From positions 1 to 64,000 of the forward strand of contig JAUZRX010000119.1 in the NCBI GenBank assembly GCA_030949985.1: 64,000 nt of DNA, given 5' to 3'. The notes beneath the pieces were generated by a model, which was not told the DNA's origin, did not search any database, and was given only the letters and a program-made list of their open reading frames with translations. A program made the translations under genes and the position numbers. The stretch comes from Acidobacteriota bacterium (GTDB lineage: Bacteria > Acidobacteriota > Polarisedimenticolia > J045). This document shows, piece after piece, positions 1 through 64,000 of the stretch. Each line of letters opens with the position of its first letter. The stretch's first letter is position 1.

Positions 1-159
1 AAGAGCGGGGCCAGTTTGAACCCGCGCTCGGGCGCGGAGTTTGGGGACGAGGCGTCCGCATGCGGACAGGTGCCGCGGACAGGGTCCGGACACCCCCGGC
101 GGCTTGCGCCCCCCCGGCCCCCGGGGCCACGGGGTACATTCTTCGCTCCACGGTGGGGG

Positions 160-1440
160 TTATGGTGTCGTGGTGGGGAGGGGGGGGGAACCCTCGAAGC
201 GGCCGATGACCGCCGCACCGATGGTGTCACTCCAGACGTTGACAGCCGTGCGGACCATGTCGAGGGGACGGTCGACGGCGGCGACGAGCAGGGCGCCCTC
301 GAGGGGCAGGTCGAGCGCCTGGAGGATCACGGTCATCATCACCAGGCCGGCGGAGGGAATGCCCGCGGCCCCGATGGAGGCCAGCAGAGCGGTGAAGACC
401 ACCATCAACTGTCGGGAGAGTGTCAGCTCGTAGCCTGAAGACGAGGCGTAGTACTGGGCGATGAAAATCGTCGCGATGCACTCGTAGAGGGCCGTACCGT
501 CCATGTTGATCGTCGCGCCCAGGGGCAGTACGAAAGACGAGACCTCGTTGCTCACCCCGCCTTTCTTTTCCACGGTCTCGAGTGTCACCGGCAGGGTTGC
601 GCTGGACGACGAGGTGGAGAACGCCGTGATCAGGGCCTGGCCCACGGCGACGGCCCAGCGATAGGGAGAAACGCGGGCCAGGAGGCGCGCCACCAGCGGC
701 AGGGTGAAGAGGCTGTGCACCAGCAATGCCGTCAAGACGGTCAGGAAGTACCAGCCCAGCCCACCCAGCCGGCTGACTCCGCCGTGGGCCACGATGCGGA
801 AGAGCAGGGCGAAGACCGCAATGGGAAGCACACCCAGCACCACGTGGGCCAGATGGGTCATCAACTCGAAGAGGCTTTCGGTGCCGCCACTGAGTGTCTT
901 CCGGTGCCGGTCGGGGAGGATGGTGATGGTGAAGCCCGCCAGCAGCGCGAAGAAGATGATCTGCAACATGTCCATCCGCGCCAGGGCATCGAAGATGTTC
1001 TCCGGGACCAGGCGGCGCAGGATGTCCAGGGCATCGGCGCTGCCGGCCGGGGCCGTGGCCTCGGGCAGGGCCAGGTCGGCACCGATGCCGGGGCGGATGA
1101 GGTTGACCAGCAACATGCCGGTGAGAATCGCCACCAGGCTTGTGCCCATGTAGTAGAGGAAGGTGCGCAGGCCCAGCCGCGAGAGACGGCGGGGGTCGCC
1201 GATCCCCACCATCCCGGCCATGATCGAGAAGAGCACGAGCGGGGCGACGAGCATCCTTAGCAGGCGGAGGAAGATATCGGCCGCCAGGTCGAAGGGGGCG
1301 ATCAGCAGCCCCGTCAGCTCCGGCCCCAGGACCGGCGCGGCCAGGTGCAGCGCCAGACCGCTCAGCGCCCCGCCGGCCAGGGCCAGCATCACCGCCCAGG
1401 GTGAGCGCCAGCGAGAGAATTCCCGGGAGACGGAAGTCAT
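160..1440 (-). CDS. DAACS-family dicarboxylate/amino-acid:cation symporter
   Basis: Inner-membrane secondary transporter of the SDF/DAACS family (GltP, GltT, DctA), which moves acidic amino acids or C4-dicarboxylates together with Na+ or H+. At 426 aa it is full length for the family. Visible signatures are the serine-rich re-entrant loop SSSSATLP (about residues 277-284), NMDGT in TM7 (312-316) and DMVRTAVNV (394-402), whose Asp, Arg, Thr and Asn contact substrate in characterised homologues. The ATG at 1440 overlaps the TGA of the upstream gene (ATGA), so the two are probably translationally coupled. The family is clear; glutamate/aspartate cannot be separated from succinate/malate by reading alone. 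Confidence 0.93.
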   Translation of the reverse strand: MTSVSREFSRWRSPWAVMLALAGGALSGLALHLAAPVLGPELTGLLIAPFDLAADIFLRLLRMLVAPLVLFSIMAGMVGIGDPRRLSRLGLRTFLYYMGTSLVAILTGMLLVNLIRPGIGADLALPEATAPAGSADALDILRRLVPENIFDALARMDMLQIIFFALLAGFTITILPDRHRKTLSGGTESLFELMTHLAHVVLGVLPIAVFALLFRIVAHGGVSRLGGLGWYFLTVLTALLVHSLFTLPLVARLLARVSPYRWAVAVGQALITAFSTSSSSATLPVTLETVEKKGGVSNEVSSFVLPLGATINMDGTALYECIATIFIAQYYASSSGYELTLSRQLMVVFTALLASIGAAGIPSAGLVMMTVILQALDLPLEGALLVAAVDRPLDMVRTAVNVWSDTIGAAVIGRFEGSPPLPTTTP

Positions 1441-2378
1441 TCTTTCCCGTCGTTGCCCGGGGGCGGGGGCGTTTCCGCTGCGGCCGGCGGCTGTGCCCCG
1501 GTCGGCTCCTCCGCCGTGGCGGCGGGGGGCTCTTCGGCCCGGGCCCCGGCAGGAGGCCCGACGGTGTAGCGCGTGACGCCTTCGGGGACTCCCAGGCTCC
1601 GTCCCCAGGCATCGACGGGCGTCCACGTGGGGTCGAACGCCGGCTCGGTAAAGATGGCGGGATGCCAGGGGTAGGGCACGTCTTCCCGGCGATCGGGCCA
1701 GGCGTCGGTAAGGGGCCACTCGGGGTCGAAAAGGGGGGTGGCGAAGCGAGCAGGGTGCCAGGGGTAGGGGCGCTTCGGGTCGCGTTTTTCGAAGGCGGAG
1801 ACCGGGCGCCAGATATTCGCGTCCTGCAGGGGGCGCCCGGCCGATTGCGGCGGCCGGCCGAAGGCGTCGAGTTGCTCGTCGATCGCCGGCCCCACCGGCT
1901 CTCGTCGCCGGTGCCGCCGGCGCTGCTCGGCGAGGGCGGCGGCCGGATCCTGCAACAGGTCCTCGCCGGAGATGTCGGTCTCGGGTGGCGGCCCTTGGGC
2001 AGTGGTGTCCCCGGCGGGGGTCCTGGAGGCCTCGATGGCTTCGTCCGCCGGAACTGGAACCGTCAGGCGGATCACCGGAACTCGCCCCACCCGCCGTCGA
2101 TGCTTGCCCAGGACGGTGACGCCTTCCGGGTACGCTTGCGCCCGCACCGGGCTCTTCCAGCCTTCTACCAGCACCGTCACTCCCCGGGGGTAGCGGCGCG
2201 GATCGATGCGGGTGGGCGGGGGCGGGGCCTGCGCGGTGGCGGTATCCTTCGCGGCATCCCCCGTCGGGGGGGCGGCCGTCGTTCCGGAGGGCGGATCCTG
2301 CTCGCCTCCGGCCGTCGCCGGAGGCAGGACGAGCACCGCCAGGGTGGCGAGCAGAGCTGGAACGGGCCGGAACGCCAT
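1437..2378 (-). CDS. Proline-rich secreted protein, unknown function
   Basis: I do not recognise this 313-aa protein. It begins with a signal-like segment (MAFRPVPALLATLAVLVLPP) and then an Ala/Pro/Gly-rich linker. A repeated motif, PYPWHPA, occurs twice (in RPYPWHPARFATPLFDPEW and VPYPWHPAIFTEPAFDPTW), so there is an internal duplication of roughly 35 residues. The C terminus is again Pro/Ala/Glu-rich, as in extended periplasmic proteins. The start at 2378 was chosen because it begins the signal sequence; a TACAAT box lies only about 6 bases upstream, so the mRNA could be leaderless. It heads a two-gene unit with the DAACS symporter and is divergent from the sulfatase gene, with 37 bases between them. 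Confidence 0.7.
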   Translation of the reverse strand: MAFRPVPALLATLAVLVLPPATAGGEQDPPSGTTAAPPTGDAAKDTATAQAPPPPTRIDPRRYPRGVTVLVEGWKSPVRAQAYPEGVTVLGKHRRRVGRVPVIRLTVPVPADEAIEASRTPAGDTTAQGPPPETDISGEDLLQDPAAALAEQRRRHRRREPVGPAIDEQLDAFGRPPQSAGRPLQDANIWRPVSAFEKRDPKRPYPWHPARFATPLFDPEWPLTDAWPDRREDVPYPWHPAIFTEPAFDPTWTPVDAWGRSLGVPEGVTRYTVGPPAGARAEEPPAATAEEPTGAQPPAAAETPPPPGNDGKE

Positions 2379-2415
2379 GGGGAGATTGTACCGCGAGCGC
2401 CGGAGGATGGCCGGA

Positions 2416-4266
2416 ATGACGAAAAGTGCCTGGAAATGGACGGTGAGAGCGGCCCTGGGGGCCTGCCTTATGACGATGGCCTGCGGGGGGGCTCCCCGGC
2501 CGGCCGGGACCGGGAGTGGCGGGGCGCCCGTCGAGGCTCCGACGGTGATACTGGTGACCATCGACACCCTGCGCGCCGACCGCCTGGGTTGTTACGGTCG
2601 CGAGCAGGCGGGCACCGGGGCGATCGACGGCCTGGCCCGGGAGGGCACGCTCTTTCTCGAGGCCCAGACCACCTCGCCCCTGACTCTGCCGGCTCACGCA
2701 TCGATTCTCACCGGACGGTCGCTTCCTGCTCACGGCGTGTTCAACAACGGCACCTTCGCCCTGCCGGAGTCCGTACCGACCCTGACCGAGGCCCTGGCGG
2801 CGGCGGGCTATGCCACCGGCGCGTTCATCTCTTCTCCGGTGCTCGCCCGGCGCTATGGCCTGGCCCGGGGATTCGACCGTTACGACGACCGGATCGACGA
2901 CAAGCAGCCCAGGAAGGGACTGGTCGTGCACTATCCCGAGCGCTCCGCCCGACAGACCGTGGACCGGGCCGTGGCCTGGCTGATGGACCAGCGGCAGCGT
3001 CCGGTCTTCGCCTGGATTCACCTCTGGGAGCCTCACGCGCCCTACCGTCCGCCCGCCCCTTTCGCCGAACGTTTCAAGGACGATCGCTACCAGGGCGAAG
3101 TCGCCGCGGCGGATGCCGGTGTGGCGCGGCTGCTCGACGGGCTGCGCACGAGCGGCCGCCAAGAGCGGGCGATCGTCGTCGTCACCTCCGATCATGGCGA
3201 AGGGCTTGGCGCTCATGGTGAGCCTACCCATGGTGTATTTCTCTATCAGGAGACCCTGCACGTTCCCCTGGTCGTCTACGCTCCGGCATGGCGTGTCGCC
3301 GCCCGGGCCGTCGAGGGAGCGGTCAGCCTGGCCGACATCGCCCCGACTCTGCTCGACCTGTTGGGGGTGGAGTTCGCTCTCGGCGGTGACGGAGAGAGCC
3401 TGGCTCCGGTCCTCGCCGGGGGGGACGTTCCTGCCGAACGGGAGGTCTTCGCCGAAAGCCACTTGCCGCAAATCGACTTCGGCTGGTCGGGGCTGCGGGC
3501 CTGGGTCGGCGGGGGCAGAAAACTCGTCGCCGCGCCCAGGCCGGAACTCTACGATCTGCGCGCGGACCCGGCCGAAGAACACGACCTGGCCGCGGAGCAG
3601 CCGGCACGGGTCGGGGAACTGGCAGAGCGTCTCGATCGTCTCGTCGCCCGCGCCCGGGCCCTGGCGCCGGATGGTTCTTCCGAGCGTTCGGCTTCCCAGC
3701 AAGATCTGGAAATGCTGCGCTCGCTGGGCTACGCCGCCAGCGGAAGGTCGGTCACCGAGGAAGCCGAACTGGTCGATCCCCACGGCATCGATCCCAAGGA
3801 TCGCAAGGCGTTCATCGCCCGTCACGATGCCGCGGTGGCGCTCTCCCGGCAGGGTCGCCTGGATCAGGCCATCGCCGAGTTCGAGGCGCTGGCCGGGATC
3901 GACGGGAACAACCCTTCTTTGCTGCTCCAGTACGGCCAGGCCCTGATCATGGCCCACCGCTACCAGCGGGCCGAAGGGGTTTTCGCCCGGGCGGTGAAGG
4001 TGGCTCCCGATTTTTCCCTGGCCTGGTATCGCCTGGGTCAGCTTCGGGGCCACGCCGGGGATCTCGACGGCGAGGCGGCAGCCTACCGCAAGGCGATCGC
4101 CACCGATCCCTACGACATCCAGCCGCGCAAGGCCCTGGCCGGCGTACTGGCCCAGCAAGGCCGGGTCCAGGCGGCCATCGACGCACTCGAGGCGGCTCGC
4201 GACCTGGCGCCCCACGATCCGGCGATTCGCGCGGAACTGGAGAAACTCTGGGCGAAAAACCGCTGA
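2416..4266 (+). CDS. Lipoprotein sulfatase/phosphatase-superfamily enzyme with C-terminal TPRs
   Basis: A 616-aa alkaline-phosphatase-superfamily (sulfatase-like) protein. The start at 2416 has GGAGG nine bases upstream and gives a lipoprotein signal ending LMTMAC. The N-terminal metal motif VTIDTLRADRLGCYG, the TSPLTLPAHASILTG segment that aligns with the sulfatase active-site loop, and SDHGEGLGAHGE are all present. The formylglycine motif (C/S-x-P-x-R) is not: Ser/Thr and His occupy that loop, so the nucleophile may be Thr, as in phosphoethanolamine/phosphoglycerol transferases. Residues from about 490 to the end form three TPR-like helical repeats, which suggests protein contacts. Similar sulfatase-TPR fusions are common in Acidobacteriota (family knowledge). 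The substrate is unknown. Confidence 0.85.
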   Translation: MTKSAWKWTVRAALGACLMTMACGGAPRPAGTGSGGAPVEAPTVILVTIDTLRADRLGCYGREQAGTGAIDGLAREGTLFLEAQTTSPLTLPAHASILTGRSLPAHGVFNNGTFALPESVPTLTEALAAAGYATGAFISSPVLARRYGLARGFDRYDDRIDDKQPRKGLVVHYPERSARQTVDRAVAWLMDQRQRPVFAWIHLWEPHAPYRPPAPFAERFKDDRYQGEVAAADAGVARLLDGLRTSGRQERAIVVVTSDHGEGLGAHGEPTHGVFLYQETLHVPLVVYAPAWRVAARAVEGAVSLADIAPTLLDLLGVEFALGGDGESLAPVLAGGDVPAEREVFAESHLPQIDFGWSGLRAWVGGGRKLVAAPRPELYDLRADPAEEHDLAAEQPARVGELAERLDRLVARARALAPDGSSERSASQQDLEMLRSLGYAASGRSVTEEAELVDPHGIDPKDRKAFIARHDAAVALSRQGRLDQAIAEFEALAGIDGNNPSLLLQYGQALIMAHRYQRAEGVFARAVKVAPDFSLAWYRLGQLRGHAGDLDGEAAAYRKAIATDPYDIQPRKALAGVLAQQGRVQAAIDALEAARDLAPHDPAIRAELEKLWAKNR

Positions 4267-4412
4267 GCGCAGGTGGAGGGGCTACCGGGAAGTACTTGAA
4301 TCGCATATAGTTCTCGCCGAGAAAGCGACCTGCAGCCACCGGGCTCGCCCGGCCGGAGCAAGCGGACGGCTCTCCGGGGGGCGGGAGGTGCAGGCAGGGA
4401 GAGGACAGGACT

Positions 4413-5159
4413 GTGATCATCGACCGGGTGCAGCACCCTGGATGGCTCGTCAACACCTGGCTGATCGCCGGGCGCGAGGAAGGCCGCGGCCTGCTCGTGG
4501 ATACCGGCGCGGACGTGGCCAAGGTGCTCGAGATGGTGCGGCGCCATGGCGTGAAGATCGTTGCCATCGTCTGCACCCACAGGCACTACGATCACGTGGC
4601 GGGTAACGAGTTCCTGGCGCGCAACCTGGGTGCCGAGGTTCTGGTCCATCGCCTCGAGAAGGCCCATATCGCGTCGGCCACCGGCACCATCGAAGCCGGT
4701 CACCGTTTCGAGTTCTCCAAGTGGCATGCCGAGGTGGTGCACATCCCCGGACACACTGCGGGCCAGATCGGCCTGCACGTGCCCGGTGTGGGGGTCTGGA
4801 CGGCCGACACACTCTTCAAGGGCTCTGTCGGGGGTACTGTCGCGCCGGGCCACACTTCCTTCGATGATCTCCGGTCGAGCATCCTCGACCGCATCCTGTC
4901 CCTGCCCGGCGAGACGACCATCTATCCCGGTCATGGCGAGACTTCCACGGTGGGGCACGAACTCGAGCGCAACCCCTTCGTCCGCCTCTGGCGGGGTCTC
5001 GACCAGGCGGGCACTCGCCCCGGGAGAGTCGAGGGCAAGCGGGTGACCATCGAAGTCTGGGCCCGCGACTACGACAAGGGCAACAAAGCCCAGGTGCGTT
5101 TCGCCAACGGACGCGTCGAAATCGTTCCGGGCTCCAAGGTCCAGAAGGTGACCCTCTGA
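4413..5159 (+). CDS. Metallo-beta-lactamase-fold hydrolase (glyoxalase II-like)
   Basis: A 248-aa MBL-fold hydrolase resembling hydroxyacylglutathione hydrolase. The dinuclear metal site is complete: THRHYDH supplies H56, H58, D60 and H61; GHTAGQ supplies H114; TADTLF supplies D132; YPGHGE supplies H174. The C-terminal 50 residues (charged, VEGKRVTIEVWARDYD onwards) are an extra appendage. The start is GTG at 4413. Only one base separates its stop from the penicillin-binding-protein gene, so the two are co-transcribed. Thioester hydrolysis (glyoxalase II) is the likely class of reaction, but MBL enzymes are too diverse to name a substrate. The 146 bases upstream contain a TATAGT box at 4306 without a convincing -35. 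Confidence 0.85.
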   Translation: MIIDRVQHPGWLVNTWLIAGREEGRGLLVDTGADVAKVLEMVRRHGVKIVAIVCTHRHYDHVAGNEFLARNLGAEVLVHRLEKAHIASATGTIEAGHRFEFSKWHAEVVHIPGHTAGQIGLHVPGVGVWTADTLFKGSVGGTVAPGHTSFDDLRSSILDRILSLPGETTIYPGHGETSTVGHELERNPFVRLWRGLDQAGTRPGRVEGKRVTIEVWARDYDKGNKAQVRFANGRVEIVPGSKVQKVTL

Positions 5160-5160
5160 G

Positions 5161-7464
5161 TTGAGCGGCAGAACCACGCGAACCCGGAAAAAGACCGGAC
5201 AGGGGAGGAAGCGACGCCCGTCGGTCTCGCGTCGGCGGAGCTACGCGCTGGCGGTCGGCGCCATGGCGGCTGCGGGGTTGCTCTGGGCCTTCCTCGCCCT
5301 GGCGGCCGCTGGCCAGCGGGCCGTCGATCAACTCTCGCAAGACCTGCCGGGAGCGCCCGTGCGGGTCCTGGCCGCGCCCCGGGTGCTGCGGGAAGGAGAC
5401 CGCCTCCCCCGGGCCCGGGTCGAGCGGGAACTCCGGGCCCTGGGCTATCGCCGGGTGTCCCGTACGCCGCGGCAGCCCGGGGAGTACGCCACGGTCGAGG
5501 AGAGTCTCCTGCTCTATCGCCGGGAATGGAGGGGGGCGACCCGTACCTATCCGGCGGCTTTTGCCCGCCTGCGGTGGCTCGGCGATCGCCTGCTGGAGAT
5601 TCGCGACGGGGCGGGGGAGCGGCGGAGCCTGCTGGTCTGCGAGCCCGTGGAACTGGGCGCGTTTCGCGGGCCCCTGTCCCAGGCCCGGACTCCCATGGCC
5701 CTGGAGGCCTTTCCCCCGCGACTGGTCGACGCGGTGCTGGCGGCGGAGGATGCGCGATTCCTCGACCACGCCGGGATCGATCCCCGGGGTATCCTTCGCG
5801 CGGCGTGGGTCGATCTGGTGCAGCGCCGTGGTGCCCAGGGGGGCAGCACCATCACCCAGCAGGTGATCAAGAACCGGGTCGTGGGGTCGGCCCGCACTCT
5901 GACGCGCAAGATGAAGGAAGCGCTGCTCGCCTTGTGGGTCGAACGCAGCGTGAGCAAGGAGCGCGTACTGGAGATCTACCTCAACGAGGTCTACCTCGGC
6001 CAGCAGGGATCCGTCTCGATACTGGGCATGCCGGCCGCCGCGCGCTTCTACTTCGGCAAGCGGATCGGCGACCTGGACCTGGACGAGATGGCCCTCCTGG
6101 CGGGTTTGATCGCCTCGCCCGGGCGCTATGACCCCCGCCGCCATCCCGAGCGGGCCCTGCTGCGGCGGAACTGGGTGCTGGAGCGGATGGCCGCCCTCGA
6201 CCTGATCGACGAGGCGGAGCGGCGCGCGGCATCGGCGCGCCCCGTGGCGCCGGCGGCGCCGGCCGAGGCCCTCGATCCCGCGGGAGATCTGCTGGACGCG
6301 GTGGCCCGGGAGGTGGCCCGGCGTGGCTGGGAGCCCGTGCCGTCTCGCCGGCCCGCGGTGGTGGAGACCCGGGTGGAAGCCGATGTCCAGGCCGCGGCCC
6401 GCCGGGCCCTGGGCGCGACCCTGGCGGAACTGGAGGCGGCACGACCGGCGCTGGCTCCCCTCGAGGGGGCGGTGGTGGTGCTGCGTCCGGCGACGGGAGC
6501 CATGATCGCGCTGGTGGGAGGCCGGAGGGGGGAGCGCGGGGCTTTCCATCGGGCCCTTTCCGCCCGCCGCCCGCCCGGTTCCGCGTTCAAGCCCTTCGTG
6601 GCCCTGGCGGCCTTTGCCGGCGGAGAGTACGCGGCCTTCTCGGTTCTCGAGGATCGGCCCCTGACCGTGGGCCGGGGTGAGGCGGCCTGGAGTCCGGAGA
6701 ACCACGACCATCGTTACCGGGGGACCGTGACCCTGCGCCAGGCCCTCGAGCAGAGTCTCAACGTGCCCCTGGCGCGGCTGGGGCTGGCTGTCGGCCCGCA
6801 GGCCATCGTCGCCGTCGCGCGGGCGGCGGGGATCGAAGGTCGCCTCCCCGCCACCGCGTCCCTCGCCCTGGGGGCGGGGGAGGTCACGCCTCTCGACCTG
6901 GCGACGGGCTATGCCAGCCTGGTGCGCCTGGGCGATCGGATCGAGTCCCACCTGGTGGTGGCCGCGGGCCGGGAGGGGGAGGCCGTGGCCCTGGCCGGAG
7001 TGGAAGAGGCCCCGGGTGTACTGTCGCCGGAGGCCTGCTACCAGGTGCTCGACGCCCTCCGCGGGGTCGTGCGACGGGGGACCGGTCGGGCCCTGGCGCC
7101 CCTGCTGGAGGGACGGGAAGTGGCGGCCAAGACGGGAACCAGCCCCGGGGGTCGGGATTCCTGGTTCGTGCTGGCGGGAAGGAGTGCGGTGGTCGTGGCC
7201 TGGGTCGGGCGTGACGACGGTGCAGCCGTCGGGCTCTACGGTGCGACGGCGGCCCTCGAGGTCGTGCGGCGCATGCTCGAGGCACTGGGGCCCTCCCTGG
7301 TGGGAGAGATTCCCGAGCCTCCTCCCGGTATCGTGCGTGTGCCGGTGGACCCGGAGCGGCGTTGCGTCCGTGCTGCCGGCGGGCCGCTCGAGGCCTTCGT
7401 CCGCGGCCGCCAGCCCCCGCCTTGCCGGAAGAAGTCCTGGTGGCGCCGGTTGACGGGGGGGTGA
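5161..7464 (+). CDS. mrcB: Class A penicillin-binding protein (PBP1b-type)
   Basis: Bifunctional murein synthase, 767 aa, anchored in the inner membrane. After a basic cytoplasmic N terminus there is one membrane segment (about 30-52), then a UB2H-like region with the LxRELRALGYRRV pattern. The GT51 glycosyltransferase domain carries EDARFLDHAG (catalytic E196), GGSTITQQ and LNEVYLG. The transpeptidase domain has SAFK (S474, K477), SLN (S532, N534) and KTGT (from K657). It polymerises lipid II and crosslinks the peptides in the periplasm. The TTG at 5161 begins one base after the upstream stop, which implies coupling to the MBL-fold gene. No domain is missing. Confidence 0.95.
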   Translation: MSGRTTRTRKKTGQGRKRRPSVSRRRSYALAVGAMAAAGLLWAFLALAAAGQRAVDQLSQDLPGAPVRVLAAPRVLREGDRLPRARVERELRALGYRRVSRTPRQPGEYATVEESLLLYRREWRGATRTYPAAFARLRWLGDRLLEIRDGAGERRSLLVCEPVELGAFRGPLSQARTPMALEAFPPRLVDAVLAAEDARFLDHAGIDPRGILRAAWVDLVQRRGAQGGSTITQQVIKNRVVGSARTLTRKMKEALLALWVERSVSKERVLEIYLNEVYLGQQGSVSILGMPAAARFYFGKRIGDLDLDEMALLAGLIASPGRYDPRRHPERALLRRNWVLERMAALDLIDEAERRAASARPVAPAAPAEALDPAGDLLDAVAREVARRGWEPVPSRRPAVVETRVEADVQAAARRALGATLAELEAARPALAPLEGAVVVLRPATGAMIALVGGRRGERGAFHRALSARRPPGSAFKPFVALAAFAGGEYAAFSVLEDRPLTVGRGEAAWSPENHDHRYRGTVTLRQALEQSLNVPLARLGLAVGPQAIVAVARAAGIEGRLPATASLALGAGEVTPLDLATGYASLVRLGDRIESHLVVAAGREGEAVALAGVEEAPGVLSPEACYQVLDALRGVVRRGTGRALAPLLEGREVAAKTGTSPGGRDSWFVLAGRSAVVVAWVGRDDGAAVGLYGATAALEVVRRMLEALGPSLVGEIPEPPPGIVRVPVDPERRCVRAAGGPLEAFVRGRQPPPCRKKSWWRRLTGG

Positions 7465-7554
7465 GCGCCGGGGACTGGACGCCTGGGGTTCGGGATGCGT
7501 AAAAATTCAGAGGGCCCCCGCCGGTGGGGGGCTTCAGCGGGCGGATACGAAACC

Positions 7555-8028
7555 ATGAGAAGCAGTCGGCAGAGCGGGTTGTCTTTCATCGAGTTACTCG
7601 TCGTGCTCGCCCTGATGAGCACCCTGGCCCTGGTGGCGCTGCCCTTCGTGCATCACAGGTACCGCCTGATGCAGGAACTCGAACTCAAGCGCAACCTGGC
7701 CATGATGCGTGGGGCCATCGATCGCTTTCACGAGTTGGCCATGCTCGGGCAGATCGAGCCCTGGGACCTGGACTGGATGATGTATCCCGAAGACCTGGAG
7801 ATGCTCGTCGAAGGGGTCGAGGTCAAGGCCGCGGCCGATCAGGATCCCGTCCTGGTCCGATTCTTACGTGAGATTCCCGTCGATCCGATCACCGGCGAGG
7901 CCGAGTGGGACTGCCGGGCTTATGACGATGATCCCGACGATTTCTCTTCGCGATGCGACAATCTTTACGACGTGGCTTCGACCTCGACACGTCTGGCCCT
8001 CGATGGAACCTACTACAACGAGTGGTAG
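7555..8028 (+). CDS. Type II secretion/type IV pilus-like pseudopilin
   Basis: A 157-aa prepilin-like protein. The chosen start (7555) gives an eight-residue leader, MRSSRQSG, followed by LSFIELLVVLALM, the class III prepilin peptidase site with Glu at +5 and the usual hydrophobic helix. The in-frame start at 7495 would give an implausible 28-residue leader. The body has a GspG-like feel (IPVDPITGE, then an acidic DDDPDDF stretch ending in LYDVAS), but Phe+1 is replaced by Leu. It probably forms part of a pseudopilus. No secretion ATPase, secretin or peptidase gene lies nearby. Confidence 0.8.
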   Translation: MRSSRQSGLSFIELLVVLALMSTLALVALPFVHHRYRLMQELELKRNLAMMRGAIDRFHELAMLGQIEPWDLDWMMYPEDLEMLVEGVEVKAAADQDPVLVRFLREIPVDPITGEAEWDCRAYDDDPDDFSSRCDNLYDVASTSTRLALDGTYYNEW

Positions 8029-8062
8029 TGTGCATTTTTCTTTCGTTGTGCTAGCCTGATGG

Positions 8063-8089
8063 AGCCGGGGCGGAGTGCTCCGGCTTTTC
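8063..8089 (+). terminator. Intrinsic terminator after pseudopilin gene
   Basis: AGCCGG (8063-8068) pairs with CCGGCT (8080-8085) and is followed by TTTT; a nested GGAG/CTCC pairing lies inside. It is 35 bases after the pseudopilin stop codon. Confidence 0.5.
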
Positions 8090-8129
8090 TACGTACCAGA
8101 TTGGCCCGCACAGGGCCCGAGGATCCCCC

Positions 8130-8474
8130 ATGGCTCGTCAGAACAAAAAAAAGACAGCACCTGTCAGCATCGAGAGTGTCCTGCGCGGGATGATCCATGA
8201 CATGCTGGAGGCTCGGCTGGCCAAGACCGTCGGTGATCGTGACGCCCTGGCCGAACTGCGCGACCTCAAGACCGCCGTGGCCCGCCTCGAAAAGCGTCTC
8301 GACACCCTCGCCGAGCGTGCCGGCGTACGCCGCCGGCGCAGCAAGAGCGCCCGGGGGCCGGGTCGGCCGGCGATCTACGAAAAGTGCACCGTGCGAGGCT
8401 GTGACGAGGACCACTACGCCAAGGGCATGTGCAGCAAGCATTACCAGCGCGATCGCCGCCGTCAGGAGGGCTAG
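8130..8474 (+). CDS. Small coiled-coil/zinc-finger protein
   Basis: A 114-aa protein I cannot name. The N-terminal half is helical with a heptad-like pattern (ELRDLKTAVARLEKRLDTLAE). A basic stretch follows with RGPGRP, an AT-hook-like motif. The C terminus has a compact candidate metal site: Cys-x4-Cys-x9-Cys-x3-His (CTVRGCDEDHYAKGMCSKHY). Short fingers of this kind occur in phage and bacterial DNA-associated proteins, so a nucleic-acid-binding or oligomeric regulatory role is reasonable but unproven. It has its own transcription unit, between the terminator at 8063 and the convergent hairpin at 8485. Confidence 0.75.
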   Translation: MARQNKKKTAPVSIESVLRGMIHDMLEARLAKTVGDRDALAELRDLKTAVARLEKRLDTLAERAGVRRRRSKSARGPGRPAIYEKCTVRGCDEDHYAKGMCSKHYQRDRRRQEG

Positions 8475-8484
8475 GAAACCTTCG

Positions 8485-8527
8485 GCCCCCGCCCGTCACA
8501 CCACGCCCGTCACACCACGGCGGGGGC
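8485..8527. terminator. Convergent hairpin with 14-bp tandem repeat in its loop
   Basis: GCCCCCGCC (8485-8493) pairs with GGCGGGGGC (8519-8527). The loop is made by two perfect copies of CCCGTCACACCACG (8492-8505 and 8506-8519). It lies between two convergent genes and its end touches the glgP stop. There is no U-tract, so termination efficiency is uncertain. Confidence 0.45.
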
Positions 8528-10713
8528 TACGTTTCCACCTTTTCTCGAGTGGCCAGTGGCACATAGGCGCGGGTTACGTAGTCGCGCACCATTCTCGATC
8601 CACTGAACACCGGCAGCAGGCGGTGGACCGACTCTTTCATCATGGAAATCCACCGCTGGGGCAGACGGGACTCGTCCCGCTCGTAGAAAGTCGGAATCAC
8701 CTGCTCCTCGAGCACGTCGTAGAGCGATGCGGCGTCTTCCGCGTCCTGGGCTTCCTGGTCGTCCATCGTCTCCGGACGGCCGATGGTCCAGCCCACCTGC
8801 TCGGAATACCCCTCGACCCACCAGCCGTCGAGTACGGAGAGGTTCAGCGCGCCGTTGGCGGCGGCCTTCTGGCCCGAGGTGCCGGAGGCTTCGAGGGGGC
8901 GGCGGGGATTGTTCAGCCACACGTCGACGCCCTGCACCATCAACCGGCCGATCAACAGGTCGTAGTCCTCGAGGAAGACGATCTTGCCCCGGAAGGCGTC
9001 CGAGCCCGACAGGCGGAAGATCTGGGTGATCAGGTCCTGGCCCGCCAGGTCCGCCGGATGAGCCTTGCCGGCGAAAATCACCTGTAGCGGACGCTCCGGA
9101 TCGGCGATCAGCCGACGCAGGCGGCCGAGATCGTGGAAGAGCAGGCCGGCTCGCTTGTAGGTGGCGAAGCGACGGGCGAAGCCGATGGTCAGAGCGCGGG
9201 GGTCGAGCAGGTTGTTGACGGAGGCCAGTTCCCGGGGGGAAGCGCCGTGCCGGGCGAGCATGCGGCGCACGATCTCCCGGGACTTGCGGATCAGCCGCCG
9301 CTTCTGGGCCTGGTGAGCGGCCCAGAACTCGTCATCGGGGATCGCGTCGAGGTTCTTGCCCCACACCTCGCTCTGGTGCGCCTTCTCTTCCCAGTTGGGC
9401 CCGAGGGTCTTGGTCAGCAGATCCCTGAGTTCCAGGCCGACCCAGGTCTCCACGTGCACGCCGTTGGTGATCGAGTCGATCGGCGCCTCGCCCTGGCCTT
9501 CGAAAAGGCCGTGCCACATGCGGCGGCTGACCTCCCCGTGTCGGACCGAGACCGCGTTGTGGTAACTCGAGGCCCGCAGGGCCAGGGCCGTCAGGTTGAA
9601 AGCCCCGGAGTCGTCGTTCGGGTGGGCCTGGCCGAGCTTGAGCAGTTCGCCCACCGAGGTGCCGAGCTGTACGGCCCAGCTTCCCAGGTAGAGGCGCACC
9701 ACTTCGCCCTCGAAGGTCTCGTTGCCCGCCGGGACCGGCGTGTGGGTGGTGAAGGCGATGTTGCGCCGCACCACTTCGAGGGCCCGGGGCAGGCGTTCAC
9801 CCTTGGCCACTTCTTCCCGCAGGCGCTCGAGGGTCATCAGCGCCACGTGCCCTTCGTTGAGGTGCCACACCGAGGGGTCGATTCCCAGGGCCCTGAGGGC
9901 TCGCACCGCGCCCACGCCCAGGACCAGTTCCTGGCACAGGCGCATCTCGCGACCGCGGACGTAGAGGATGTGGGTGATCGGGCGGTCGCTGGGATCGTTC
10001 TGAGGCAGGTCCGAGTCGAGCAGCAGCACCGGTACGCGACCCACCTGCACCTTGTAGACCGCCAGCTGCACCTTGCGGTCGAGCAGGGGAACCTGGATCA
10101 CGAGGTGCCGGCCCTCGGGGCCGAGAACCGGCAGGAGGGGCAGGCGGGTGGGATCGAAGTCGGGATACATGTGCTGCTGCCGGCCCTCGGCGTTGATCGT
10201 CTGCCTGAAATAGCCCCGCCGGTAGAGCAGGCCCACGGCGACGAAGGGGACACCCAGGTCCGAGGCGGCCTTGCAGTGGTCCCCCGAGAGAACGCCCAGG
10301 CCGCCGGAATAGATACGCAGGCTTTCGTGGATGCCGTACTCGGTGGAGAGATAGGCCACCGGGCCTGCCTGATGGTCGGGGAAGGTGCGGTTGAACCACC
10401 ACTGTTCGGGACGGCCCATGTAGCGATCGAAGCTGCGCAGGACGTTGTCGTAGGCGGCCTGGAAGGAGTCGGAAAGAAGGAGCGATTCCCAGTGCTGCGG
10501 TTCGACGTGGGAGAGGACTTCCACCGGATTCCGGTAACGGGCCCAGAGGGCGGGGTGGATGCTCGAGAACAGCAGCCGCGCCTGGGGCGTCCAACTCCAC
10601 CAGAAATTGTAGGCCAGCTCCCGCAGGCGCGAGAACTCCTCGGGCAGATGGAACTCCGCGGTGGCAAGGGTACGGATCTCCGGGTAATCGCCCGGAAGTT
10701 GCGAATAAGCCAT
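8527..10713 (-). CDS. glgP: Alpha-glucan (glycogen) phosphorylase
   Basis: A 728-aa GT35 enzyme of the shorter, DUF3417-containing branch (TIGR02094 type), which releases glucose-1-phosphate from glycogen or maltodextrin with pyridoxal phosphate as cofactor. The N-terminal signature is LPEEFSRLRELAYNFWWSW. The cofactor region reads EASGTSGQKAAANG, where the Lys forms the PLP Schiff base. The region GFARRFATYKRAGLLFHD is the phosphate/glucan-binding part. The ATG at 10713 has GGAG nine bases upstream; in-frame starts at 10728 and 10761 are possible. It is monocistronic and faces the glycolytic operon, consistent with feeding hexose phosphate into glycolysis. Confidence 0.93.
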   Translation of the reverse strand: MAYSQLPGDYPEIRTLATAEFHLPEEFSRLRELAYNFWWSWTPQARLLFSSIHPALWARYRNPVEVLSHVEPQHWESLLLSDSFQAAYDNVLRSFDRYMGRPEQWWFNRTFPDHQAGPVAYLSTEYGIHESLRIYSGGLGVLSGDHCKAASDLGVPFVAVGLLYRRGYFRQTINAEGRQQHMYPDFDPTRLPLLPVLGPEGRHLVIQVPLLDRKVQLAVYKVQVGRVPVLLLDSDLPQNDPSDRPITHILYVRGREMRLCQELVLGVGAVRALRALGIDPSVWHLNEGHVALMTLERLREEVAKGERLPRALEVVRRNIAFTTHTPVPAGNETFEGEVVRLYLGSWAVQLGTSVGELLKLGQAHPNDDSGAFNLTALALRASSYHNAVSVRHGEVSRRMWHGLFEGQGEAPIDSITNGVHVETWVGLELRDLLTKTLGPNWEEKAHQSEVWGKNLDAIPDDEFWAAHQAQKRRLIRKSREIVRRMLARHGASPRELASVNNLLDPRALTIGFARRFATYKRAGLLFHDLGRLRRLIADPERPLQVIFAGKAHPADLAGQDLITQIFRLSGSDAFRGKIVFLEDYDLLIGRLMVQGVDVWLNNPRRPLEASGTSGQKAAANGALNLSVLDGWWVEGYSEQVGWTIGRPETMDDQEAQDAEDAASLYDVLEEQVIPTFYERDESRLPQRWISMMKESVHRLLPVFSGSRMVRDYVTRAYVPLATREKVET

Positions 10714-11151
10714 GCTCGGGGACTCCATCGGGCGATACCCCCTGGCAGGGGCCGCCGGCACAAACAGTGAACGATAGTGAAACTATGCGGCCCGGAATCG
10801 GGAGGGGCAACAGCGAGCGCCGGGAAAAACCCGAAGGACGGCTTGCCGCCGTCCTTCCGCCGGTGTATCTCCAGGGGCGCGTCCCGGCGGAAGGGTGGGA
10901 GAGGCCGCTCTCCCGCCCCCGAGCCAGGGACCACTTCGGCCCCGAGGCCAAGCCAGGCGGACCCAAACCGACCCCTTTCGGAACAGGCGCCTTCGGGGTG
11001 GGAGGGGAAGTTTCCCTGACCCCGGGGGGCCGGGCGGTATCCGCCGCGTCCGGTCCCTTGGCGGTTTTACGCCGGAACCGGCGTCGGCATTGGGGGCGGG
11101 ATCCTGCCCGGAGAGAGGAGCGACGTCAGGGCCCGACGAGGGGCCCGGGGG
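10714..11151. other. Intergenic region without a gene
   Basis: This 438-base gap lies between glgP and tRNA-Leu. It holds the glgP leader, an inverted repeat ATAGT-N3-ACTAT at 10774-10786 that could be an operator for glgP, the terminator at 10822, and a GGGCCC-N6-GGGCCC hairpin near 11129. Open frames across it lack ribosome sites and recognisable protein motifs. Confidence 0.6.
10822..10857 (-). terminator. Intrinsic terminator of gap-pgk-tpiA-secG-tRNA operon
   Basis: Read on the minus strand, a perfect 10-bp stem GAAGGACGGC/GCCGTCCTTC with a 5-base loop is followed by GGGTTTTTCCC. It lies about 300 bases downstream of tRNA-Leu and points the same way. Confidence 0.75.
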
Positions 11152-11238
11152 TGGTGCCGAAGGCGAGACTCGAACTCGCACGAGCTTGCGCTCACATGGC
11201 CCTCAACCATGCGCGTCTGCCAATTCCGCCACTTCGGC
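11152..11238 (-). tRNA. tRNA-Leu (anticodon GAG)
   Basis: A complete 87-base type II tRNA including an encoded CCA end. The acceptor stem is GCCGAAG/CTTCGGC with discriminator A. The D arm contains GCGGAATTGGCAGACGCGC. The anticodon stem CATGG/CCATG holds the loop TTGAGGG with anticodon GAG. A long variable arm and the T arm GCGAG-TTCGAGT-CTCGC follow. It sits downstream of secG; secG-tRNA-Leu linkage is common in bacteria. Confidence 0.96.
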
Positions 11239-11309
11239 ACTTCGTCGGGCGCGGGAGCGTGCCGTCATCGATCGGCCCGCCGCGCGCCGGATTCTAGCTC
11301 AGGTCGAAA

Positions 11310-11699
11310 CTACTTGCCGGGAGTTTCTTGGCCGGGGTCTTCTGCACCACCGGCGGGCACCCTCTCGCCCGGCGTGGCCGGGTCGGCCTGGGGCTCGGGT
11401 TCCGCCCGGGGCGCGCTCTGTTCGGCCGCCGCCGGCGCCGCCACCTCGTCGATCACCGAGCGGCTTCCACTCTGGGTCAGGAAAACCAGTCCCAGGGAGG
11501 TGAACATGAAGAGCACCGCCGCGGTGGTCGTGGCCTTGGTCAACACGTTGCTCGTGCCCCGGGGGCCGAAAACGGTTTGCGTGCCGCCGCCGCCGAAGGC
11601 GCTGGCGAGATCGCCACCCTTGCCGGTCTGCAGCAGTACGACCAGGATGAGGAAAATCGATACGATGATGTGGAGCGTAACCACCAGGGCATAGAGCAC
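11310..11699 (-). CDS. secG: Preprotein translocase subunit SecG
   Basis: A 129-aa auxiliary membrane subunit of SecYEG. Two membrane helices (LYALVVTLHIIVSIFLILVV and the TTAAVLFMFTSLGLVFL segment) flank the conserved loop LLQTGKGGDLASAFGGGG. The start is GTG at 11699 with GGGAGGAG a few bases upstream. The C-terminal 50 residues are a Pro/Ala/Glu-rich tail, longer than in E. coli SecG, as in many delta-group and acidobacterial homologues. It is the last protein gene of the glycolytic operon. Confidence 0.93.
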   Translation of the reverse strand: MLYALVVTLHIIVSIFLILVVLLQTGKGGDLASAFGGGGTQTVFGPRGTSNVLTKATTTAAVLFMFTSLGLVFLTQSGSRSVIDEVAAPAAAEQSAPRAEPEPQADPATPGERVPAGGAEDPGQETPGK

Positions 11700-11811
11700 G
11701 AAACTCTCCTCCCGCCGAAGCGGGCTTCCCGCCTCAGGCGGGGACCAAAGCCGGAGGAAAGTAGCACGGCCGGCCGGTTCCGGCAACTCGCCGGCCCGGA
11801 GGAGCGGACGG

Positions 11812-12576
11812 CTAGCGGGCGATGGCGGCGAAGGAGGCGGCGTCCAGGCTGGCGCCGCCGACCAGGAAGCCGTCGATGTCCTCTTCCGCGGCCAGCTCCG
11901 CCGCATTGGCCGGCTTGACCGAGCCCCCGTAGAGGATCCGGACTCCGGCCGCCACCTCGGCGCCCGCCATCGAGGCGAGGATTTCCCGGAGAAAGCGGTG
12001 GGCCGCCTGGGCCTGGGCCGGGGTCGCCGTCTGGCCCGTGCCGATGGCCCAGATCGGTTCATAGGCCAGGACCAGGGCGTCGGGATCTTTCCAGGCGACC
12101 CCGTCGAGTGCCCGCTGGAGCTGCTCTTCGACGACCACCTCCATGCGTCCGGCGCTGCGCTCGTCGGCGCTTTCCCCGACGCAGAGTATGGGAAGCAGCC
12201 CCGCCCGATGGGCGGCGGCCACCTTGCGCGCGATGCGGGTGTCCGTCTCGCCGAAGATCTGCCTCCGCTCGGAATGGCCGATGATCACGAAATCGCAGCC
12301 CGCCTCGGCCAGCATCTCCGCGGACACCTCGCCGGTGAAGGCTCCGGAACTCTCCCAGTGGACGTTCTGGGCCCCCACCAGCAGAGGCTGGGCCGCGCGG
12401 GCTTCGATCAGGGTGGCGAGGGAGGTGAAGGGGGGAGCGACGCCCAGGTCGACCCGGTCGGGATCGGGCCGTTCCCCCTGGGCCTGCATGTCCTGCCAGC
12501 GGCTCCACCAGTGGAGAGTCTCCGAACGGGTGTGGTGCATCTTCCAGTTGCCGACGACCAGTTTCTTGCGGCTCAC
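11812..12576 (-). CDS. tpiA: Triosephosphate isomerase
   Basis: A 254-aa cytoplasmic enzyme interconverting dihydroxyacetone phosphate and glyceraldehyde-3-phosphate. All hallmark segments are present: VVGNWKM (catalytic Lys12), IIGHSERR (catalytic His), YEPIWAIGTG (catalytic Glu and the start of loop 6) and ILYGGSVKP (phosphate binding). The GTG start at 12576 overlaps the pgk stop (GTGA) and has AAGGAG seven bases upstream. Confidence 0.97.
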   Translation of the reverse strand: MSRKKLVVGNWKMHHTRSETLHWWSRWQDMQAQGERPDPDRVDLGVAPPFTSLATLIEARAAQPLLVGAQNVHWESSGAFTGEVSAEMLAEAGCDFVIIGHSERRQIFGETDTRIARKVAAAHRAGLLPILCVGESADERSAGRMEVVVEEQLQRALDGVAWKDPDALVLAYEPIWAIGTGQTATPAQAQAAHRFLREILASMAGAEVAAGVRILYGGSVKPANAAELAAEEDIDGFLVGGASLDAASFAAIAR

Positions 12577-13784
12577 CTTGGGTCTCCTTCCAGGGCTGCG
12601 ACGCCGGGGAGGCGGACACCCGACAGCAGTTCGAGGGCGGCGCCCCCGCCCGTGGAAACGTGCGAAAAGCGTGCCTCGAGGCCGAAGCGGTGCGCCGCGG
12701 CCGCCGTGTCGCCTCCACCCAGTACCGTGAAAGCCGGCAACCCGGCCAGGTGGCGGGCCAGCTCCAGGGTCCCCGTCTCGCAGCCCTCGGCTTCGAAAAA
12801 GCCCACCGGCCCGTTCCACAGCACGGTGCGCACGGTGTCGCCCAGCACCTCGCGCCAATGCTCGAGGGTGCGGGGGCCGATGTCCACGCCGGCCCGGCCC
12901 GGGTCGATCGCCTCGCCCGGGGTGGTCTCCAGGCCCGAGACCCGCCGGCCGTCGATCTGGCCGGCGACCCGGTGATCGACGGGCAGGTGCCAGGCCACGC
13001 CCCGGGCCCGGGCTCGCTCCTCGAGCTTGCGGGCCAGCTCCAACTGGCCGTCTTCGACCCGGGAGGCGCCGACCTCGACGCCACGGGCGGCGAGGAAGGT
13101 ATAGGCCATCGCGCCACCGACCAGGATGCCGTCGACCCGCTCGAGCAGCGCGTCGATCAGGGGGATCTTGTCCGAGACCTTGGCCCCGCCGAGGATCGCG
13201 AAGTAGGGGCGCCGGGGATCTTCGGCCAGCCGCGTCAGGGCGTCGATTTCCCGGGCCATCAGCAGGCCCGCCGCGCGCCGGTCCAGCAGGGCCGGCACGC
13301 CGGTCACCGAGGCGTGGGCCCGGTGGGCCGCGCCGAAGGCATCGTTGACATAGGCCTCGAAGCCCTCGGCCAGGGCCCGGGCGAAGTCGCGGTCCCCCCG
13401 GGTCTCGCCCCCATGGAAACGCAGGTTTTCGAGCAGCCCCACCTGGCCGTCGGCCAGGCTCGTGGTCATCGCCTGGGCCGCGGGACCGATACAGTCGTCG
13501 GCCAGGGGAACGGGGTCGCCCAGCAGTTCGGCCAGGCGCGCGGCCACCGGGGCTAGGCTCATCTCCGGCCGGCGCTGCCCCTTGGGGCGGCCCAGATGGC
13601 TGGCGCAGACCACGCGCGCGCCGTTGCGGCGCAGGTGCTCTATCGTCGGCAGGGCGGCGCGGATGCGCCGGTCGTCGGTGATCGTGCTGCCGTCGAGGGG
13701 GACGTTGAAGTCCACCCGGCAGAAGACGAGCTTGCCGGAGAGGTCGATGTCGGTGACCAGGGGGAGACGACGTGGATCGTTCAT
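12573..13784 (-). CDS. pgk: Phosphoglycerate kinase
   Basis: A 403-aa glycolytic kinase transferring phosphate from 1,3-bisphosphoglycerate to ADP. The N-terminal domain has VFCRVDFNVPLDG, SHLGRPKG and LLENLRFHGGE. The C-terminal domain has ILGGAKVSDKI, LWNGPVGFFE and VLGGGDTAAA. ATG 13784 follows an AAGGAGG ribosome site. It lies 15 bases after gap and overlaps tpiA, forming the classical gap-pgk-tpiA operon. Confidence 0.97.
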   Translation of the reverse strand: MNDPRRLPLVTDIDLSGKLVFCRVDFNVPLDGSTITDDRRIRAALPTIEHLRRNGARVVCASHLGRPKGQRRPEMSLAPVAARLAELLGDPVPLADDCIGPAAQAMTTSLADGQVGLLENLRFHGGETRGDRDFARALAEGFEAYVNDAFGAAHRAHASVTGVPALLDRRAAGLLMAREIDALTRLAEDPRRPYFAILGGAKVSDKIPLIDALLERVDGILVGGAMAYTFLAARGVEVGASRVEDGQLELARKLEERARARGVAWHLPVDHRVAGQIDGRRVSGLETTPGEAIDPGRAGVDIGPRTLEHWREVLGDTVRTVLWNGPVGFFEAEGCETGTLELARHLAGLPAFTVLGGGDTAAAAHRFGLEARFSHVSTGGGAALELLSGVRLPGVAALEGDPR

Positions 13785-13799
13785 GGTTCCAGGCCTCCT

Positions 13800-14825
13800 T
13801 CAATCCGCGGGACGCGGGTCGGCTTGGGCAGACCAGCGGCCGAGCAGGTCCACCAGCCGGCTGGTATAGCCCCACTCGTTGTCGTACCAGGCGATGATCC
13901 GCACCAGGTGCCTCCCCGGCCGCTCGAGCAGGGGCAGGTCGATGATGGACGAACGGGGGTCGTCACGAAAGTCCACCGAGACCAGTGGCTCGGTGCTCAC
14001 GCCGAGCAGGTCCTCTAGGGGACCTGCGGCGGCTTGCTGGAAGCGGCGGGCCAGGTCTTCGGGGCGGTCGGCTTCCCGCCGGGTGTGGGCGACGATTTCC
14101 ACCAGGCTGACGCTGGCGGTGGGGACCCGCACCGCCAGGCAGGAGAGTCGGCCCTCGAGGAAGGGCAGGGCGCGGACCAGGCCGCGGCTGGCGGATGTGG
14201 TGGTGGGGATCATCGATACCAGGGCCGAGCGGGAGCGACGCAGATCGTGGTGGGGGCCGTCCATGGTCACCTGGGAGCCGGTCGTGCAGTGCAGGGTGGT
14301 CATTTCCGCGGCCTCGACGCCGTACCACGTCTCGAGGCAAGCCAGCGGCAGGGCCGCGGCGTGGGTCGTGCACGAGCCCATGGCGATCAGGGTGTCTTCG
14401 GGCCCGGGGCGGGGGTCGTCGATGCCGAGGATGATCTGCCTGTCCGCCGCGGGGCAGACGGCGCTGACCAGCACCCGGCGCACCGTGCCGCCCAGATGCC
14501 GTCGGGCCTCGTCGTTGCCGCTGAACTGGCCGGTGGCCTCGATCACCACGTCCACGCCGTTCTCGGACCAGGGGATCTCTCCCGGGGCCCGGATGCGGGA
14601 ATAGGGCAGCAGGCGTTCGTCGAGGAGCAGGGCGTCGCCGCCGCGGGCCTCGACGACGCCCGGGAACGGCCCGTGGATCGAGTCGTGCCGCAGCAGGTGG
14701 GCCAGGGTGCTCGCGGGGGCCAGATCGTTGACCGCCACCAAGCGCAGGTCCTCCCTGCCGCGCAGCATTCTCAGCAGGCAGCGACCGATGCGGCCCAGGC
14801 CGTTGACGCCGATACGAAGGGTCAT
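13800..14825 (-). CDS. gap: Glyceraldehyde-3-phosphate dehydrogenase
   Basis: A 341-aa NAD(P)-dependent dehydrogenase of the GapA fold. The Rossmann start is IGVNGLGRIGR. The active-site Cys152 lies in GSCTTH, the base His in TTLHCTTGSQ, and WYDNEWGYTSRL is at the C terminus. Usual enzymes read SCTTNC at the active site; here it is SCTTHA, an uncommon change beside the nucleophile. ATG 14825 was preferred over the preceding in-frame GTG because of GAGG seven bases upstream. Its place at the head of pgk-tpiA supports the glycolytic role over a paralogous erythrose-4-phosphate dehydrogenase. Confidence 0.9.
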   Translation of the reverse strand: MTLRIGVNGLGRIGRCLLRMLRGREDLRLVAVNDLAPASTLAHLLRHDSIHGPFPGVVEARGGDALLLDERLLPYSRIRAPGEIPWSENGVDVVIEATGQFSGNDEARRHLGGTVRRVLVSAVCPAADRQIILGIDDPRPGPEDTLIAMGSCTTHAAALPLACLETWYGVEAAEMTTLHCTTGSQVTMDGPHHDLRRSRSALVSMIPTTTSASRGLVRALPFLEGRLSCLAVRVPTASVSLVEIVAHTRREADRPEDLARRFQQAAAGPLEDLLGVSTEPLVSVDFRDDPRSSIIDLPLLERPGRHLVRIIAWYDNEWGYTSRLVDLLGRWSAQADPRPAD

Positions 14826-14877
14826 CACGGATCCTCGGAAGTTCCTGGCGGGGACAGTGCCGCGAGAATAACGCGCC

Positions 14878-16245
14878 TCAGCGTTCGAGGCCCGGGGCCA
14901 GGGAAGAGAGGGAAGAGCGGCGGGGCGTCAGGGCACGGGCCGGGGGGAGGGGGGTGCCGAGTATTTCGCGGGCGGCCCGGCGTTCCCGTTCGTCGAGCCG
15001 GGCCAGCAGGCGCTCGGTGCGGCGGATCTTCTCGCGGCGGGCGACGGTCAGCACGGCTTCCCGCAGGCCGAGCCGGGTCACCCCCCGGGAGCGGAGGTAG
15101 GCCCGGAGCAGGGCCGGCAGATCCTTGCGTGTGGCGATACGGGTGGCTGCTTCCACCAGGTCGGGGGTGATGTTCAGCCGGCGGTCCTCGAGCAGCAGCC
15201 GCAGGTCGTCGATGGCCATGCGGGAGCCGGCCTCGGCCAGGGCGCGGTGGGCGCGTTGGCGCACCCCGTCAGCGGCCGGTAGCGCTCCCGGGGCGTGGCG
15301 GGCGGCCAGCGCGTCGATCACCCCCGCCAGGCGCAGCAGCAACTGGCGCGAGCCGGCCTCCGCCGCCACGTCCACCAGTACGGCCAGCACGGCGGGGTTC
15401 TCCACCGATTCGAGAAACGGTCCGATACGAGCCACCTGGCGCGGGGAGAGGGACTTGAGGGTCAGGCCGCAGTGGGAGAGGAAGACGGCGTCGTCGGGTC
15501 TCCGGGACATGGCCTCGACCAGCGGCTCGACGATGATGCCCCCGGCGCGGGCGAGCAGGGTCTGGGCCCGCTGCCAGACTCCCAGGCGCCGGCTGGCCAG
15601 GTCGTCGAGCAGTCGTCCGAGGGTCCAGGGTTCGAGGCGGGTGCCCAGGCCGCCGGAAAGCATGCGCCGGGCGCGGGAGGCCACCGATGGCTCCGGATCG
15701 GCGGCCAGGGCCTCCAGCAGGCGGCGCGCGGAGGTGTCGTGGCGGCCCCGGGTCATCCAGGGAATGGCGGCCATGGCCGTCACGCGGATGCGTGCCGAGG
15801 CGGCGGGATCCCCGATGATCGCCAGCAGCGGGCCCAGGGCGCTCTCGCGCCCCGTCTGGGCCAGGCGCACCAGGGCCCGGGTGGCGGCCCAGCGCACTCG
15901 GTGGGAGGTCTCGCGTTCGATCAGTCGGGTCAGGGCGGGCACCGAGCGTCGGGATGACACCCGCGCCAGGGCCGCGGCGGCCCGACAGCGGATCGCCTCG
16001 GAAGGATCGTGCAACAAAGCGGCCAGCGGCGCGGCGCAGCGAGACGAACCGAAGAGGGGAAGCAGGGCGATGATCCTCCAGCGGAGGGTCTCGTCTTCGT
16101 CGTCGAGGGCCTCGAGCAGGCGTGGGAGGCTGGCGTCGGGGTGGGCGAGCAGCCAGCGTCGGGCTTTTTCCGCCTCTGCGGGTTCCGCCGAGGCCAGCCG
16201 GCGCAGCCAGAGGGAAAGGGATCGCTGTGAGACAGCGCCAGCCAA
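14878..16245 (-). CDS. HEAT-repeat protein
   Basis: A 455-aa protein made almost entirely of paired helices with the HEAT/PBS-lyase-repeat pattern (for example LLHDPSEAIRCRAAAALARV and ALAADPEPSVASRARRML). The start is best read as TTG at 16245, with GGAGG eight bases upstream; no ATG fits. There is no signal peptide, so it is probably a cytoplasmic scaffold. It lies 52 bases upstream of gap in the same direction and may be co-transcribed with the glycolytic genes. No enzymatic motif is visible. Confidence 0.75.
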   Translation of the reverse strand: MAGAVSQRSLSLWLRRLASAEPAEAEKARRWLLAHPDASLPRLLEALDDEDETLRWRIIALLPLFGSSRCAAPLAALLHDPSEAIRCRAAAALARVSSRRSVPALTRLIERETSHRVRWAATRALVRLAQTGRESALGPLLAIIGDPAASARIRVTAMAAIPWMTRGRHDTSARRLLEALAADPEPSVASRARRMLSGGLGTRLEPWTLGRLLDDLASRRLGVWQRAQTLLARAGGIIVEPLVEAMSRRPDDAVFLSHCGLTLKSLSPRQVARIGPFLESVENPAVLAVLVDVAAEAGSRQLLLRLAGVIDALAARHAPGALPAADGVRQRAHRALAEAGSRMAIDDLRLLLEDRRLNITPDLVEAATRIATRKDLPALLRAYLRSRGVTRLGLREAVLTVARREKIRRTERLLARLDERERRAAREILGTPLPPARALTPRRSSLSSLAPGLER

Positions 16246-16311
16246 TGGAGCGTCCTCCCGCCCAGAAAAACCGAACCGCAGTATGGCGTGACCCGACCGT
16301 TCATTCTCGCA

Positions 16312-16325
16312 GGACCGATCGGTCC
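16312..16325. promoter_or_regulatory. 14-bp perfect palindrome in divergent intergenic region
   Basis: GGACCGATCGGTCC is self-complementary and lies in the 189 bases between the HEAT gene and the divergent lipoprotein gene. It could be an operator, but no regulator is linked. Confidence 0.3.
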
Positions 16326-16434
16326 GGGTCAACGGCCGAGCGGAAGGCGGGAAGCCTACGCCTCCCCCGGGCGTGGCGCGAACTCGAAAGACCCCCCCCG
16401 GGGGATCGTGCATAATCCGCGGGAGAGGTGGACG

Positions 16435-17031
16435 ATGCCGAGGAGGAGGCCGATGAGCCCAGGATGCCGGTTGCTGGTCGCCGGTCTCATTGTGGCGTCT
16501 GCAATGCTGGGTGGCTGTTCGGAGGAGCAGGCCGCCCGGAAATCCTTCGACGAGGTCGTCGCCGCCGAGGAAGAGCAGAGTCTCGAGGAGATCGCGCGGC
16601 GGCTCGAGGCGATCATCTCCCGCTGGCCGGAGACCGCCGCGGCCGACAAGGCGCGCAAGGAACTGGAATGGGTGCGCAGCCTGCGCAGCGCAGAGGTGCG
16701 GGGGCCGGCGCTGCTGGCCTGGGACGCGGTGCGCAAGGTCGGTTTTGCGGCCGAGAGTTTCCGCCTGGAGAGGGGGCGCTATCCCGAGCGGCTGGAGGAA
16801 CTCTTCGGCCAGTACCTCGAAGGGCCGGTCATCGATCCCTGGGGTTTCGAGGTCGCCTACCGCCGCACGGAGAAAGGCTACCAGGTCTTCTGCTACGGTG
16901 AAGACGGGCTGCCCGGCGGCCGGGGGCTGGGAACCGACCTGGTGATCGACACCGGCCAGGTCGTTCCACCCGACGCCGGTGCGGAAGCGGACGGCGACGC
17001 GATGCGGGGAGCCGGGGAAAGTGTCCACTGA
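16435..17031 (+). CDS. Lipoprotein with GspG-like C-terminal domain
   Basis: A 198-aa predicted lipoprotein whose signal ends in LGGC (Cys about residue 28). A short helical, TPR-like stretch (EEIARRLEAIISRWPETAAADKA begins it) is followed by a globular domain like the body of the major pseudopilin GspG: ERGRYPERLEEL, then VIDPWGFEVAYR, then YGEDGLPGGRG and a Thr-Asp ending. It lacks the prepilin helix, so it would be an acylated, pilus-independent version of this fold. The start at 16435 has GAGG six bases upstream; 16453 is an alternative. It overlaps the next gene by 11 bases. Confidence 0.75.
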   Translation: MPRRRPMSPGCRLLVAGLIVASAMLGGCSEEQAARKSFDEVVAAEEEQSLEEIARRLEAIISRWPETAAADKARKELEWVRSLRSAEVRGPALLAWDAVRKVGFAAESFRLERGRYPERLEELFGQYLEGPVIDPWGFEVAYRRTEKGYQVFCYGEDGLPGGRGLGTDLVIDTGQVVPPDAGAEADGDAMRGAGESVH

Positions 17032-17506
17032 AGCCGCGGCCTTCGGCCTGGCGCTGATGGTGGCGCTGGCGGCGGGCTGCGGGCCCACCGCTTCCCCGTC
17101 CCGGGCGGCTGCGCCCGCCTGGGTGCGGGTGGCGACGCCCTCGGGGGCGGTGCTCGTGCTCGAGGTCCGGCAGACTCCCGCCGAGCGGGCCCAGGGCATG
17201 ATGGGTCGCGAGGAGGTGCCGCCGGGAGGCGGGATGTACTTCGTCTTCGAGCGGCAGGGCCGCCATCCTTTCTGGATGAAGAACTGCAAGATTCCCCTCG
17301 ACATCGTCTGGCTCTCGGCGGATCACCGGGTCGTTCACGTGGAACGGGCGTTGCCGCCCTGCGGCCGGGAGCCCTGCCCGAGTTGGGCGCCGTCGGCGCC
17401 GGCCCGCTACGTGATCGAAGTCGGCGCCGATCAGGCCGAGGGCTACGGCCTGGTGCCCGGGGCGCGGGTGCTCGTCACGCCCTTCGAGCAGGGGACGGAT
17501 CCGTGA
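17021..17506 (+). CDS. DUF192 lipoprotein
   Basis: A 161-aa DUF192 protein. The GTG start at 17021 gives a signal ending LAAGC, a lipobox. The DUF192 core is evident: EVRQTPAERAQGMMGRE, then FWMKNCKIPLDIVWLSADHRVVHV (in two parts) and a C-terminal VPGARVLV. The function of DUF192 is not established; structures suggest a small sugar- or ligand-binding barrel. It overlaps both neighbours, forming a three-gene unit that ends at the terminator at 18645. Confidence 0.85.
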   Translation: MSTEAAAFGLALMVALAAGCGPTASPSRAAAPAWVRVATPSGAVLVLEVRQTPAERAQGMMGREEVPPGGGMYFVFERQGRHPFWMKNCKIPLDIVWLSADHRVVHVERALPPCGREPCPSWAPSAPARYVIEVGADQAEGYGLVPGARVLVTPFEQGTDP

Positions 17507-18603
17507 GGCGCTCCTGGGCGCTGGCGGCGGCGTTGGTGGTGTTCCCGGCCGCAGGAGGGCAGGCGTCTTCTCCCGGGGTGGTGCTCTCTCGTCCGGCGGA
17601 CCTGGCCCAGGGGATCGGCGCCCGGCTCGGCCCGCCCTTCGACGGCGCCCGGGTCCGGGTGCGTGCGGCCTCCCTCGGCGAGCGTCGCGCCGCGGCCCGG
17701 CGCCAGCTTGCCGAGGCCTTTTTCCCACTGACCGGTCCCCGCTGCGCGGAGGTGCTGGAGCGACTGGGGACCGCACCGCCCGACCCCGCCCGCTGGGACG
17801 CGTTGATCGGCGAGGATCGGCCGGTGGCGGACCTCGAGCGGGACGAACTGCTGGTGCCCCGGCGCCTCGGCGTCCAGACCCGGGCCGATCTCGAATTGCT
17901 CTCCGCCAGCGGTGTGCTTCCCTTCGAGGTGGCCCTGACCGGCGAGTGGGCCCGCCTGGTGGCGGCCCGCCACCTCGGCCCGGCGCCGGCGGACCCCCTG
18001 CTGCGCATGGCCCGGGTGGCCCGGCTCGAGGGCGTGGCGCGGCTGGCCGGCATGCTGGTGATGCTGCGGGGCGCCGGCCTGGATCCGGCGGAACTGGGCT
18101 CGGCCCTGCTGGGCACCGATCGGGACCGCTCGGGGCTCTGGCCCCGGAGCGCGGCGCTGGAACTGGCCGAGGACGCCGCCCAGAGGGCGGTGATCGAGAC
18201 CTTGACCCGCGATGGTCTGCGCTGGGCCGTCTTCCATTACCTCAAGGGGAGACTGCCGGCTCTGATGGCGGCCGTCGAACGGCCGATCGTCCGTCCCGAG
18301 CAGCTCCTGCACCCCCTCGAGAGGGTGCCGGCGCCCCGCTCCGACGGCGGCTGCCGTCCCGGTCCCCGGGTGGCCGAAGTCCTGGCCTGGGGCGAACCCT
18401 CCCCGGGATGGGCCGCCAACCTGCTCGATCAGAACCTCCTGCCGGCGGGGCCGGACGGCGTTCGGCTCGAGCTGCTCTTCTCCTCGACCTCGGCCGCCGA
18501 GCGCGCCTGCCGGCTGCTCGAGGGGAGGTCTCTCGCCTGTCGGTTGGACGAGGCCTTGCTGACCGCCGTGCTGCCGGGCCGGGAAGGTGCCGGATCTCCT
18601 TGA
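17503..18603 (+). CDS. Secreted protein of unknown function
   Basis: A 366-aa product I do not recognise. The GTG at 17503 overlaps the DUF192 stop (GTGA) and begins a signal peptide (RRSWALAAALVVFPAAGG). The mature part is helical, Arg/Ala/Leu-rich and without known catalytic motifs. Cys residues at about 100, 316, 346 and 361 could form disulfides. It ends the small exported-protein operon. Confidence 0.7.
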   Translation: MRRSWALAAALVVFPAAGGQASSPGVVLSRPADLAQGIGARLGPPFDGARVRVRAASLGERRAAARRQLAEAFFPLTGPRCAEVLERLGTAPPDPARWDALIGEDRPVADLERDELLVPRRLGVQTRADLELLSASGVLPFEVALTGEWARLVAARHLGPAPADPLLRMARVARLEGVARLAGMLVMLRGAGLDPAELGSALLGTDRDRSGLWPRSAALELAEDAAQRAVIETLTRDGLRWAVFHYLKGRLPALMAAVERPIVRPEQLLHPLERVPAPRSDGGCRPGPRVAEVLAWGEPSPGWAANLLDQNLLPAGPDGVRLELLFSSTSAAERACRLLEGRSLACRLDEALLTAVLPGREGAGSP

Positions 18604-18644
18604 CCATCCGGCCGCCCCTGGGCTAGGCTTACCGGCCCTTTAGG

Positions 18645-18670
18645 GAGGCTCGATGGCCGAAGCCTCTTTT
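18645..18670 (+). terminator. Intrinsic terminator before nuoM
   Basis: GAGGCT (18645-18650) pairs with AGCCTC (18661-18666), followed by TTTT. It separates the exported-protein operon from nuoM. Confidence 0.55.
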
Positions 18671-18705
18671 CCCTCTCGGCTGTGCCCTTCGACCCAGGAA
18701 CTCAG

Positions 18706-20304
18706 ATGAACAACATCCTGTCCATCATCACTTTCCTGCCCCTTGTGGCGGCCCTGGTCATCATCTTTTTCGTGCCCCGGAAAAATCCCCGGGCGGCGAT
18801 GCACATCGCGACCTGGACGGCCCTGGCGGACTTCCTGATTTCCCTGTTTCCCCTGCTGAAATACGACCCCACCGATGGGGGATTCCAGTTTGTCGAGGCC
18901 TACTCCTGGATTCCTTCGCTGGGCGTGCAGTACAAGCTGGGTGTCGACGGCGTCGCGCTGCTGCTGGTGGTGCTGACGACCCTGCTGGGCTTCATTTGCA
19001 TGCTCAGCTCCTGGACTGCGATCCAGGATCGCGTCAAGGAGTACTACGCTTTCTTCCTCATGCTCCAGGTGGGCATGCTGGGGGTGTTCTGCTCCCTCGA
19101 TCTCTTCCTCTTCTACATCTTCTGGGAAGTGATGCTGATCCCGATGTACTTCATCATCGGTATCTGGGGCGGCGCGCGGAAGCTCTACGCGGCGATGAAA
19201 TTCTTCCTCTACACCCTCTTCGGCTCGGCCTTGATGCTGGTGGGCATCATCGCCCTCTACCTGTTCTCGGGTGAGCACCTGGCCGAGCGGACCTTCGACG
19301 TGGTGCAGCTCCACACCCTGGGCCCGGCCACCGCCGTGTGGCCCGCGGCCACCTGGGTCTTCCTGGCCTTCTTCCTGGGGTTCGCGATCAAGGTGCCCAT
19401 GTTCCCTTTCCACACCTGGCTGCCCGACGCCCACGTGGAGGCTCCCACGGCGGGTTCGGTGATCCTGGCCGGCGTGCTGCTGAAGATGGGGACCTATGGC
19501 TTCTACCGCTTCGCCCTGCCGATCTTCCCCAAGCAGACCGCCGACAACCTCTGGTGGCTTTTGACCCTCTGCGTGGTGGGCATCATCTACGGCGCCATGG
19601 TGGCGCTGGTGCAGAAGGACTGGAAGAAGCTGGTGGCCTATTCCTCGGTCAGCCACCTGGGCATCACCATGATCGGCCTGTTCGCTCTCAACCTGACGGG
19701 GATCAAGGGCGGCGTGCTGCAGATGCTCAACCACGGGATCTCGACCGGCCTGCTCTTCCTCATCATCGGCATCATCTACGAACGGCGGCACACGCGCTTG
19801 CTTTCGGAGTACGGTGGGCTGGCGCGGACCATGCCGGTTTTCGCCGTCTTCTTCATGATCGCCATGCTTTCCTCGGCCGGTCTGCCGCTGCTCAATGGTT
19901 TCGTCGGTGAGTTGACGATTCTCGTCGGCCTGGCCCAGGTCGGCGGCGGGGCCTACTCCTTCTTCGGTCTGCCGCCTTTCTGGTGGACCGTGGTGGCGGC
20001 CACCAGCATCATCGTGGGAGCGGTGTACCTGCTCTGGCTCTACCAGAAGACCATGTTCGGGGCGGTGACCAATCCGAAGAACGAGGGACTGGCCGACCTT
20101 TCCTGGCGAGAGAAGTGGACGCTGATTCCGCTGGTGGTTCTGGCGGTCTGGATCGGCCTCTATCCTAAGCCGATCTTCCGCATCATGGAGGCCCCCATCG
20201 AGCGCCTGGTCGAAACCCAGGTCTACCCTGTTCTGCGCGCCGCCGGCGCCGAGGTGACCCTGCCGCCGGAAAAGGTGGCGGAGGTCGTCACCGAAAGCGA
20301 ATAG
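18706..20304 (+). CDS. nuoM: NADH-quinone oxidoreductase subunit M-like antiporter subunit
   Basis: A 532-aa polytopic membrane protein of the NuoM/MrpD family, one of the proton-pumping subunits of complex I. Conserved features are the TM5 Glu in FYIFWEVMLIPMYF, the Lys/Pro helix KVPMFPFHTWLPDAH, EAPTAGSVILAGVLLKMG and the C-terminal LLNGFVGE. The start at 18706 has AGGA just upstream. No other nuo gene is in the window: it stands alone before the ATP synthase F0 genes, with 33 bases to atpZ. It may belong to a split complex I locus or to another ion-translocating complex. Confidence 0.92.
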   Translation: MNNILSIITFLPLVAALVIIFFVPRKNPRAAMHIATWTALADFLISLFPLLKYDPTDGGFQFVEAYSWIPSLGVQYKLGVDGVALLLVVLTTLLGFICMLSSWTAIQDRVKEYYAFFLMLQVGMLGVFCSLDLFLFYIFWEVMLIPMYFIIGIWGGARKLYAAMKFFLYTLFGSALMLVGIIALYLFSGEHLAERTFDVVQLHTLGPATAVWPAATWVFLAFFLGFAIKVPMFPFHTWLPDAHVEAPTAGSVILAGVLLKMGTYGFYRFALPIFPKQTADNLWWLLTLCVVGIIYGAMVALVQKDWKKLVAYSSVSHLGITMIGLFALNLTGIKGGVLQMLNHGISTGLLFLIIGIIYERRHTRLLSEYGGLARTMPVFAVFFMIAMLSSAGLPLLNGFVGELTILVGLAQVGGGAYSFFGLPPFWWTVVAATSIIVGAVYLLWLYQKTMFGAVTNPKNEGLADLSWREKWTLIPLVVLAVWIGLYPKPIFRIMEAPIERLVETQVYPVLRAAGAEVTLPPEKVAEVVTESE

Positions 20305-20337
20305 GGCCGATGGCGGCCGCCGTCGGAGGTGGAGCCG

Positions 20338-20661
20338 GTGGTTGCCGATGAGGGCGGGAGGAGGTTTGACCGGGAAAGGGAATCTGCTAGGATTCCCCGC
20401 CACGCCGAGCGGCCGGAGGGATTTCTCGGCGAGATGGCCCGGATTTGGCGGCAGGCGGTGCCCTTCATGGGAGCGGCTTGGGCGCTGACCGGAGGGTTGC
20501 TGGCCGGGCTGGCCCTCGGCTGGTGGTTGGATCGCAGGTTCCAGAGCGAGCCCGTGTTTCTGCTGCTGGGTGTGCTGCTGGGGCTTGTGGTAGGAATGGC
20601 GGAGGTGGCACGGGTCGCTTTCCGCAGCAGCAGGCGAGGCGACGACGGGGAGGATCCGTGA
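20338..20661 (+). CDS. atpZ: AtpZ-like F0 accessory protein (AtpZ/AtpI family)
   Basis: A 107-aa protein with two membrane helices in the AtpZ pattern: FMGAAWALTGGLLAGLALGWWLD, then a short loop and LLLGVLLGLVVGMAEVARV. Its relatives assist c-ring assembly or carry Mg2+/Ca2+ for the ATP synthase. The GTG at 20338 was chosen because GGAGG lies eight bases upstream. Its stop overlaps the next start (GTGA). Confidence 0.8.
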   Translation: MVADEGGRRFDRERESARIPRHAERPEGFLGEMARIWRQAVPFMGAAWALTGGLLAGLALGWWLDRRFQSEPVFLLLGVLLGLVVGMAEVARVAFRSSRRGDDGEDP

Positions 20662-20978
20662 GCGTTCTCGCCGATGCTCTGGCAGCGGCCGCCGCAAGCG
20701 GCTTCGGCTGTCTGCTGGTGGCGCGGGTCGCGCCGGTACCCTGCGGGCCCTTCGAGGCTCACATGGGAGGCCGGGCCAGGCGGCTGCTGGGGCGGACCGT
20801 GGTGGTGCTGACCGTGGTCGGCGTGAGTGTCGGCCTGCTGGGGCGCAGTCCCGAGGCCACGACCGTGGGGGCCTTGGTGGGCTGGCTGGTACCTTCCGCA
20901 TGGGAGACCGTGCGGATCGGCAAGGAAATGCGTTCCCGTGCGGCAGACGGGCGGGATGCGGGAGACGGGCAGCGATGA
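20658..20978 (+). CDS. atpI: Probable ATP synthase subunit I (AtpI-like) membrane protein
   Basis: A 106-aa protein, mostly hydrophobic, with two clear helices (LLGRTVVVLTVVGVSVGLLG and VGALVGWLVPSAWETV) and a weaker first one. Sequence identity to AtpI cannot be judged by eye. The assignment rests on size, topology and position between atpZ and atpB, with start and stop overlaps on both sides (GTGA and ATGA). Confidence 0.6.
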   Translation: MSVLADALAAAAASGFGCLLVARVAPVPCGPFEAHMGGRARRLLGRTVVVLTVVGVSVGLLGRSPEATTVGALVGWLVPSAWETVRIGKEMRSRAADGRDAGDGQR

Positions 20979-21823
20979 TCGGCATGCTGGCCATGACGGC
21001 CGCCGAGGAAACCTTCGATGCCGCCGGCGTGATCCTCCACCACGTGGCGGACTACGGCTACGGCTCCTGGCCGGCGATGCTGACCAAGGCCGTGGTGATG
21101 ATGGCCATCGCTTCGGTGCTGGTGTTGATCGGCGTCCGGCGGGCCGTGGCGGGCTACGACGAGTCGGGTGTGCCCCGGTCGCGCTGGGCCCAGATGCTCG
21201 ACCCCTTCGTCGAGCATTTCTACCGGGACGTGGCGATCAAGTTCTCGGGCGAGAAGTGGGCCAAGAAGGTGGCCCCGCTGCTGTTGAACTTCTTCTTCTT
21301 CATCCTGACCTGCAATTTGCTCGGCCTGGTGCCCATCGGTGAAGTGACCACCCTGGTGTTCCACCTGATGGGCAAGACTCCCCCCCAGATCGTTCAGGGA
21401 GCGGCGACGGCGACGGGCAACGTCTGGGTGACGATGGCCCTGGCCACGGTGACCTTCTTCGCCATCATCGTCTTCGGGGTGATGAAGCACGGGGTGGTCG
21501 GTCATTTCTCGCACCTGGCCCCCGGGGGCGTGCCGTTCATCGTGCGCTGGTTCCTGCTGCTGCCGATCGAGATCCTCTCGACCTTCGTCAAGCCCTTCGC
21601 CCTGACCATGCGACTGGCGGCCAACATGACCGCCGGGCATATGGGCCTGCTGGCGCTGATGGCGATGATCTTCATTCTCAAGAGTTGGGCCGTGGGAATC
21701 CCCGTGGTGCTGCTCTCGGTCGGTATTCTGATGCTCGAAATCATCGTCTGCTTCGTGCAGGCGTACGTGTTTGCTTTGCTCAGTGGAGTTTTCATCGGTA
21801 TGGCAATTCACCCCCAGCACTGA
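20975..21823 (+). CDS. atpB: ATP synthase F0 subunit a
   Basis: A 282-aa subunit forming the proton half-channels of F0. The essential Arg is in MRLAANMTAGHMGL, and the C-terminal helix reads FVQAYVFALLSGVFIGMAI. Five to six membrane helices are visible, and the periplasmic N terminus is short. ATG 20975 overlaps the upstream stop (ATGA). Confidence 0.95.
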   Translation: MIGMLAMTAAEETFDAAGVILHHVADYGYGSWPAMLTKAVVMMAIASVLVLIGVRRAVAGYDESGVPRSRWAQMLDPFVEHFYRDVAIKFSGEKWAKKVAPLLLNFFFFILTCNLLGLVPIGEVTTLVFHLMGKTPPQIVQGAATATGNVWVTMALATVTFFAIIVFGVMKHGVVGHFSHLAPGGVPFIVRWFLLLPIEILSTFVKPFALTMRLAANMTAGHMGLLALMAMIFILKSWAVGIPVVLLSVGILMLEIIVCFVQAYVFALLSGVFIGMAIHPQH

Positions 21824-21859
21824 CAGAGGCTGGCGGGACCACCGGAGGACCAGGTAGTC

Positions 21860-22192
21860 ATGAAAAAGTTCTTCAAGTACACGGGACTGGCGCTGATTCT
21901 GCTTCTCTTCCTCGCTCCCGGAACTCTCGTCCTGGCCCAGGGAGCCGATCATGGCGGCGGTGGCACGGCCTGGCCGATCGGCAAGATGGGCGCCGGCCTG
22001 GGTGCCGGCCTGGTGGCCATCGGCGCCGGTCTGGGCATCGGCCGGTTCGCCGCGGCGGCGGCGGAGAGCATCGCCCGTCAGCCCTCCGCGGCTTCGGCCA
22101 TCACGGGTGCGGTCAACCTGCCGCTCTTCCTGCTCGAGGGCGTGGCGATCATCGGCCTGGTGGTCTGCATCCTGATCGTCTTCGTCGGCTGA
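21860..22192 (+). CDS. atpE: ATP synthase F0 subunit c
   Basis: A 110-aa proteolipid. The two c-ring helices are present, with GAGLGAGLVAIGAGLGIGRF, the polar loop ARQPSA, and the ion-carrying Glu in LPLFLLEGVAIIGLVV. The residue after Glu is Gly, not the Ser/Thr of Na+-type rings, so proton coupling is likely. The N terminus carries an additional hydrophobic segment (FKYTGLALILLLFLAPG) ending LVLAQG, which looks like a cleavable signal peptide; E. coli AtpE, of about 79 aa, has none. Confidence 0.93.
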   Translation: MKKFFKYTGLALILLLFLAPGTLVLAQGADHGGGGTAWPIGKMGAGLGAGLVAIGAGLGIGRFAAAAAESIARQPSAASAITGAVNLPLFLLEGVAIIGLVVCILIVFVG

Positions 22193-22209
22193 GCGGATCG
22201 GTGGCTGCC

Positions 22210-22767
22210 ATGCCGCAGATCGGAGTCCTCCTCGCGGCCGCCGGCCACGGCGGGGGCAATCCTCTGCTCAAGCCCGAGCCCGGCCTGGCGATCTGGTCGC
22301 TGATCATCTTCCTCCTGCTGCTCGTGGTGCTCTGGCGCTGGGGCTGGGGGATGCTGATCGAAAAGCTCGACGATCGGGACCACGCCATCCGCGGCGCCAT
22401 CGACGAGGCGCGGTCGGAGCGCGAGCAGGCCACGGCGTTGCTGGCCGAGCACAAGGCCCTGCTCGACAAGACCCGGCGGGAAACCGCCGAGATGCTCGCC
22501 ACGGCCCAGGCCGACGCCAAGCGCGAACGGCAGAGAATTCTCGACGAGGCCCGCGCCGAGTACGAGAAGATCCTCGCCCGCGGGCGCGAGCAGATCGAAC
22601 AGGAGACCCGGGCCGCCCTGGCCCAGATCCGCGGCACCGTGGCGGACCTGGCCCTCGAGGTGGCGGGCAAGGTGCTCTCCCGCTCGATGGGCGACGCGGA
22701 GCATCGTCGCCTGGCGGAGAGCTTCATCGGCGAGTTGGAAGGGGACGCGGGAAGGCCTTCAGCCTGA
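22210..22767 (+). CDS. atpF: ATP synthase F0 subunit b
   Basis: A 185-aa peripheral-stalk subunit. One N-terminal membrane helix (LAIWSLIIFLLLLVVLWRWGW) leads into a long charged coiled coil (EREQATALLAEHKALLDKTRR onwards) that would contact F1. The start at 22210 is the only ATG; a GTG at 22201 is possible. It is the last gene of the F0 group: a convergent gene follows, so delta, alpha, gamma, beta and epsilon must lie elsewhere. Confidence 0.92.
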   Translation: MPQIGVLLAAAGHGGGNPLLKPEPGLAIWSLIIFLLLLVVLWRWGWGMLIEKLDDRDHAIRGAIDEARSEREQATALLAEHKALLDKTRRETAEMLATAQADAKRERQRILDEARAEYEKILARGREQIEQETRAALAQIRGTVADLALEVAGKVLSRSMGDAEHRRLAESFIGELEGDAGRPSA

Positions 22768-22787
22768 CCGCGGACTTCCGGCGGGAG

Positions 22788-22821
22788 GGGCGGCGGGTAT
22801 CCCCGGGGATCTCCGCCGCCC
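22788..22821. terminator. Hairpin between convergent genes
   Basis: GGGCGGCGG (22788-22796) pairs with CCGCCGCCC (22813-22821) around the palindromic core ATCCCCGGGGAT. There is no U-tract. It probably limits read-through between atpF and the B3/B4 gene. Confidence 0.35.
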
Positions 22822-22853
22822 GCTTCGTGTTTCCGTCCGCACGGCGCGGCGCC

Positions 22854-23516
22854 TCAGTCCACGATACGCGTGACCGTCCGGGCGCCGAGCCGTTCGGCGG
22901 CGCGGGTATCGAGCCAGCGGATCCAACCCTCGAGATCCGCGCCGGGTACCACTTCCGGTGCGAAAAGCACGTAGAGCAGGTCGCGGGACGTCTCTCCCAC
23001 CGAGGTTCTCAGGGAATCGGCGCTGGGGTTGCCGAAGGGGCCTTCGGCATCGGCCAGCACCGGCCGACCGTCGAGGTGGATCTCGCCCCGGCGGATTCCC
23101 GTGTAGCTCTCGCCGTCTCTGCCCCGGCGGGCCCTGACCGCGCCACGGACGTGGGCCGTGTCGTAGAGTCCCACCGGCAGCCCCGATTCGATGGCCCAGC
23201 AGTTGGCCAGGTCCACGGCGGGGTGAATGCGGGGAAAGGCCTGGCCCTTGAGCAGGCGCCGTATCAGCGCTTCGGGGCTCGGTCGTCGGCGGGTGGGGTC
23301 CAGGCCGAAGGCGCGGTAGAGCCGCCGGGCCGGGCCGAGGCGCGGTATCCGGCCGGCGCTTCGACCGTTTTCGGCCCGGCGCAGGCGGGCCACGGCTTCG
23401 TCGAGCAGGGGGGTGATGGCGGCGGGAGACGGTGCCGTGTCGAAAGTCACGGCCACCAGGCCGAGCTTGAGGATGCCCTGCACTTCCCGGTCCAGGCTCA
23501 CCGTGTCGATGACCAT
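22854..23516 (-). CDS. B3/B4 tRNA-binding-domain protein
   Basis: A 220-aa protein matching the B3/B4 domain also found in PheRS beta. The diagnostic run is LDPTRRRPSPEAL, then KGQAFPRIHPAVDLANCW and SGLPVGLYD. Stand-alone B3/B4 proteins are thought to take part in aminoacyl-tRNA editing or related ligand hydrolysis, but most are uncharacterised. ATG 23516 has GGAG five bases upstream. It is divergent from the kinase operon. Confidence 0.85.
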   Translation of the reverse strand: MVIDTVSLDREVQGILKLGLVAVTFDTAPSPAAITPLLDEAVARLRRAENGRSAGRIPRLGPARRLYRAFGLDPTRRRPSPEALIRRLLKGQAFPRIHPAVDLANCWAIESGLPVGLYDTAHVRGAVRARRGRDGESYTGIRRGEIHLDGRPVLADAEGPFGNPSADSLRTSVGETSRDLLYVLFAPEVVPGADLEGWIRWLDTRAAERLGARTVTRIVD

Positions 23517-23544
23517 CGTCACTCCCGGCAGGCACTTGGCTGCG

Positions 23545-23573
23545 TTGACACCTCGGGGGCGTGGGCCTACGCT
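23545..23573 (+). promoter_or_regulatory. Sigma70-type promoter of kinase operon
   Basis: TTGACA (23545-23550), a 17-base spacer and TACGCT (23568-23573). The -35 is perfect and the -10 keeps the TAnnnT frame. Transcription would begin near 23580, about 50 bases before the kinase ATG. Confidence 0.5.
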
Positions 23574-23629
23574 TCCTCCGCCCACGATATTTCGACCAGA
23601 ATACGGCGCCTGGGACTGCCTGTGCACGG

Positions 23630-25648
23630 ATGAATTCTCCTTCCCGACCCCGCACCTTTGGCCGCTACCGCGTGGTCCGGCTTCTCGGCCGGGGAGCGGT
23701 GGGGGAGGTGTACCTGGCCGAGGATCCCGCCCTAACCAGGCGCGTGGCCGTCAAGACCCTCTCCGGTCTCGAAGCGCTGCCCCCGGCGGAGCAGGAGGAA
23801 TCCCGGGCGCGTTTTCTGCGGGAGGCCCGCGCGGCGGCCGCCCTGAGCCACCCCAACATCGTGACGATCTACGACGTGGGTGAGCATGACGGTCAGCCCT
23901 ACATGGCGATGGAGTACCTCGAGGGCGTCTCCCTCGATCGCCACGTGGCCGACGGCCACCGGCTGCCCGCGGCCAAGGTGGTGGAAGTGGGTATCCAGGC
24001 CGCCCTGGCCCTGGACGAGGCCCATCGGGCCGGAATCGTGCACCGGGACATCAAGCCCGCCAACCTGGTGCTGATGCAGGATGGCTCGCTGAAGGTGGCT
24101 GACTTCGGCCTGGCCAAGGACATCCGCACCGCGCTGACTTCCGCCGACACCCTGCTCGGGACTCCCAACTACATGTCGCCCGAACAGGTCTCCGGGGCGG
24201 CGCTGGACACGCGCTCGGATCTCTTCTCGCTGGCGGTGTGCCTATTCGAGTTGCTCACCGGTCGGCGTCCCTTCGGAGGCGACACCGTTTCCACGGTGCT
24301 CTACCGCATCGTCAACGATCCTCCTACGCCTCTCGCCGAGTTGCGCGAGGATCTGCCACCGCGCCTGGGGGACTTGCTCGCCCGTTGCCTCGAGAAGGAT
24401 CCCGGCCGCCGGCCCGCCACCGGCAACGAGGTGGCCCGGGAGTTGCGGGAGGTGTTGGCGGAGATGGGGGGCCTGCCGGCGTCCCTGCGCATTCCGCCCC
24501 CGGCGCGGGCGGGGGCTCCGACCACCGGCAGGAGCGGCTCCGGTGCGGAGGGACTGGCTGCCAGGCCCCCTCGGGGCGGCCGCCGACGGACCGGGCTCGG
24601 TGTCGGGCTGTTGCTGGTGGTCGCGGCCGCGGCCTGGACGATGCCCCTGTGGTCGGGGGTCGATCCGCTGGGTGAGCGCCGCCGGCCGGTGGAGGACTGG
24701 CTGTCGGCCAGGCTGGGCGTGATCGGAGACGGCATCCGCCTGACTCCCCCCGAAAAGGTCATCGCGGTGCTGACCCAGCCGCGGGGACTCGAGGTGGTGC
24801 CTTCGGACCCGCGGGTGGTGGTGGACGAGGATCGCCGGTTGCACATCCCCGGTGATCTCGAGGGGCCGTTTTCCCTGGAGGCCGGTGACGCCTGCCGGGA
24901 AGGACGCGTCGAACTCGACCCGGCGACGGCGACGTCTCCCCTGGTGATCGAGACCCGGCCGCGGCGCCGGAGTTTCAAGGTGGTTTCCTCGCCCGCGCGG
25001 GCCGCCGTCAAAGTCGACGGCCAGCGCATCGCCGGGCGAACGCCCCTCGTGGTGGAACTGGAACTCTGCCGGCAGCACAGTCTCTCTTTACGGGTGGCGG
25101 GACGCCCGGAGTTGGAAGTGGAACTGACCGCGGACGAGGAGCCGGCGGCCTGGGAAGAGCGCCTGGCTTCGCTGAAGATGCCGCGGATCGAGGACGCCTT
25201 CCTGCAGGTTACGGCGAGCCCCCACTACAGGGTGCAGGTGATCGATGCCCGGCGGGGCGGCCGGCTCGGGTACGCGGGCCGGAAACTCCGGCTGCGCCCC
25301 GGGCGGCACCGCCTGGCGCTGGTGGCCGAAGACGTGTTCTACCGCAGTGAATTCGACGTGGATCTCGAGCCCGGCCAGCAGGTGGCGCTCCCCGTGGCCT
25401 ACCCGGCCCTGGGTCGCCTGTCGGTGATTTCGGTGCCTCCCGGTGCCAGGGTCACGGTGCGTGTCCCCGCTGCCGGCCTGCAGCGGGAAATCGGCCGGAC
25501 GCCCACCGGCGAGCACAAGGCCGTGGCCGGGGAGTACGAGGTGGAAGTGCTCCACCCCGTCAGTGGAGCGCTCTTCCGTGAGCGGGTCCAGGTGCGGGCC
25601 GGGGCCGTGGCGGTGGTTCGTGCCGGCAAGGGGAGAGGCGGATGGTAG
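23630..25648 (+). CDS. Membrane Ser/Thr protein kinase with PEGA-type periplasmic domains
   Basis: A 672-aa Hanks-type kinase. The cytoplasmic catalytic domain (about 11-280) has the glycine loop GRGAVGEVY, VAVK (K42), HRDIKPAN (D140), DFG (D158) and GTPNYMSPEQ. After a basic linker comes one membrane helix (about 321-341). The extracytoplasmic part holds PEGA-like beta modules (SSPARAAVKVDGQRIAGRTP and VISVPPGARVTVRV). PEGA domains are thought to bind cell-surface components, so this may sense the envelope. Its stop overlaps the next ATG by seven bases. All catalytic residues are intact. Confidence 0.93.
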   Translation: MNSPSRPRTFGRYRVVRLLGRGAVGEVYLAEDPALTRRVAVKTLSGLEALPPAEQEESRARFLREARAAAALSHPNIVTIYDVGEHDGQPYMAMEYLEGVSLDRHVADGHRLPAAKVVEVGIQAALALDEAHRAGIVHRDIKPANLVLMQDGSLKVADFGLAKDIRTALTSADTLLGTPNYMSPEQVSGAALDTRSDLFSLAVCLFELLTGRRPFGGDTVSTVLYRIVNDPPTPLAELREDLPPRLGDLLARCLEKDPGRRPATGNEVARELREVLAEMGGLPASLRIPPPARAGAPTTGRSGSGAEGLAARPPRGGRRRTGLGVGLLLVVAAAAWTMPLWSGVDPLGERRRPVEDWLSARLGVIGDGIRLTPPEKVIAVLTQPRGLEVVPSDPRVVVDEDRRLHIPGDLEGPFSLEAGDACREGRVELDPATATSPLVIETRPRRRSFKVVSSPARAAVKVDGQRIAGRTPLVVELELCRQHSLSLRVAGRPELEVELTADEEPAAWEERLASLKMPRIEDAFLQVTASPHYRVQVIDARRGGRLGYAGRKLRLRPGRHRLALVAEDVFYRSEFDVDLEPGQQVALPVAYPALGRLSVISVPPGARVTVRVPAAGLQREIGRTPTGEHKAVAGEYEVEVLHPVSGALFRERVQVRAGAVAVVRAGKGRGGW

Positions 25649-27117
25649 CGACGAGAGCGCTGGTCTTCGGCGTGGTTCTGCTGGCGGCTCCCTGGTTGTG
25701 GGCCCAGGGCTCTCTTCCCGAGCGTCAGCTCCGGGCGGCCCGCGACCTCGAGCGGGACGGCCAGGTGGAGCAGGCGCGGGAGATCTACCAACGCCTGGCC
25801 TGGGGCGGGCAGGGCGGGGAATGGACCGACGACGCGTTGCTGGCCCTCGCGCGGCTGGACTGGCCGGTGGTTTCGGAGGCCGGCCTGCTGGGCTCGTCCC
25901 GGCCGGAGGCCCTCGAGCAGGCGCGCCGGGCGCTGGAGAAGGTCTGGAACGATTTCCAGGATTCCAACTCCGCCGCCGAGGCGGGTTACCGGCTGGCGTG
26001 GCTGCGCACGCTGCCCGAGCCGGGGTTCTACGACCCGGGCGGCGCCATCGCCGTGGCGGGCAGCCTGCCCACGATCCATCCCGGCTCGCCGTGGGTCCCC
26101 GACGCCCTGCTCCTCGCGGCGCGGCTGCACCTCGAGGCCGGGCGCCCGGCCCGCGCGCGGGAACTGTGCTGGCGGCTGCTCGCCGGTTTTCCCGATCACC
26201 CCGCCGCCCGGCGGGCATGGCTGGTGGCCGGACGGGCCGCGTTCCAACTCGGCCTGCATGGGGCGGCGATGACGGCCTTCGGCCGGGCCCAGGCGGCGGG
26301 AGACGAGGAGGTGGCGCGTCACGGTCGGAGCCTGGCCACCTTGCTCGATCGCCTGACCTTCGGTCTCGTGCGCCGCGAGTCCCTCTACCGGCCCCGAGAT
26401 CCCGCGCTGCCACTTCCGGAGCGCGCCGCCGACCTGGTGGTGGACCCCGAGGGCCGGGTGTGGGCGGCCCTCGAGCGGCGGGGCGTCGTGTGGTCCCGCG
26501 GCGCGGACGGCGACGTCGACAGCCGCCCGCTGCCTTCCGCCCGCGCGGTGGCGCTGGACGCCTGGGGCCGCCTGTGGGGGGCGGGGGGAAAGACGGTGAT
26601 GATGCCCCAGGCCAACCTGGTGCTGGAAGGCAACGTGGACATCACGGCGCTGGCGCCCGTGGGACCGGCTGCGGCCTGGGTGGTGGATGCGCGCGCCCGG
26701 CGGGTCGCGCGGGTGGAGGCCGGCCGCGGGGTGGTCGCCACCGTCACCCTGCCCGGCAAGGCCGCGCCCCTCGACCTGGTGGCCACCGGTGACGGGGGAG
26801 CCTGGGTCCTGGACGGCCGGCGGCGCCAGTTGCACCGCGTGGCCAGCGACGGCTCTCTGCTCGAGACCCGCGACCTCGAATCGTGGGTCCGCGCGCCGCT
26901 GGCCCTGGCCGGGGACCGGCTCGGCTATCTCTACGTGCTCGATGGAAAACAGAAGCAGGTGGTGATCCTCACACCGGAAGGGGACATGCAGGGTCGCATC
27001 GGCCTGCCTGTCGAGGGCGAGGGTGCGTTGGTGCGACCGGACCAGATCGCCGTCTCGCCGGCCGGGGACCTGCTCGTATCCGATGGAAGGAAGAGGAGCC
27101 TGACATGGCTGCGCTGA
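25642..27117 (+). CDS. Secreted TPR plus beta-propeller protein
   Basis: A 491-aa exported protein (signal ALVFGVVLLAAPWLWAQG). Residues of about 22-240 are TPR-like (GQVEQAREIYQRLAWGG; GRPARARELCWRLLAGFPDHPAARRAW, in parts). Residues of about 255-490 show a repeating pattern of an NHL/SMP-30-like propeller (VVDPEGRVWAALERRG, VALDAWGRLWGAGG, AVSPAGDLLVSDGR). It overlaps the kinase gene at its start and the PEGA/PDZ gene at its end, so the three are one operon. It is a likely periplasmic partner of the kinase; there is no catalytic motif. Confidence 0.8.
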   Translation: MVATRALVFGVVLLAAPWLWAQGSLPERQLRAARDLERDGQVEQAREIYQRLAWGGQGGEWTDDALLALARLDWPVVSEAGLLGSSRPEALEQARRALEKVWNDFQDSNSAAEAGYRLAWLRTLPEPGFYDPGGAIAVAGSLPTIHPGSPWVPDALLLAARLHLEAGRPARARELCWRLLAGFPDHPAARRAWLVAGRAAFQLGLHGAAMTAFGRAQAAGDEEVARHGRSLATLLDRLTFGLVRRESLYRPRDPALPLPERAADLVVDPEGRVWAALERRGVVWSRGADGDVDSRPLPSARAVALDAWGRLWGAGGKTVMMPQANLVLEGNVDITALAPVGPAAAWVVDARARRVARVEAGRGVVATVTLPGKAAPLDLVATGDGGAWVLDGRRRQLHRVASDGSLLETRDLESWVRAPLALAGDRLGYLYVLDGKQKQVVILTPEGDMQGRIGLPVEGEGALVRPDQIAVSPAGDLLVSDGRKRSLTWLR

Positions 27118-29282
27118 GACGGGCGGAAGGCCTGCGGCTGCTGTTCGTCCTGTTCCTGCTGGGATGCGTTCTGCCGCTGTCGGTCGCCGAGAAGACGGCC
27201 CCCGGGGAGAGGGCCCCCGAGGCTCTGCTGGCCGATGCGCGCACGGCTCTCGAGCAGGCCGACCTGGAAACCGCGGAGAAGCTGGCGCAGGAGGTCGCGG
27301 CCCGGGCCGCATCGCGCGATCAGTTGGCCATGGCCCTGGACCTGGTCGCCCAGTGTCGTTTCACCCTGGGCGACGCGGAGGGAACGGCGAAGGCTCTCGA
27401 CCGCCTGATCGACCACCTGCCTTCCTACGAGGTCGGCGGTGAGATTGTCGGGCCCAGGTACGTGGAGCTGTACCGCTCCCGGCGGGAGAAGAAAGTCGGT
27501 TTCTTCTCACCTTCCTGCAAGCCCTTGCCCTGCGAGGGCTACCAGGTCGATGGCGTCGACGTGCGTCCGGGAGCCGGCGGCAAGCTGGCGGTCACCGCCG
27601 GCAAGCACAGGGTTCGCTTGCTGCGCCACGGCTTCGAAGCCTGGGAAAGCGGCGAGTTGGAAATCGCCGCCGGCGAGCACAAGGTCCTCGAGGCGGAACT
27701 CCGGCAAGTGGCGCGGGACCTGCGTTTCGAGACGGTTCCCGCGGGCGTGGAAGTGCTGCTCGATGGGGTGGTGGTGGGGCAGACCGAGGCGGTCGAGGAC
27801 GATCCGGCGACGGGCCGGTTCGAATTGCGGGAACTGCTCCCCGGCGAGCATCTGCTGGTGCTTCGGCAGGAATGCTACCAGCGCCTCGAGCAGCGACTGG
27901 AGATCGTTCTCGACGCGCTCGATCCCGGTCCGCTGGATCTGGGCCGCATCGAGCTGCAGCCGGCGCGGGCCGAGTTGGAACTGCGCTGGAACCGCTCGAC
28001 GGGTTGGCTCTCCCTCGATGGAAGAGAGGTCGAGGCCGGGCGGCACGAGATCTGCCCCGGCCGGCACCGGGTGGCCTTGCAACTCGCCGGCAAGCGAAGC
28101 TGGTTCGAGGATGTGGAGATCCGGGACGGTGAGCGGAAGGTGATCGATGTGCATCCCCGGCCCACCATCGCACTGGCCGCCGAGGGGCCGCCGGCGGTAG
28201 AGGCCGCCGCCCGCGGTCGCTGGAACCGGGTGGTCCTGGACGCCGCGACCGCCGCCCAGTGGGCTGCCTTCTTCGCGGCGCAGGCGCCGGGAGGGTCGGC
28301 CGTGCCGCTCTACCCCGCCATCCAGCGTCAGCGGCCGACGGGTTCCTCGAGGCCGTTTCTGCCCGAAGACGTGGATTTGCTGGTCCTGGTGGAGGAGAAC
28401 CGTCAGGCCATCCCGGCCACCCGCCGGCTGCTGTTCTTCGATCCGGTGACCGGCATTCTCGAGCAGGCCGCGTGGCCCCTGGCCCAGGGCGAGCAAGCCC
28501 TGCGGGTGGCCGCCGCACGGCTCGCTCCACGGGTCGAGGCTCCCGCGGCCTTCGTCGGTTTCGACGTGGCCGGCCGGATCGGGCGTCCGCCGGTGATCAG
28601 CGAGGTTCACCCGGCCTGTCCCCTCGAGGGCCTGTCCGCCGGAGAGATTCTGCTCGAGGTGAACGGACAGGCCCTCGATCCCCGCGATCCTGTCGGAGAC
28701 CTGGAGCGACGGGTGGCGGCTTTCGCGCCGTTGGAGCCGATCGAGCTCCTGGTGGAAAACGCCGAGGGGCGCGTGCGGCGCCGGGGACAGGCCCTGGCCC
28801 AGGTGGAGCCGCCCAACCCCCATCGGCTGGGCGGCGGCCTGCTGCTGGCCCGGCTGGCGATGGCCCGGGCGAGCCGCCTGGCGGCGGAAGGGCGGTCGCG
28901 CTTTCTCGCGGCGCTCGAGGAGGGGATGATGCTCGCCGCCCTGGATCTGGCAGAGCCGGCGGCGCGCCTGCTCGACCGGACCGAGATTCCCGCGGACATC
29001 GATCCCTCCACCGACCTGCGGGGTACGGTGTGGACCGTGCTCGAGTCCTTGCTGCGCCGTCTCGGCGCCGGTGCATATGCCGCGGAGATTCACGCCCGGC
29101 TGGCCGGTCTGCCCGAAGCGCGATTCGGAGGACGGCGGGGGCCGCCGCTGGCCTACCTCTCCGAGACCACCAGCACGCCGCCGAGCGGGGCTCTTGGAGG
29201 CGGGCGGCCGGCCGCCGGAAGCCCGGCTCTTCGCACAGAAGAGACAACGGGCTTCCAGGGGGGCTTCCAGGGGGGCTTCTAG
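27105..29282 (+). CDS. Exported PEGA/PDZ-like protein
   Basis: A 725-aa protein with an N-terminal signal (LRLLFVLFLLGCVLPLSVA). A TPR-like stretch (about 30-110) is followed by several PEGA-type beta units (YQVDGVDVRPGAGGKLAVTAG, in part; FETVPAGVEVLLDGVVVGQT). A PDZ-like segment lies near 500-550 (VISEVHPACPLEGLSAGEILLEVNG, in parts). The extreme C terminus is a repetitive GFQGGFQGGF, encoded by a short tandem DNA repeat at 29250-29280. ATG 27105 has GGAG six bases upstream. It probably works with the kinase in envelope sensing or assembly. Confidence 0.78.
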   Translation: MAALRRAEGLRLLFVLFLLGCVLPLSVAEKTAPGERAPEALLADARTALEQADLETAEKLAQEVAARAASRDQLAMALDLVAQCRFTLGDAEGTAKALDRLIDHLPSYEVGGEIVGPRYVELYRSRREKKVGFFSPSCKPLPCEGYQVDGVDVRPGAGGKLAVTAGKHRVRLLRHGFEAWESGELEIAAGEHKVLEAELRQVARDLRFETVPAGVEVLLDGVVVGQTEAVEDDPATGRFELRELLPGEHLLVLRQECYQRLEQRLEIVLDALDPGPLDLGRIELQPARAELELRWNRSTGWLSLDGREVEAGRHEICPGRHRVALQLAGKRSWFEDVEIRDGERKVIDVHPRPTIALAAEGPPAVEAAARGRWNRVVLDAATAAQWAAFFAAQAPGGSAVPLYPAIQRQRPTGSSRPFLPEDVDLLVLVEENRQAIPATRRLLFFDPVTGILEQAAWPLAQGEQALRVAAARLAPRVEAPAAFVGFDVAGRIGRPPVISEVHPACPLEGLSAGEILLEVNGQALDPRDPVGDLERRVAAFAPLEPIELLVENAEGRVRRRGQALAQVEPPNPHRLGGGLLLARLAMARASRLAAEGRSRFLAALEEGMMLAALDLAEPAARLLDRTEIPADIDPSTDLRGTVWTVLESLLRRLGAGAYAAEIHARLAGLPEARFGGRRGPPLAYLSETTSTPPSGALGGGRPAAGSPALRTEETTGFQGGFQGGF

Positions 29283-30700
29283 GGCCCCGCGTCCGCATAG
29301 ATGACGCGGTAGAAGGCCTGGTCGCCGGGTCTGGCGTCGATGTATTGCCCGGTGGGAGAGGCTCCGATCACCTGGGCGTCCGAGAAGTCCGGCAGGGTGG
29401 CGCGGTGGATCTCGCAGTTACCCGGAAAGTAGTGATCCCATTCCAGCAGGACCTCGCCCGTCTCGAGTCGCGAGCAGCGGAGGTCTGCGCCGCTGGGCCA
29501 CATCTCGATGTGCCGGTAGTCGATCCGTTCGTAGGTCATCAGGGACGGGTCGAAGCGCTGCCCCGTGGGCAGGACCACACTCTCGTGGACTCCCTGTCCC
29601 TTGGCCTCGGCATGAACCAGGTAGCGCCGGGCCCACGACCGCAGGGCGCCGCAGCCACCATCGTAGGCCGGCTCCGACTCGAGGATATCGAGCATCACCG
29701 AGTCGGTGGCGACGGTGTCGTCTCCGACGATCAGGCTGTTGGGCCACTCGTTGCCGTAAATCTGCCAGGGGCGCGGTTCGTGGCCGAAGTTCGAGCAGGG
29801 CTGCCCCAATAGCATGTCACCGACCACCAGGGCGGTCTTCTCGCCGATCGACTTGACCGTCGGATCCGACGGCACCACGGGCGAGCCCATGATGTCGGCG
29901 AGGACCGAGGCCTCCGGTGTGTCGTTGTAGAGCCAGGGGTGCAGGGCGTTGGCGTTGCGGATGCTGCCCAGGTGGTTCTTGTAGCCCAGGGTGGCATTGG
30001 CCTGGCTGTGCCGCTTGACGATGGGAATGTCGACGATGTAGTCGGCGTCGAGAACCAGGGCGTTGATCTCGGTTTCCGGAGGCGTGTTCACGTGGGCCGG
30101 ATCCCAGGTGACGTGGGTACGGGGGTCCCAGGCGTCGCCGCCGGCCAGGGCGCCGCCGCTGGCGTGGAATTGTACGTCGGGATAGTAGGCCCGCACTCGA
30201 TCCCGGAACCAGGGCGGGATGTACCGTGCGCCGCTGCCCGTCGTCATGTCGTAGATGTGGCAATTGGCGGACAGGCCGCCGGCCCGGACGAAACCACGGA
30301 TCACCGCCACCGCGGGTTCAGGGATGGCGTCGATGATATTACCCGCTCCGTCGGCGGGGTCGGTGGAGTTGTTGCAGTTGATCTTGATCATCAGGTGCCG
30401 GGTGGCGGGGTCGGCGAGGGGGAAAACCTGTTGCCAGGCGTCTGTCAGGCCACTGCCCTTGAGCAGACGGACGGCCTCGTCGAGCATCACGAAGACGGTC
30501 TGCTGGTCGACGAAGTCACGGTACATGCCGCCGGTCTTGGGCCAGCGCGCCGCCATACCGTTGTGGACGTGGACGACCCGCGGCAGGGCGCGATTCCGTC
30601 CCGGCAGGGACCAGGCGCGGGTCGGCAGGACCAGGGGGGCGGCCCCGGCCCACACGGCGGCGCGGAGGAAATCCCGGCGGTTCATGCGTGTTCGTCTCAT
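29279..30700 (-). CDS. Tat-exported DUF362 protein
   Basis: A 473-aa protein with a twin-arginine signal (MNRRDFLRAAVWAGAAPLVLP). The mature part is a DUF362 domain: MIKINCNNSTDP, DADYIVDIPIVKRH, KNHLGSIRN and VGDDTVATDSVMLDILE. DUF362 proteins are often fused to or near ferredoxin domains; none is present here, and the function is unknown. GGGAGA precedes the ATG at 30700. It converges with the PEGA/PDZ gene, the stops overlapping by four bases. Confidence 0.85.
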   Translation of the reverse strand: MRRTRMNRRDFLRAAVWAGAAPLVLPTRAWSLPGRNRALPRVVHVHNGMAARWPKTGGMYRDFVDQQTVFVMLDEAVRLLKGSGLTDAWQQVFPLADPATRHLMIKINCNNSTDPADGAGNIIDAIPEPAVAVIRGFVRAGGLSANCHIYDMTTGSGARYIPPWFRDRVRAYYPDVQFHASGGALAGGDAWDPRTHVTWDPAHVNTPPETEINALVLDADYIVDIPIVKRHSQANATLGYKNHLGSIRNANALHPWLYNDTPEASVLADIMGSPVVPSDPTVKSIGEKTALVVGDMLLGQPCSNFGHEPRPWQIYGNEWPNSLIVGDDTVATDSVMLDILESEPAYDGGCGALRSWARRYLVHAEAKGQGVHESVVLPTGQRFDPSLMTYERIDYRHIEMWPSGADLRCSRLETGEVLLEWDHYFPGNCEIHRATLPDFSDAQVIGASPTGQYIDARPGDQAFYRVIYADAGP

Positions 30701-30998
30701 CGAGTCTCCCGCTCAGGCTATACGGTGTCGGCCCGGTGGCGGCAACGGGGATCTCCAAAGCGCCTTTCGCTCCCCGGCGCGACGCGCCGAGGCTCCTCTT
30801 CGAAACGCGTGCCGGGCGCGGCGGCCGCCCCGTCCGCCCTCCGGCTGCGGGGGGTGGTGGAACGCGGCGCGTCGTGCTCGAAGAATCGCCACAAAGGGCC
30901 TCGTCGCGGCTTGCCCCGGGGGCTGGGCTGTGCGATGTTTTCAGCCCCGCCACGCCGGTCCGGCCGCCGCAAGGGCCGCCCCGTCCAAGGAGAGCACC

Positions 30999-33350
30999 AT
31001 GGGCCACACCTGGGAGAAGTCTTACCACCGTGTCGAAAGTGATTTCCCCCATTGGGACAAGGCGGGCGACATCACCGACCAGTTGATCGACCTGATGCTC
31101 AACTACCGGCAGTCGGGTCATCCCGGCGGCTCCCGGTCGAAGGTGCATGCCCTGCTCACGCTGCTGCTCTCCGGCGTGATGCGCTGGGATCTGCGTCGAC
31201 CCGACAAGCCCTTCGCCGACCGCTTCGTGCTCGTGGCGGGGCATACCGTGCCCCTGGTCTACGCCGTGCTGGCGACGTTGAACGAAGCCCTGCGCCTGCG
31301 CCTGGAGGAGACCGGCGACGAGAAGTACCGGGTGCGCCATGCCGACCGGTGGCAGTTGACCTGGGAGGACCTGCTGGGCTTCCGGCGCCGGGGCGGTCTC
31401 GCCGGACATGCCGAATTCGAAGGCAAGACCCTGATCTTCAAGTGGAACACCGGTCCGACGGGGCACGGCTTTCCGCCCGCGGTGGGGCAGGCGATGGCGC
31501 TCAAACGGGCGGGAGCCGGCGACGTGCGCGTTTTCGCCCTCGATGGAGAGGGCGGGCTCAGTGCCGGCGGCACCCATGAATGCCTGAATTCGGCCTGGGG
31601 CCTGGGGCTCGACAATCTCTTCCTCCTGGTGGATTGGAACGATTACGGCATCGACGCCCGGCCCGCTTCCTCGGTGATCCACGGTACGCCTTCCGACTGG
31701 ATCGGCTCCCACGGCTGGCGGGTCTACGGGGCCGACGACGGCAGCGCCTGGCCCGACGTCACCCGGGCCCTGCTGCAGGCCGTGGAAGACCCCGACAGCG
31801 GCGGCCGCCCGGCGGCGGTTTGGATGCGCACCCGCAAGGGCCGCGGCTACGGCAAGTACGACTACGCTTCCCACGGCGCGCCCCACAAGATGAACTCGCC
31901 GGAGTTCTGGGAGACCAAGCGTCCGTTCCAGGAGAAGTACGGCGTGACCTTCGCCGGCTTTGGCGAGCCGGCTCCGGGTGACGAGGCGTCCCGGACGGAG
32001 CAGGCGCGGGCGAACTACCAGGTGGTGATGTCGGTGATGAAGTCCGACCCCGACTTCTACCGCTACCTGGCCGATCGCCTGGTGGAAATCGGCGAGAGCG
32101 TCCCGCAGCGCCCCGCGGGTCTGATGCTGGATCTCGGCCGCAACCCCTGGAAGGATCGGCGCCTGACCGATTTCCGCAGCTACCCGCCGGAGATCTGGAT
32201 CCCGCCCGGGCAGAAGGTCCCCAACCGCAAGGCGCTGGCCCTCTGGGGCGCCTGGGTCAATTCATGGGCGCGCAAGGAGTACGGTCGCCCCCTCTTCCTG
32301 GCCATGTCGGCCGACCTGGCGGAATCCACCAACATCGCCGGCTTCGCCAAGGCATTCGCCGGTGCCGAAAACTACGGGGTCTACGAACGGAACGACAATC
32401 CCGAGGGCGTGCTCCTGCCCCAGGAAATCACCGAGTTCTGTAACTCGGGTATGACCGTCGGTATCGCCTCGGTGAACTTCAGCGACGACCCGACCCGCGA
32501 GTGGGACGGTTTCGGCGCCGCCTGCTCGACCTATGGCTCGTTCAGCTATCTCAAGTACGGTCCCATGCGCCTGTACTCCCAACTGGCCCAGGACTGCGAG
32601 TTCAAGGTGGGACCGGCGATCTGGGTCGCGGGGCATTCCGGGCCCGAGACGGCGGAGGATTCCCGCACCCACTTCGGCGTTTTCGCACCTTCGGTGACGC
32701 AGCTCTTTCCCGAGGGAAGCGTGATCGATCTGCATCCCTGGGAGGCTAACGAGGTGCCCGTGGTGCTCGCCGCCGCCCTGGCCGCCGGGGCGCCGATCCT
32801 CGCGCTGCACCTGACCCGTCCGCCGGTGGAGATTCCCGACCGCAAGGCCCTCTCCCTGGCCTCCCATTTCGAAGCCGCGCGGGGGGCCTACGTGATGCGG
32901 GACTACCGCGACGGGGCACCGCGCCAGGGGGTGGTGATCGTCCAGGGGACGACCTCCACGGCCAACCTGATCGCCGCCCTGCCCGAGATCGATCGCCGGG
33001 GCTGGAACGTCAAGATCGTTGCCGCGGTCTCGCCGCAGCTCTTCGCCCTCCAGGACGAGGGCTATCGGCAGAGCGTGCTCTCCGAGGCGGACCGCATCGA
33101 CGCCATGGGTGTCACCAATCGCAGCCGGGACTCCCTGCGTCGCTGGATGGCCAGCGATGTCTGCCTCGAGTACACCCTCTCCGCGGACTGGGACGACCGC
33201 TGGCGGACGGGGGGATCGGTGGAGGATGTGATCGACGAAGCCCACCTTTCGACCGAGCACATCGTCGAGGGTATCGGGAGATTCGTCGCGGAGCGTGACA
33301 GCCGGCTCGGCCGTATCGCCTCCGCGCTCGCCGCGGCCCGCCAGGGTTGA
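30999..33350 (+). CDS. Transketolase-family thiamine-diphosphate enzyme
   Basis: A 783-aa enzyme with all three transketolase-type regions in one chain. The N-terminal domain has SGHPGGSRSKVHALL and the ThDP/Mg motif ALDGEGGLSAG with the Asn of WNDYGI. The middle pyrimidine-binding domain (from about 410) contains FLAMSADLAESTNIAGFA and the GIASVNFS region. The C-terminal domain follows. It is roughly 100 aa longer than ordinary transketolase (about 660 aa). AAGGAG precedes the ATG at 30999. It stands first in a row with aminotransferase, lipid kinase and carrier-protein genes. The 298 bases upstream hold no gene. Confidence 0.85.
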   Translation: MGHTWEKSYHRVESDFPHWDKAGDITDQLIDLMLNYRQSGHPGGSRSKVHALLTLLLSGVMRWDLRRPDKPFADRFVLVAGHTVPLVYAVLATLNEALRLRLEETGDEKYRVRHADRWQLTWEDLLGFRRRGGLAGHAEFEGKTLIFKWNTGPTGHGFPPAVGQAMALKRAGAGDVRVFALDGEGGLSAGGTHECLNSAWGLGLDNLFLLVDWNDYGIDARPASSVIHGTPSDWIGSHGWRVYGADDGSAWPDVTRALLQAVEDPDSGGRPAAVWMRTRKGRGYGKYDYASHGAPHKMNSPEFWETKRPFQEKYGVTFAGFGEPAPGDEASRTEQARANYQVVMSVMKSDPDFYRYLADRLVEIGESVPQRPAGLMLDLGRNPWKDRRLTDFRSYPPEIWIPPGQKVPNRKALALWGAWVNSWARKEYGRPLFLAMSADLAESTNIAGFAKAFAGAENYGVYERNDNPEGVLLPQEITEFCNSGMTVGIASVNFSDDPTREWDGFGAACSTYGSFSYLKYGPMRLYSQLAQDCEFKVGPAIWVAGHSGPETAEDSRTHFGVFAPSVTQLFPEGSVIDLHPWEANEVPVVLAAALAAGAPILALHLTRPPVEIPDRKALSLASHFEAARGAYVMRDYRDGAPRQGVVIVQGTTSTANLIAALPEIDRRGWNVKIVAAVSPQLFALQDEGYRQSVLSEADRIDAMGVTNRSRDSLRRWMASDVCLEYTLSADWDDRWRTGGSVEDVIDEAHLSTEHIVEGIGRFVAERDSRLGRIASALAAARQG

Positions 33351-33368
33351 CGGCGGAGGAACGGGACA

Positions 33369-34574
33369 ATGCCGGAACTGAGTCACCGCACCGCTGAACT
33401 GGGCACGGAAAACGCGTTCGTCGTCCTCGGTGAAGTCAACGCCCTGGTGGCCGAGGGCAAGGACGTTCTCTCCTTCTGTATCGGCCAGCCCGATTTCCCC
33501 ACGCCGGCCAACGTCTGCGAGGCCGCCATCCGGGCGATCCGGGAGGGCCGGCATGGCTACACGCCCTCCCCGGGTATCCCCGCCCTGCGGGAGGCGGTGG
33601 CCCGGGAACTGGGCCGCGTCCGCGGCGTCGATCTCCGCCCGGAACACGTGGTGGTGGGTTCCGGAGCCAAGCCCTTCATCAGTTACACGATCCTCAGTGT
33701 GACCGATTTCGGGGCGGGCCACGAAGTGATCTATCCCAATCCGGGCTTCCCGATCTACGACTCCCAGATCCGCGCCATGGGTGCCGTGGGGGTGCCCCTG
33801 CACCTGCGCGAGGGGAGAGATTTCGCCTTCGATCCCGCCGAACTGGAGGAGCGGATCACCGACAAGACGCGGTTGCTGATTCTCAATACCCCGCACAATC
33901 CGACGGGAGGCATTCTCTCGCGCGGGGATCTGGCCGCCATCGCCGAGATCCTGCGCCGCCATCCCCAGGTCTGGGTCTATGCCGACGAGATCTACTCTCG
34001 CCTGGTCTACGACGGAGAGTTCGCTTCCATCGTCAACGAAGAGGGGATGCTCGAGCGTACGGTCATCGCCGACGGGGTTTCCAAGACCTGGGCGATGACC
34101 GGCTGGCGCATCGGCTACGCGGTCAACGAAGCCCTGGCCCCCCACTTCACCCGCTGGGTGACCAACACCGAGTCCTGTGCGGCTCACCCCAACCAGTACG
34201 CGGCGCTGGCAGCCATCAGCGGTCCCCAGGACGAGGCCGAAAAGATGAAACGGGTCTTCCACGAACGGCGGGAACTGATCGTCGGCGGCCTCAACGGCAT
34301 TCCCGGTTTCAGCTGTCGCCGCCCGGGCGGGGCGTTCTATGTCTGGCCCAACGTCACCGAGGCTTGCCGCATGACCGGCTGCGCCGATTCCGAAGAGTTG
34401 CGTGGCCGCTTGCTGCGGGAGGCCGGTGTGGCCGTTCTGGCGGACATCCACTTCGGTCCCCGTGTACCTGACGAGGGGCAGCACATCCGGCTGAGCTATG
34501 CCGCTTCCAACGCCGATATCGAAAAGGGCATCGATCGCATCGACCAGTGGGTACGCTCCAACAGCCGGGGCTGA
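33369..34574 (+). CDS. Class I/II PLP aminotransferase
   Basis: A 401-aa fold-type I aminotransferase of the AspC/alanine-transaminase branch. Typical motifs are FCIGQPDFPTP, GYTPSPGIPALREAVA, the Asn-Pro-Thr-Gly of HNPTGG, YADEIYSRLVYDG and the PLP lysine in VSKTWAMTGWRIGY. The C-terminal substrate-carboxylate Arg is in HIRLSYA. GGAGG lies about nine bases upstream of 33369. Its stop shares a base with the next start (TGATG). The substrate amino acid cannot be set by eye. Confidence 0.92.
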   Translation: MPELSHRTAELGTENAFVVLGEVNALVAEGKDVLSFCIGQPDFPTPANVCEAAIRAIREGRHGYTPSPGIPALREAVARELGRVRGVDLRPEHVVVGSGAKPFISYTILSVTDFGAGHEVIYPNPGFPIYDSQIRAMGAVGVPLHLREGRDFAFDPAELEERITDKTRLLILNTPHNPTGGILSRGDLAAIAEILRRHPQVWVYADEIYSRLVYDGEFASIVNEEGMLERTVIADGVSKTWAMTGWRIGYAVNEALAPHFTRWVTNTESCAAHPNQYAALAAISGPQDEAEKMKRVFHERRELIVGGLNGIPGFSCRRPGGAFYVWPNVTEACRMTGCADSEELRGRLLREAGVAVLADIHFGPRVPDEGQHIRLSYAASNADIEKGIDRIDQWVRSNSRG

Positions 34575-35539
34575 TGGCCCGGCCGGTCCTGGTTCTCAAC
34601 GAGCGTTCCGGAACTTCCCGTCGCCGGCGCCGCTTCACCCGCGCTCTCGACCGCCTCGGCGGTGAGCGCGGCTTCGACCTGCGGCGGCCGGCGAGCGCCG
34701 AGGCGGCGGCCGAGGAAGCCGCCCGGGCCTGGAGTGCGGGTGCCCCGATGGTGATCGCCGCCGGCGGCGATGGCAGCATACGCGCCGTTGTCGCCGGCTT
34801 GCTGCGTGCGGCCGACGTGCGGTCGGAGTCCCCGCTCCTGGGCCTGGTGCCCCTGGGGCGGGGTAACGACCTGGTGCGGGGGCTCGGGCTGCCCCTCGAT
34901 CCCCGCCTCGCTCTCGAGGCCCTGGCGGCGGAAGACGCGCTCCGGGTCGCGCCCCTCGATGTGGGCCGGGTGTGGATCGACGGACGCGCCGGGATCTTCG
35001 TCAACGCCCTGGGGATCGGTCTCGACGCGGAGGTGGCCGGGCGGGCGCGATCGATTCCCCTCGGGGGCCTTGGCGCGTACCTCCTGGCCTTGATCCGGGT
35101 CCTGGCCGATGGCCTGAGGCCCTGGCCGGCGGAAGTGCGTATCGATGGCGGGCCGGCGCGCAGGGTGGCCGCGCTGCTGCTGACCTTCGGCAACGGTCCG
35201 AGTACGGGAGGCGGCTTCCGTCTCGTTCCCCGGGCCGTGGCCACCGACGGCGTGCTGGACTATTGCATCGGCCGCAAGGGGCCTGTGCTCAGCATACTGG
35301 GCCTGGTGCCGCGGATCCTTCGCGGCGGTCATGGCGGCCACCGGCTGGTCGAAATGGGGCGCTGTGCCGACTTCGAGGCCATCTTTTCGCGGCCGGTGGC
35401 CGTCCATGCCGACGGCGAAGTGCTTGCCTCCGCCGCCGTCCACTGCCGGGTCGGCCTGCAGCCGGCGGCTCTCCGCCTGGCCTGCGGCGGGTCTATACTC
35501 TTGGCCCCCGGGCAGCGGACGAGGAGGAAGGGATCTTGA
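34574..35539 (+). CDS. Diacylglycerol/lipid kinase family protein
   Basis: A 321-aa protein of the DAGK catalytic family (DgkB, YegS, sphingosine kinase-like). The nucleotide motif AAGGDGSIRAVV and the following LGLVPLGRGNDLVRGLG are diagnostic. The second domain has FVNALGIGLDAEVA and ends with VHADGEVL. It is predicted to phosphorylate a lipid hydroxyl at the membrane face. It is coupled upstream to the aminotransferase (TGATG) and downstream to the carrier protein (TTGA). Confidence 0.9.
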   Translation: MARPVLVLNERSGTSRRRRRFTRALDRLGGERGFDLRRPASAEAAAEEAARAWSAGAPMVIAAGGDGSIRAVVAGLLRAADVRSESPLLGLVPLGRGNDLVRGLGLPLDPRLALEALAAEDALRVAPLDVGRVWIDGRAGIFVNALGIGLDAEVAGRARSIPLGGLGAYLLALIRVLADGLRPWPAEVRIDGGPARRVAALLLTFGNGPSTGGGFRLVPRAVATDGVLDYCIGRKGPVLSILGLVPRILRGGHGGHRLVEMGRCADFEAIFSRPVAVHADGEVLASAAVHCRVGLQPAALRLACGGSILLAPGQRTRRKGS

Positions 35540-35790
35540 CTGGTGACGACCTGCGAGCGGGGCTCGAGCGTCTCGTGCTGAAAAACTCCCGTCTCGAGTT
35601 GAAGAGCGTGGGCGACGAAGAGGAACTCAACTTCGACCTGGGTTTCGACTCTCATGCCCTGCTCAACCTGCTGCTCGACATCGAGGACGAATACAAGATC
35701 GAGGTTCCGCCGGAAAAGATCCCCGACCTGATCGGCAAGCCTTTCGGTGTGCTGGTCGATCTCGTGCGCGAACGCCTCGCCCAGGGCTAG
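35536..35790 (+). CDS. Acyl-carrier-protein-like protein
   Basis: An 84-aa carrier protein. The phosphopantetheine attachment site is DLGFDSHALLNLL, with the modifiable Ser after Asp, followed by the recognition helix IEDEYKIEVPPEKI. The TTG start at 35536 overlaps the lipid-kinase stop and has GGAGG eight to nine bases upstream. As the last gene of the aminotransferase-lipid kinase unit it may carry an acyl or aminoacyl group for lipid synthesis; it is not the general fatty-acid AcpP locus. Confidence 0.85.
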   Translation: MTGDDLRAGLERLVLKNSRLELKSVGDEEELNFDLGFDSHALLNLLLDIEDEYKIEVPPEKIPDLIGKPFGVLVDLVRERLAQG

Positions 35791-35835
35791 CGGCCCGATC
35801 CAGGCGGCCTCATGCGCGCAGGTCGAGGGGCGGCA

Positions 35836-36645
35836 CTAGACGGCGTCGGCCGCTGAACGCGTGGTCCTGCGGATCCAGGCGAAGGTCGCCAGGGAGATGG
35901 CCACCATGCACAGGGAAATCCACTGGCTGGTGGTGAACAGGGAGTACTGGCCCCGGGGATCGGAGCGGAAGAATTCCAGCACGAAGCGCTCGATGCCGTA
36001 GAGCCCGGTCCAGGCCGCGAAGATGGTCCAGGGGGCGGGTTTGCGCCGCCAGAGGGCGTAGCAGATGGCGAAGTTCATCATTTCGGCGAGGAACTCGTAG
36101 ATCGGGCTGGGATGCAGGGGGACGTCGAGCGGTGTGCCGTTGATCCGATGGGCCAGGGGATTGGTGTAGACGATCGCCCAGGGAAGGTCGGTGGGAGCGC
36201 CGTAGCAGCAACCGCCCAGCAGGCAGCCGATGCGGCCCACACCGTGGGCCAGGGGCACGCCGGTGAACAGGCCGTTGGCCACGATCCCCGGATCGAGCTT
36301 GTACTTGCGGAGCATCAAGGCGCAGAAACCCACGCCCGCAATCGCTCCGCCGAGCCAGACGCCTCCCCCCATCAACACCCCGATGAAGCTTCTCTTGCCG
36401 GCGGCGATGTCGGGGAGAAAGACGATCAGGTTGGTGACCTTGGCGCCGATGAAGCCGGCCGCCACCGAGCCGAAGTAGATATCGGTCCAGGGGGCGTCCG
36501 GGTAGACCTGTCTACCCAGGTAGGTGCCGATGGCCCAGCCGGTGATCACGGCCAGCAGGAAGAAAACACCGTAGCCCCCAATGGCGATCGGAATCGCGTG
36601 GCCGCCGATGTTGATCGTTCCGAAATCGATGATCACTGGGTACAT
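35836..36645 (-). CDS. lgt: Prolipoprotein diacylglyceryl transferase (variant)
   Basis: A 269-aa polytopic enzyme that moves diacylglycerol from phosphatidylglycerol to the lipobox cysteine. It has about seven membrane helices. The signature region reads HGVGRIGCLLGGCCYGAPT, keeping the Gly-Arg pair but replacing the E. coli GRIGNFINGE pattern with Cys-rich sequence. Variants of this type are familiar from delta-group and acidobacterial Lgt proteins. ATG 36645 follows a GGAGG. Several predicted lipoproteins in this window would be its clients. Confidence 0.85.
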   Translation of the reverse strand: MYPVIIDFGTINIGGHAIPIAIGGYGVFFLLAVITGWAIGTYLGRQVYPDAPWTDIYFGSVAAGFIGAKVTNLIVFLPDIAAGKRSFIGVLMGGGVWLGGAIAGVGFCALMLRKYKLDPGIVANGLFTGVPLAHGVGRIGCLLGGCCYGAPTDLPWAIVYTNPLAHRINGTPLDVPLHPSPIYEFLAEMMNFAICYALWRRKPAPWTIFAAWTGLYGIERFVLEFFRSDPRGQYSLFTTSQWISLCMVAISLATFAWIRRTTRSAADAV

Positions 36646-36772
36646 GGCTCCTCCAGCGCTGGAGAGTACGAAGCTTGGGACGCAGAGGCAAACCCAAATC
36701 CGCCGGTGTAGGCTCAGGGCCCCGGCGTCCGCGGGTGGGAATCCCGGACGCGGCAGCGGATAGGAGTCGGTC

Positions 36773-37588
36773 GTGACCTGGCGCGGGTACCTGAAGAAAA
36801 TGGCGGTCCGGCACACCGAGCCGGTGGAATATGAACTCCGCGGTGCTCTCGCGGAAGACGACGCACCGGTGGCGATTTCGTCGTGGCTCGGCCGCCGCCT
36901 GCGTATCGAGACCACGGGAGACGTGCGCTGCATCTACTGCGGCGGCAAGACCCGCAAGCCTTACGGCGAGGGTTCCTGTTTCCGTTGTTTCCGGAAGTTG
37001 CCCCAGAACGACATCTGCATCGTCAAACCGGAGCTGTGCCATTTCCACCAGGCCGACAATCCCTGCCGGGATCCCGCCTGGGGGCGTGAGCACTGTCTGA
37101 TCGACCACGTCCTCTACCTGGCGGTCTCTGCGGGAGTCAAGGTGGGCATCACCCGTCACACCCAGGTGCCCACCCGCTGGATCGACCAGGGCGCGGCGGC
37201 CGCCATGCCGCTGGCCCGGCTGCCGGACCGGCTCGAGGTGGGGCGGCTCGAGAAGATCCTCGCCCGGTCGATCAGCGACCGGACCCACTGGCAGGCCATG
37301 CTGCGGGGCGACGAGGCCGGGGTGGATCTCGAGGCCGAGGCCGAGCGCCTCATCGGCCGGATCCCCGAGGCCTACCGCCGGTATCTGCTCGCGGAGCGAC
37401 CGATCTACCGCTTCACCTATCCGGCCCTGCGCTGGCCGGAGAAGGTGCGCAGCATCAACCTGCTCAAAACACCATCGATCGAGGGGCGGCTCGAGGCGAT
37501 CCGGGGCCAGTATCTGCTCTTCGATGAGGGGGTGCTCAACGTTCGGCGCCACAGCGGTGTGGGCGTGGTGATGCACACGGACGGCTAG
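36773..37588 (+). CDS. DUF2797 zinc-ribbon protein
   Basis: A 271-aa DUF2797 protein. An N-terminal CxxC pair (CIYCGG) and a second (CFRC) make a zinc ribbon. The conserved core VGITRHTQVPTRWIDQGA and the E in LEVGRLEKIL follow. The family is widespread in actinobacteria and acidobacteria and has no assigned function. The GTG start at 36773 has AGGAG six bases upstream. It converges with the TauE/SafE gene with overlapping stops. Confidence 0.85.
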   Translation: MTWRGYLKKMAVRHTEPVEYELRGALAEDDAPVAISSWLGRRLRIETTGDVRCIYCGGKTRKPYGEGSCFRCFRKLPQNDICIVKPELCHFHQADNPCRDPAWGREHCLIDHVLYLAVSAGVKVGITRHTQVPTRWIDQGAAAAMPLARLPDRLEVGRLEKILARSISDRTHWQAMLRGDEAGVDLEAEAERLIGRIPEAYRRYLLAERPIYRFTYPALRWPEKVRSINLLKTPSIEGRLEAIRGQYLLFDEGVLNVRRHSGVGVVMHTDG

Positions 37589-38349
37589 CCGCCCGTGTCG
37601 ACCAGCAGCTTGATCGCCATCCCCACCGCGGCGCAGGCGAGGATCACCCGCAGGAGCCGCTCGCTGCCCGCGAGGGCGGTACGGGCGCCCAGGTAGCCTC
37701 CCGCCGCCAGGCCGATGGCCAGGTAGAGGCCGACGCTCCAGATCACCGTGGCATGGGCCAGGAAGATCGGGAGTACGGCCAGTTGCAGGGCCAGCACGAT
37801 GGTGACCTTGAAGGCGTGGACCCGGACCAGGGGGAAGGTTTCGAGGCCCGCCAGGGCGAAGATCATCAGGAATCCCACCCCGGCCTGAACGAATCCGGCG
37901 TACAGGCCGATGCCGAGAAAGGCCAGGTAGGTCAGGGGACGGTAGCGGGTGGGGACCGCGTCGCGAGGCAGCGGGTCGGGACGGGGGGTCAGGGCGATCA
38001 CCGCCGCCAGGCCGACCATGATCCCGGCCAGCAGACGCCGGAAGAGCAGGTCCGAGATCGTCGCCCCCCACCAGGCCCCCACGGCGGCGCCGGGGAGGGC
38101 CGCGACGATCAGCGGCAGGGTGTAGCGCAGCCCGCGAATGCCGCCCCGGCGAAAGGTGGGCGCGGCGACCAGATTCTGGATGATGATCGCGATGCGGTTG
38201 GTGCCGTTGGCCACCGGGCCGGGCAGGCCGAGAAGGATCATCAGCAGGGGCAGGGTCAGGGTCGAGCCGCCACCCGCCGTGACGTTGAAAAAGCCGGCCA
38301 CCACGCCGGCGCCGATGATCGACAGGATCGATGTCAGTCCCGTTTCCAT
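37585..38349 (-). CDS. TauE/SafE-family membrane permease
   Basis: A 254-aa protein with seven to eight membrane helices and the TSUP (TauE/SafE) pattern in both halves: GAGVVAGFFNVTAGGGSTLTLP and YAGFVQAGVGFLMIFAL. Members export sulfite, sulfoacetate or other organosulfur anions. ATG 38349 has GGAG eight bases upstream. No sulfur-metabolism gene is adjacent, so the substrate is open. Confidence 0.88.
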   Translation of the reverse strand: METGLTSILSIIGAGVVAGFFNVTAGGGSTLTLPLLMILLGLPGPVANGTNRIAIIIQNLVAAPTFRRGGIRGLRYTLPLIVAALPGAAVGAWWGATISDLLFRRLLAGIMVGLAAVIALTPRPDPLPRDAVPTRYRPLTYLAFLGIGLYAGFVQAGVGFLMIFALAGLETFPLVRVHAFKVTIVLALQLAVLPIFLAHATVIWSVGLYLAIGLAAGGYLGARTALAGSERLLRVILACAAVGMAIKLLVDTGG

Positions 38350-38449
38350 GGGGGGGCTCCGCAAGGCCGGTCAGCATAGCAGGGGGGGCGGTGCGGGGCG
38401 GCGAGTCGGCGTATATTCCCTCGGCCGTCTCTTCCGAGGAAAATCCGCC

Positions 38450-39595
38450 GTGCCCGCTGCCGCCTTCCCTCCCGTCCCCGTGGTCCCCCCCCGCGCTCAG
38501 CGGCGGCGGATCGTTCTGCTCGAGGAGAATCCCGACCACCGGGAACTGATCGCAGAGTTCCTCGAGGCGGAAGTGGAAGGGGTAGAGGTGCGGGTCGATC
38601 CCGCCCCGGAGGGCACCGCCGACCTGCTGCTCGTCTCCGAGTCGTGGAGGCGGGTCCATGACGAGGGGGAACTGCCGCCCGCCCGGCACTGCCTGCCGCT
38701 GGCCGGCAAGGAACGGGGGACCGCCTTCCTGGGGGAGTTGCTCGAGGAAGTGCGCCAGCGGCTCGAGGAGCGGGCTGCGCCGGCCCCGGCGGCCTCTACC
38801 GGGGTGGATCCCCGGCTGGTCTGCGCACTGGTCGCCGCATGGGGGGTGGACGAGGCCGGCCCCCTGGCTGCTCTGCTCGAGCCGTTCGCCCTGCCCGGGC
38901 CCCGGGCGTTCGACCCCGGGGCCCTGCTGGGGCTCCGGCTCGCTGCCTGGCGCGAGCGCTGGCCGGGAAGGCTGATTCTCTTCGAACGCCAGGGCCCCGC
39001 GGCGCGCTTCGCCCTGGCGCCGGGACTCTGGCTGGGGGTCCTGGACACCCTGGTGGATCAGGTCCTGATGCGGGGAGGGGGTGACCAGCCGCTGCGCCTC
39101 GGCTGCACCACGGGCGCGGGGGAGGTCCGCCTGACCCTCGAGGGGGCCGGCGACCTGCCGGAAGAGTTCCTGGCCCTGGCCCGCGCCCTGGCCGGAATCC
39201 ACGGGGGACGGGCGGATCGGGCCGGTGGCGTGGTGATCGCAGTGCCCCTGCCCGACGAGCCGGCTCCTTTGCCGGGTGGCGAGCCGGGAGCGGTGCTGCT
39301 CGTCGGCCCGGAGGCCTCCTTCGAAGCCGTGACCCCGGCCCTCGAGGGTGCCGGGCGCCGCGTGGTGTGCGCGGTTGGAGTCGAGGCGGCCCTCGATCTT
39401 CTGCGGGCGGGCTGCCGCTACGAGCTGGCCCTGGTGGAACCGGCTGAAGCCGGGCCGGGGCCGGCGGAACTGCAGCGGGCGGATCGGGGGATGCTGATCA
39501 TCACCTGGGGCCGTGGCCAGCCGGCGGACACCGGCTGCCTGCACCTTCCAGGGCCTCCCGACGCCGCCGCTCTGGCGGAGCTGCTGGGCTGCTAG
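38450..39595 (+). CDS. Degenerate receiver/ATPase-like signalling protein
   Basis: A 381-aa protein, not certain in function. Residues of about 15-45 (RIVLLEENPDHRELIAEFLE) look like the first strand and helix of a response-regulator receiver. Around 230-270 (LPEEFLALARALAGIHGGRA, then GGVVIAVPLP) resembles the end of a histidine-kinase ATPase domain. The last 90 residues start GAVLLVGPEASFEAV, like a second receiver. The usual phosphoacceptor Asp and ATPase N/G1 boxes are not evident, so it may be a signalling relic or pseudokinase. The GTG start has GAGGA upstream. Confidence 0.6.
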   Translation: MPAAAFPPVPVVPPRAQRRRIVLLEENPDHRELIAEFLEAEVEGVEVRVDPAPEGTADLLLVSESWRRVHDEGELPPARHCLPLAGKERGTAFLGELLEEVRQRLEERAAPAPAASTGVDPRLVCALVAAWGVDEAGPLAALLEPFALPGPRAFDPGALLGLRLAAWRERWPGRLILFERQGPAARFALAPGLWLGVLDTLVDQVLMRGGGDQPLRLGCTTGAGEVRLTLEGAGDLPEEFLALARALAGIHGGRADRAGGVVIAVPLPDEPAPLPGGEPGAVLLVGPEASFEAVTPALEGAGRRVVCAVGVEAALDLLRAGCRYELALVEPAEAGPGPAELQRADRGMLIITWGRGQPADTGCLHLPGPPDAAALAELLGC

Positions 39596-39600
39596 CCGCG

Positions 39601-40515
39601 CTATTCCCCGGCGGCGGGGCCTTCCTCGACCGTTGCGGAGATCACCTGCAGGCCGGAGCCGCCGCCACGGGCGACCAGCTTGTCGAGAGTCTCGGCGCCG
39701 CCTACCAGGTGGCCGATCACCGTGGCCTTGCCCTGCCACTCGGGGCGGGGTCCGAGCAGCACGATCAGGTGGGGCATGTTGAAGGCGCCCGGGCCGGGAG
39801 GGGAGGCCTCGAGGAGTACGGCCCCGGCGAGCAGGGCGGCGGAGGTCTTCTCCTGGGGGCGGATGCGGTAGCGTGCCGAGGCGGGGCCCCGAATCTTGAA
39901 GGCCACGCCCTTTTCCACCCGCGGAATCTTGGCGCCGTCGTAGAGCCCCGAGCGGGCCAGGTTGACGATGTTGTGCACGGCCACCGGCGCTTCGGAGGTG
40001 TCGAGGGCGATGCGGAGCGGGCCCACGGCGGTTTCCAGCAACAGCCGGTAGTCGGCAGTGGGAGAGAAGGCCTCGATCAGCTTGAACTTCACCTCCTGGG
40101 ACGGGGCGCCCTGGGGACCGAAGCGCAGAATGTAGTCGCCGGGCTTGTCCAGGCGCGGGAAGAGCATGCCCGCGTCGAAGGTCAGGCCGATGAAACCACC
40201 CGGCCCGATGGACTTGGCCTTCGCCGCACCGAAACGGCGGGGGCGGGTAGGGGAGATCGCCTTGCCGTCGGCGGTGATCAGCTCGAGGTTCGAGGCCAGG
40301 TTCGCCCCGTGGCTGTACTCGACCCAGCGCTCCGTGGGGTTGATCACGGTCAACTCGCCGCGTATCACCGTGCCGACCTCGTAGACATCCTGGAACATGC
40401 GCAGGGAGGCCGTCAGGGGTGCGTCCGAAGCGGCCGGGGTGGGAACGGAGACCAGGCCCAGGATGAGGGCGAGGACGAACCAGCGGGAGTGCAGCAGGCC
40501 AGGGGGGGGAACCAT
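39601..40515 (-). CDS. Exported cyclophilin-type PPIase-like protein
   Basis: A 304-aa secreted protein (signal WFVLALILGLVSVPTPAASD). The first half is an Ig-like beta domain (YEVGTVIRGELTVINPTERW). The second half is cyclophilin-like: VGPLRIALDTSEAPVAVHNIVNLARSGLYDG, in parts, and TVIGHLVGGAETLDKL. The usual catalytic FHR and QGGD motifs of cyclophilins are not seen, so isomerase activity is doubtful. ATG 40515 shares a base with the comF stop. Confidence 0.75.
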   Translation of the reverse strand: MVPPPGLLHSRWFVLALILGLVSVPTPAASDAPLTASLRMFQDVYEVGTVIRGELTVINPTERWVEYSHGANLASNLELITADGKAISPTRPRRFGAAKAKSIGPGGFIGLTFDAGMLFPRLDKPGDYILRFGPQGAPSQEVKFKLIEAFSPTADYRLLLETAVGPLRIALDTSEAPVAVHNIVNLARSGLYDGAKIPRVEKGVAFKIRGPASARYRIRPQEKTSAALLAGAVLLEASPPGPGAFNMPHLIVLLGPRPEWQGKATVIGHLVGGAETLDKLVARGGGSGLQVISATVEEGPAAGE

Positions 40516-41294
40516 CACGACGACTCCATTCGATCGGCCCGGGGCGGCGCGCGGCCCCCGTCCGGGCAGGGAAAAACGATGCCGTCGGACAGACTAGCCG
40601 AACTCCGCCCCTTCCGCCCACCGGACGGGCGCCGCGGCGTCCGGGCCAGGACGCAGGCCGCCACGGTGCCGGCCCCGGCCTGATGCAGGGTTTCGGCCAG
40701 GGCGGCGAGGGTGCTGCCGGTGGTGCAGACGTCGTCGACCAGCAGGATCCGGCGGCCCTCCACCCGGGAGGCGCGAACCGAGAAAGCCCCCTGGAGCCGG
40801 CCCCGGCGCCCGCGCGCGTCGAGACTCGAGAGGGGGGGCGTGTGCCGGGTCTTCCGGGCGGCCCGAGGATCGACCGCGACACCGAGCCGGCCGCCGAGGA
40901 TACGGGCCAGCGCCCGGCTGACCCGCCGCCGGGGACCCCAACGGAGGGGATCGGGAGGCACCGGCAGCAGCAGGTCCGGCCGCCAGGGTCCCGCGATCTG
41001 CCAGGCCGCGGCCATGCGCCGCCCGCAGGGGATCGCCAGTTCCAGCGCGCCGGCGAACTTCATCCGGCGGTGGAGCACCACGGTGTCGCCCTCGTAGCGG
41101 AAGGGGGCGACGATGCCCGCGAGCAGGGGGCCGGGCGGGTCACGCGGGGCGGCACCGGCCTCGGGCAGGGGCGGCAGCGACAGCCAGCAGGCGGGGCAGG
41201 CGGAGAAGGACGCGCAGGGGGGAAGTTCCCCGTCACAGAACAGGCAGGTGCCGGGAAAGAGCCCCCCGAGCCAACGGGCGAGGCGGTCGTTCAA
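40515..41294 (-). CDS. comF: ComF-type phosphoribosyltransferase-like protein
   Basis: A 259-aa ComF/GntX-family protein linked to natural competence and DNA uptake. An N-terminal zinc ribbon (CLFCDG then CPAC) precedes a type I phosphoribosyltransferase fold with the PRPP loop ILLVDDVCTTGST. The TTG at 41294 overlaps the LapB-like gene stop (TTGA); no ribosome site is visible, so coupling is needed. It has the usual ComF length. Confidence 0.88.
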   Translation of the reverse strand: MNDRLARWLGGLFPGTCLFCDGELPPCASFSACPACWLSLPPLPEAGAAPRDPPGPLLAGIVAPFRYEGDTVVLHRRMKFAGALELAIPCGRRMAAAWQIAGPWRPDLLLPVPPDPLRWGPRRRVSRALARILGGRLGVAVDPRAARKTRHTPPLSSLDARGRRGRLQGAFSVRASRVEGRRILLVDDVCTTGSTLAALAETLHQAGAGTVAACVLARTPRRPSGGRKGRSSASLSDGIVFPCPDGGRAPPRADRMESS

Positions 41295-42637
41295 GTCGGC
41301 TGGCGGGCCAGGGCGGCACCGGTCTCCGCGATGGCAGGCGACAGGGCGGTGGCCACGGTGCCGAAGTGTCCGCAGCCCGGGCAGCGCTCGCTCCACTCTT
41401 CGAGATGCCAGCCGCAGGCGCTGCAGTAGGCCTCTGCGGGGCCCTGGGTCTCGAGGACGTGGCGGTAGAGTTCGGCGGCCCGGGAAGCGTTGTCCCGGCG
41501 TTCCTCGGCCTGGGCCAGGTGGAAGAGAACCAGGGGGTGGTCTTCCACCTCCTCGAGAATCAGTTCGAACTGGTCCACCGCCTCGTCGTGCATCTCGAGA
41601 CGCAGGTAGAGCTTGCCCAGGGCCCAGCGGGCCGCGGCTGGGAAATGCTGGGCGGCGATCAGCCCCCTCAGGCTGGAGATGGCCTCCTCGGGATGGCCGC
41701 GATCGAGGTCGAGGGCCGCCAGGGCGTCGAGGAGGGCCGGCTCGCCGGTGGCGCGGAAGCCCTCGAGCAGGGCTTCCCGGGCGGCGGGAGCGTCGCCGGC
41801 CCGGGCCAGGGCCTGGGCCAGGGTGATGCGGGCGGGGATGTATTCGCCCTCCTTGCGCAACAGCTTGCGCAGCAGGCCGGCTGCGGCCCGGGCCTCTCCG
41901 GCTTCCAGGCGCCGGAGGGCGATCTGGGTCCGCAGGCCCAGGTCCTGGAGGCGATCGAGGGGCACCGCGCCGCTGCGTGAGCAGGCCGTGGCCAGGCGGC
42001 GAGCCGCGTCCGCGGCGGCTTCCCACTCGCCGGCGCGAATCTCCAGGTCCCGCAGTTGGCGCAGGGGGCCGATGGCGCCCCGAGGGTTTTTCTTCACCAG
42101 GGAGGTCAATTCCCGCCTGGCGTCTTCGAGGCGTCCGCTCTCCAGGTAGTCGAGGGCCAGGGCGTGGCCCGGTTCGTCGCTGTCCGGTTCGATGCGCCGG
42201 GCCCGCTCGTGGATGCCCACGGCCTCCGCGCTGCGTCCGGCTCGCCGCAAGGCGTCACCCAGGCGCATCAGGGAACGGAAGTCACCGGGAGAGCGTTCGA
42301 TGGCCTGCTGGTAGGCGGCGATGGCGTCTTCGAGGCGCCCTTCCCGTTCGGCTTGACGCCCCGTCTCGACGCTGCGCCCGGCGGCCTCGCGGCCGCGGGT
42401 GCTCCACAGGGAGCGGGCCCGCGTATAGGCCGTACGGCCCCAGCCGGTGATCTGGAAGGCGAGGCTGATCAGCGAGCCGGCGGCGAAGGCGCCGAGCAGG
42501 GCGCCCCACACCGGCACGTGGTGGCCGGCCAGGTCGACGCGCAACTCGAGGATCTCGCGGTTGGGCAGCAGGATGAAGACGATTCCCGCCGCAAAGGAGA
42601 GCAGCAGAATGACGGCGATGAAGGTTCGGATGCGCAT
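41291..42637 (-). CDS. lapB: LapA-LapB fusion (TPR envelope assembly protein)
   Basis: A 448-aa membrane protein. The first 70 residues hold two membrane helices with the LapA/DUF1049 pattern (FIAVILLLSFAAGIVFILLP; VPVWGALLGAFAAGSLISL). Then come tandem TPRs (GRLEDAIAAYQQAIERSPGD is one) and a C-terminal rubredoxin-like zinc site (YCSACGW then CPGCGHF). LapB (YciM) in E. coli has one helix, TPRs and this rubredoxin knuckle, and controls LpxC proteolysis and lipopolysaccharide assembly; lapA is a separate adjacent gene there. Here both appear in one chain. No frameshift is visible. Confidence 0.8.
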   Translation of the reverse strand: MRIRTFIAVILLLSFAAGIVFILLPNREILELRVDLAGHHVPVWGALLGAFAAGSLISLAFQITGWGRTAYTRARSLWSTRGREAAGRSVETGRQAEREGRLEDAIAAYQQAIERSPGDFRSLMRLGDALRRAGRSAEAVGIHERARRIEPDSDEPGHALALDYLESGRLEDARRELTSLVKKNPRGAIGPLRQLRDLEIRAGEWEAAADAARRLATACSRSGAVPLDRLQDLGLRTQIALRRLEAGEARAAAGLLRKLLRKEGEYIPARITLAQALARAGDAPAAREALLEGFRATGEPALLDALAALDLDRGHPEEAISSLRGLIAAQHFPAAARWALGKLYLRLEMHDEAVDQFELILEEVEDHPLVLFHLAQAEERRDNASRAAELYRHVLETQGPAEAYCSACGWHLEEWSERCPGCGHFGTVATALSPAIAETGAALARQPT

Positions 42638-42722
42638 CGTGCAGCGAGCCTACGCGCCGTTCCGGCAGGCGGTCAACCCATCGAGGCCGCCAAGGCTCCC
42701 GCGGGAGGGAAGAAGGAGGGGT

Positions 42723-43187
42723 TTAGTGCCTGGCATAGGGGTGGCCCTGTTCAGCGGCCAGGGCCCGGTAGAGCTGTTCGAGGAGCACGACGAGGGCCAG
42801 TTCGTGGGGCAGGGTCATCGGGCCCAGGGCGAGTTTCAGGTCGGCCGCGGCGAGGGTGGAGGTGTGCAGGCCATCGGGTCCGCCGATGAGGAAGCTCACG
42901 CCGCCCCGGCCCCGGGCCTCGAGCAGCCAGCGCTGGAAGGTCGGGGAGTCGAAGCCGCGACCCGAGGCATCGAGGGCCACGGTCAGGCCCCGGCGGCGGC
43001 GCAGGTCGGCCAGCGCTTCGCCTTCTTCCCGGCGCCGGAGGGCGGCCGGGGCCTTTTTCGAGGGTGGCACCACGCGCCGTCGGCAGCCGCCGAGGCGCTC
43101 GAGGCGGCGCAGGTAGTCCTCTTCCAGGTCGAGCAGGGGACCGCGGCGGGTCCTGCCGACGGTGATCACTTCCAGCCATTCCGCCAT
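42723..43187 (-). CDS. rlmH: 23S rRNA pseudouridine-1915 N3-methyltransferase
   Basis: A 154-aa SPOUT methyltransferase acting on helix 69 of 23S rRNA. Conserved parts are VALDASGRGFDSPTFQRWL, the SAM-binding knot FLIGGPDGL, and LALGPMTLPHELALVVLLEQLYRA. The C terminus is HPYARH instead of the usual HPYHR. ATG 43187 has GGAG nine bases upstream. Linkage to rsfS and nadD is standard. Confidence 0.94.
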   Translation of the reverse strand: MAEWLEVITVGRTRRGPLLDLEEDYLRRLERLGGCRRRVVPPSKKAPAALRRREEGEALADLRRRRGLTVALDASGRGFDSPTFQRWLLEARGRGGVSFLIGGPDGLHTSTLAAADLKLALGPMTLPHELALVVLLEQLYRALAAEQGHPYARH

Positions 43188-43201
43188 GGGGCGCCGCTCC
43201 G

Positions 43202-44182
43202 CTACTCGTCGAGACGGGGGGCGTCCTGCCAGAGGGATTCGAGGCGGAAGAAGTCCCGGGCGCTTTCGGAGAAGACGTGGACGATCACGTCGCCGAAGTC
43301 GAGCAGGATCCACTCGGCGCGCTGGAAGCCTTCCGCCCGGGCCTTCCGGCCGAGCTGCTTGCGCACCTCGTGCTGCACTTCTTCGGCCAGGGACTTGACC
43401 TGGCGATCGGAGCTGCCGTGGCAGATCACGAAGTGATCGGCGAAGCTGCAGCGGCCGCGCAGGTCGAGGGTCAGGATGTTTTCCGCCTTGCGGGCGGCCA
43501 GGGTCTGCTGGATGACGGACAACAGGTCACGGGGGGCTTCGTTCATCCCGGAAGAACTCCTCTCGGGTGTGTAGAGTGCGTGCCGGCGAATGTATTCGAG
43601 TACCGCGGGGGCCAGCCCTTCGGGGGCCAGGCCCCGGGCCAGGCGCTCGCGGATGGCGCTGGCAGAGTACGGGCAGGGCTCCATTTCGAGGGGGATCACG
43701 GCCCGGCCCTCGACGGGCAGGGGCTGGTCGGGTCGGCGCACGCGGTGATGGTCGCCCGGCCGCAGCGCCTCGAGTCCGGCGGCGCCGGGACGGGCGATCA
43801 CCGCCAAGTGGGCCAGGGCCTCGATTTCGTCGTGCCGATGCCAGCCGGGCAGGTCGTCGTAGGAGTCGCCGCCGAGGACGAGAAAGATCTCGGCCCCGGG
43901 GCGCTCGGCGGCCAGTTCGGCCAGGGTCTGGATGGTGAAGGAGGGGCCTTCCCGTTCGAGTTCACGGTCCGACGCCACCAGCTTCGCCTCGCCTTCGAGG
44001 GTGAGCCTCACCATGGCCAGGCGCTGGGCGCCGCTGGCCCGCGGCGTCCCGCGGTGCGGTGGATGGCCGCAGGGGACGACCTCGAGGCGATCGAGGATCA
44101 ACTGGTCCCGTGCGGCCCGACACGCCGCCAGGTGACCGAGGTGGGGCGGGTCGAAAGTGCCGCCGAAGAGGCCGATGCGCAT
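43202..44182 (-). CDS. nadD: NadD-RsfS fusion: nicotinate-nucleotide adenylyltransferase plus ribosomal silencing factor
   Basis: One open frame of 326 aa. Residues 1 to about 205 are NadD, with GGTFDPPHLGHL, VLGGDSYDDLPGW and YSASAIRERL, which forms deamido-NAD from nicotinate mononucleotide. The rest is RsfS: DLLSVIQQTLAARKAENI, DHFVICHGSSDRQVKSLAEEV and WILLDFGDVIVHVF. RsfS binds ribosomal protein L14 and blocks subunit joining. No stop lies between the two. An internal ATG at 43546 with AGGAG about 11 bases upstream could also make a separate 114-aa RsfS. ATG 44182 shares a base with the obgE stop. Confidence 0.9.
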   Translation of the reverse strand: MRIGLFGGTFDPPHLGHLAACRAARDQLILDRLEVVPCGHPPHRGTPRASGAQRLAMVRLTLEGEAKLVASDRELEREGPSFTIQTLAELAAERPGAEIFLVLGGDSYDDLPGWHRHDEIEALAHLAVIARPGAAGLEALRPGDHHRVRRPDQPLPVEGRAVIPLEMEPCPYSASAIRERLARGLAPEGLAPAVLEYIRRHALYTPERSSSGMNEAPRDLLSVIQQTLAARKAENILTLDLRGRCSFADHFVICHGSSDRQVKSLAEEVQHEVRKQLGRKARAEGFQRAEWILLDFGDVIVHVFSESARDFFRLESLWQDAPRLDE

Positions 44183-45183
44183 CAGCCCTCCCCGAGGGCC
44201 TGGGCGGCGAAGAGGTGGCGCAGGGTGTCGAGGCCCTGGCCGCTGACAGCGGAGACGGCCACGATGGGCAGGTTCCGCCGTCGGGCCAGGGCTTCGAGGG
44301 CTTCGAGGGCCTGGGCATCGTCCATCGCGTCGATCTTGGTCGCCACCAGCAGGCGCTTGCGCCGGGCCAGTTCGGGGTTGTAGGCCTCCAGCTCCCGCTC
44401 GAGACCCTCGACGGTGGCCTCGGGGGCGCGCTCGGCGCCCGAGGAGACATCCACCAGGATCGCCAGCGCCCGGCAGCGCTCCACGTGGCGCAGGAAGCGG
44501 TCTCCCAGGCCGCGGCCCTGGTGGGCCCCCTCGATCAGCCCCGGAATGTCGGCGACGACGAAGGAGCGGTAGTCGCCGGCGTCCACCACCCCCAGGTGGG
44601 GCACCAGGGTGGTGAAGGGGTAGTCGGCGATCTCCGGCTTGGCGGCGGAGATGCGGGAGATCAGGGTACTCTTGCCCGCGTTGGGAAAGCCCACCAGGCC
44701 GATGTCGGCCATCAGCTTGAGCACCAGCCTGAGCGTGCGGACCTCGCCCGGCTCTCCGGGTTGGGCGAAGCGGGGAGTCTGCCTCACGGAGTTGGCGAAG
44801 TGGGCGTTGCCCTTGCCGCCCCTTCCACCACCGGCGGCGAGGAATCGCTGGCCGGGTTCGACGATGTCCGCCAGCAGTTGTGTGCCGTCCTCGTCGAAGA
44901 CCTGGGTTCCGGTGGGGACTTTCAGCAGCAGGTCTTCGCCGCCCCGGCCCGTGCGGCGGGACCCCTCGCCGGGGCGTCCCTTGTCGGCGCGGTATTCCTT
45001 GCGGAAGCGATAGCGCAGCAGGGTGTTCTCCGACGGGTCGCCGACGAGCCAGACCGAACCCCCCGCGCCCCCGTCACCCCCGGAGGGGCCGCCCTTGGCG
45101 ACGTACTTCTCCCGGCGGAAGGCGACGCAACCCGCCCCGCCGTCACCGCCGGCGACCGTAATCGTGACTTCGTCGAGGAACAT
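44182..45183 (-). CDS. obgE: GTPase Obg/CgtA
   Basis: A 333-aa ribosome-assembly GTPase. The glycine-rich Obg fold fills the first 155 residues (GGDGGAGCVAFRREKYVAKGG; RGGKGNAHFANSVRQTP, in parts). The G domain has GFPNAGKST (G1), DYPFTTL (G2), DIPGLIEGA (G3) and ATKIDAMD (G4). It lacks a long C-terminal tail. GGAGG precedes the ATG at 45183. Confidence 0.97.
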   Translation of the reverse strand: MFLDEVTITVAGGDGGAGCVAFRREKYVAKGGPSGGDGGAGGSVWLVGDPSENTLLRYRFRKEYRADKGRPGEGSRRTGRGGEDLLLKVPTGTQVFDEDGTQLLADIVEPGQRFLAAGGGRGGKGNAHFANSVRQTPRFAQPGEPGEVRTLRLVLKLMADIGLVGFPNAGKSTLISRISAAKPEIADYPFTTLVPHLGVVDAGDYRSFVVADIPGLIEGAHQGRGLGDRFLRHVERCRALAILVDVSSGAERAPEATVEGLERELEAYNPELARRKRLLVATKIDAMDDAQALEALEALARRRNLPIVAVSAVSGQGLDTLRHLFAAQALGEG

Positions 45184-45238
45184 GGTTTCCTCCGGCCGCA
45201 GCGCAGGCTTCGAGCCAGAGGTCCCCGGACCTCCGCCG

Positions 45239-45499
45239 TCAGTCCTGCCTGGGCTCGACGAGAACGTAGCGACCGTGACGACCGCGATCGTGGAAACGCA
45301 CGACGCCGTCGATCAGGGCGAAGAGGGTGTCGTCCTTACCCCGACCGACGCCTTCGCCGGGGCGGATCGGCGTGCCCCGCTGACGACAGAGAATGTTACC
45401 GGCCCTGACGAACTGGCCGGCGAAACGCTTGACGCCCAGGCGCTTGGATTGACTGTCACGACCGTTGCGGGAAGATCCGCCGGCTTTCTTGTGAGCCAT
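45239..45499 (-). CDS. rpmA: 50S ribosomal protein L27
   Basis: An 86-aa ribosomal protein with the invariant N terminus [32 protein letters not shown] and RQRGT. The N terminus reaches the peptidyl-transferase centre. GGAGG precedes the ATG. It lies ten bases after rplU. Confidence 0.98.
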
Positions 45500-45509
45500 G
45501 GGGCCTCCT

Positions 45510-45836
45510 TCAGCTTCCGGCTTCGATCGATTCGATCTTGACCAGGGTGTACCACTGGCGATGACCACGCCGGCGGCGATACATCTTGCGGCGCTTGCGC
45601 TTGAAGACCAGTACCTTGCGGTCGCGCTTGTCGCCGAGGACGCGGGCCTTGACCACGGCGCCGTCCACGTGGGGCGCGCCAAGACGCACCTCCTCGCCGG
45701 TGGCGACCAGCAGGACCCGTTCGAGACTCACTTCTTCGCCGACGCCGGCAGACAGGCGGTCGACCCGGACGGTTTCACCGGGCGACACGCGGAGTTGGCG
45801 GCCGCCGGCGGCGATGACCGCGTAAGACGCGCTCAT
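45510..45836 (-). CDS. rplU: 50S ribosomal protein L21
   Basis: A 108-aa ribosomal protein ([40 protein letters not shown], in parts). The start at 45836 has GGAGG ten bases upstream and matches the family N terminus; a start at 45863 would add nine residues. It is the first gene of the rplU-rpmA-obgE cluster. Confidence 0.96.
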
Positions 45837-45875
45837 GATGATGTTTCCTCCAGCAGTGGGCACAACGAAGCAGGG

Positions 45876-45904
45876 ATTCTAGGGGCACTTGGGTGGGACG
45901 TCAA
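45876..45904 (-). promoter_or_regulatory. Promoter of rplU-rpmA-obgE operon
   Basis: On the minus strand: TTGACG (45904-45899), a 17-base spacer and TAGAAT (45881-45876). Both boxes are close to the sigma70 consensus. The start of transcription would be near 45869, about 33 bases before the rplU ATG. Confidence 0.7.
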
Positions 45905-47140
45905 ATGGGATATCTGGGGGCGGGGATGAGAGCGATCAGCGAAAAATAGACGAATTTGCGCGGCGGGGGGAGCTTGACAGTTGGCTTCCGGACGCGGGAG
46001 AACGAGCGCGGAAAAATACTGCAGGCACGAGTCATGATCGGAGGCATGGCGCTACCCGGCCTCTACCTCGCTATCAGAACTGGGCGGGTCCCTGCCGCCG
46101 CCCGGAATCGGCACTCCGCACTGCGGAGCGGAGACTGTCCTTCCCGGTGGAGGCGATCAGAAGGAGAACGTGTCCGGATGTGTCCGCCACACCCGCCCGC
46201 ATGCGGACGCTTCCGGCACCGAAGCCGGCGCTCGGCCGTCGACCTGATCCGGCCCCGCTCTTGCTTGTTCCGGGAGCATGGAATGGCCCGAAAACCCTGG
46301 ATACCACGCGAGCCCACTCAGCTTGCCGCTTTCGCATGGCCGGGGAGGGGGGCCTCGGAGCGGTCCGCGGCCGTCATTCCCGCTGACGGCCACGCTGTGC
46401 GTTGAACCCTTTCGCTGGCGCGCTTGCTCCTCCCGTTGTCACGTGGAGTCGGCTCCGTGGAGTCGTCGCGTCAGGTGCAAGCGCGGTATGGGAGCAGCAC
46501 GTGCAGGCAGAGTTCAACGAGGAACTCGAGTGGGGCGGAAGCTCTGCTCCTGGCTCCAGTGCGCGGTCGGGGCGCCTTTCGGAGTGGACGGGGGGGCTGC
46601 TCTCGAACTCCGGGAGGTCTCCGGGCGTGTGAACGAGCGCGATTCCGGTCGCCTTGGAGTCCCGCCGGGCCGCCGCCCGGCTCACGTCATCCGCAGTGCC
46701 GCGCCGAGGATGCCGGGTTCGCTCCGCCGCTCGGGCGGCAGGGTTTCGTGGCCCGGCGATGGCAGCCGGCGATCAGGGCCCCGCGCGGGCGCGGCAACCG
46801 CTCGAGGGCTCCGGCGACGCGGAGGACCTCGAGGATTTCGCGCTTCGGGAGTTCGATGTGAGCATCGGCGTGGGCGGGGACGAAGGAAAAGCCGAGTTCG
46901 AGAAGGATCTTGCGGATGACGGAGACGAGCACTGATGCTCGTAAGTGATTGTAAACACACCGGGTCAAGATATCCATGCCGTGCTCGACCGCGCCTGAAC
47001 CCCGCCCCGACCTGCTCCGGTGGCCGAGTCGGCGGCTACGACCGCTTGGTCGTTGCTGTGCCCTGGCTGACGCACGTTGATGCGAGTGGTTTTGAGCCGC
47101 TTGCGTATACCGTCAAACCCGGGTTGTGATGGCAGGGTAT
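45905..47140. other. 1.2-kb stretch without a supported gene
   Basis: Open frames on both strands lack ribosome sites and recognisable domains, and several are mutual shadows. A 96-aa minus-strand frame (46687-46977, starting MDILTRCVYNHLRASV) looks protein-like for about 50 residues and then becomes low-complexity; it may be a gene remnant. An inverted repeat ACGAGCA-N4-TGCTCGT lies at 46925-46942. I see no RNA gene, insertion-sequence ends or array here. Confidence 0.5.
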
Positions 47141-47144
47141 AACC

Positions 47145-47173
47145 TTGACGTCAGGCTCTGTTAGTCGTATCTG
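47145..47173 (+). promoter_or_regulatory. Candidate promoter upstream of Hcp-like gene
   Basis: TTGACG, a 17-base spacer and TATCTG, about 78 bases before the ATG at 47251. The -35 and spacing match the rplU promoter; the -10 is weaker. A TATAAC box also occurs at 47138. Confidence 0.35.
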
Positions 47174-47180
47174 TTTGGCC

Positions 47181-47206
47181 TTCGAACATACCGTTCGAAC
47201 ATGCCG
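47181..47206. repeat. 13-bp tandem direct repeat in 5' leader
   Basis: TTCGAACATACCG is followed at once by TTCGAACATGCCG, with one mismatch. Each unit holds the palindrome TTCGAA. A short hairpin (CGAGC/GCTCG, 47205-47220) follows. The place, between promoter and start codon, suits a repressor site. Confidence 0.45.
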
Positions 47207-47250
47207 AGCGAGAAAGCTCGCGCAGCCGGGAGAAGACGGGAGAAGAACTG

Positions 47251-47745
47251 ATGAAGACCATACTTCGGAGGGCGGCGATTGCCCTGATCGGGTTGCTCGT
47301 GGTGAGCCCCGCCTCGGCGGTCGAGAGTTGCGTGAGGTTCGCATCGGGAGTCCAACCCTCTCCCCAGCTACCGGATTACTGCAAGGACGGCTCTTTCCTG
47401 GCACTCGACGTTCATCACCTGCTCCGCAGGACCGGGTCTGGTGGCCAGGGCCGCATTCTCGAGGACATCGTACTCCGAAAGCGCCTCGACGCTTCGTCGC
47501 CGGGGCTCTGGAGCCTGCTCGACAATCAGAGCAGCCAAGAGGTCACCATCAGTTTCTATCAGACCAACGGCGCCGCGACCGAATTCCGCGCCAGGCTGAT
47601 CCTCTCGGGCGCCCGAGTCGTCGCCATCGAACCCGCCACGCCGCGGGAATCCGAATTTATCAAAGACCTCGAACGCATCCGCCTGCAATACGACGTCGTC
47701 ACCCTTGAATACAAGGATGGCTCGAGTTCCGCGATCAGCAGGTAG
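47251..47745 (+). CDS. Exported Hcp-like protein 1
   Basis: A 164-aa protein with a Sec signal (MKTILRRAAIALIGLLVVSP, cleavage near ASA). The mature part follows the Hcp1 (type VI tube) beta-barrel pattern: a small-residue turn, ILEDIVLRKRLDASSPGLW, VTISFYQ, FRARLILSGARVVAIEP and LERIRLQYDVVTLEY. C27 and C44, both near the mature N terminus, could form a disulfide and are matched in the next gene. GGAG precedes the ATG. The Hcp relation is by pattern only; no type VI gene is near. Confidence 0.7.
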   Translation: MKTILRRAAIALIGLLVVSPASAVESCVRFASGVQPSPQLPDYCKDGSFLALDVHHLLRRTGSGGQGRILEDIVLRKRLDASSPGLWSLLDNQSSQEVTISFYQTNGAATEFRARLILSGARVVAIEPATPRESEFIKDLERIRLQYDVVTLEYKDGSSSAISR

Positions 47746-47768
47746 GCGAGGGGAATGAGGACTCTGTG

Positions 47769-48296
47769 ATGAAAAAGTGGATACTGGCTCTGGCGGTTTG
47801 CGGTGCTGTGTGCAGCTTCGCTCTCGGTGCTTACGACAGTTGCGTGCTGGTCGATGACGGCTCGGGCACCGACTGGGTCTCGGACTATCCGGCCCCTCAC
47901 TGTCGCCGGAGTATCGATGAGATCACTGGCCTGGAGTTCCATCATCTCATGCGATCTGCCACGCGAGGGACCGAGCACGAGAACGTGATCTTTCTCAAAG
48001 AACTGGAGGCGACATCGACCCGCTTCTGGGACGCCTACAACAGCTTTCAGATCTTGCCGCGAGTGACGTTCTCGTTCTTTGATCCTGATCCCAGCGGCCG
48101 GCTGGTATTGCACCATCAGGTGATTCTCGAGAGGGTTCGGGTGCTGGCCATCGAGCTGATCGACATCGAGCCCACCGACGGCGGCGGCCCACGCCAGCCG
48201 CCGCGGGAGCGCATCCGCCTCGAGTACGGCACCATCACCATCGACGTCGACGGCCAGAGCAGAACCTTGACCAATCCCTCCGGCCCGCAGGTCTAG
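47769..48296 (+). CDS. Exported Hcp-like protein 2
   Basis: A 175-aa paralogue of the preceding gene. It has a signal peptide (MKKWILALAVCGAVCSFALG) and then the same order of elements: YDSC (C25), APHC (C45), LEFHHLMRS, VIFLKELEATSTRFWDAY, VTFSFF, VILERVRVLAIEL and RERIRLEYGTITIDV. A Gly/Pro insert (about 137-145) replaces a shorter loop in protein 1. The ATG at 47769 has AGGA seven bases upstream; GTG 47766 is an alternative. It starts 23 bases after protein 1, so they are co-transcribed. Confidence 0.7.
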   Translation: MKKWILALAVCGAVCSFALGAYDSCVLVDDGSGTDWVSDYPAPHCRRSIDEITGLEFHHLMRSATRGTEHENVIFLKELEATSTRFWDAYNSFQILPRVTFSFFDPDPSGRLVLHHQVILERVRVLAIELIDIEPTDGGGPRQPPRERIRLEYGTITIDVDGQSRTLTNPSGPQV

Positions 48297-48301
48297 CGAC
48301 C

Positions 48302-49099
48302 GTGACCAGCCTGGCGCGAGAGTGGGGCGGTATGCTGGCGATGGTGGGAGTGCTCATCGCCACGATGGCGGGTGTACGCGCCGCCGAATACCAACTGGAC
48401 TTCGATTACCCCAACCAGGGCGACGACTGGTACGGTCGCGTCCAGGGTGCTGACTTCTCCCGTGACTACCTGGGCACCGAAGCAACGGTCGACACGTTCT
48501 CCGATGGAGACGACTATGGCCGGGGTTACGATCCAGCATTTGCCAGCATGGCCCAGAACGTGGAGCTACTGCGCATGCAGCGCCAGCAATTCGGCTATCG
48601 CTTCTATTTCGAGCCCACCGCCGAGTGCCTGGCCGCTGCGGACTGCGACGACGGCCTGCCCTGCAATGGGACGGAGTCTTGCGGCGATTTCCAGTGCGCC
48701 GCTGGAGCACCGCCGAGCTGCGATGATGGCGACGTGTGCACCGACGATTCGTGCATCGATCCCACCGGTTGCTCCAATACCCTGGTTCCCCCCCCGCTGG
48801 AAGTCCCTCAACTCGACCTGAGCCTCGAGAGTTCCGGCAGCACCGTCGCGCGCCTGGCGTGGATGGCTCCCTCCGGGGATGTGGAGCACTACAACGTCTA
48901 CCGCGGGGAGCAGGTCGCGCTGGGCGATCTGAGCTGTTACGAGAGCGGCATCATGGCCACCGAGTTGCTCGACGACGGCGCCCTGCCGGCATCCGGTCTT
49001 TTCGTGCAGCTCGTCTCGTCGTTCAACTGCACCCAGGAGTCGACCCTCGGCAGCGACTCGGCGGGCAACGAGAGGAACAATTCGGCGCCTTGCCCCTGA
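48302..49099 (+). CDS. Exported Cys-rich protein
   Basis: A 265-aa secreted protein starting five bases after the second Hcp-like gene. The signal is GGMLAMVGVLIATMAGVRAA; GTG 48302 and ATG 48332 are both possible starts. The middle has ten closely spaced Cys in Asp/Gly-rich repeats (ADCDDGLPCNGTESCGD; CDDGDVCTDDSCIDPTGC), the pattern of calcium- or disulfide-rich surface modules common in myxobacterial and acidobacterial exoproteins. The C terminus is an FN3-like strand set (ARLAWMAPSGDVEHYNVYRG) ending in the recurrent STLGSDSAGNER motif. It may be a surface partner of the Hcp-like pair. Confidence 0.75.
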   Translation: MTSLAREWGGMLAMVGVLIATMAGVRAAEYQLDFDYPNQGDDWYGRVQGADFSRDYLGTEATVDTFSDGDDYGRGYDPAFASMAQNVELLRMQRQQFGYRFYFEPTAECLAAADCDDGLPCNGTESCGDFQCAAGAPPSCDDGDVCTDDSCIDPTGCSNTLVPPPLEVPQLDLSLESSGSTVARLAWMAPSGDVEHYNVYRGEQVALGDLSCYESGIMATELLDDGALPASGLFVQLVSSFNCTQESTLGSDSAGNERNNSAPCP

Positions 49100-49133
49100 G
49101 CCGGCCTGCGGGTGCGTGTGCTCCCGTTGACTC

Positions 49134-49150
49134 CGACTCGATACGAGTCG
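49134..49150 (+). terminator. Perfect 7-bp hairpin after exported cluster
   Basis: CGACTCG-ATA-CGAGTCG lies 35 bases after the Cys-rich gene. There is no U-tract, so it may act as an mRNA-stabilising or weak termination structure. Confidence 0.3.
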
Positions 49151-49360
49151 AGTGTCCAAGAGCGCGGGTCGGCTCGAAGCGGGGCGAGCGAACCGACGCG
49201 CAGGACGCGTCGCGCGCGGCTCTGCTGATGCCGCTTGACCCTCGTCGCCGAGTGACTCCGGCGGCTGCTCGAAACCCGCGCGCTCCGGATTCGAGAGAAA
49301 CCGACTCACCCGTCGAATGAGTCCGCGATGCGGGCGATCCGGTCGGGGAGCGCCGGCGCG

Positions 49361-49543
49361 GCGAGGCCAGGGGGGCGAGAGCGGTAGTCTCGTCGAGCGG
49401 GTCGCCGGGCCGGCGCTGCTCGACCCGGGCGCGGAATCGCTCGAGGAAGGCCTCGGCAACGGCCTCGACCAGGATGAAGCTTGGCCGCGATGCGACGCTG
49501 TCCCGCGCCGAGAAAGCGCGAGATCACTTCCTGCTCGGCGGCC
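49361..49543 (-). pseudogene. Frameshifted fragment of aldehyde dehydrogenase gene
   Basis: This 183-base piece aligns along its whole length with 51743-51927, inside the intact semialdehyde dehydrogenase gene 2 kb away on the same strand. The fragment reads EVISRFLGAGQRRIAAK where the gene reads GVTSRFLNAGQSCIAAK, so the catalytic cysteine is lost. A two-base deletion just after this point shifts the frame, and the next part, ERFRARVEQRRPGDPLDETT, is found in another frame. Neither end of the gene is present. It is a decayed partial duplicate, not a functional enzyme. Confidence 0.85.
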
Positions 49544-49751
49544 CTCGTGGGGCGACGGCGAGGGGCCGATTCCCGACCCGCGGAACGACCGGAACCTGTC
49601 GAGCCTTGATCCTGAGATCGTTCGTTTTGCCCCGGTTGGTGCCCATTGAGAATGTCGTGCGCGCTCTGTCCCTCCCCCCCCCCCCACCGCTGGAAGCGCG
49701 GAGCTTTTACCTTGACCCTCGGGTGACCCTCGGGGCATAGCGCCGTACCTG

Positions 49752-49859
49752 ATGGCGGAGATGCTGATTGCGACTCAGATTCTGGTTACGGGCCTGGCCG
49801 CCGCCGGTTGGTGGTGGTGGACCCGCCGCGCCACGGAGGTGACTCCGGAAGGAATCTGA
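49752..49859 (+). CDS. Possible 35-aa membrane microprotein
   Basis: A short frame beginning MAEMLIATQILVTGLAAAGW, followed by a Trp cluster, a basic WTRR junction and the tail ATEVTPEGI. It would form a single membrane helix with positive-inside topology. No good ribosome site is seen. The support is its composition and a strong terminator 30 bases downstream on the same strand, with no other gene for that terminator to serve. Confidence 0.4.
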   Translation: MAEMLIATQILVTGLAAAGWWWWTRRATEVTPEGI

Positions 49860-49888
49860 TCGCCGCACATCCGCCGATTCCGGCCGCG

Positions 49889-49912
49889 CCCACCTCCAGC
49901 GAGGTGGGTTTT
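49889..49912 (+). terminator. Strong intrinsic terminator
   Basis: CCCACCTC (49889-49896), loop CAGC, GAGGTGGG (49901-49908), then TTTT. It is an 8-bp perfect stem, serving a plus-strand transcript. Confidence 0.75.
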
Positions 49913-49994
49913 CGTGTGTAGGGGCGTCTCGCCCCGCCGCCCCGGACCGGAAGAGACGACCGTCGCCGCCCGGTGGTATGGGTTCTCCTGGGCC

Positions 49995-50507
49995 TTAGTC
50001 GTGGTCCTCGTGGTCTCCCCTGTAGGCGGGGGCTGGAGAGCCCTCGCCGGGAGAGGTGTAGGCGCTCGCGGCGCCGTGTTCGTAGACAAGGCTGCCGCCC
50101 GCCTCGCCGGTTCGATAGCCCAGCCCGAAGACGACGAGGGTTCCGATCGTCGCCGCCACCGCGAGCGCCAGCGATGCTCCCTCTCTCCTGAGGATGGCCG
50201 CGCCGACGAAGAGGAGGAGGACCGCGGCGCTCGTCCATACGAACGCCTCCGCCGCCTCCTCGTGGGCCTCGAGGACCGACTCACCGACGATGGGCTCGAC
50301 CTTCCCTTCTTCTGCCTCGCCCGTCCTCATGGCGACGAACCCGCTGAGGACGAGCATGGTTTGCAAGGCGACCGCTACCAGCCAGGCCCTCTTCGGGAGG
50401 AAGCTCCTCCACCAGGCGAGCGCCAGAGAAGCCGCGATCAGCGGCATGAGAACGCCCAGGGCGATGGGCAGATGGACGACCTTCGGGTGAAAGATGAGGC
50501 TCTCCAT
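49995..50507 (-). CDS. DUF2231 membrane protein
   Basis: A 170-aa protein with four membrane helices and the DUF2231 opening (FHPKVVHLPIALGVLMPLIA). The loop between helices 2 and 3 is acidic (GEAEEGKVEP) and includes His in EAHEEAAEAF, where some relatives may bind heme or metal; this is not established. The tail is Ser/Gly/His-rich (ending in HEDHD). GGAG lies six bases before the ATG at 50507. It stands alone in the accessory region. Confidence 0.8.
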   Translation of the reverse strand: MESLIFHPKVVHLPIALGVLMPLIAASLALAWWRSFLPKRAWLVAVALQTMLVLSGFVAMRTGEAEEGKVEPIVGESVLEAHEEAAEAFVWTSAAVLLLFVGAAILRREGASLALAVAATIGTLVVFGLGYRTGEAGGSLVYEHGAASAYTSPGEGSPAPAYRGDHEDHD

Positions 50508-50600
50508 GGCATGCTCCGTGAAAGGTGGGAGTCGTTGGTCCGATGCTAGCGCATTGTGCCCACAGTTGGGGTGAGAGGCCACCCTCCTTTTGCGAACTCC

Positions 50601-50897
50601 ATGGAAAACATAGGGTTACGAGGTCGAAACGACACGGATGGGAGACGGGGCCCCCTCTGGCTGGCGCTCCTCTTCGCGGTCCTCGCAGGGGTCGATCTGT
50701 TCTCGGACATACGTGAGGGTACAAACCTTCGGCACGTGATCATCGAGGGGTTCATCGCTTTGACCGGTCTCGCAGCCCTGTCTGCCGAAGGGCTGTCGCC
50801 GTGGCGCGGTGTTTTGTCGAGCATCGCGCGCCCCGTGGCGGTGCGGGAGGAGAGAAGGTGGTCCCCGGAAAGGTCGTCGAGAAGGTGGATGAGCTGA
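50601..50897 (+). pseudogene. Truncated membrane-sensor-like protein
   Basis: The 98-aa frame has two membrane helices (LWLALLFAVLAGVDLFSDI and VIIEGFIALTGLAALS) separated by a REGTNLRH loop. The VD-x-x-SD-x-x-EG-x-x-x-RHVxxE pattern is typical of the N-terminal membrane part of certain signalling proteins with a C-terminal HTH or kinase domain. Here the frame changes to Arg/Ser-rich sequence and stops soon after the second helix, and no effector domain follows in any frame. It is probably a gene that lost its 3' part, but a genuine small membrane protein is possible. Confidence 0.45.
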
Positions 50898-51296
50898 TCT
50901 GCTGTGGATCCCGGCCACTCCACCTCACGGACCCACGAGGTGGCGCTGGATATCTAGCGCTGCTCCGCAGCTTCCTGTCAGCGGCGCAGCGTCCTCCCGG
51001 ACGTGATCCGGCCGTCTCGGCCGGCAACAGCCCGGCTCCACTCCCAGGCGACCTCGACCCCCTCTCTGGCGACATGCGCGACCGCCTCTACAACGGAGGT
51101 TATGGTGGCTTTTCCCCGCCATGCCTCCGCGGGCCAAAGGGACTGGGTCGACGAATTGCAGGAAATCACCCGGCAAATGGGAAGATCGGCGAACCGGCTC
51201 CTGTTTCTCTCGGCCGGCGATCTACGCATCCGGACTTTCTTCGAGCCCTCGCCGTGAGCGAGCCCTTTCGCCTGGGTGATGGCGGGCCCTCGGCGC
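50898..51296. other. Stretch without a supported gene
   Basis: About 400 bases between the truncated sensor gene and the aldehyde dehydrogenase stop. Frames on both strands are short or low-complexity. No terminator, repeat or RNA gene is evident. Confidence 0.5.
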
Positions 51297-52661
51297 TCAG
51301 CGAATCCAGACGGTCTTGATGTTGACGAACTCGCGGATCCCCTCGCGGCCCAGCTCGCGGCCGTAGCCGGAGAGCTTGATGCCTCCGAAGGGCAGGCGGG
51401 GGTCGGACTTGACCATGCCGTTGACGAAGGCGGCGCCGGCCTCCATCTGCAGGGCGAAGCGTTCGGCGCGGGCGGTGTCGCCGCTGAACACCGCGGCGCC
51501 CAGGCCGAAGGGGGTGTCGTTGGCCAGGCGCAGGGCGTCGGCCTCGTCGGTGGCGCGCAGCACCACCGCCACCGGGCCGAAGAGTTCCTCCTCGTAGGCT
51601 CGCATGCCCGGGCGCACGGCGTCGAGGATCGTCGCGGCGTAGAAGGCGCCGGGGCCGGGCAGGGGCTCACCGCCGCAGAGCACCCGGGCGCCGGCGGCCA
51701 CCGAATCGAGCACCTGCTGGTGGATCTCGTCCCGCAGATCGTGGCGGGCCAGGGGAGCGAGGGTGGTGGTCTCGTCGAGTGGGTCGCCGGGCCGGAGCTG
51801 CTCGACCCGGGAGCGGAAGCGCTCGAGGAAGGCCTCGGCGATGGAGTCCACGAGAATGAATCGCTTGGCCGCGATGCAGCTCTGGCCCGCGTTGAGAAAA
51901 CGCGAAGTCACCCCCTGCTCGACGGCCAGGTCCAGGTCGGCGTCTTCGAGCACCACGAAGGGGTCCGAGCCTCCCAGCTCGAGCACTGTCTTCTTCAGCG
52001 CCCGCCCCGCCGCGGCGGCCACCTGCCGGCCGGCGGGATCGGAGCCGGTGAGGGTCACCGCGCGCACCCGCGGATCGGCGATCACCGGCGCCACTTCCGA
52101 GGCGCGGATCATCAGCGTGGTGAACGCTCCGTCGGGAGCGCCGGCGGCCTGCCACACGCGCTCGATTTCCACGGCGCAGCGGGGCACGTTCGACGCGTGC
52201 TTGAGCAGGCCCACGTTGCCCGCCACGAGGGCCGGTGCGGCGAAGCGGAAGACCTGCCAGAGGGGGAAATTCCAGGGCATCACCGCCAGCACGGCGCCGA
52301 GGGGCTGGAAGACCACGTAGCTGCGGCCCGCATCGCTGGCCACGACCTCCGGCTCGAGGTAGGCCGGCCCGTGCTCGGCGTAGTGCTCGCAGACCCAGGC
52401 ACACTTGTCCACTTCCGCCCGGGCCTCGTTGATGCACTTGCCCATCTCGAGGCTCATGGTGCGCGCCAGTTCCTCCCGCCGGTCGCGCAGCACACCGGCG
52501 GCGCGCGAGACGATTCGGCAGCGGTCCCGGAGCGGCGTGGCGGCCCAGGATCGGGCTGTCTCGGCGGCGGTGTCCAGGGCGCTTTCGACCCGTTCTGCGG
52601 GCCAGGTCGCCAGGGTTTCCAGGACATCTCCGGTGGCGGGGTTGATCGACTGCAGGCTCAT
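51297..52661 (-). CDS. gabD: Succinate-semialdehyde-type aldehyde dehydrogenase
   Basis: A 454-aa NAD(P)-dependent aldehyde dehydrogenase closest in pattern to the shorter succinate-semialdehyde dehydrogenases. Key parts are MPWNFPLWQVFRF, TGSDPAGRQVA, ELGGSDPFVV (E228) and NAGQSCIAAKRF (nucleophile C262). The C terminus is LPFGGIKLSGYGRELGREG. The start at 52661 has GGAG about 11 bases upstream. A GABA-type aminotransferase gene 2.7 kb away makes the product of that reaction, succinate semialdehyde, a plausible substrate. A broken partial copy of this gene lies at 49361. Confidence 0.9.
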   Translation of the reverse strand: MSLQSINPATGDVLETLATWPAERVESALDTAAETARSWAATPLRDRCRIVSRAAGVLRDRREELARTMSLEMGKCINEARAEVDKCAWVCEHYAEHGPAYLEPEVVASDAGRSYVVFQPLGAVLAVMPWNFPLWQVFRFAAPALVAGNVGLLKHASNVPRCAVEIERVWQAAGAPDGAFTTLMIRASEVAPVIADPRVRAVTLTGSDPAGRQVAAAAGRALKKTVLELGGSDPFVVLEDADLDLAVEQGVTSRFLNAGQSCIAAKRFILVDSIAEAFLERFRSRVEQLRPGDPLDETTTLAPLARHDLRDEIHQQVLDSVAAGARVLCGGEPLPGPGAFYAATILDAVRPGMRAYEEELFGPVAVVLRATDEADALRLANDTPFGLGAAVFSGDTARAERFALQMEAGAAFVNGMVKSDPRLPFGGIKLSGYGRELGREGIREFVNIKTVWIR

Positions 52662-52683
52662 GGTGGGCAGGACTCCAGGGGGC

Positions 52684-53598
52684 TCAGAAACGCACGGAGA
52701 AAAAGAGACTGTAGTGGAAGGTGCTCGAATCGTACTCGTAAGAATACGTGCTGTCTGCGGCGGGGACACGGTAGAGATTGCGCGCGTACTCCATCTCGGT
52801 ACCCACGGCGTACTGCCCGCGCATGCCGAAGCGATAGCCCACCTGGGGTTGGCAGATCAGCTTGTGCTCGCCGCCCGGAGCCAGCCAGGTGGGCCCCTTG
52901 CTCATCAGGCCGGGATAGAAGTCCGGCCACTGCTCGACGACCTGCCACTCCTGCTTCCAGTAGTCGCAGAAGCCGCGGGTGAAGATCTCGTTCTTGCCCG
53001 CCCGCCAGGTCTTGAGCCACTCGACGGTGACCTGCCAGCCGTCCTCGTAGGGCCAGTCGTCGCGCACGGTGGCCAGTTGGGGGTAGCCGAAATAGTCGAT
53101 GTAGGGAATCTCGTACTCTTCGTGGTAGGTCTTGAACTTCTTGCGCAGCAGGTGGACGTCCAGCACGTCGATCGCGCCGCCGCCGAAGCTGAGCACCGTG
53201 CCGAAGAGCCACGCCTGGGGAATGAGCTGGTAGCGGCTGTCGGCCAGGCCGTGGTTGTACTGCACCGTCAGGCCCAGGTCGGTCAGCCAGCGGGGCAGGG
53301 TCATGCCGGTGGTCTTGCTCAGGCTGAGGATCGGGGCGACCTCCAGGTAGAGCGTGTCGGTCTCTGTCGAGCGATCGGGCTTGAAGTCCACGTCCAGGTA
53401 GTAGTTGAACGAACCCCAGGAGGTGAAGCCATTGCCCCGTAGGGTCATCAGGTAGCTGGCGCCCGATCCGTAGTACCAGTCGGGGTTGCGGTCGAAGACG
53501 GCGTGAACCTCCACCTCCCCGGTGCCCGCCGCGGCGAAGGGGAGCACGGTGAGAGCGGTGACGAGGGCGAGTCCGGCCAGGGTCCTGGCGATGGTCAT
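52684..53598 (-). CDS. Outer-membrane channel protein (Tsx/DUF5020-like)
   Basis: A 304-aa exported protein with signal MTIARTLAGLALVTALTVLP. The mature part alternates polar and aromatic/hydrophobic residues as in a beta-barrel (DWYYGSGASYLMTLRGNG; FNYYLDVDFKP) and ends in Phe after YSLFFSVRF, the outer-membrane insertion signal. It resembles the Tsx/DUF5020 group, which allow nucleosides or other small solutes to diffuse. AAGGAG is about ten bases before the ATG. It is in one operon with the SSS symporter, implying passage of the same solute. Confidence 0.78.
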   Translation of the reverse strand: MTIARTLAGLALVTALTVLPFAAAGTGEVEVHAVFDRNPDWYYGSGASYLMTLRGNGFTSWGSFNYYLDVDFKPDRSTETDTLYLEVAPILSLSKTTGMTLPRWLTDLGLTVQYNHGLADSRYQLIPQAWLFGTVLSFGGGAIDVLDVHLLRKKFKTYHEEYEIPYIDYFGYPQLATVRDDWPYEDGWQVTVEWLKTWRAGKNEIFTRGFCDYWKQEWQVVEQWPDFYPGLMSKGPTWLAPGGEHKLICQPQVGYRFGMRGQYAVGTEMEYARNLYRVPAADSTYSYEYDSSTFHYSLFFSVRF

Positions 53599-53813
53599 GA
53601 TGGTTTTTCTCCTTTCTTGTCGGTCGGGCGCGCACGCAGCAACGTGGCGACTTCCAGCGAGCCGCCCACGGCGGAGAGGATCCAGATCGGCAGCAGGCTG
53701 CCCAGGGTCAGGTAGAGCAGGGCGACGATGCGGCCGGTCAGGAGCAGAACGTTGAACAGCACGAACAGTCCCCAGACCAGGATCCACCCGGCGATGATCG
53801 CCGTCCGTTTCAT
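53595..53813 (-). CDS. Small two-helix membrane protein, probable symporter subunit
   Basis: A 72-aa protein with two hydrophobic helices (AIIAGWILVWGLFVLFNVLL and LLYLTLGSLLPIWILSAVGG) and a charged tail. Both ends overlap neighbours by ATGA, the symporter upstream and the outer-membrane protein downstream. Some SSS transporters work with a small two-helix partner (for example DUF4212 proteins), and position and topology suggest the same here. Sequence identity to that family is not claimed. Confidence 0.7.
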   Translation of the reverse strand: MKRTAIIAGWILVWGLFVLFNVLLLTGRIVALLYLTLGSLLPIWILSAVGGSLEVATLLRARPTDKKGEKPS

Positions 53814-55321
53814 GCGGGTTTCCTCGCGGGAGTCGCCAGGGAGACGGTGACCAGCACCAGCAGGGACAGGCCCATGCCCACGTGGGCGGCGTGCAGCCCG
53901 TGCCACAGGGCGTTGGCCGAACCGGCCTGCAGCCAGGCGCCGATGGCCCAGGCGAAGCTCGATCCCGATCCGGAGACCAGTGCGGCGATGGCGCCGGCCG
54001 AGGTGGCCCGCGGCCAGTACCAGGCCGCGAGCACCGGCCAGAACAGTCCGCTGACGGCGATCGTCTGGCCGATGATCCAGAGGGGGACGAGCACCGGAAT
54101 CCACAGGGCCGCGGCAACGCCGAACAGGCCTGTGGCCAGCACGGCCAGCCGGCCGACGCGCACCGGATGCCGCCGGCTCCACGCCCCGGCGACCCGCTCG
54201 AGCAGGTCGCTCTGGAGGATCGTCGCGCCGTTCATCAGGAAGGACGACGCGCAGGAGAGCACTGTCATCAGGAAGGAGACCAGCAGGAAAGCGGCCACCC
54301 CTGTGCCCACGTGGTTCTGAATGAAATGCAGGTAGACCAGGTCGGATCCGATGTCGTCCGGCAGGTTCAGCCGATCGCTGCGGACCGCCGCGGCGAGCAG
54401 CATGCCCGCCAGGAAGGAGACCGCCGTCCAGGGGGAGGAGACCGAGGCGACCACCAGGGCGTTGCGGGAGGTCTTCTGGTCGCGGGCCATGTAGGCCCAC
54501 TGGTAGAGCCAGGGATCGACGAAGTAGAACAGGCCCATGGAGATCACCCACACCGACAACAGGGCCGGATCGATGCTCCACACGTCGAGGAAGGACGCCG
54601 GCAACTCCCGGGTCAAGGCCGCGCCCGCCTCCCGCAGCGAGCCGTGCAGGCCGATCGCCAGCACCAGGAAGAGGAACATCCCCAGGCCCTGGAACAGGGC
54701 CTGCAGCCACTGGCTGGTGATCGCCGAGTACTGCCCGCCGAGCATGCTGTAGGCCAGCACCACGCCGGCTCCCAGCAGCACTCCGCTGGCCGTGTCCAGG
54801 CCGAAAGCCGCCCGCAGCAGGGTGCCGAGGGCCAGGAACTGCAGGCCGGTGATGAAGGCCGGCCGCAGGTAGGTCAGCACCAGGGCCGGCCCGCGCATCC
54901 CCGGCCCGAAGCGCCAGACGAGGAAATCGGCCAGGGTGAATGCCCCGTGCCGGCGGCCGAAGCGATTGATCGCCGGGCCGAAGAAAGCGGCGAACAGGGG
55001 TACCGTCAGGCTGGAGACCACGATCAGCCAGATCGACGAGATGCCGCTGGCATAGCCCTCCCCGGTGAACCCCGCCAGCGAGGCCCCACCGATGGAGGCT
55101 CCGGTATAGGCGCCGAAGAACAGCCAGAAGCCCACCCCGCGGCCCATCAGCAGGAACTCGCCCCGGGACTCGATCTTCGAAAAGCGTGCTCCCAGCCAGC
55201 CGAAAAGCGCGAGCAGCAGCAGCACGCCGACCCAGGCGATGAGGGTCACCTGGTGCCGGTGGGCCGCGCCCAGGGGCTCGGCGGCCAGGGCGAAGAAAAT
55301 GATGGGGGAGGTGGCGCCCAT
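53810..55321 (-). CDS. Sodium:solute symporter (SSS family)
   Basis: A 503-aa transporter with about 13 membrane helices. The Na+ site region is recognisable: FGAYTGASIGGASLAGFTGEGY in TM2-like position, LAYSMLGGQYSAITSQWLQ and SFLMTVLSCASSFLMNGATI in TM9-like position. ATG 55321 was chosen because a start at 55375 would add an unlikely 18-residue extension. Encoded divergently from a GABA-type aminotransferase, it is a candidate uptake system for an amine or amino acid. The substrate is inferred from context only. Confidence 0.9.
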   Translation of the reverse strand: MGATSPIIFFALAAEPLGAAHRHQVTLIAWVGVLLLLALFGWLGARFSKIESRGEFLLMGRGVGFWLFFGAYTGASIGGASLAGFTGEGYASGISSIWLIVVSSLTVPLFAAFFGPAINRFGRRHGAFTLADFLVWRFGPGMRGPALVLTYLRPAFITGLQFLALGTLLRAAFGLDTASGVLLGAGVVLAYSMLGGQYSAITSQWLQALFQGLGMFLFLVLAIGLHGSLREAGAALTRELPASFLDVWSIDPALLSVWVISMGLFYFVDPWLYQWAYMARDQKTSRNALVVASVSSPWTAVSFLAGMLLAAAVRSDRLNLPDDIGSDLVYLHFIQNHVGTGVAAFLLVSFLMTVLSCASSFLMNGATILQSDLLERVAGAWSRRHPVRVGRLAVLATGLFGVAAALWIPVLVPLWIIGQTIAVSGLFWPVLAAWYWPRATSAGAIAALVSGSGSSFAWAIGAWLQAGSANALWHGLHAAHVGMGLSLLVLVTVSLATPARKPA

Positions 55322-55336
55322 GGTCCCTCTTTCGTG

Positions 55337-55380
55337 TTGCAAATCTGCAAAAGTGTGGTAGGTTTGCCCTCTCATGTCAA
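55337..55380. promoter_or_regulatory. Divergent promoter/operator between symporter and aminotransferase
   Basis: An inverted repeat TTGCA-N4-TGCAA lies at 55337-55350. On the minus strand TTGACA (55380-55375), 17 bases, CACACT could drive the symporter operon. On the plus strand TTGCAA, 16 bases, TAGGTT could start the aminotransferase mRNA within a few bases of its ATG, that is, almost leaderless. The inverted repeat would overlap both, giving joint control. Confidence 0.4.
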
Positions 55381-56696
55381 GGCCTAATCACAACGGAAAG
55401 ACCGGAGTGCCCCGGGCGCTGGCCACCCTGACCGATCGGCTCGCGGCTCACGCCGAGGGGGCCTGGGTGACCGATACCGCAGGTCGCACCTACCTCGATT
55501 TCGCCACCGGCATCGGCACCCTGGCCACCGGTCACCGGCATCCGAAGGTGCTCGCCGCCGTCCGGCGCCAGCTCGACCGGCTGGTGCACACCTGCTACTC
55601 CGTGATGCCCTACGAGTCCTACCAGGAGCTGGTCGGGCGGTTGATCGACTTGACTCCGGGCTCGTTCCCCAAGCGGGGGTTGCTGCTCAACTCGGGGGCG
55701 GAGGCGGTGGAGAACGCCCTGAAAATCGCGCGGGCCGCCACCGGGCGTCCGGCGGTGCTTTGTTTCGAGGGCGCCTTCCATGGCCGCACGCTGCTGGCCC
55801 TGGGGTTGACGAGCAAGACCTCCACCTACAAGCGCGGTTTCGGGCCCTACCCGGGGGAGATCTACCGGGTGCCCTATCCCTACTGCTACCGCTGTCCCGT
55901 GGGGCGGGAGCCGGCGACCTGCTCGGTGGACTGCCGGCGTCTGCTCGAAGAGGCCCTGGCGACCCACGTCGACGGCCGGGCCCTGGCGGCGGTGTTGATC
56001 GAGCCCCAACTCGGCGAAGGCGGGGGGGCGGTCGCGCCGTTCCCCTTCCTCCAGGCCATCCGGGAGTTGTGTGACCGGACCGGCGCGGTCATGGTGGTCG
56101 ACGAGGTGCAGACCGGCTTCGGCCGCACAGGATCCCTCTTCGCCGTCGAGCAGGCCGGTGTCGAGCCGGACTTGATGGTGATGGCCAAGTCCCTCGCCTC
56201 GGGTTTTCCGATCTCGGCGGTGGTGGGGCGTGCGGAACTGTTCGACGGCATCCAGGTCGGGGGCCTGGGCGGCACCTATGGCGGCAATCCGGTTTCCTGC
56301 GCGGCGGCCCTGGCCACCCTGGAGGTGATCGTCGGCCAGCGGCTGCCCGAGCGGGCCCGCCGACTCGGCGCTGTCATGCGCCGCCGCATGCAACTCTGGC
56401 AGGAACGCTATCCCGAATACCTCGGCGACCTGCGGGGCCTGGGGGCCATGCTGGCCCTGGAAGTGGTGAGCGACAGGCAGACCCGCCGGCCGCTGCCCGC
56501 CCTGGCTCGGGCCTGGAGCCAGGCTTGCCTCGACGAGGGCCTGCTGCTGCTGACCGCCGGGGTGCATGGCAACGTGGTGCGGGTGCTGATCCCGCTGATC
56601 ATCAGCGACGCCGATCTGAACGAGGGGCTCGAGCGCATGGAGCGCGCCCTGGAGACGGCCGTCGCCTCCCTGGCTCGGGTCGAGGAGACAACCTGA
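55374..56696 (+). CDS. gabT: Class III aminotransferase (4-aminobutyrate type)
   Basis: A 440-aa PLP enzyme of the omega-amino-acid aminotransferase group. Motifs are DFATGIGTLATGHRHPKV, LLNSGAEAVENALKIAR, FEGAFHGRT, DEVQTGFGRTG and the cofactor lysine in AKSLASGFPIS. An unusual Cys cluster (CYRCPVGREPATCSVDC, about residues 172-188) matches the iron-sulfur-like cysteines of some GabT enzymes. GABA to succinate semialdehyde is the best guess, supported by the linked dehydrogenase. The stop shares a base with the next start. Confidence 0.88.
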   Translation: MSRPNHNGKTGVPRALATLTDRLAAHAEGAWVTDTAGRTYLDFATGIGTLATGHRHPKVLAAVRRQLDRLVHTCYSVMPYESYQELVGRLIDLTPGSFPKRGLLLNSGAEAVENALKIARAATGRPAVLCFEGAFHGRTLLALGLTSKTSTYKRGFGPYPGEIYRVPYPYCYRCPVGREPATCSVDCRRLLEEALATHVDGRALAAVLIEPQLGEGGGAVAPFPFLQAIRELCDRTGAVMVVDEVQTGFGRTGSLFAVEQAGVEPDLMVMAKSLASGFPISAVVGRAELFDGIQVGGLGGTYGGNPVSCAAALATLEVIVGQRLPERARRLGAVMRRRMQLWQERYPEYLGDLRGLGAMLALEVVSDRQTRRPLPALARAWSQACLDEGLLLLTAGVHGNVVRVLIPLIISDADLNEGLERMERALETAVASLARVEETT

Positions 56697-57985
56697 TGCG
56701 TGCAACGACGCTGGGTCTTTGGACAACGCTGCTGTTCGTGGTGCCGGTGGCCGCCGCCGGGAGCGACGCGGCCGATGAGGTGCGGGTGCGCGTCCTGCCC
56801 TCCCGCGTGGATGCGGTGCTGGACCACACCGGCCCCTACACGGGGCTGGCCGATGCGTTCCTCGACCTTCTCGACTGGATCGAGGCCGGGCGCTGGATCC
56901 CCGTCGGTCGCGGTGTCGGCGTGTTTCACGACGATCCGACCCGGGTCCCGGCGCCCAAGCTGCGGGCCGAGGCCCGCATCCCGATCAACGTCTACGGCGG
57001 CTTCCTGCCCCGGCCGCCGCCGGGAGAAGTGGGGGCGCGCCTCGAGCGCACCGAACCGCTGCTCGTCGCCTCCGCCCTTCACGTGGGGCCCTACGACCGG
57101 GTCCTGCCGGTGATCGACCGCATCCTGGGCAGGCTACCGCGGCTGGGCCTGAAGGTGGCCGGCCCCGAAATGGAGCGCTATCTCAACGATCCCGCCGACA
57201 CGCCCCCGGAGGCCCTCGAGACCGAGGTGCTCTTCCCGGTCGCGCCGCGCCGCAAGAAGGTGGACGTGGGCATCTACGCGGGATGGGGCGGATTTCCCCA
57301 AGGTGTCGAGGCGGCCTCCCTGTGCTTCACTGCCGCCGGCTTGAGCGTGCGACCGATCTCGGCGGCCGAGATCAACGACGGATCGTTTGCCCGGAAGATC
57401 CGCCTGCTCTACATGCCCGGAGGGTGGGCGGCCCACTACGTGCGCGACATCAAGGACGCAGGGGCCCGCCACATCGAGCGCTTCGTCCGCGAGGGGGGGG
57501 GCTACATCGGCATCTGCGCGGGCAGTTATTATGCGGCCCGGCAGATCTCTTGGAGCGGCAAGACGTGGTCCTACGACATCGACCTGTTTCCCGGTGTACC
57601 CAGCGGACCGATCCGCAAGATCGCTCCCTGGCCCTACTATGTCACCACCGGGGTGAAGCTCGATACCGGCCACCCGATCACCGCCGGCGGTCCGGCGCGC
57701 CGCGTCACTCTCTACTACGGCGGTCCGGTGCTCGAGCCCCGGGAGGGCAGCGGGGTGAAGGTGCTGGGTACCTTCGAGAAGACCGGGCAGCCGGCCATCG
57801 TCGCCTTCGAGAAGGGCAAGGGGAAGGTTTTTCTCAGTGCCGTCCACCTGGAGTTCGACCTGACCAGCGAGGTGGACAACACGCCCTGGCCGGAAAACGA
57901 AAAGGGCATCGAGGACGACCAGAGCGATTGGGAGATGCTGCAGCGGGCCGCACGCTGGATTCTTGGCGAGCTGCCGGATCGTTGA
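56696..57985 (+). CDS. Exported GyrI-like/BPL_N (GATase-1-fold) protein
   Basis: A 429-aa exported protein (signal TTLGLWTTLLFVVPVAAAG). Residues of about 28-185 are a GyrI-like effector domain with two HxGPY motifs (DHTGPYTG; HVGPYDR). Residues of about 188-429 are a BPL_N/class I glutamine-amidotransferase-like fold: VDVGIYAGWGGFPQG, YMPGGWAAHY and GGGYIGICAGSYYAAR, with the nucleophile cysteine at C274. It is coupled to gabT by TGATG. GyrI-like domains bind small amphipathic ligands; BPL_N proteins are poorly known. The pairing suggests handling of an amide or amine ligand in the periplasm, which is inference. Confidence 0.8.
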   Translation: MRATTLGLWTTLLFVVPVAAAGSDAADEVRVRVLPSRVDAVLDHTGPYTGLADAFLDLLDWIEAGRWIPVGRGVGVFHDDPTRVPAPKLRAEARIPINVYGGFLPRPPPGEVGARLERTEPLLVASALHVGPYDRVLPVIDRILGRLPRLGLKVAGPEMERYLNDPADTPPEALETEVLFPVAPRRKKVDVGIYAGWGGFPQGVEAASLCFTAAGLSVRPISAAEINDGSFARKIRLLYMPGGWAAHYVRDIKDAGARHIERFVREGGGYIGICAGSYYAARQISWSGKTWSYDIDLFPGVPSGPIRKIAPWPYYVTTGVKLDTGHPITAGGPARRVTLYYGGPVLEPREGSGVKVLGTFEKTGQPAIVAFEKGKGKVFLSAVHLEFDLTSEVDNTPWPENEKGIEDDQSDWEMLQRAARWILGELPDR

Positions 57986-57989
57986 GCCG

Positions 57990-59264
57990 ATGACCTGCGG
58001 CCGGTATGCCGCCGCCCTGGCGGCCCTCGAAAGGGACTGGTCCGGGCAGGTCGCTCTGCTGCAGGAGATGGTGCGTATCCCTTCCGTCGTCGGTGACGAG
58101 GGCAAGGTGCAGCGATGGGTTCGCGAGCGTTTCGCGGCGCTCGGTCTCGACGTGCAGGAGATTCTGCTCGGCGAGGAGCGCCTGGCGGCCCATCCCACGG
58201 CTTTCGACACGGGGTTTCCCGGCGCCGGACGCCCCAATTTCCGTGGCCGCTGGGCCGGCACGGGCGACGGGCCGTCCCTGGTGCTCAACGCCCACGTGGA
58301 CGTGGTGCCCGTCGAGCCTGTCGACGCCTGGAGTGTGGATCCCTGGGGCGGCGAGATCCGCGGCGGCAGGCTCTACGGTCGGGGCGCGGCCGACATGAAA
58401 GGTGGTTGGATCGCGATCCATGCGGCCCTCGCCGCCTTGCGGGCGAGCGGCTACCGGCCGCCGGGCGATCTCTATTTCGAAAGCGTCGTCGAGGAAGAAG
58501 CCGGCGGCGTGCACGGCACGCTGGCCTGTCGCCTCGAACCGATTCCCGCCGACGGGATGATCATCACCGAGCCCCTGTGGACGCACGTCATCGTCGCCCA
58601 TCCGGGCATTCTCTACTTTCGCCTGCGCGTGGAGGGGCGTTCGACCCATGCGGCCCTGGCCCAGCACGGGGTCAGCGCCCTGCTCGAAGCGCTGCCCATC
58701 GTCGCGGCCCTCGAAGCGCTCGACCGGAGCCGGGCCCGGGCCCACCGCCATCCGCTCTTCGAACGCCTGCCCGGCTGCCAGGGGCGCTCGGTGCATCTGA
58801 ACCTGGGTGTGTGCCGTGCCGGCGACTGGCCTTCGACGGTGCCGGCCGAGGCCGTGATCGAGGCCCGGGTGTCCTACCTGCCCGGCGAAAGCGAGGCCGC
58901 CGTGCGGGACGAGATCCTCGAGACGGTGCGCGCCGCGGCCTCGACGCCCTGGCTGGTCGAGCATCCGCCGGAGGTGGAGTGGTTCGGTTGGCGGGGGCAA
59001 CCCTGGCAACAAGATCCGGCCCATCGTCTCGTGGGCCTGTTGCAGCAGGCCGTGGGTGCCGAGCGGGGTTCCGTGCCGGAAGTGGCGGCCGACACCGCCG
59101 GCCTCGATGCCCGCTGGGCGGGCGAGTTCGGCATCCCCTGCGCTGTCTTCGGGCCCTATGGCGAGCAGATCCACGGCGTCGACGAGTGGGTCGATCTGGA
59201 CAGCATACGGGTGGTCGCGCGGTCCCTGCTGCGCACCATCATCGACTGGCAGCACCCGCGCTGA
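57990..59264 (+). CDS. M20-family peptidase/deacylase
   Basis: A 424-aa metallo-hydrolase of the ArgE/DapE/CPG2 family. The two-metal site is complete: NAHVDVVP (His, Asp), GRGAADMKGG (Asp), EEEAGG (general-base Glu and metal Glu), and EQIHGVDEW near the C terminus (His). The lid domain between (about 190-310) has VEGRSTHAA. It starts four bases after the preceding stop. It could release an amine or amino acid from an N-acyl or peptide form for gabT. There is no signal peptide, so it is cytoplasmic. Confidence 0.9.
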   Translation: MTCGRYAAALAALERDWSGQVALLQEMVRIPSVVGDEGKVQRWVRERFAALGLDVQEILLGEERLAAHPTAFDTGFPGAGRPNFRGRWAGTGDGPSLVLNAHVDVVPVEPVDAWSVDPWGGEIRGGRLYGRGAADMKGGWIAIHAALAALRASGYRPPGDLYFESVVEEEAGGVHGTLACRLEPIPADGMIITEPLWTHVIVAHPGILYFRLRVEGRSTHAALAQHGVSALLEALPIVAALEALDRSRARAHRHPLFERLPGCQGRSVHLNLGVCRAGDWPSTVPAEAVIEARVSYLPGESEAAVRDEILETVRAAASTPWLVEHPPEVEWFGWRGQPWQQDPAHRLVGLLQQAVGAERGSVPEVAADTAGLDARWAGEFGIPCAVFGPYGEQIHGVDEWVDLDSIRVVARSLLRTIIDWQHPR

Positions 59265-59285
59265 GCGGCGACCGGCCGGCGGCTC

Positions 59286-61730
59286 TCAGGGACAGGTGGG
59301 CCCCACGCCGCGCTGACCCCAGCCGCCGTCACCGCAGCTGTTGCGGGCGCGTACCAACTGCCAGTTGCCGTTGCCGGGAAGGGGGTCGGCCACGTCGAAG
59401 AGTGGCGCGTGGGCCTGGGAGCATAGAGCGCTGTCGAAGCCCTGGTCGGCCCGCAAGGCGGCCAGATCCCCGTGAGAGACGTCGTACACGATGCCCTCGC
59501 CGGTGGTGGGGACCTGGTCCTCCCAGATGATGCGGCTGGTACCTTCCCAACTGAGGGTCGGGTCGACAGGGGCGGCCCAGGCGTCGGCGGCGCCGGCGTC
59601 ACAGTCCAGGGAGTCGGGTGCGCCGTCCGCGTCGCCGTCGGCGGCCAGGGCGACCCAGACCCGGTCGAAGTGGATCGGCTCGCCGGTGCTCGCGGCGTTC
59701 TCGAAGTAGATCTCCAGGTTCTCGAGTTCAGCCGGGGTGTCGACTCCCGCGGCCACCAGGTCGTAGGTCAGCACCTCGTCCGTGCGGCCCGCCTGCGGCA
59801 CCAGTCCGGTGGGGTTCCAGGTATTGCCGTCGATGGTCCACCAGATCTCCTCCGCACCGTTGTAGGCCGCGGTGGTGGAGTACTCCACCTGCAGCACGGC
59901 GGAGGGCAGCCCGGCCCGTGTCTTGGCGCCGAATCCGGCAAGGTGAAAAACCTTGGTGGGCTCCACGCTCAGCCTTCCGTCTCCGTAGGCCAGGGCGGTG
60001 GGAACATCGCCCCAGGCGTCGTCGTCCTGGGCTTCGGAGATCCACTCGAAAGTCGAATCCCACTGACCGAAGCGGCTGGGCAGCCCTACGCTCGGGCGGG
60101 TCGGCGCCGTTGCCGGCGTCCCCGTCAGCGACCAGTTCAGCAGGCTCGCGAAAAGGTCCCACTCGCTGTCCGGGTCGGTGACCGGTCCCGACGCATCGTT
60201 GTCGCCGGTGAACATCCAGTCGCGCTCCGAGCCTTCTTCCACTTCCAGGTGCAGGTTGGGGTAGACCGCCCGACCGGCGCCGTAGCCGTGGCGCAACAGG
60301 GCCACCCGGCCCTGGTTGGGTCCCGTGTGATCGAAACGGCCGACGGTGGTGCCGGCGGCGATCGGCTCGTGGAAGTAACCCTCTCCCTGGTACCAGGTCT
60401 GGTAGCTTCCCGAGGGGATGGAAGGATCGGGGTCGTCGATCAACACCGGCGTGAGGGTGTGGTCGGGGTAGGGGGGCAGGTCCGAGATCGGGCCTTCGAG
60501 GATGCCGGGGTAGAGATCGAGGGGATAGTTGAATGAATCCCCGTTCCAGATGATCTCGCTGGCGGCGTAGAACGCCCCGGCGGAGATGCCCAGGTAACCG
60601 CCGCCCGCGTTGACGAAGTCGCGGACGATGAACTCGTAGCCACCGAGCTGATGCCAATAGCCGCCGGCCCAGCCACCGGGAAAGAGCACGCCGTCGTAGC
60701 GGGACCGATCGAGGTCGGCCCAGTAGATCTCCTGGTCGCGGATCGCCAGGGGTTGATGTCCGGCGTACTCCACCGCCCGCGCCACGGCGGTCAGCAGGCC
60801 CGGGTAGGCGCCGCCCTGGTCGCCGTTGTCGTTGGGGCGGCGGGTGGTGTAGACACCGATGCGGCGGCCGCTGGTCGTCTCCGGCAGCAGGTTTTCGGGC
60901 CGCCGGTCTTCGCCTCCCGCGCTCCACTCGAGCAGGGAGAGAAAAAGGCCCAAGTCGTGTTCGCCGTCGTAGGAGCGATTGACCCGGTCGTCCCATGCCG
61001 TCCAGTCGCCCCACGAGCGCACGTCCATCTCGGGTTGCGCGCTGCACAGCACGCCCCGGCCCGCGCCCCGGGTGAAGCGCAGTATCGCCGGCTGGGACTG
61101 CTCCACGTCGTCGGGCCGCCCCGTCGACCACCGGGCCAGGATCTCTCCCGTGCCTCCTTCGAGCCAGGCGCCGCCGAAGCCCACGTAGAGCAGGCGGGTG
61201 GCGCCGGCCTGGGAGCCCGCTACCCAGCTCGGCTCGATGGTCACTTCGGCCATCCCGTCGCCCACCGCCCAGGTCGGCCCCACGGCCGTGCCGTCCCAGA
61301 GCCCCATGCGGGGATAGTCGGTTCCGTCCCAGCGCTCGGTGGTCGCCGCGTAACGGGCCGCCGAGCCCAGGGCCAGCAGGCCGCCGCCGGACTGGACGAA
61401 GTCGATGATGATCGGATCGCGCCCGGCGTCGCCCAGTTGCTGCTGGTAGTACGACGTGTAGCCCCGCTGGCCATCGGGGAGGATGAGCACGTCGAAGTGG
61501 TCGGTGGTCAGCAGGCCCAGGTCCAGGTCCTCGTTGGTCACCGACAGGGGCTGGTGCCCCCCGGCGGCCACGGCCCGGGCCACCGCCAGCAGACTCTCTC
61601 CGTTGGTGCCGGATTCGGCGTAGATGGCCACCCGCAGGCTCTGGGCCTGGACGCTGAGGGCACCGGGTGCCGTGAGAATCGCCGCCGCGGCAACGACAAG
61701 TGATTGAATAGAAGTAAGTTGTCTTTTCAT
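59286..61730 (-). CDS. Large exported protein with two BPL_N-like domains
   Basis: An 814-aa exported protein (signal SIQSLVVAAAAILTAPGALS). Domain 1 (about 31-270) starts LRVAIYAESGTNGESLL and has GGGLLALGSAARY at its elbow. Domain 2 (about 288-535) starts RRIGVYTTRRPNDNGDQGG and has LFPGGWAGGYWHQL and GGGYLGISAGAFYAA. In domain 2 the nucleophile position is Ser383, and domain 1 has Gly-Ser there, whereas the linked 429-aa protein has Cys. A beta-rich region (about 560-690) follows, and then a Cys-containing C-terminal module (YDVSHGDLAALRADQGF). It converges with the M20 gene and is divergent from the regulator. Confidence 0.82.
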   Translation of the reverse strand: MKRQLTSIQSLVVAAAAILTAPGALSVQAQSLRVAIYAESGTNGESLLAVARAVAAGGHQPLSVTNEDLDLGLLTTDHFDVLILPDGQRGYTSYYQQQLGDAGRDPIIIDFVQSGGGLLALGSAARYAATTERWDGTDYPRMGLWDGTAVGPTWAVGDGMAEVTIEPSWVAGSQAGATRLLYVGFGGAWLEGGTGEILARWSTGRPDDVEQSQPAILRFTRGAGRGVLCSAQPEMDVRSWGDWTAWDDRVNRSYDGEHDLGLFLSLLEWSAGGEDRRPENLLPETTSGRRIGVYTTRRPNDNGDQGGAYPGLLTAVARAVEYAGHQPLAIRDQEIYWADLDRSRYDGVLFPGGWAGGYWHQLGGYEFIVRDFVNAGGGYLGISAGAFYAASEIIWNGDSFNYPLDLYPGILEGPISDLPPYPDHTLTPVLIDDPDPSIPSGSYQTWYQGEGYFHEPIAAGTTVGRFDHTGPNQGRVALLRHGYGAGRAVYPNLHLEVEEGSERDWMFTGDNDASGPVTDPDSEWDLFASLLNWSLTGTPATAPTRPSVGLPSRFGQWDSTFEWISEAQDDDAWGDVPTALAYGDGRLSVEPTKVFHLAGFGAKTRAGLPSAVLQVEYSTTAAYNGAEEIWWTIDGNTWNPTGLVPQAGRTDEVLTYDLVAAGVDTPAELENLEIYFENAASTGEPIHFDRVWVALAADGDADGAPDSLDCDAGAADAWAAPVDPTLSWEGTSRIIWEDQVPTTGEGIVYDVSHGDLAALRADQGFDSALCSQAHAPLFDVADPLPGNGNWQLVRARNSCGDGGWGQRGVGPTCP

Positions 61731-61766
61731 CGGGTGGGCTCCCGTGGAGAGTGTTGGCCGATATTA

Positions 61767-61782
61767 TTGCAACTGTACTGTA
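61767..61782. promoter_or_regulatory. AT-rich site with TTGCAA and ACTGT repeats
   Basis: TTGCAA overlaps the tandem ACTGTACTGTA in the 126 bases between the large BPL_N gene and the regulator gene. The patch is AT-rich against its surroundings. TTGCAA also occurs at 55337, so the linked regulator could bind both; this rests on a six-base match. Confidence 0.25.
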
Positions 61783-61856
61783 GATTACTCTTCGCGGCCA
61801 CCTAAAATGTCCGCCTTTCTTGACCGGCCCCGGCGGACCCTCCAGACTGGCTGGCG

Positions 61857-62666
61857 ATGGGCGAGAAGAATCCTGGACCCCTGTTGCGAATCGGCGAGGC
61901 GGCGGCTCTGGTGGGCGTCAGTCCCTCGACTCTGCGCTTCTGGGAGAAGGAAGGGCTGATCACGCCGATTCGACACGGCGGGCCGACCCGCTACTACAGC
62001 CCCGAGCTGATCGAGCGCCTGCGGGCCATCCACCGGCTCAAGACCGACGAAGGACTCAACGCCTCGGGGGTGCGTCGGGTGCTCGACGCCGAGTCTTCTG
62101 CTGGAGGCCGCGGTCCGGGCGAGCCCGAGCATCCCGGCCGTCGCATCCGTGACCGCCGCCTGGGCCGCCACCTCACCCTGCGCCAGCTCGCCCGCCGATC
62201 GGGCCTGTCGGCGTCGTTTCTCTCGTCGGTCGAGCAGGGCAAGGCCAATCCTTCCCTCGGAGCGTTGCGCCGCATCTCCGAAGCCCTCGAGACCACCACC
62301 CAGCGGCTCTTCGGAATGCGGGACGCCGGTTCGTGCCGGGTGGTGCGCCCCGCCGACCGGGTGCATCTCGAGGCGCGGGAGCCCTCGATGCGTCTCGAAT
62401 TGCTCGCCCGCGACGGCAGCCGACTTCAGCCGCACTTGGTGACGATTCCCCCCGGGGGCGGCAGCGGCGAGAGCTACACCCATGCCGGCGAGGAGTTTCT
62501 CTACGTGTTCGAGGGCTGCGTCGAGGTGACCCTCGATGAAATCGAGATTCATCTCCTCGAGGAGGGTGACGCGATGATCTTTCCCTCGGATCTGGCCCAC
62601 CGGCTCCGCAATCCCGGCGATACCACCGCCCGCGCGCTGTGGATCAATACGCCGCCGACCTTCTGA
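61857..62666 (+). CDS. MerR-XRE-cupin transcriptional regulator
   Basis: A 269-aa regulator with three modules. Residues of about 9-80 are a MerR-type winged helix (RIGEAAALVGVSPSTLRFWE; GPTRYYSPELIERLR). Residues of about 98-152 are an XRE helix-turn-helix (LRQLARRSGLSASFLSSVEQ). Residues of about 190-265 are a cupin (THAGEEFLYVFEGCVEVTL; GDAMIFPSDLAHRLRNPGD). XRE-cupin proteins often control amine and amino-acid catabolism genes, and its place beside the GABA-type locus fits. The leading MerR domain is unusual. No strong ribosome site is seen. Confidence 0.88.
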   Translation: MGEKNPGPLLRIGEAAALVGVSPSTLRFWEKEGLITPIRHGGPTRYYSPELIERLRAIHRLKTDEGLNASGVRRVLDAESSAGGRGPGEPEHPGRRIRDRRLGRHLTLRQLARRSGLSASFLSSVEQGKANPSLGALRRISEALETTTQRLFGMRDAGSCRVVRPADRVHLEAREPSMRLELLARDGSRLQPHLVTIPPGGGSGESYTHAGEEFLYVFEGCVEVTLDEIEIHLLEEGDAMIFPSDLAHRLRNPGDTTARALWINTPPTF

Positions 62667-62708
62667 GGCCCCGCGGACCCTCCCGCCCCGTCTCCGGCGC
62701 CGCGCGGC

Positions 62709-63314
62709 TCAGGCGTGGGTCGTGGCGGGTGTTCCGGCCTTCAGCCGCGAGAGGGATTGTTTGACCAGGGCCTTGAGAGTTTCCACCACACCGATGCCCT
62801 GGGGGGCGACAGCCTCGAAGACGGGCTCGTTGCGGCAGCGGAGGGCGGTGACGAGCTGGTCGACGGGCAGGGCCGTGGGCAGGTCGCGCTTGTTGAGCTG
62901 CAGGACGTACGGAATCGTCTCGAAGTCCAGGCCGTTTTCCTCCAGGTTCAGCTTGAGGTTGCGCAGGGACTCGATGTTGGCCTCGAAGCGGGCGGCCTGG
63001 GAGTCGGCCACGAAGGCGACCCCGTCGGCGCCCTTGAGGATCAGCTTGCGGGAAGCGTCGTAGAAGATCTGGCCCGGTACCGTGTAGAGCTGGAAGCGGG
63101 TGGAGAAGCCGCGGATCTTGCCCAGGCTCAGGGGCAGCAGGTCGAAGAAGAGGGTCCTCTCCGACTCGGTGGCCAGTGTGACCATCTTGCCCTTCGCTTC
63201 GCGCTGGGTGTTCTGGTAGATCCACTGGAGATTGGTGGTCTTTCCGCCCAGGCCCGGCCCGTAGTAGACCAGCTTGCAGGTGATTTCCCGGGCTGCGTAG
63301 TTGATGAATGGCAT
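62709..63314 (-). CDS. mglA: Small Ras-like GTPase MglA
   Basis: A 201-aa GTPase of the MglA group, which sets cell polarity and controls gliding and pilus-based motility. It opens with MPFINYAAREITCKLVYYG, then the P-loop GPGLGGKTT, and ends with the LNKRDLP base motif. Length and motifs are typical. It lies five bases after mglB, its activating partner. Confidence 0.95.
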   Translation of the reverse strand: MPFINYAAREITCKLVYYGPGLGGKTTNLQWIYQNTQREAKGKMVTLATESERTLFFDLLPLSLGKIRGFSTRFQLYTVPGQIFYDASRKLILKGADGVAFVADSQAARFEANIESLRNLKLNLEENGLDFETIPYVLQLNKRDLPTALPVDQLVTALRCRNEPVFEAVAPQGIGVVETLKALVKQSLSRLKAGTPATTHA

Positions 63315-63319
63315 GGCGG

Positions 63320-63823
63320 TCAGATCCTGTCGCCGAAGAGGCTGTCGATATCGTCGTCGGTGATCTCCGCCATGGGCGCGCCGACAGGCCCTTCGCTTTC
63401 GGCGGCCTTGCGGGATTTCTCGAGCATGGTTTCGAAGACGTGGGTGATCTCGGGGGTGATCTGCCGCACGCGCAGCCGCACGAGGCCCAGGGAAGAGCGT
63501 TCGTCGAAGGTCACCAGCAGGATGCCCATCCGGCCCACCGACGAGATATGCAGGTGCTCCCGGTCTCCCTCGTGGTAGAGGCTGGTGAAGCTCTCTTCGC
63601 CGATCATCGAGGCCAGCCCCTCGGTGGCGGCCACGTTCCCGGCGGCCAGGGAGGCCAGGGCGGTGCGGTCCACGCCGGGCAAATCTCCCGCCGAGGCGAT
63701 GGGCTGGCCGTTGCGGTCGATCAGGGCCACGAAGCGCGAGTTCGAATCCCGCAACAGCCTCTCGGCCAGCGCGGTCACCCTGAGGAATTCCTCTTCGTGA
63801 AGGATCAGGTCGCTTGCAACCAT
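63320..63823 (-). CDS. mglB: Roadblock/LC7-domain protein MglB
   Basis: A 167-aa roadblock-domain protein: SNSRFVALIDRNGQPIASAG, ALASLAAGNVAATEGLASMI and VGRMGILLVTFDERSSLGLV. As MglB it would be the GTPase-activating partner of MglA at the lagging pole. An acidic C-terminal tail (EITDDDIDSLFGDRI) is present. It is 84 bases from recR and probably co-transcribed with it. Confidence 0.92.
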   Translation of the reverse strand: MVASDLILHEEEFLRVTALAERLLRDSNSRFVALIDRNGQPIASAGDLPGVDRTALASLAAGNVAATEGLASMIGEESFTSLYHEGDREHLHISSVGRMGILLVTFDERSSLGLVRLRVRQITPEITHVFETMLEKSRKAAESEGPVGAPMAEITDDDIDSLFGDRI

Positions 63824-63907
63824 CGACGTCTCCGCACGGCGCGCAAAAACCCCGTCGGCGCGAATCTAGGGTCCACCGCGCTGGGGGGCAAACTTCCCCG
63901 GGGGAGG

Positions 63908-64000
63908 TCAGAGAGCCTGGCGGCCTTCCAGGGCCCGGGCCAGGGTACTGCGGTCGACGTAGTCCAGTTCTCCGCCGACGGGAAGCCCCGTGGCGGGACG
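63908..64000 (-). CDS. recR: Recombination mediator RecR (3' end only)
   Basis: Only the last 30 codons are inside the window: [20 protein letters not shown] then [10 protein letters not shown]. This is the RecR C terminus (G-LPVGG-DLEYAD-x-TLxRALEGR pattern). RecR works with RecF and RecO at gapped DNA. Confidence 0.88.

What the first reader, a model, noticed from the sequence alone, without database searches (positions are those of the whole stretch)
47251..49099. Tandem exported Hcp-like proteins followed by an exported Cys-rich protein
Two paralogues with Sec signals and a conserved N-terminal Cys pair show the strand order of Hcp, the type VI tube protein, but no sheath, VgrG or baseplate gene is near, and true Hcp has no signal peptide. 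With a Cys-rich FN3-like protein five bases behind, this may be a surface or extracellular assembly built from Hcp-like rings.
Basis: partly seen in the sequence, partly recalled or inferred. Interest (0 to 1): 0.7.

Follow-up and report, generated by a model that had tools for sequence, protein, structure and literature searches.

The report
Exported T6SS-tube-fold proteins with dedicated partner
Some Acidobacteriota appear to send out, through the ordinary signal-peptide route, proteins with the fold of the type VI secretion tube subunit Hcp, encoded next to a previously undescribed cysteine-rich exported partner and in genomes that may have no type VI secretion system at all, so the tube fold seems to have been put to another use outside the cell.

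Summary
Window genes 47251-47745 and 47769-48296 encode proteins with Sec-type signal sequences that match Pfam's Hcp family above its cut-off (PF05638, E 5e-9 and 1.7e-5). A family profile finds solved Hcp structures at E 1e-18, and the predicted fold of the first superposes on Hcp1 (Foldseek probability 1.00; Z 15.9). The genome (complete by estimate) has no VipB, TssK or phage sheath gene over cut-off. New here: the third gene (48302-49099) is not incidental. Its N-terminal domain (motif YDYPxQGxDWYG) occurs in 4 of 396 Acidobacteriota genomes, at six loci; at the five where the upstream side is readable an exported Hcp-like gene lies directly upstream, in three families with unrelated flanks. 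The exported Hcps form one clade (98/96) and have a shortened L2,3 loop, whose tip stacks Hcp rings into tubes. The Cys pair belongs to a subclade only. Exported Hcp-domain proteins are not unprecedented: other signal-bearing ones occur in the phylum, and PEP-CTERM-tagged Hcps were set aside in a published survey. Best reading: a T6SS-independent, extracytoplasmic Hcp-fold/partner module, probably unstacked rings. Ring formation and function are inferred.

The parts
47251..47745 (+). P0001, exported Hcp-fold protein, paralogue 1
   Evidence: PF05638 E 5e-9 over cut-off; AF2 mature chain pLDDT 78.7, Z 15.9 to Hcp1
47251..47319 (+). predicted Sec signal peptide of P0001 (MKTILRR...SPASA|VESC)
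   Evidence: sequence inspection; not SignalP-tested
47329..47382 (+). P0001 Cys27-Cys44, flanking the shortened loop between the first two strands; candidate disulfide
   Evidence: pairing inferred
47769..48296 (+). P0002, exported Hcp-fold protein, paralogue 2
   Evidence: PF05638 E 1.7e-5 over cut-off; same clade as P0001
47769..47828 (+). predicted Sec signal peptide of P0002 (MKKWILALAVCGAVCSFALG|AYDSC)
   Evidence: sequence inspection
47841..47903 (+). P0002 Cys25-Cys45, candidate disulfide
   Evidence: pairing inferred
48302..49099 (+). P0003, exported partner (DWYG protein); GTG start, alternative ATG 48332
48302..48382 (+). predicted signal peptide of P0003
   Evidence: sequence inspection
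48383..48622 (+). DWYG N-terminal domain, the part that is specific to this module
   Evidence: A3 alignment and phylum search: six places in 4 of 396 genomes with E at or below 1.2e-35
48623..48781 (+). Cys-rich segment (9 of 12 Cys); replaced by Asp-rich, putative Ca-binding repeats in the G028 homologue
48794..49096 (+). FN3-like C-terminal domain ending in Cys-Pro; a class-wide C-terminal domain

Best explanation
P0001 and P0002 are Hcp-fold proteins that were recruited away from the type VI secretion system. They are exported one by one through Sec (inferred from signal sequences), fold outside the cytoplasm, in the window's subclade with a disulfide bracing the N-terminal loop (inferred), and work together with the exported partner P0003 that is encoded next to them. 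They most likely assemble into small extracytoplasmic rings, perhaps mixed P0001/P0002 rings, that do not stack into a tube because the loop L2,3 that stacks rings is shortened. The DWYG domain of P0003 would bind the ring, and its Cys-rich and FN3-like C-terminal part would hold it at the cell surface or bind a ligand. Shown: Hcp homology and predicted fold, signal sequences, conserved linkage, loop shortening, absence of VipB and TssK genes in the own genome. Inferred: export itself, ring formation, binding of P0003 to the Hcps, surface location, function.
For: PF05638 over cut-off for both window proteins and for three relatives. Profile search of solved structures: Hcp 5urw E 9.8e-19, Hcp3 3he1 8.2e-18. 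Predicted fold: Foldseek's leading hits are Hcps at probability 1.00; VIA Z 15.9, 2.7 A over 134 residues to 4hkh. Own genome has only these two Hcp hits and no VipB, TssK or phage sheath over cut-off. The module is also in G031, which lacks VipB and TssK. DWYG domain present at 6 places in 4 of 396 genomes; an Hcp-like gene lies directly upstream at all 5 places where it can be read, including the split G035:C257 copy; the sixth is cut at a contig start. Flanks differ: CHAT/ECF sigma genes, kinase and GH10, PIN-like genes, ribosomal/obgE genes. One clade, 98/96. The segment carrying loop L2,3 has 17-22 residues versus 25-28 in ten canonical Hcps; mutating the tip of that loop leaves hexamers that do not stack (PMC4650826).
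Against: No oligomer test was possible; the Hcp fold also suits a monomer or dimer. The N-terminal third of the window proteins diverges from PF05638 (match starts at profile position 38 or later). Model confidence is moderate, and the alignment had 5 sequences. The sample is small: 4 genomes of one class, all in draft. G035 has VipB and TssK and G028 has TssK, so the module is not strictly separate from T6SS genomes. The structure of P0003 could not be predicted (pLDDT 30.7).
Confidence: 0.45

Rival explanations
1. The Hcp fold is used only as a small beta-barrel scaffold: exported monomers or dimers that bind a ligand or the partner, with no ring.
For: Loop shortening, strong divergence of the N-terminal strand and loop and high divergence among family members (24-31% identity) suit relaxed assembly constraints; an exported protein outside a T6SS has no obvious need of a ring.
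Against: The core barrel and helix are kept, and Hcps studied by crystallography form hexameric rings (PMC2944823, PMC4650826).
Confidence: 0.33
2. The exported Hcps are a carrier or periplasmic chaperone for P0003, as Hcp rings hold effectors in T6SS; P0003 would be the cargo.
For: Gene order Hcp then partner resembles hcp-effector pairs; [quoted passage not shown]
Against: P0003 has its own signal peptide and a multi-domain, Cys-rich build; no delivery machine was found in the own genome.
Confidence: 0.13
3. They are orphan T6SS Hcps used by a T6SS encoded elsewhere in the genome; the signal peptides are spurious.
For: PF05638 membership; G035 has a T6SS with its own canonical Hcp.
Against: Own genome and G031 lack VipB and TssK; signal sequences recur in all five Hcp-like proteins and in the complete partners; T6SS Hcps lack signal peptides (PMC2944823); canonical Hcps next to VipB fall outside the module clade.
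Confidence: 0.04

Closest known systems
Hcp/TssD, T6SS tail-tube protein (PF05638, TIGR03344; e.g. E. coli Hcp1 4hkh, P. aeruginosa Hcp3 3he1)
   Same: homologous sequence; same predicted barrel-plus-helix fold
   Different: signal peptide, shortened L2,3 loop, no VipB or TssK gene in the genome, dedicated exported partner, below the TIGR03344 cut-off
PEP-CTERM-tagged Hcp-domain proteins
   Same: Hcp domain on an exported protein; noted and removed from a survey of Hcps (PMC8262886)
   Different: no PEP-CTERM match here; constant gene partner instead
Other Hcp homologues with signal sequences in the phylum (L032, L044, L039)
   Same: signal peptide plus Hcp domain
   Different: lie outside the module clade, on the side of the other Hcp branch; no DWYG partner (DWYG domain absent from their genomes as far as searched)
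Proteins of the class with the FN3-like C-terminal domain (L059-L071)
   Same: C-terminal domain of P0003 ending in CP
   Different: matched only in the C-terminal half; no DWYG domain reported there

Membership tests
Hcp domain family PF05638 | match over the curated gathering score | tested here: met
   37.0 and 25.6 bits against 23.5
Hcp domain family PF05638 | Hcp barrel fold | tested here: met
   Foldseek prob 1.00, VIA Z 15.9 for P0001; P0002 by homology only
T6SS tube protein TssD (TIGR03344) | score over NCBIfam cut-off 58.9 | tested here: not met
   35.3 and 24.0 bits
T6SS tube protein TssD (TIGR03344) | found in a genome with sheath and baseplate genes | tested here: not met
   no VipB or TssK in own genome
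T6SS tube protein TssD (TIGR03344) | no cleavable signal peptide | tested here: not met
   signal sequences by inspection in all five; no predictor available
T6SS tube protein TssD (TIGR03344) | long L2,3 loop for ring stacking | tested here: not met
   17-22 versus 25-28 residues for the segment that holds it
T6SS tube protein TssD (TIGR03344) | hexameric ring | not testable with these tools
   no multimer prediction or coordinates at hand
PEP-CTERM Hcp proteins | C-terminal PEP-CTERM anchor (PF07589) | tested here: not met
   no such match; C-termini have no hydrophobic tail
Contractile phage-tail-like particles (eCIS) | sheath gene in the genome | tested here: inconclusive
   PF04984 best 11.1 bits against 31.4; other sheath models not tried

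The most novel reading that the evidence does not exclude
A two- or three-gene extracellular assembly, built from Sec-exported, non-stacking Hcp rings capped or anchored by a new family of Cys-rich DWYG proteins: the T6SS tube fold turned into a surface structure with no injection machine.
Probability: 0.35. Interest if true: 0.75.

Novelty: new variant of a known kind. Interest (0 to 1): 0.52.

Why it matters
Tail-tube folds are known as parts of phages and injection machines. A conserved, exported Hcp clade with its own partner, in genomes that lack a T6SS, would show the fold reused outside the cell, and it warns that PF05638 hits alone overcount T6SS. It also gives a defined set of proteins with which to test whether Hcp rings can serve without stacking.

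Tried and rejected
Scan of genome contigs with P0001 alone found nothing. Structure of P0003 from 5 sequences failed (pLDDT 30.7), so its fold is unknown. Viral contigs: no relative of the DWYG domain; A4 was too diverged for a scan. Plasmid search with the relative P0005: the annotated hits among the rows shown are T6SS Hcps at 31-35% identity. Literature: no description of a Sec-exported Hcp/partner module among the open-access papers searched. Considered and rejected: a conserved larger operon (flanks differ at each locus); a Cys pair conserved in the whole family (only in the P0001/P0002/P0006 subclade); strict absence of the module from T6SS genomes (G035 has T6SS genes, G028 has TssK). 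The weak DWYG hit in G382 (E 4e-4, frame with a stop) was not counted.

Full report
What is there. The three ORFs lie in tandem on the + strand at the given coordinates, with gaps of 23 and 5 bases. P0001 starts behind a plausible ribosome-binding site (GGAGAAG). P0002 has ATG 47769, or GTG 47766 just before it. P0003 has GTG 48302 or ATG 48332. All three begin with a Sec-type signal sequence. No signal predictor was at hand, so this rests on inspection, but it recurs in all five Hcp-like proteins of the family and in the partner proteins whose start is preserved. The contig also carries obgE, nadD, rsfS and L21/L27 genes as judged by eye from the translations, so it is an ordinary chromosomal stretch.

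Is it Hcp? Both window proteins pass Pfam's gathering score for PF05638 (37.0 and 25.6 bits against 23.5), with the match starting at profile position 38-41: the first strand and loop have diverged. Relatives P0004 and P0005 match nearly the whole profile (6-129, E 1.8e-19; 1-129, E 5e-16), which closes the gap. A five-member profile finds Hcp structures in the PDB at E 9.8e-19 and 8.2e-18. AlphaFold2 of mature P0001 with four relatives gave pLDDT 78.7 and pTM 0.74. Foldseek's leading hits are Hcps with probability 1.00, and VIA-align gives Z 15.9, rmsd 2.7 A over 134 residues to E. coli Hcp1, with eCIS and phage tubes following at Z about 10 and below.

No injection machine found. In the own genome (3.7 Mb, completeness 100 by estimate) these two are the only PF05638 matches. 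There is no VipB, no TssK and no phage sheath PF04984 above cut-off. In the class, 8 of 41 genomes have VipB and 9 have TssK. Of the four genomes with the module, own and G031 have neither, G028 has TssK only, and G035 has both plus a canonical Hcp beside VipB. So the module does not need a T6SS, but it is not excluded from genomes that have one.

A conserved gene pair. Relatives of the exported Hcps were found in G028, G031 (two loci) and G035. Directly behind each lies a homologue of P0003. P0003 homologues share a signal sequence, an N-terminal domain with the motif Y-x-x-D-[YF]-D-[YF]-P-x-x-G-x-D-W-Y-G and a second block G-[DN]-D-[YF]-G-x-G-Y, then a Cys-rich segment (Asp-rich repeats in G028), then an FN3-like domain ending in Cys-Pro. 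The FN3-like end is widespread in the class on other proteins and so says nothing specific. The DWYG domain does: 4 of 396 Acidobacteriota genomes, six places. Five of these have the Hcp-like gene directly upstream, one of them split between contigs; the sixth starts at a contig edge. The genomes belong to three family groups, and the neighbours beyond the pair differ (CHAT-TPR and ECF sigma; kinase-like and GH10; PIN-like; obgE region; those not judged by eye). Named loci put the group in Candidatus Polarisedimenticola svalbardensis and other Acidobacteriota MAGs.

Origin and anatomy. In a tree of 31 Hcps the five module proteins form one clade (98/96), next to the branch of Hcps with the longer N-terminal loop, whereas other signal-bearing Hcps of the phylum (L032, L044, L039) lie on the other side. 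Export of Hcp-fold proteins therefore probably arose more than once, although the tree rests on 174 columns and has long branches. P0001, P0002 and P0006 form a subclade (97/90), and only these have the N-terminal Cys pair. In the alignment the stretch holding loop L2,3 has 17-22 residues in the module clade and 25-28 in ten canonical Hcps (rank test p 0.001, not corrected for relatedness). What is missing aligns with the tip segment. In B. pseudomallei Hcp1 residues Q46-T50 at that tip make the contacts between stacked rings, and changing two of them leaves hexamers that do not stack (PMC4650826).

How it may work. Steps shown: homology and predicted fold, signal sequences, linkage, loop shortening, absence of VipB and TssK genes. 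Steps inferred: export, disulfide, ring formation, contact with P0003, and location at the surface. The most economical mechanism is an extracytoplasmic Hcp-fold ring or ring-like oligomer of P0001 and P0002 held or capped by P0003. A ringless scaffold is a serious rival (0.33), and a carrier or chaperone role for P0003 a weaker one (0.13).

Known or new. Exported Hcp-domain proteins are not unprecedented: a survey of Hcps removed PEP-CTERM-tagged ones (PMC8262886). I found no paper describing them as a system, within an open-access library only. The new element is a clade with a constant, uncharacterised partner and a shortened stacking loop. I file it as a new variant of a known kind: a member of the Hcp domain family, not a T6SS tube protein, since signal peptide, genomic setting, loop and the TIGR03344 score all fail that test.

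Noticed in passing
window 49357-49543, - strand: A frameshifted duplicate fragment of the aldehyde dehydrogenase-like gene at 51297-52769 (84% DNA identity to 51740-51927; 68% protein identity over 53 residues) lies just behind the module.
   Followed up: partly
L059-L071, and P0003 48794-49096: An FN3-like C-terminal domain ending in Cys-Pro closes many proteins across this class (41 of 41 genomes have A1 matches); it could be a class-specific sorting or surface domain.
   Followed up: partly
L032, L044 (two tandem genes), L039, L047: Other Hcp-domain proteins with signal-like N-termini, one behind a collagen-like Gly-X-X stretch (L039), one with an extra C-terminal domain (L044); no DWYG partner seen.
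   Followed up: partly
window 47000-48500: G+C drops to 59-64% against about 65-74% around it, and the same-genus genome G001 lacks the module: gain by transfer or repeated loss.
   Followed up: no
L046 (G031:C146): In G031 one copy stands behind an ECF-type sigma factor gene, a gene without Pfam match and a TPR-CHAT protein gene.
   Followed up: no
window 46170-46213 and 48-92: A 45-base inverted match (82%) between the region upstream of the module and the window start; may be a small dispersed repeat.
   Followed up: no
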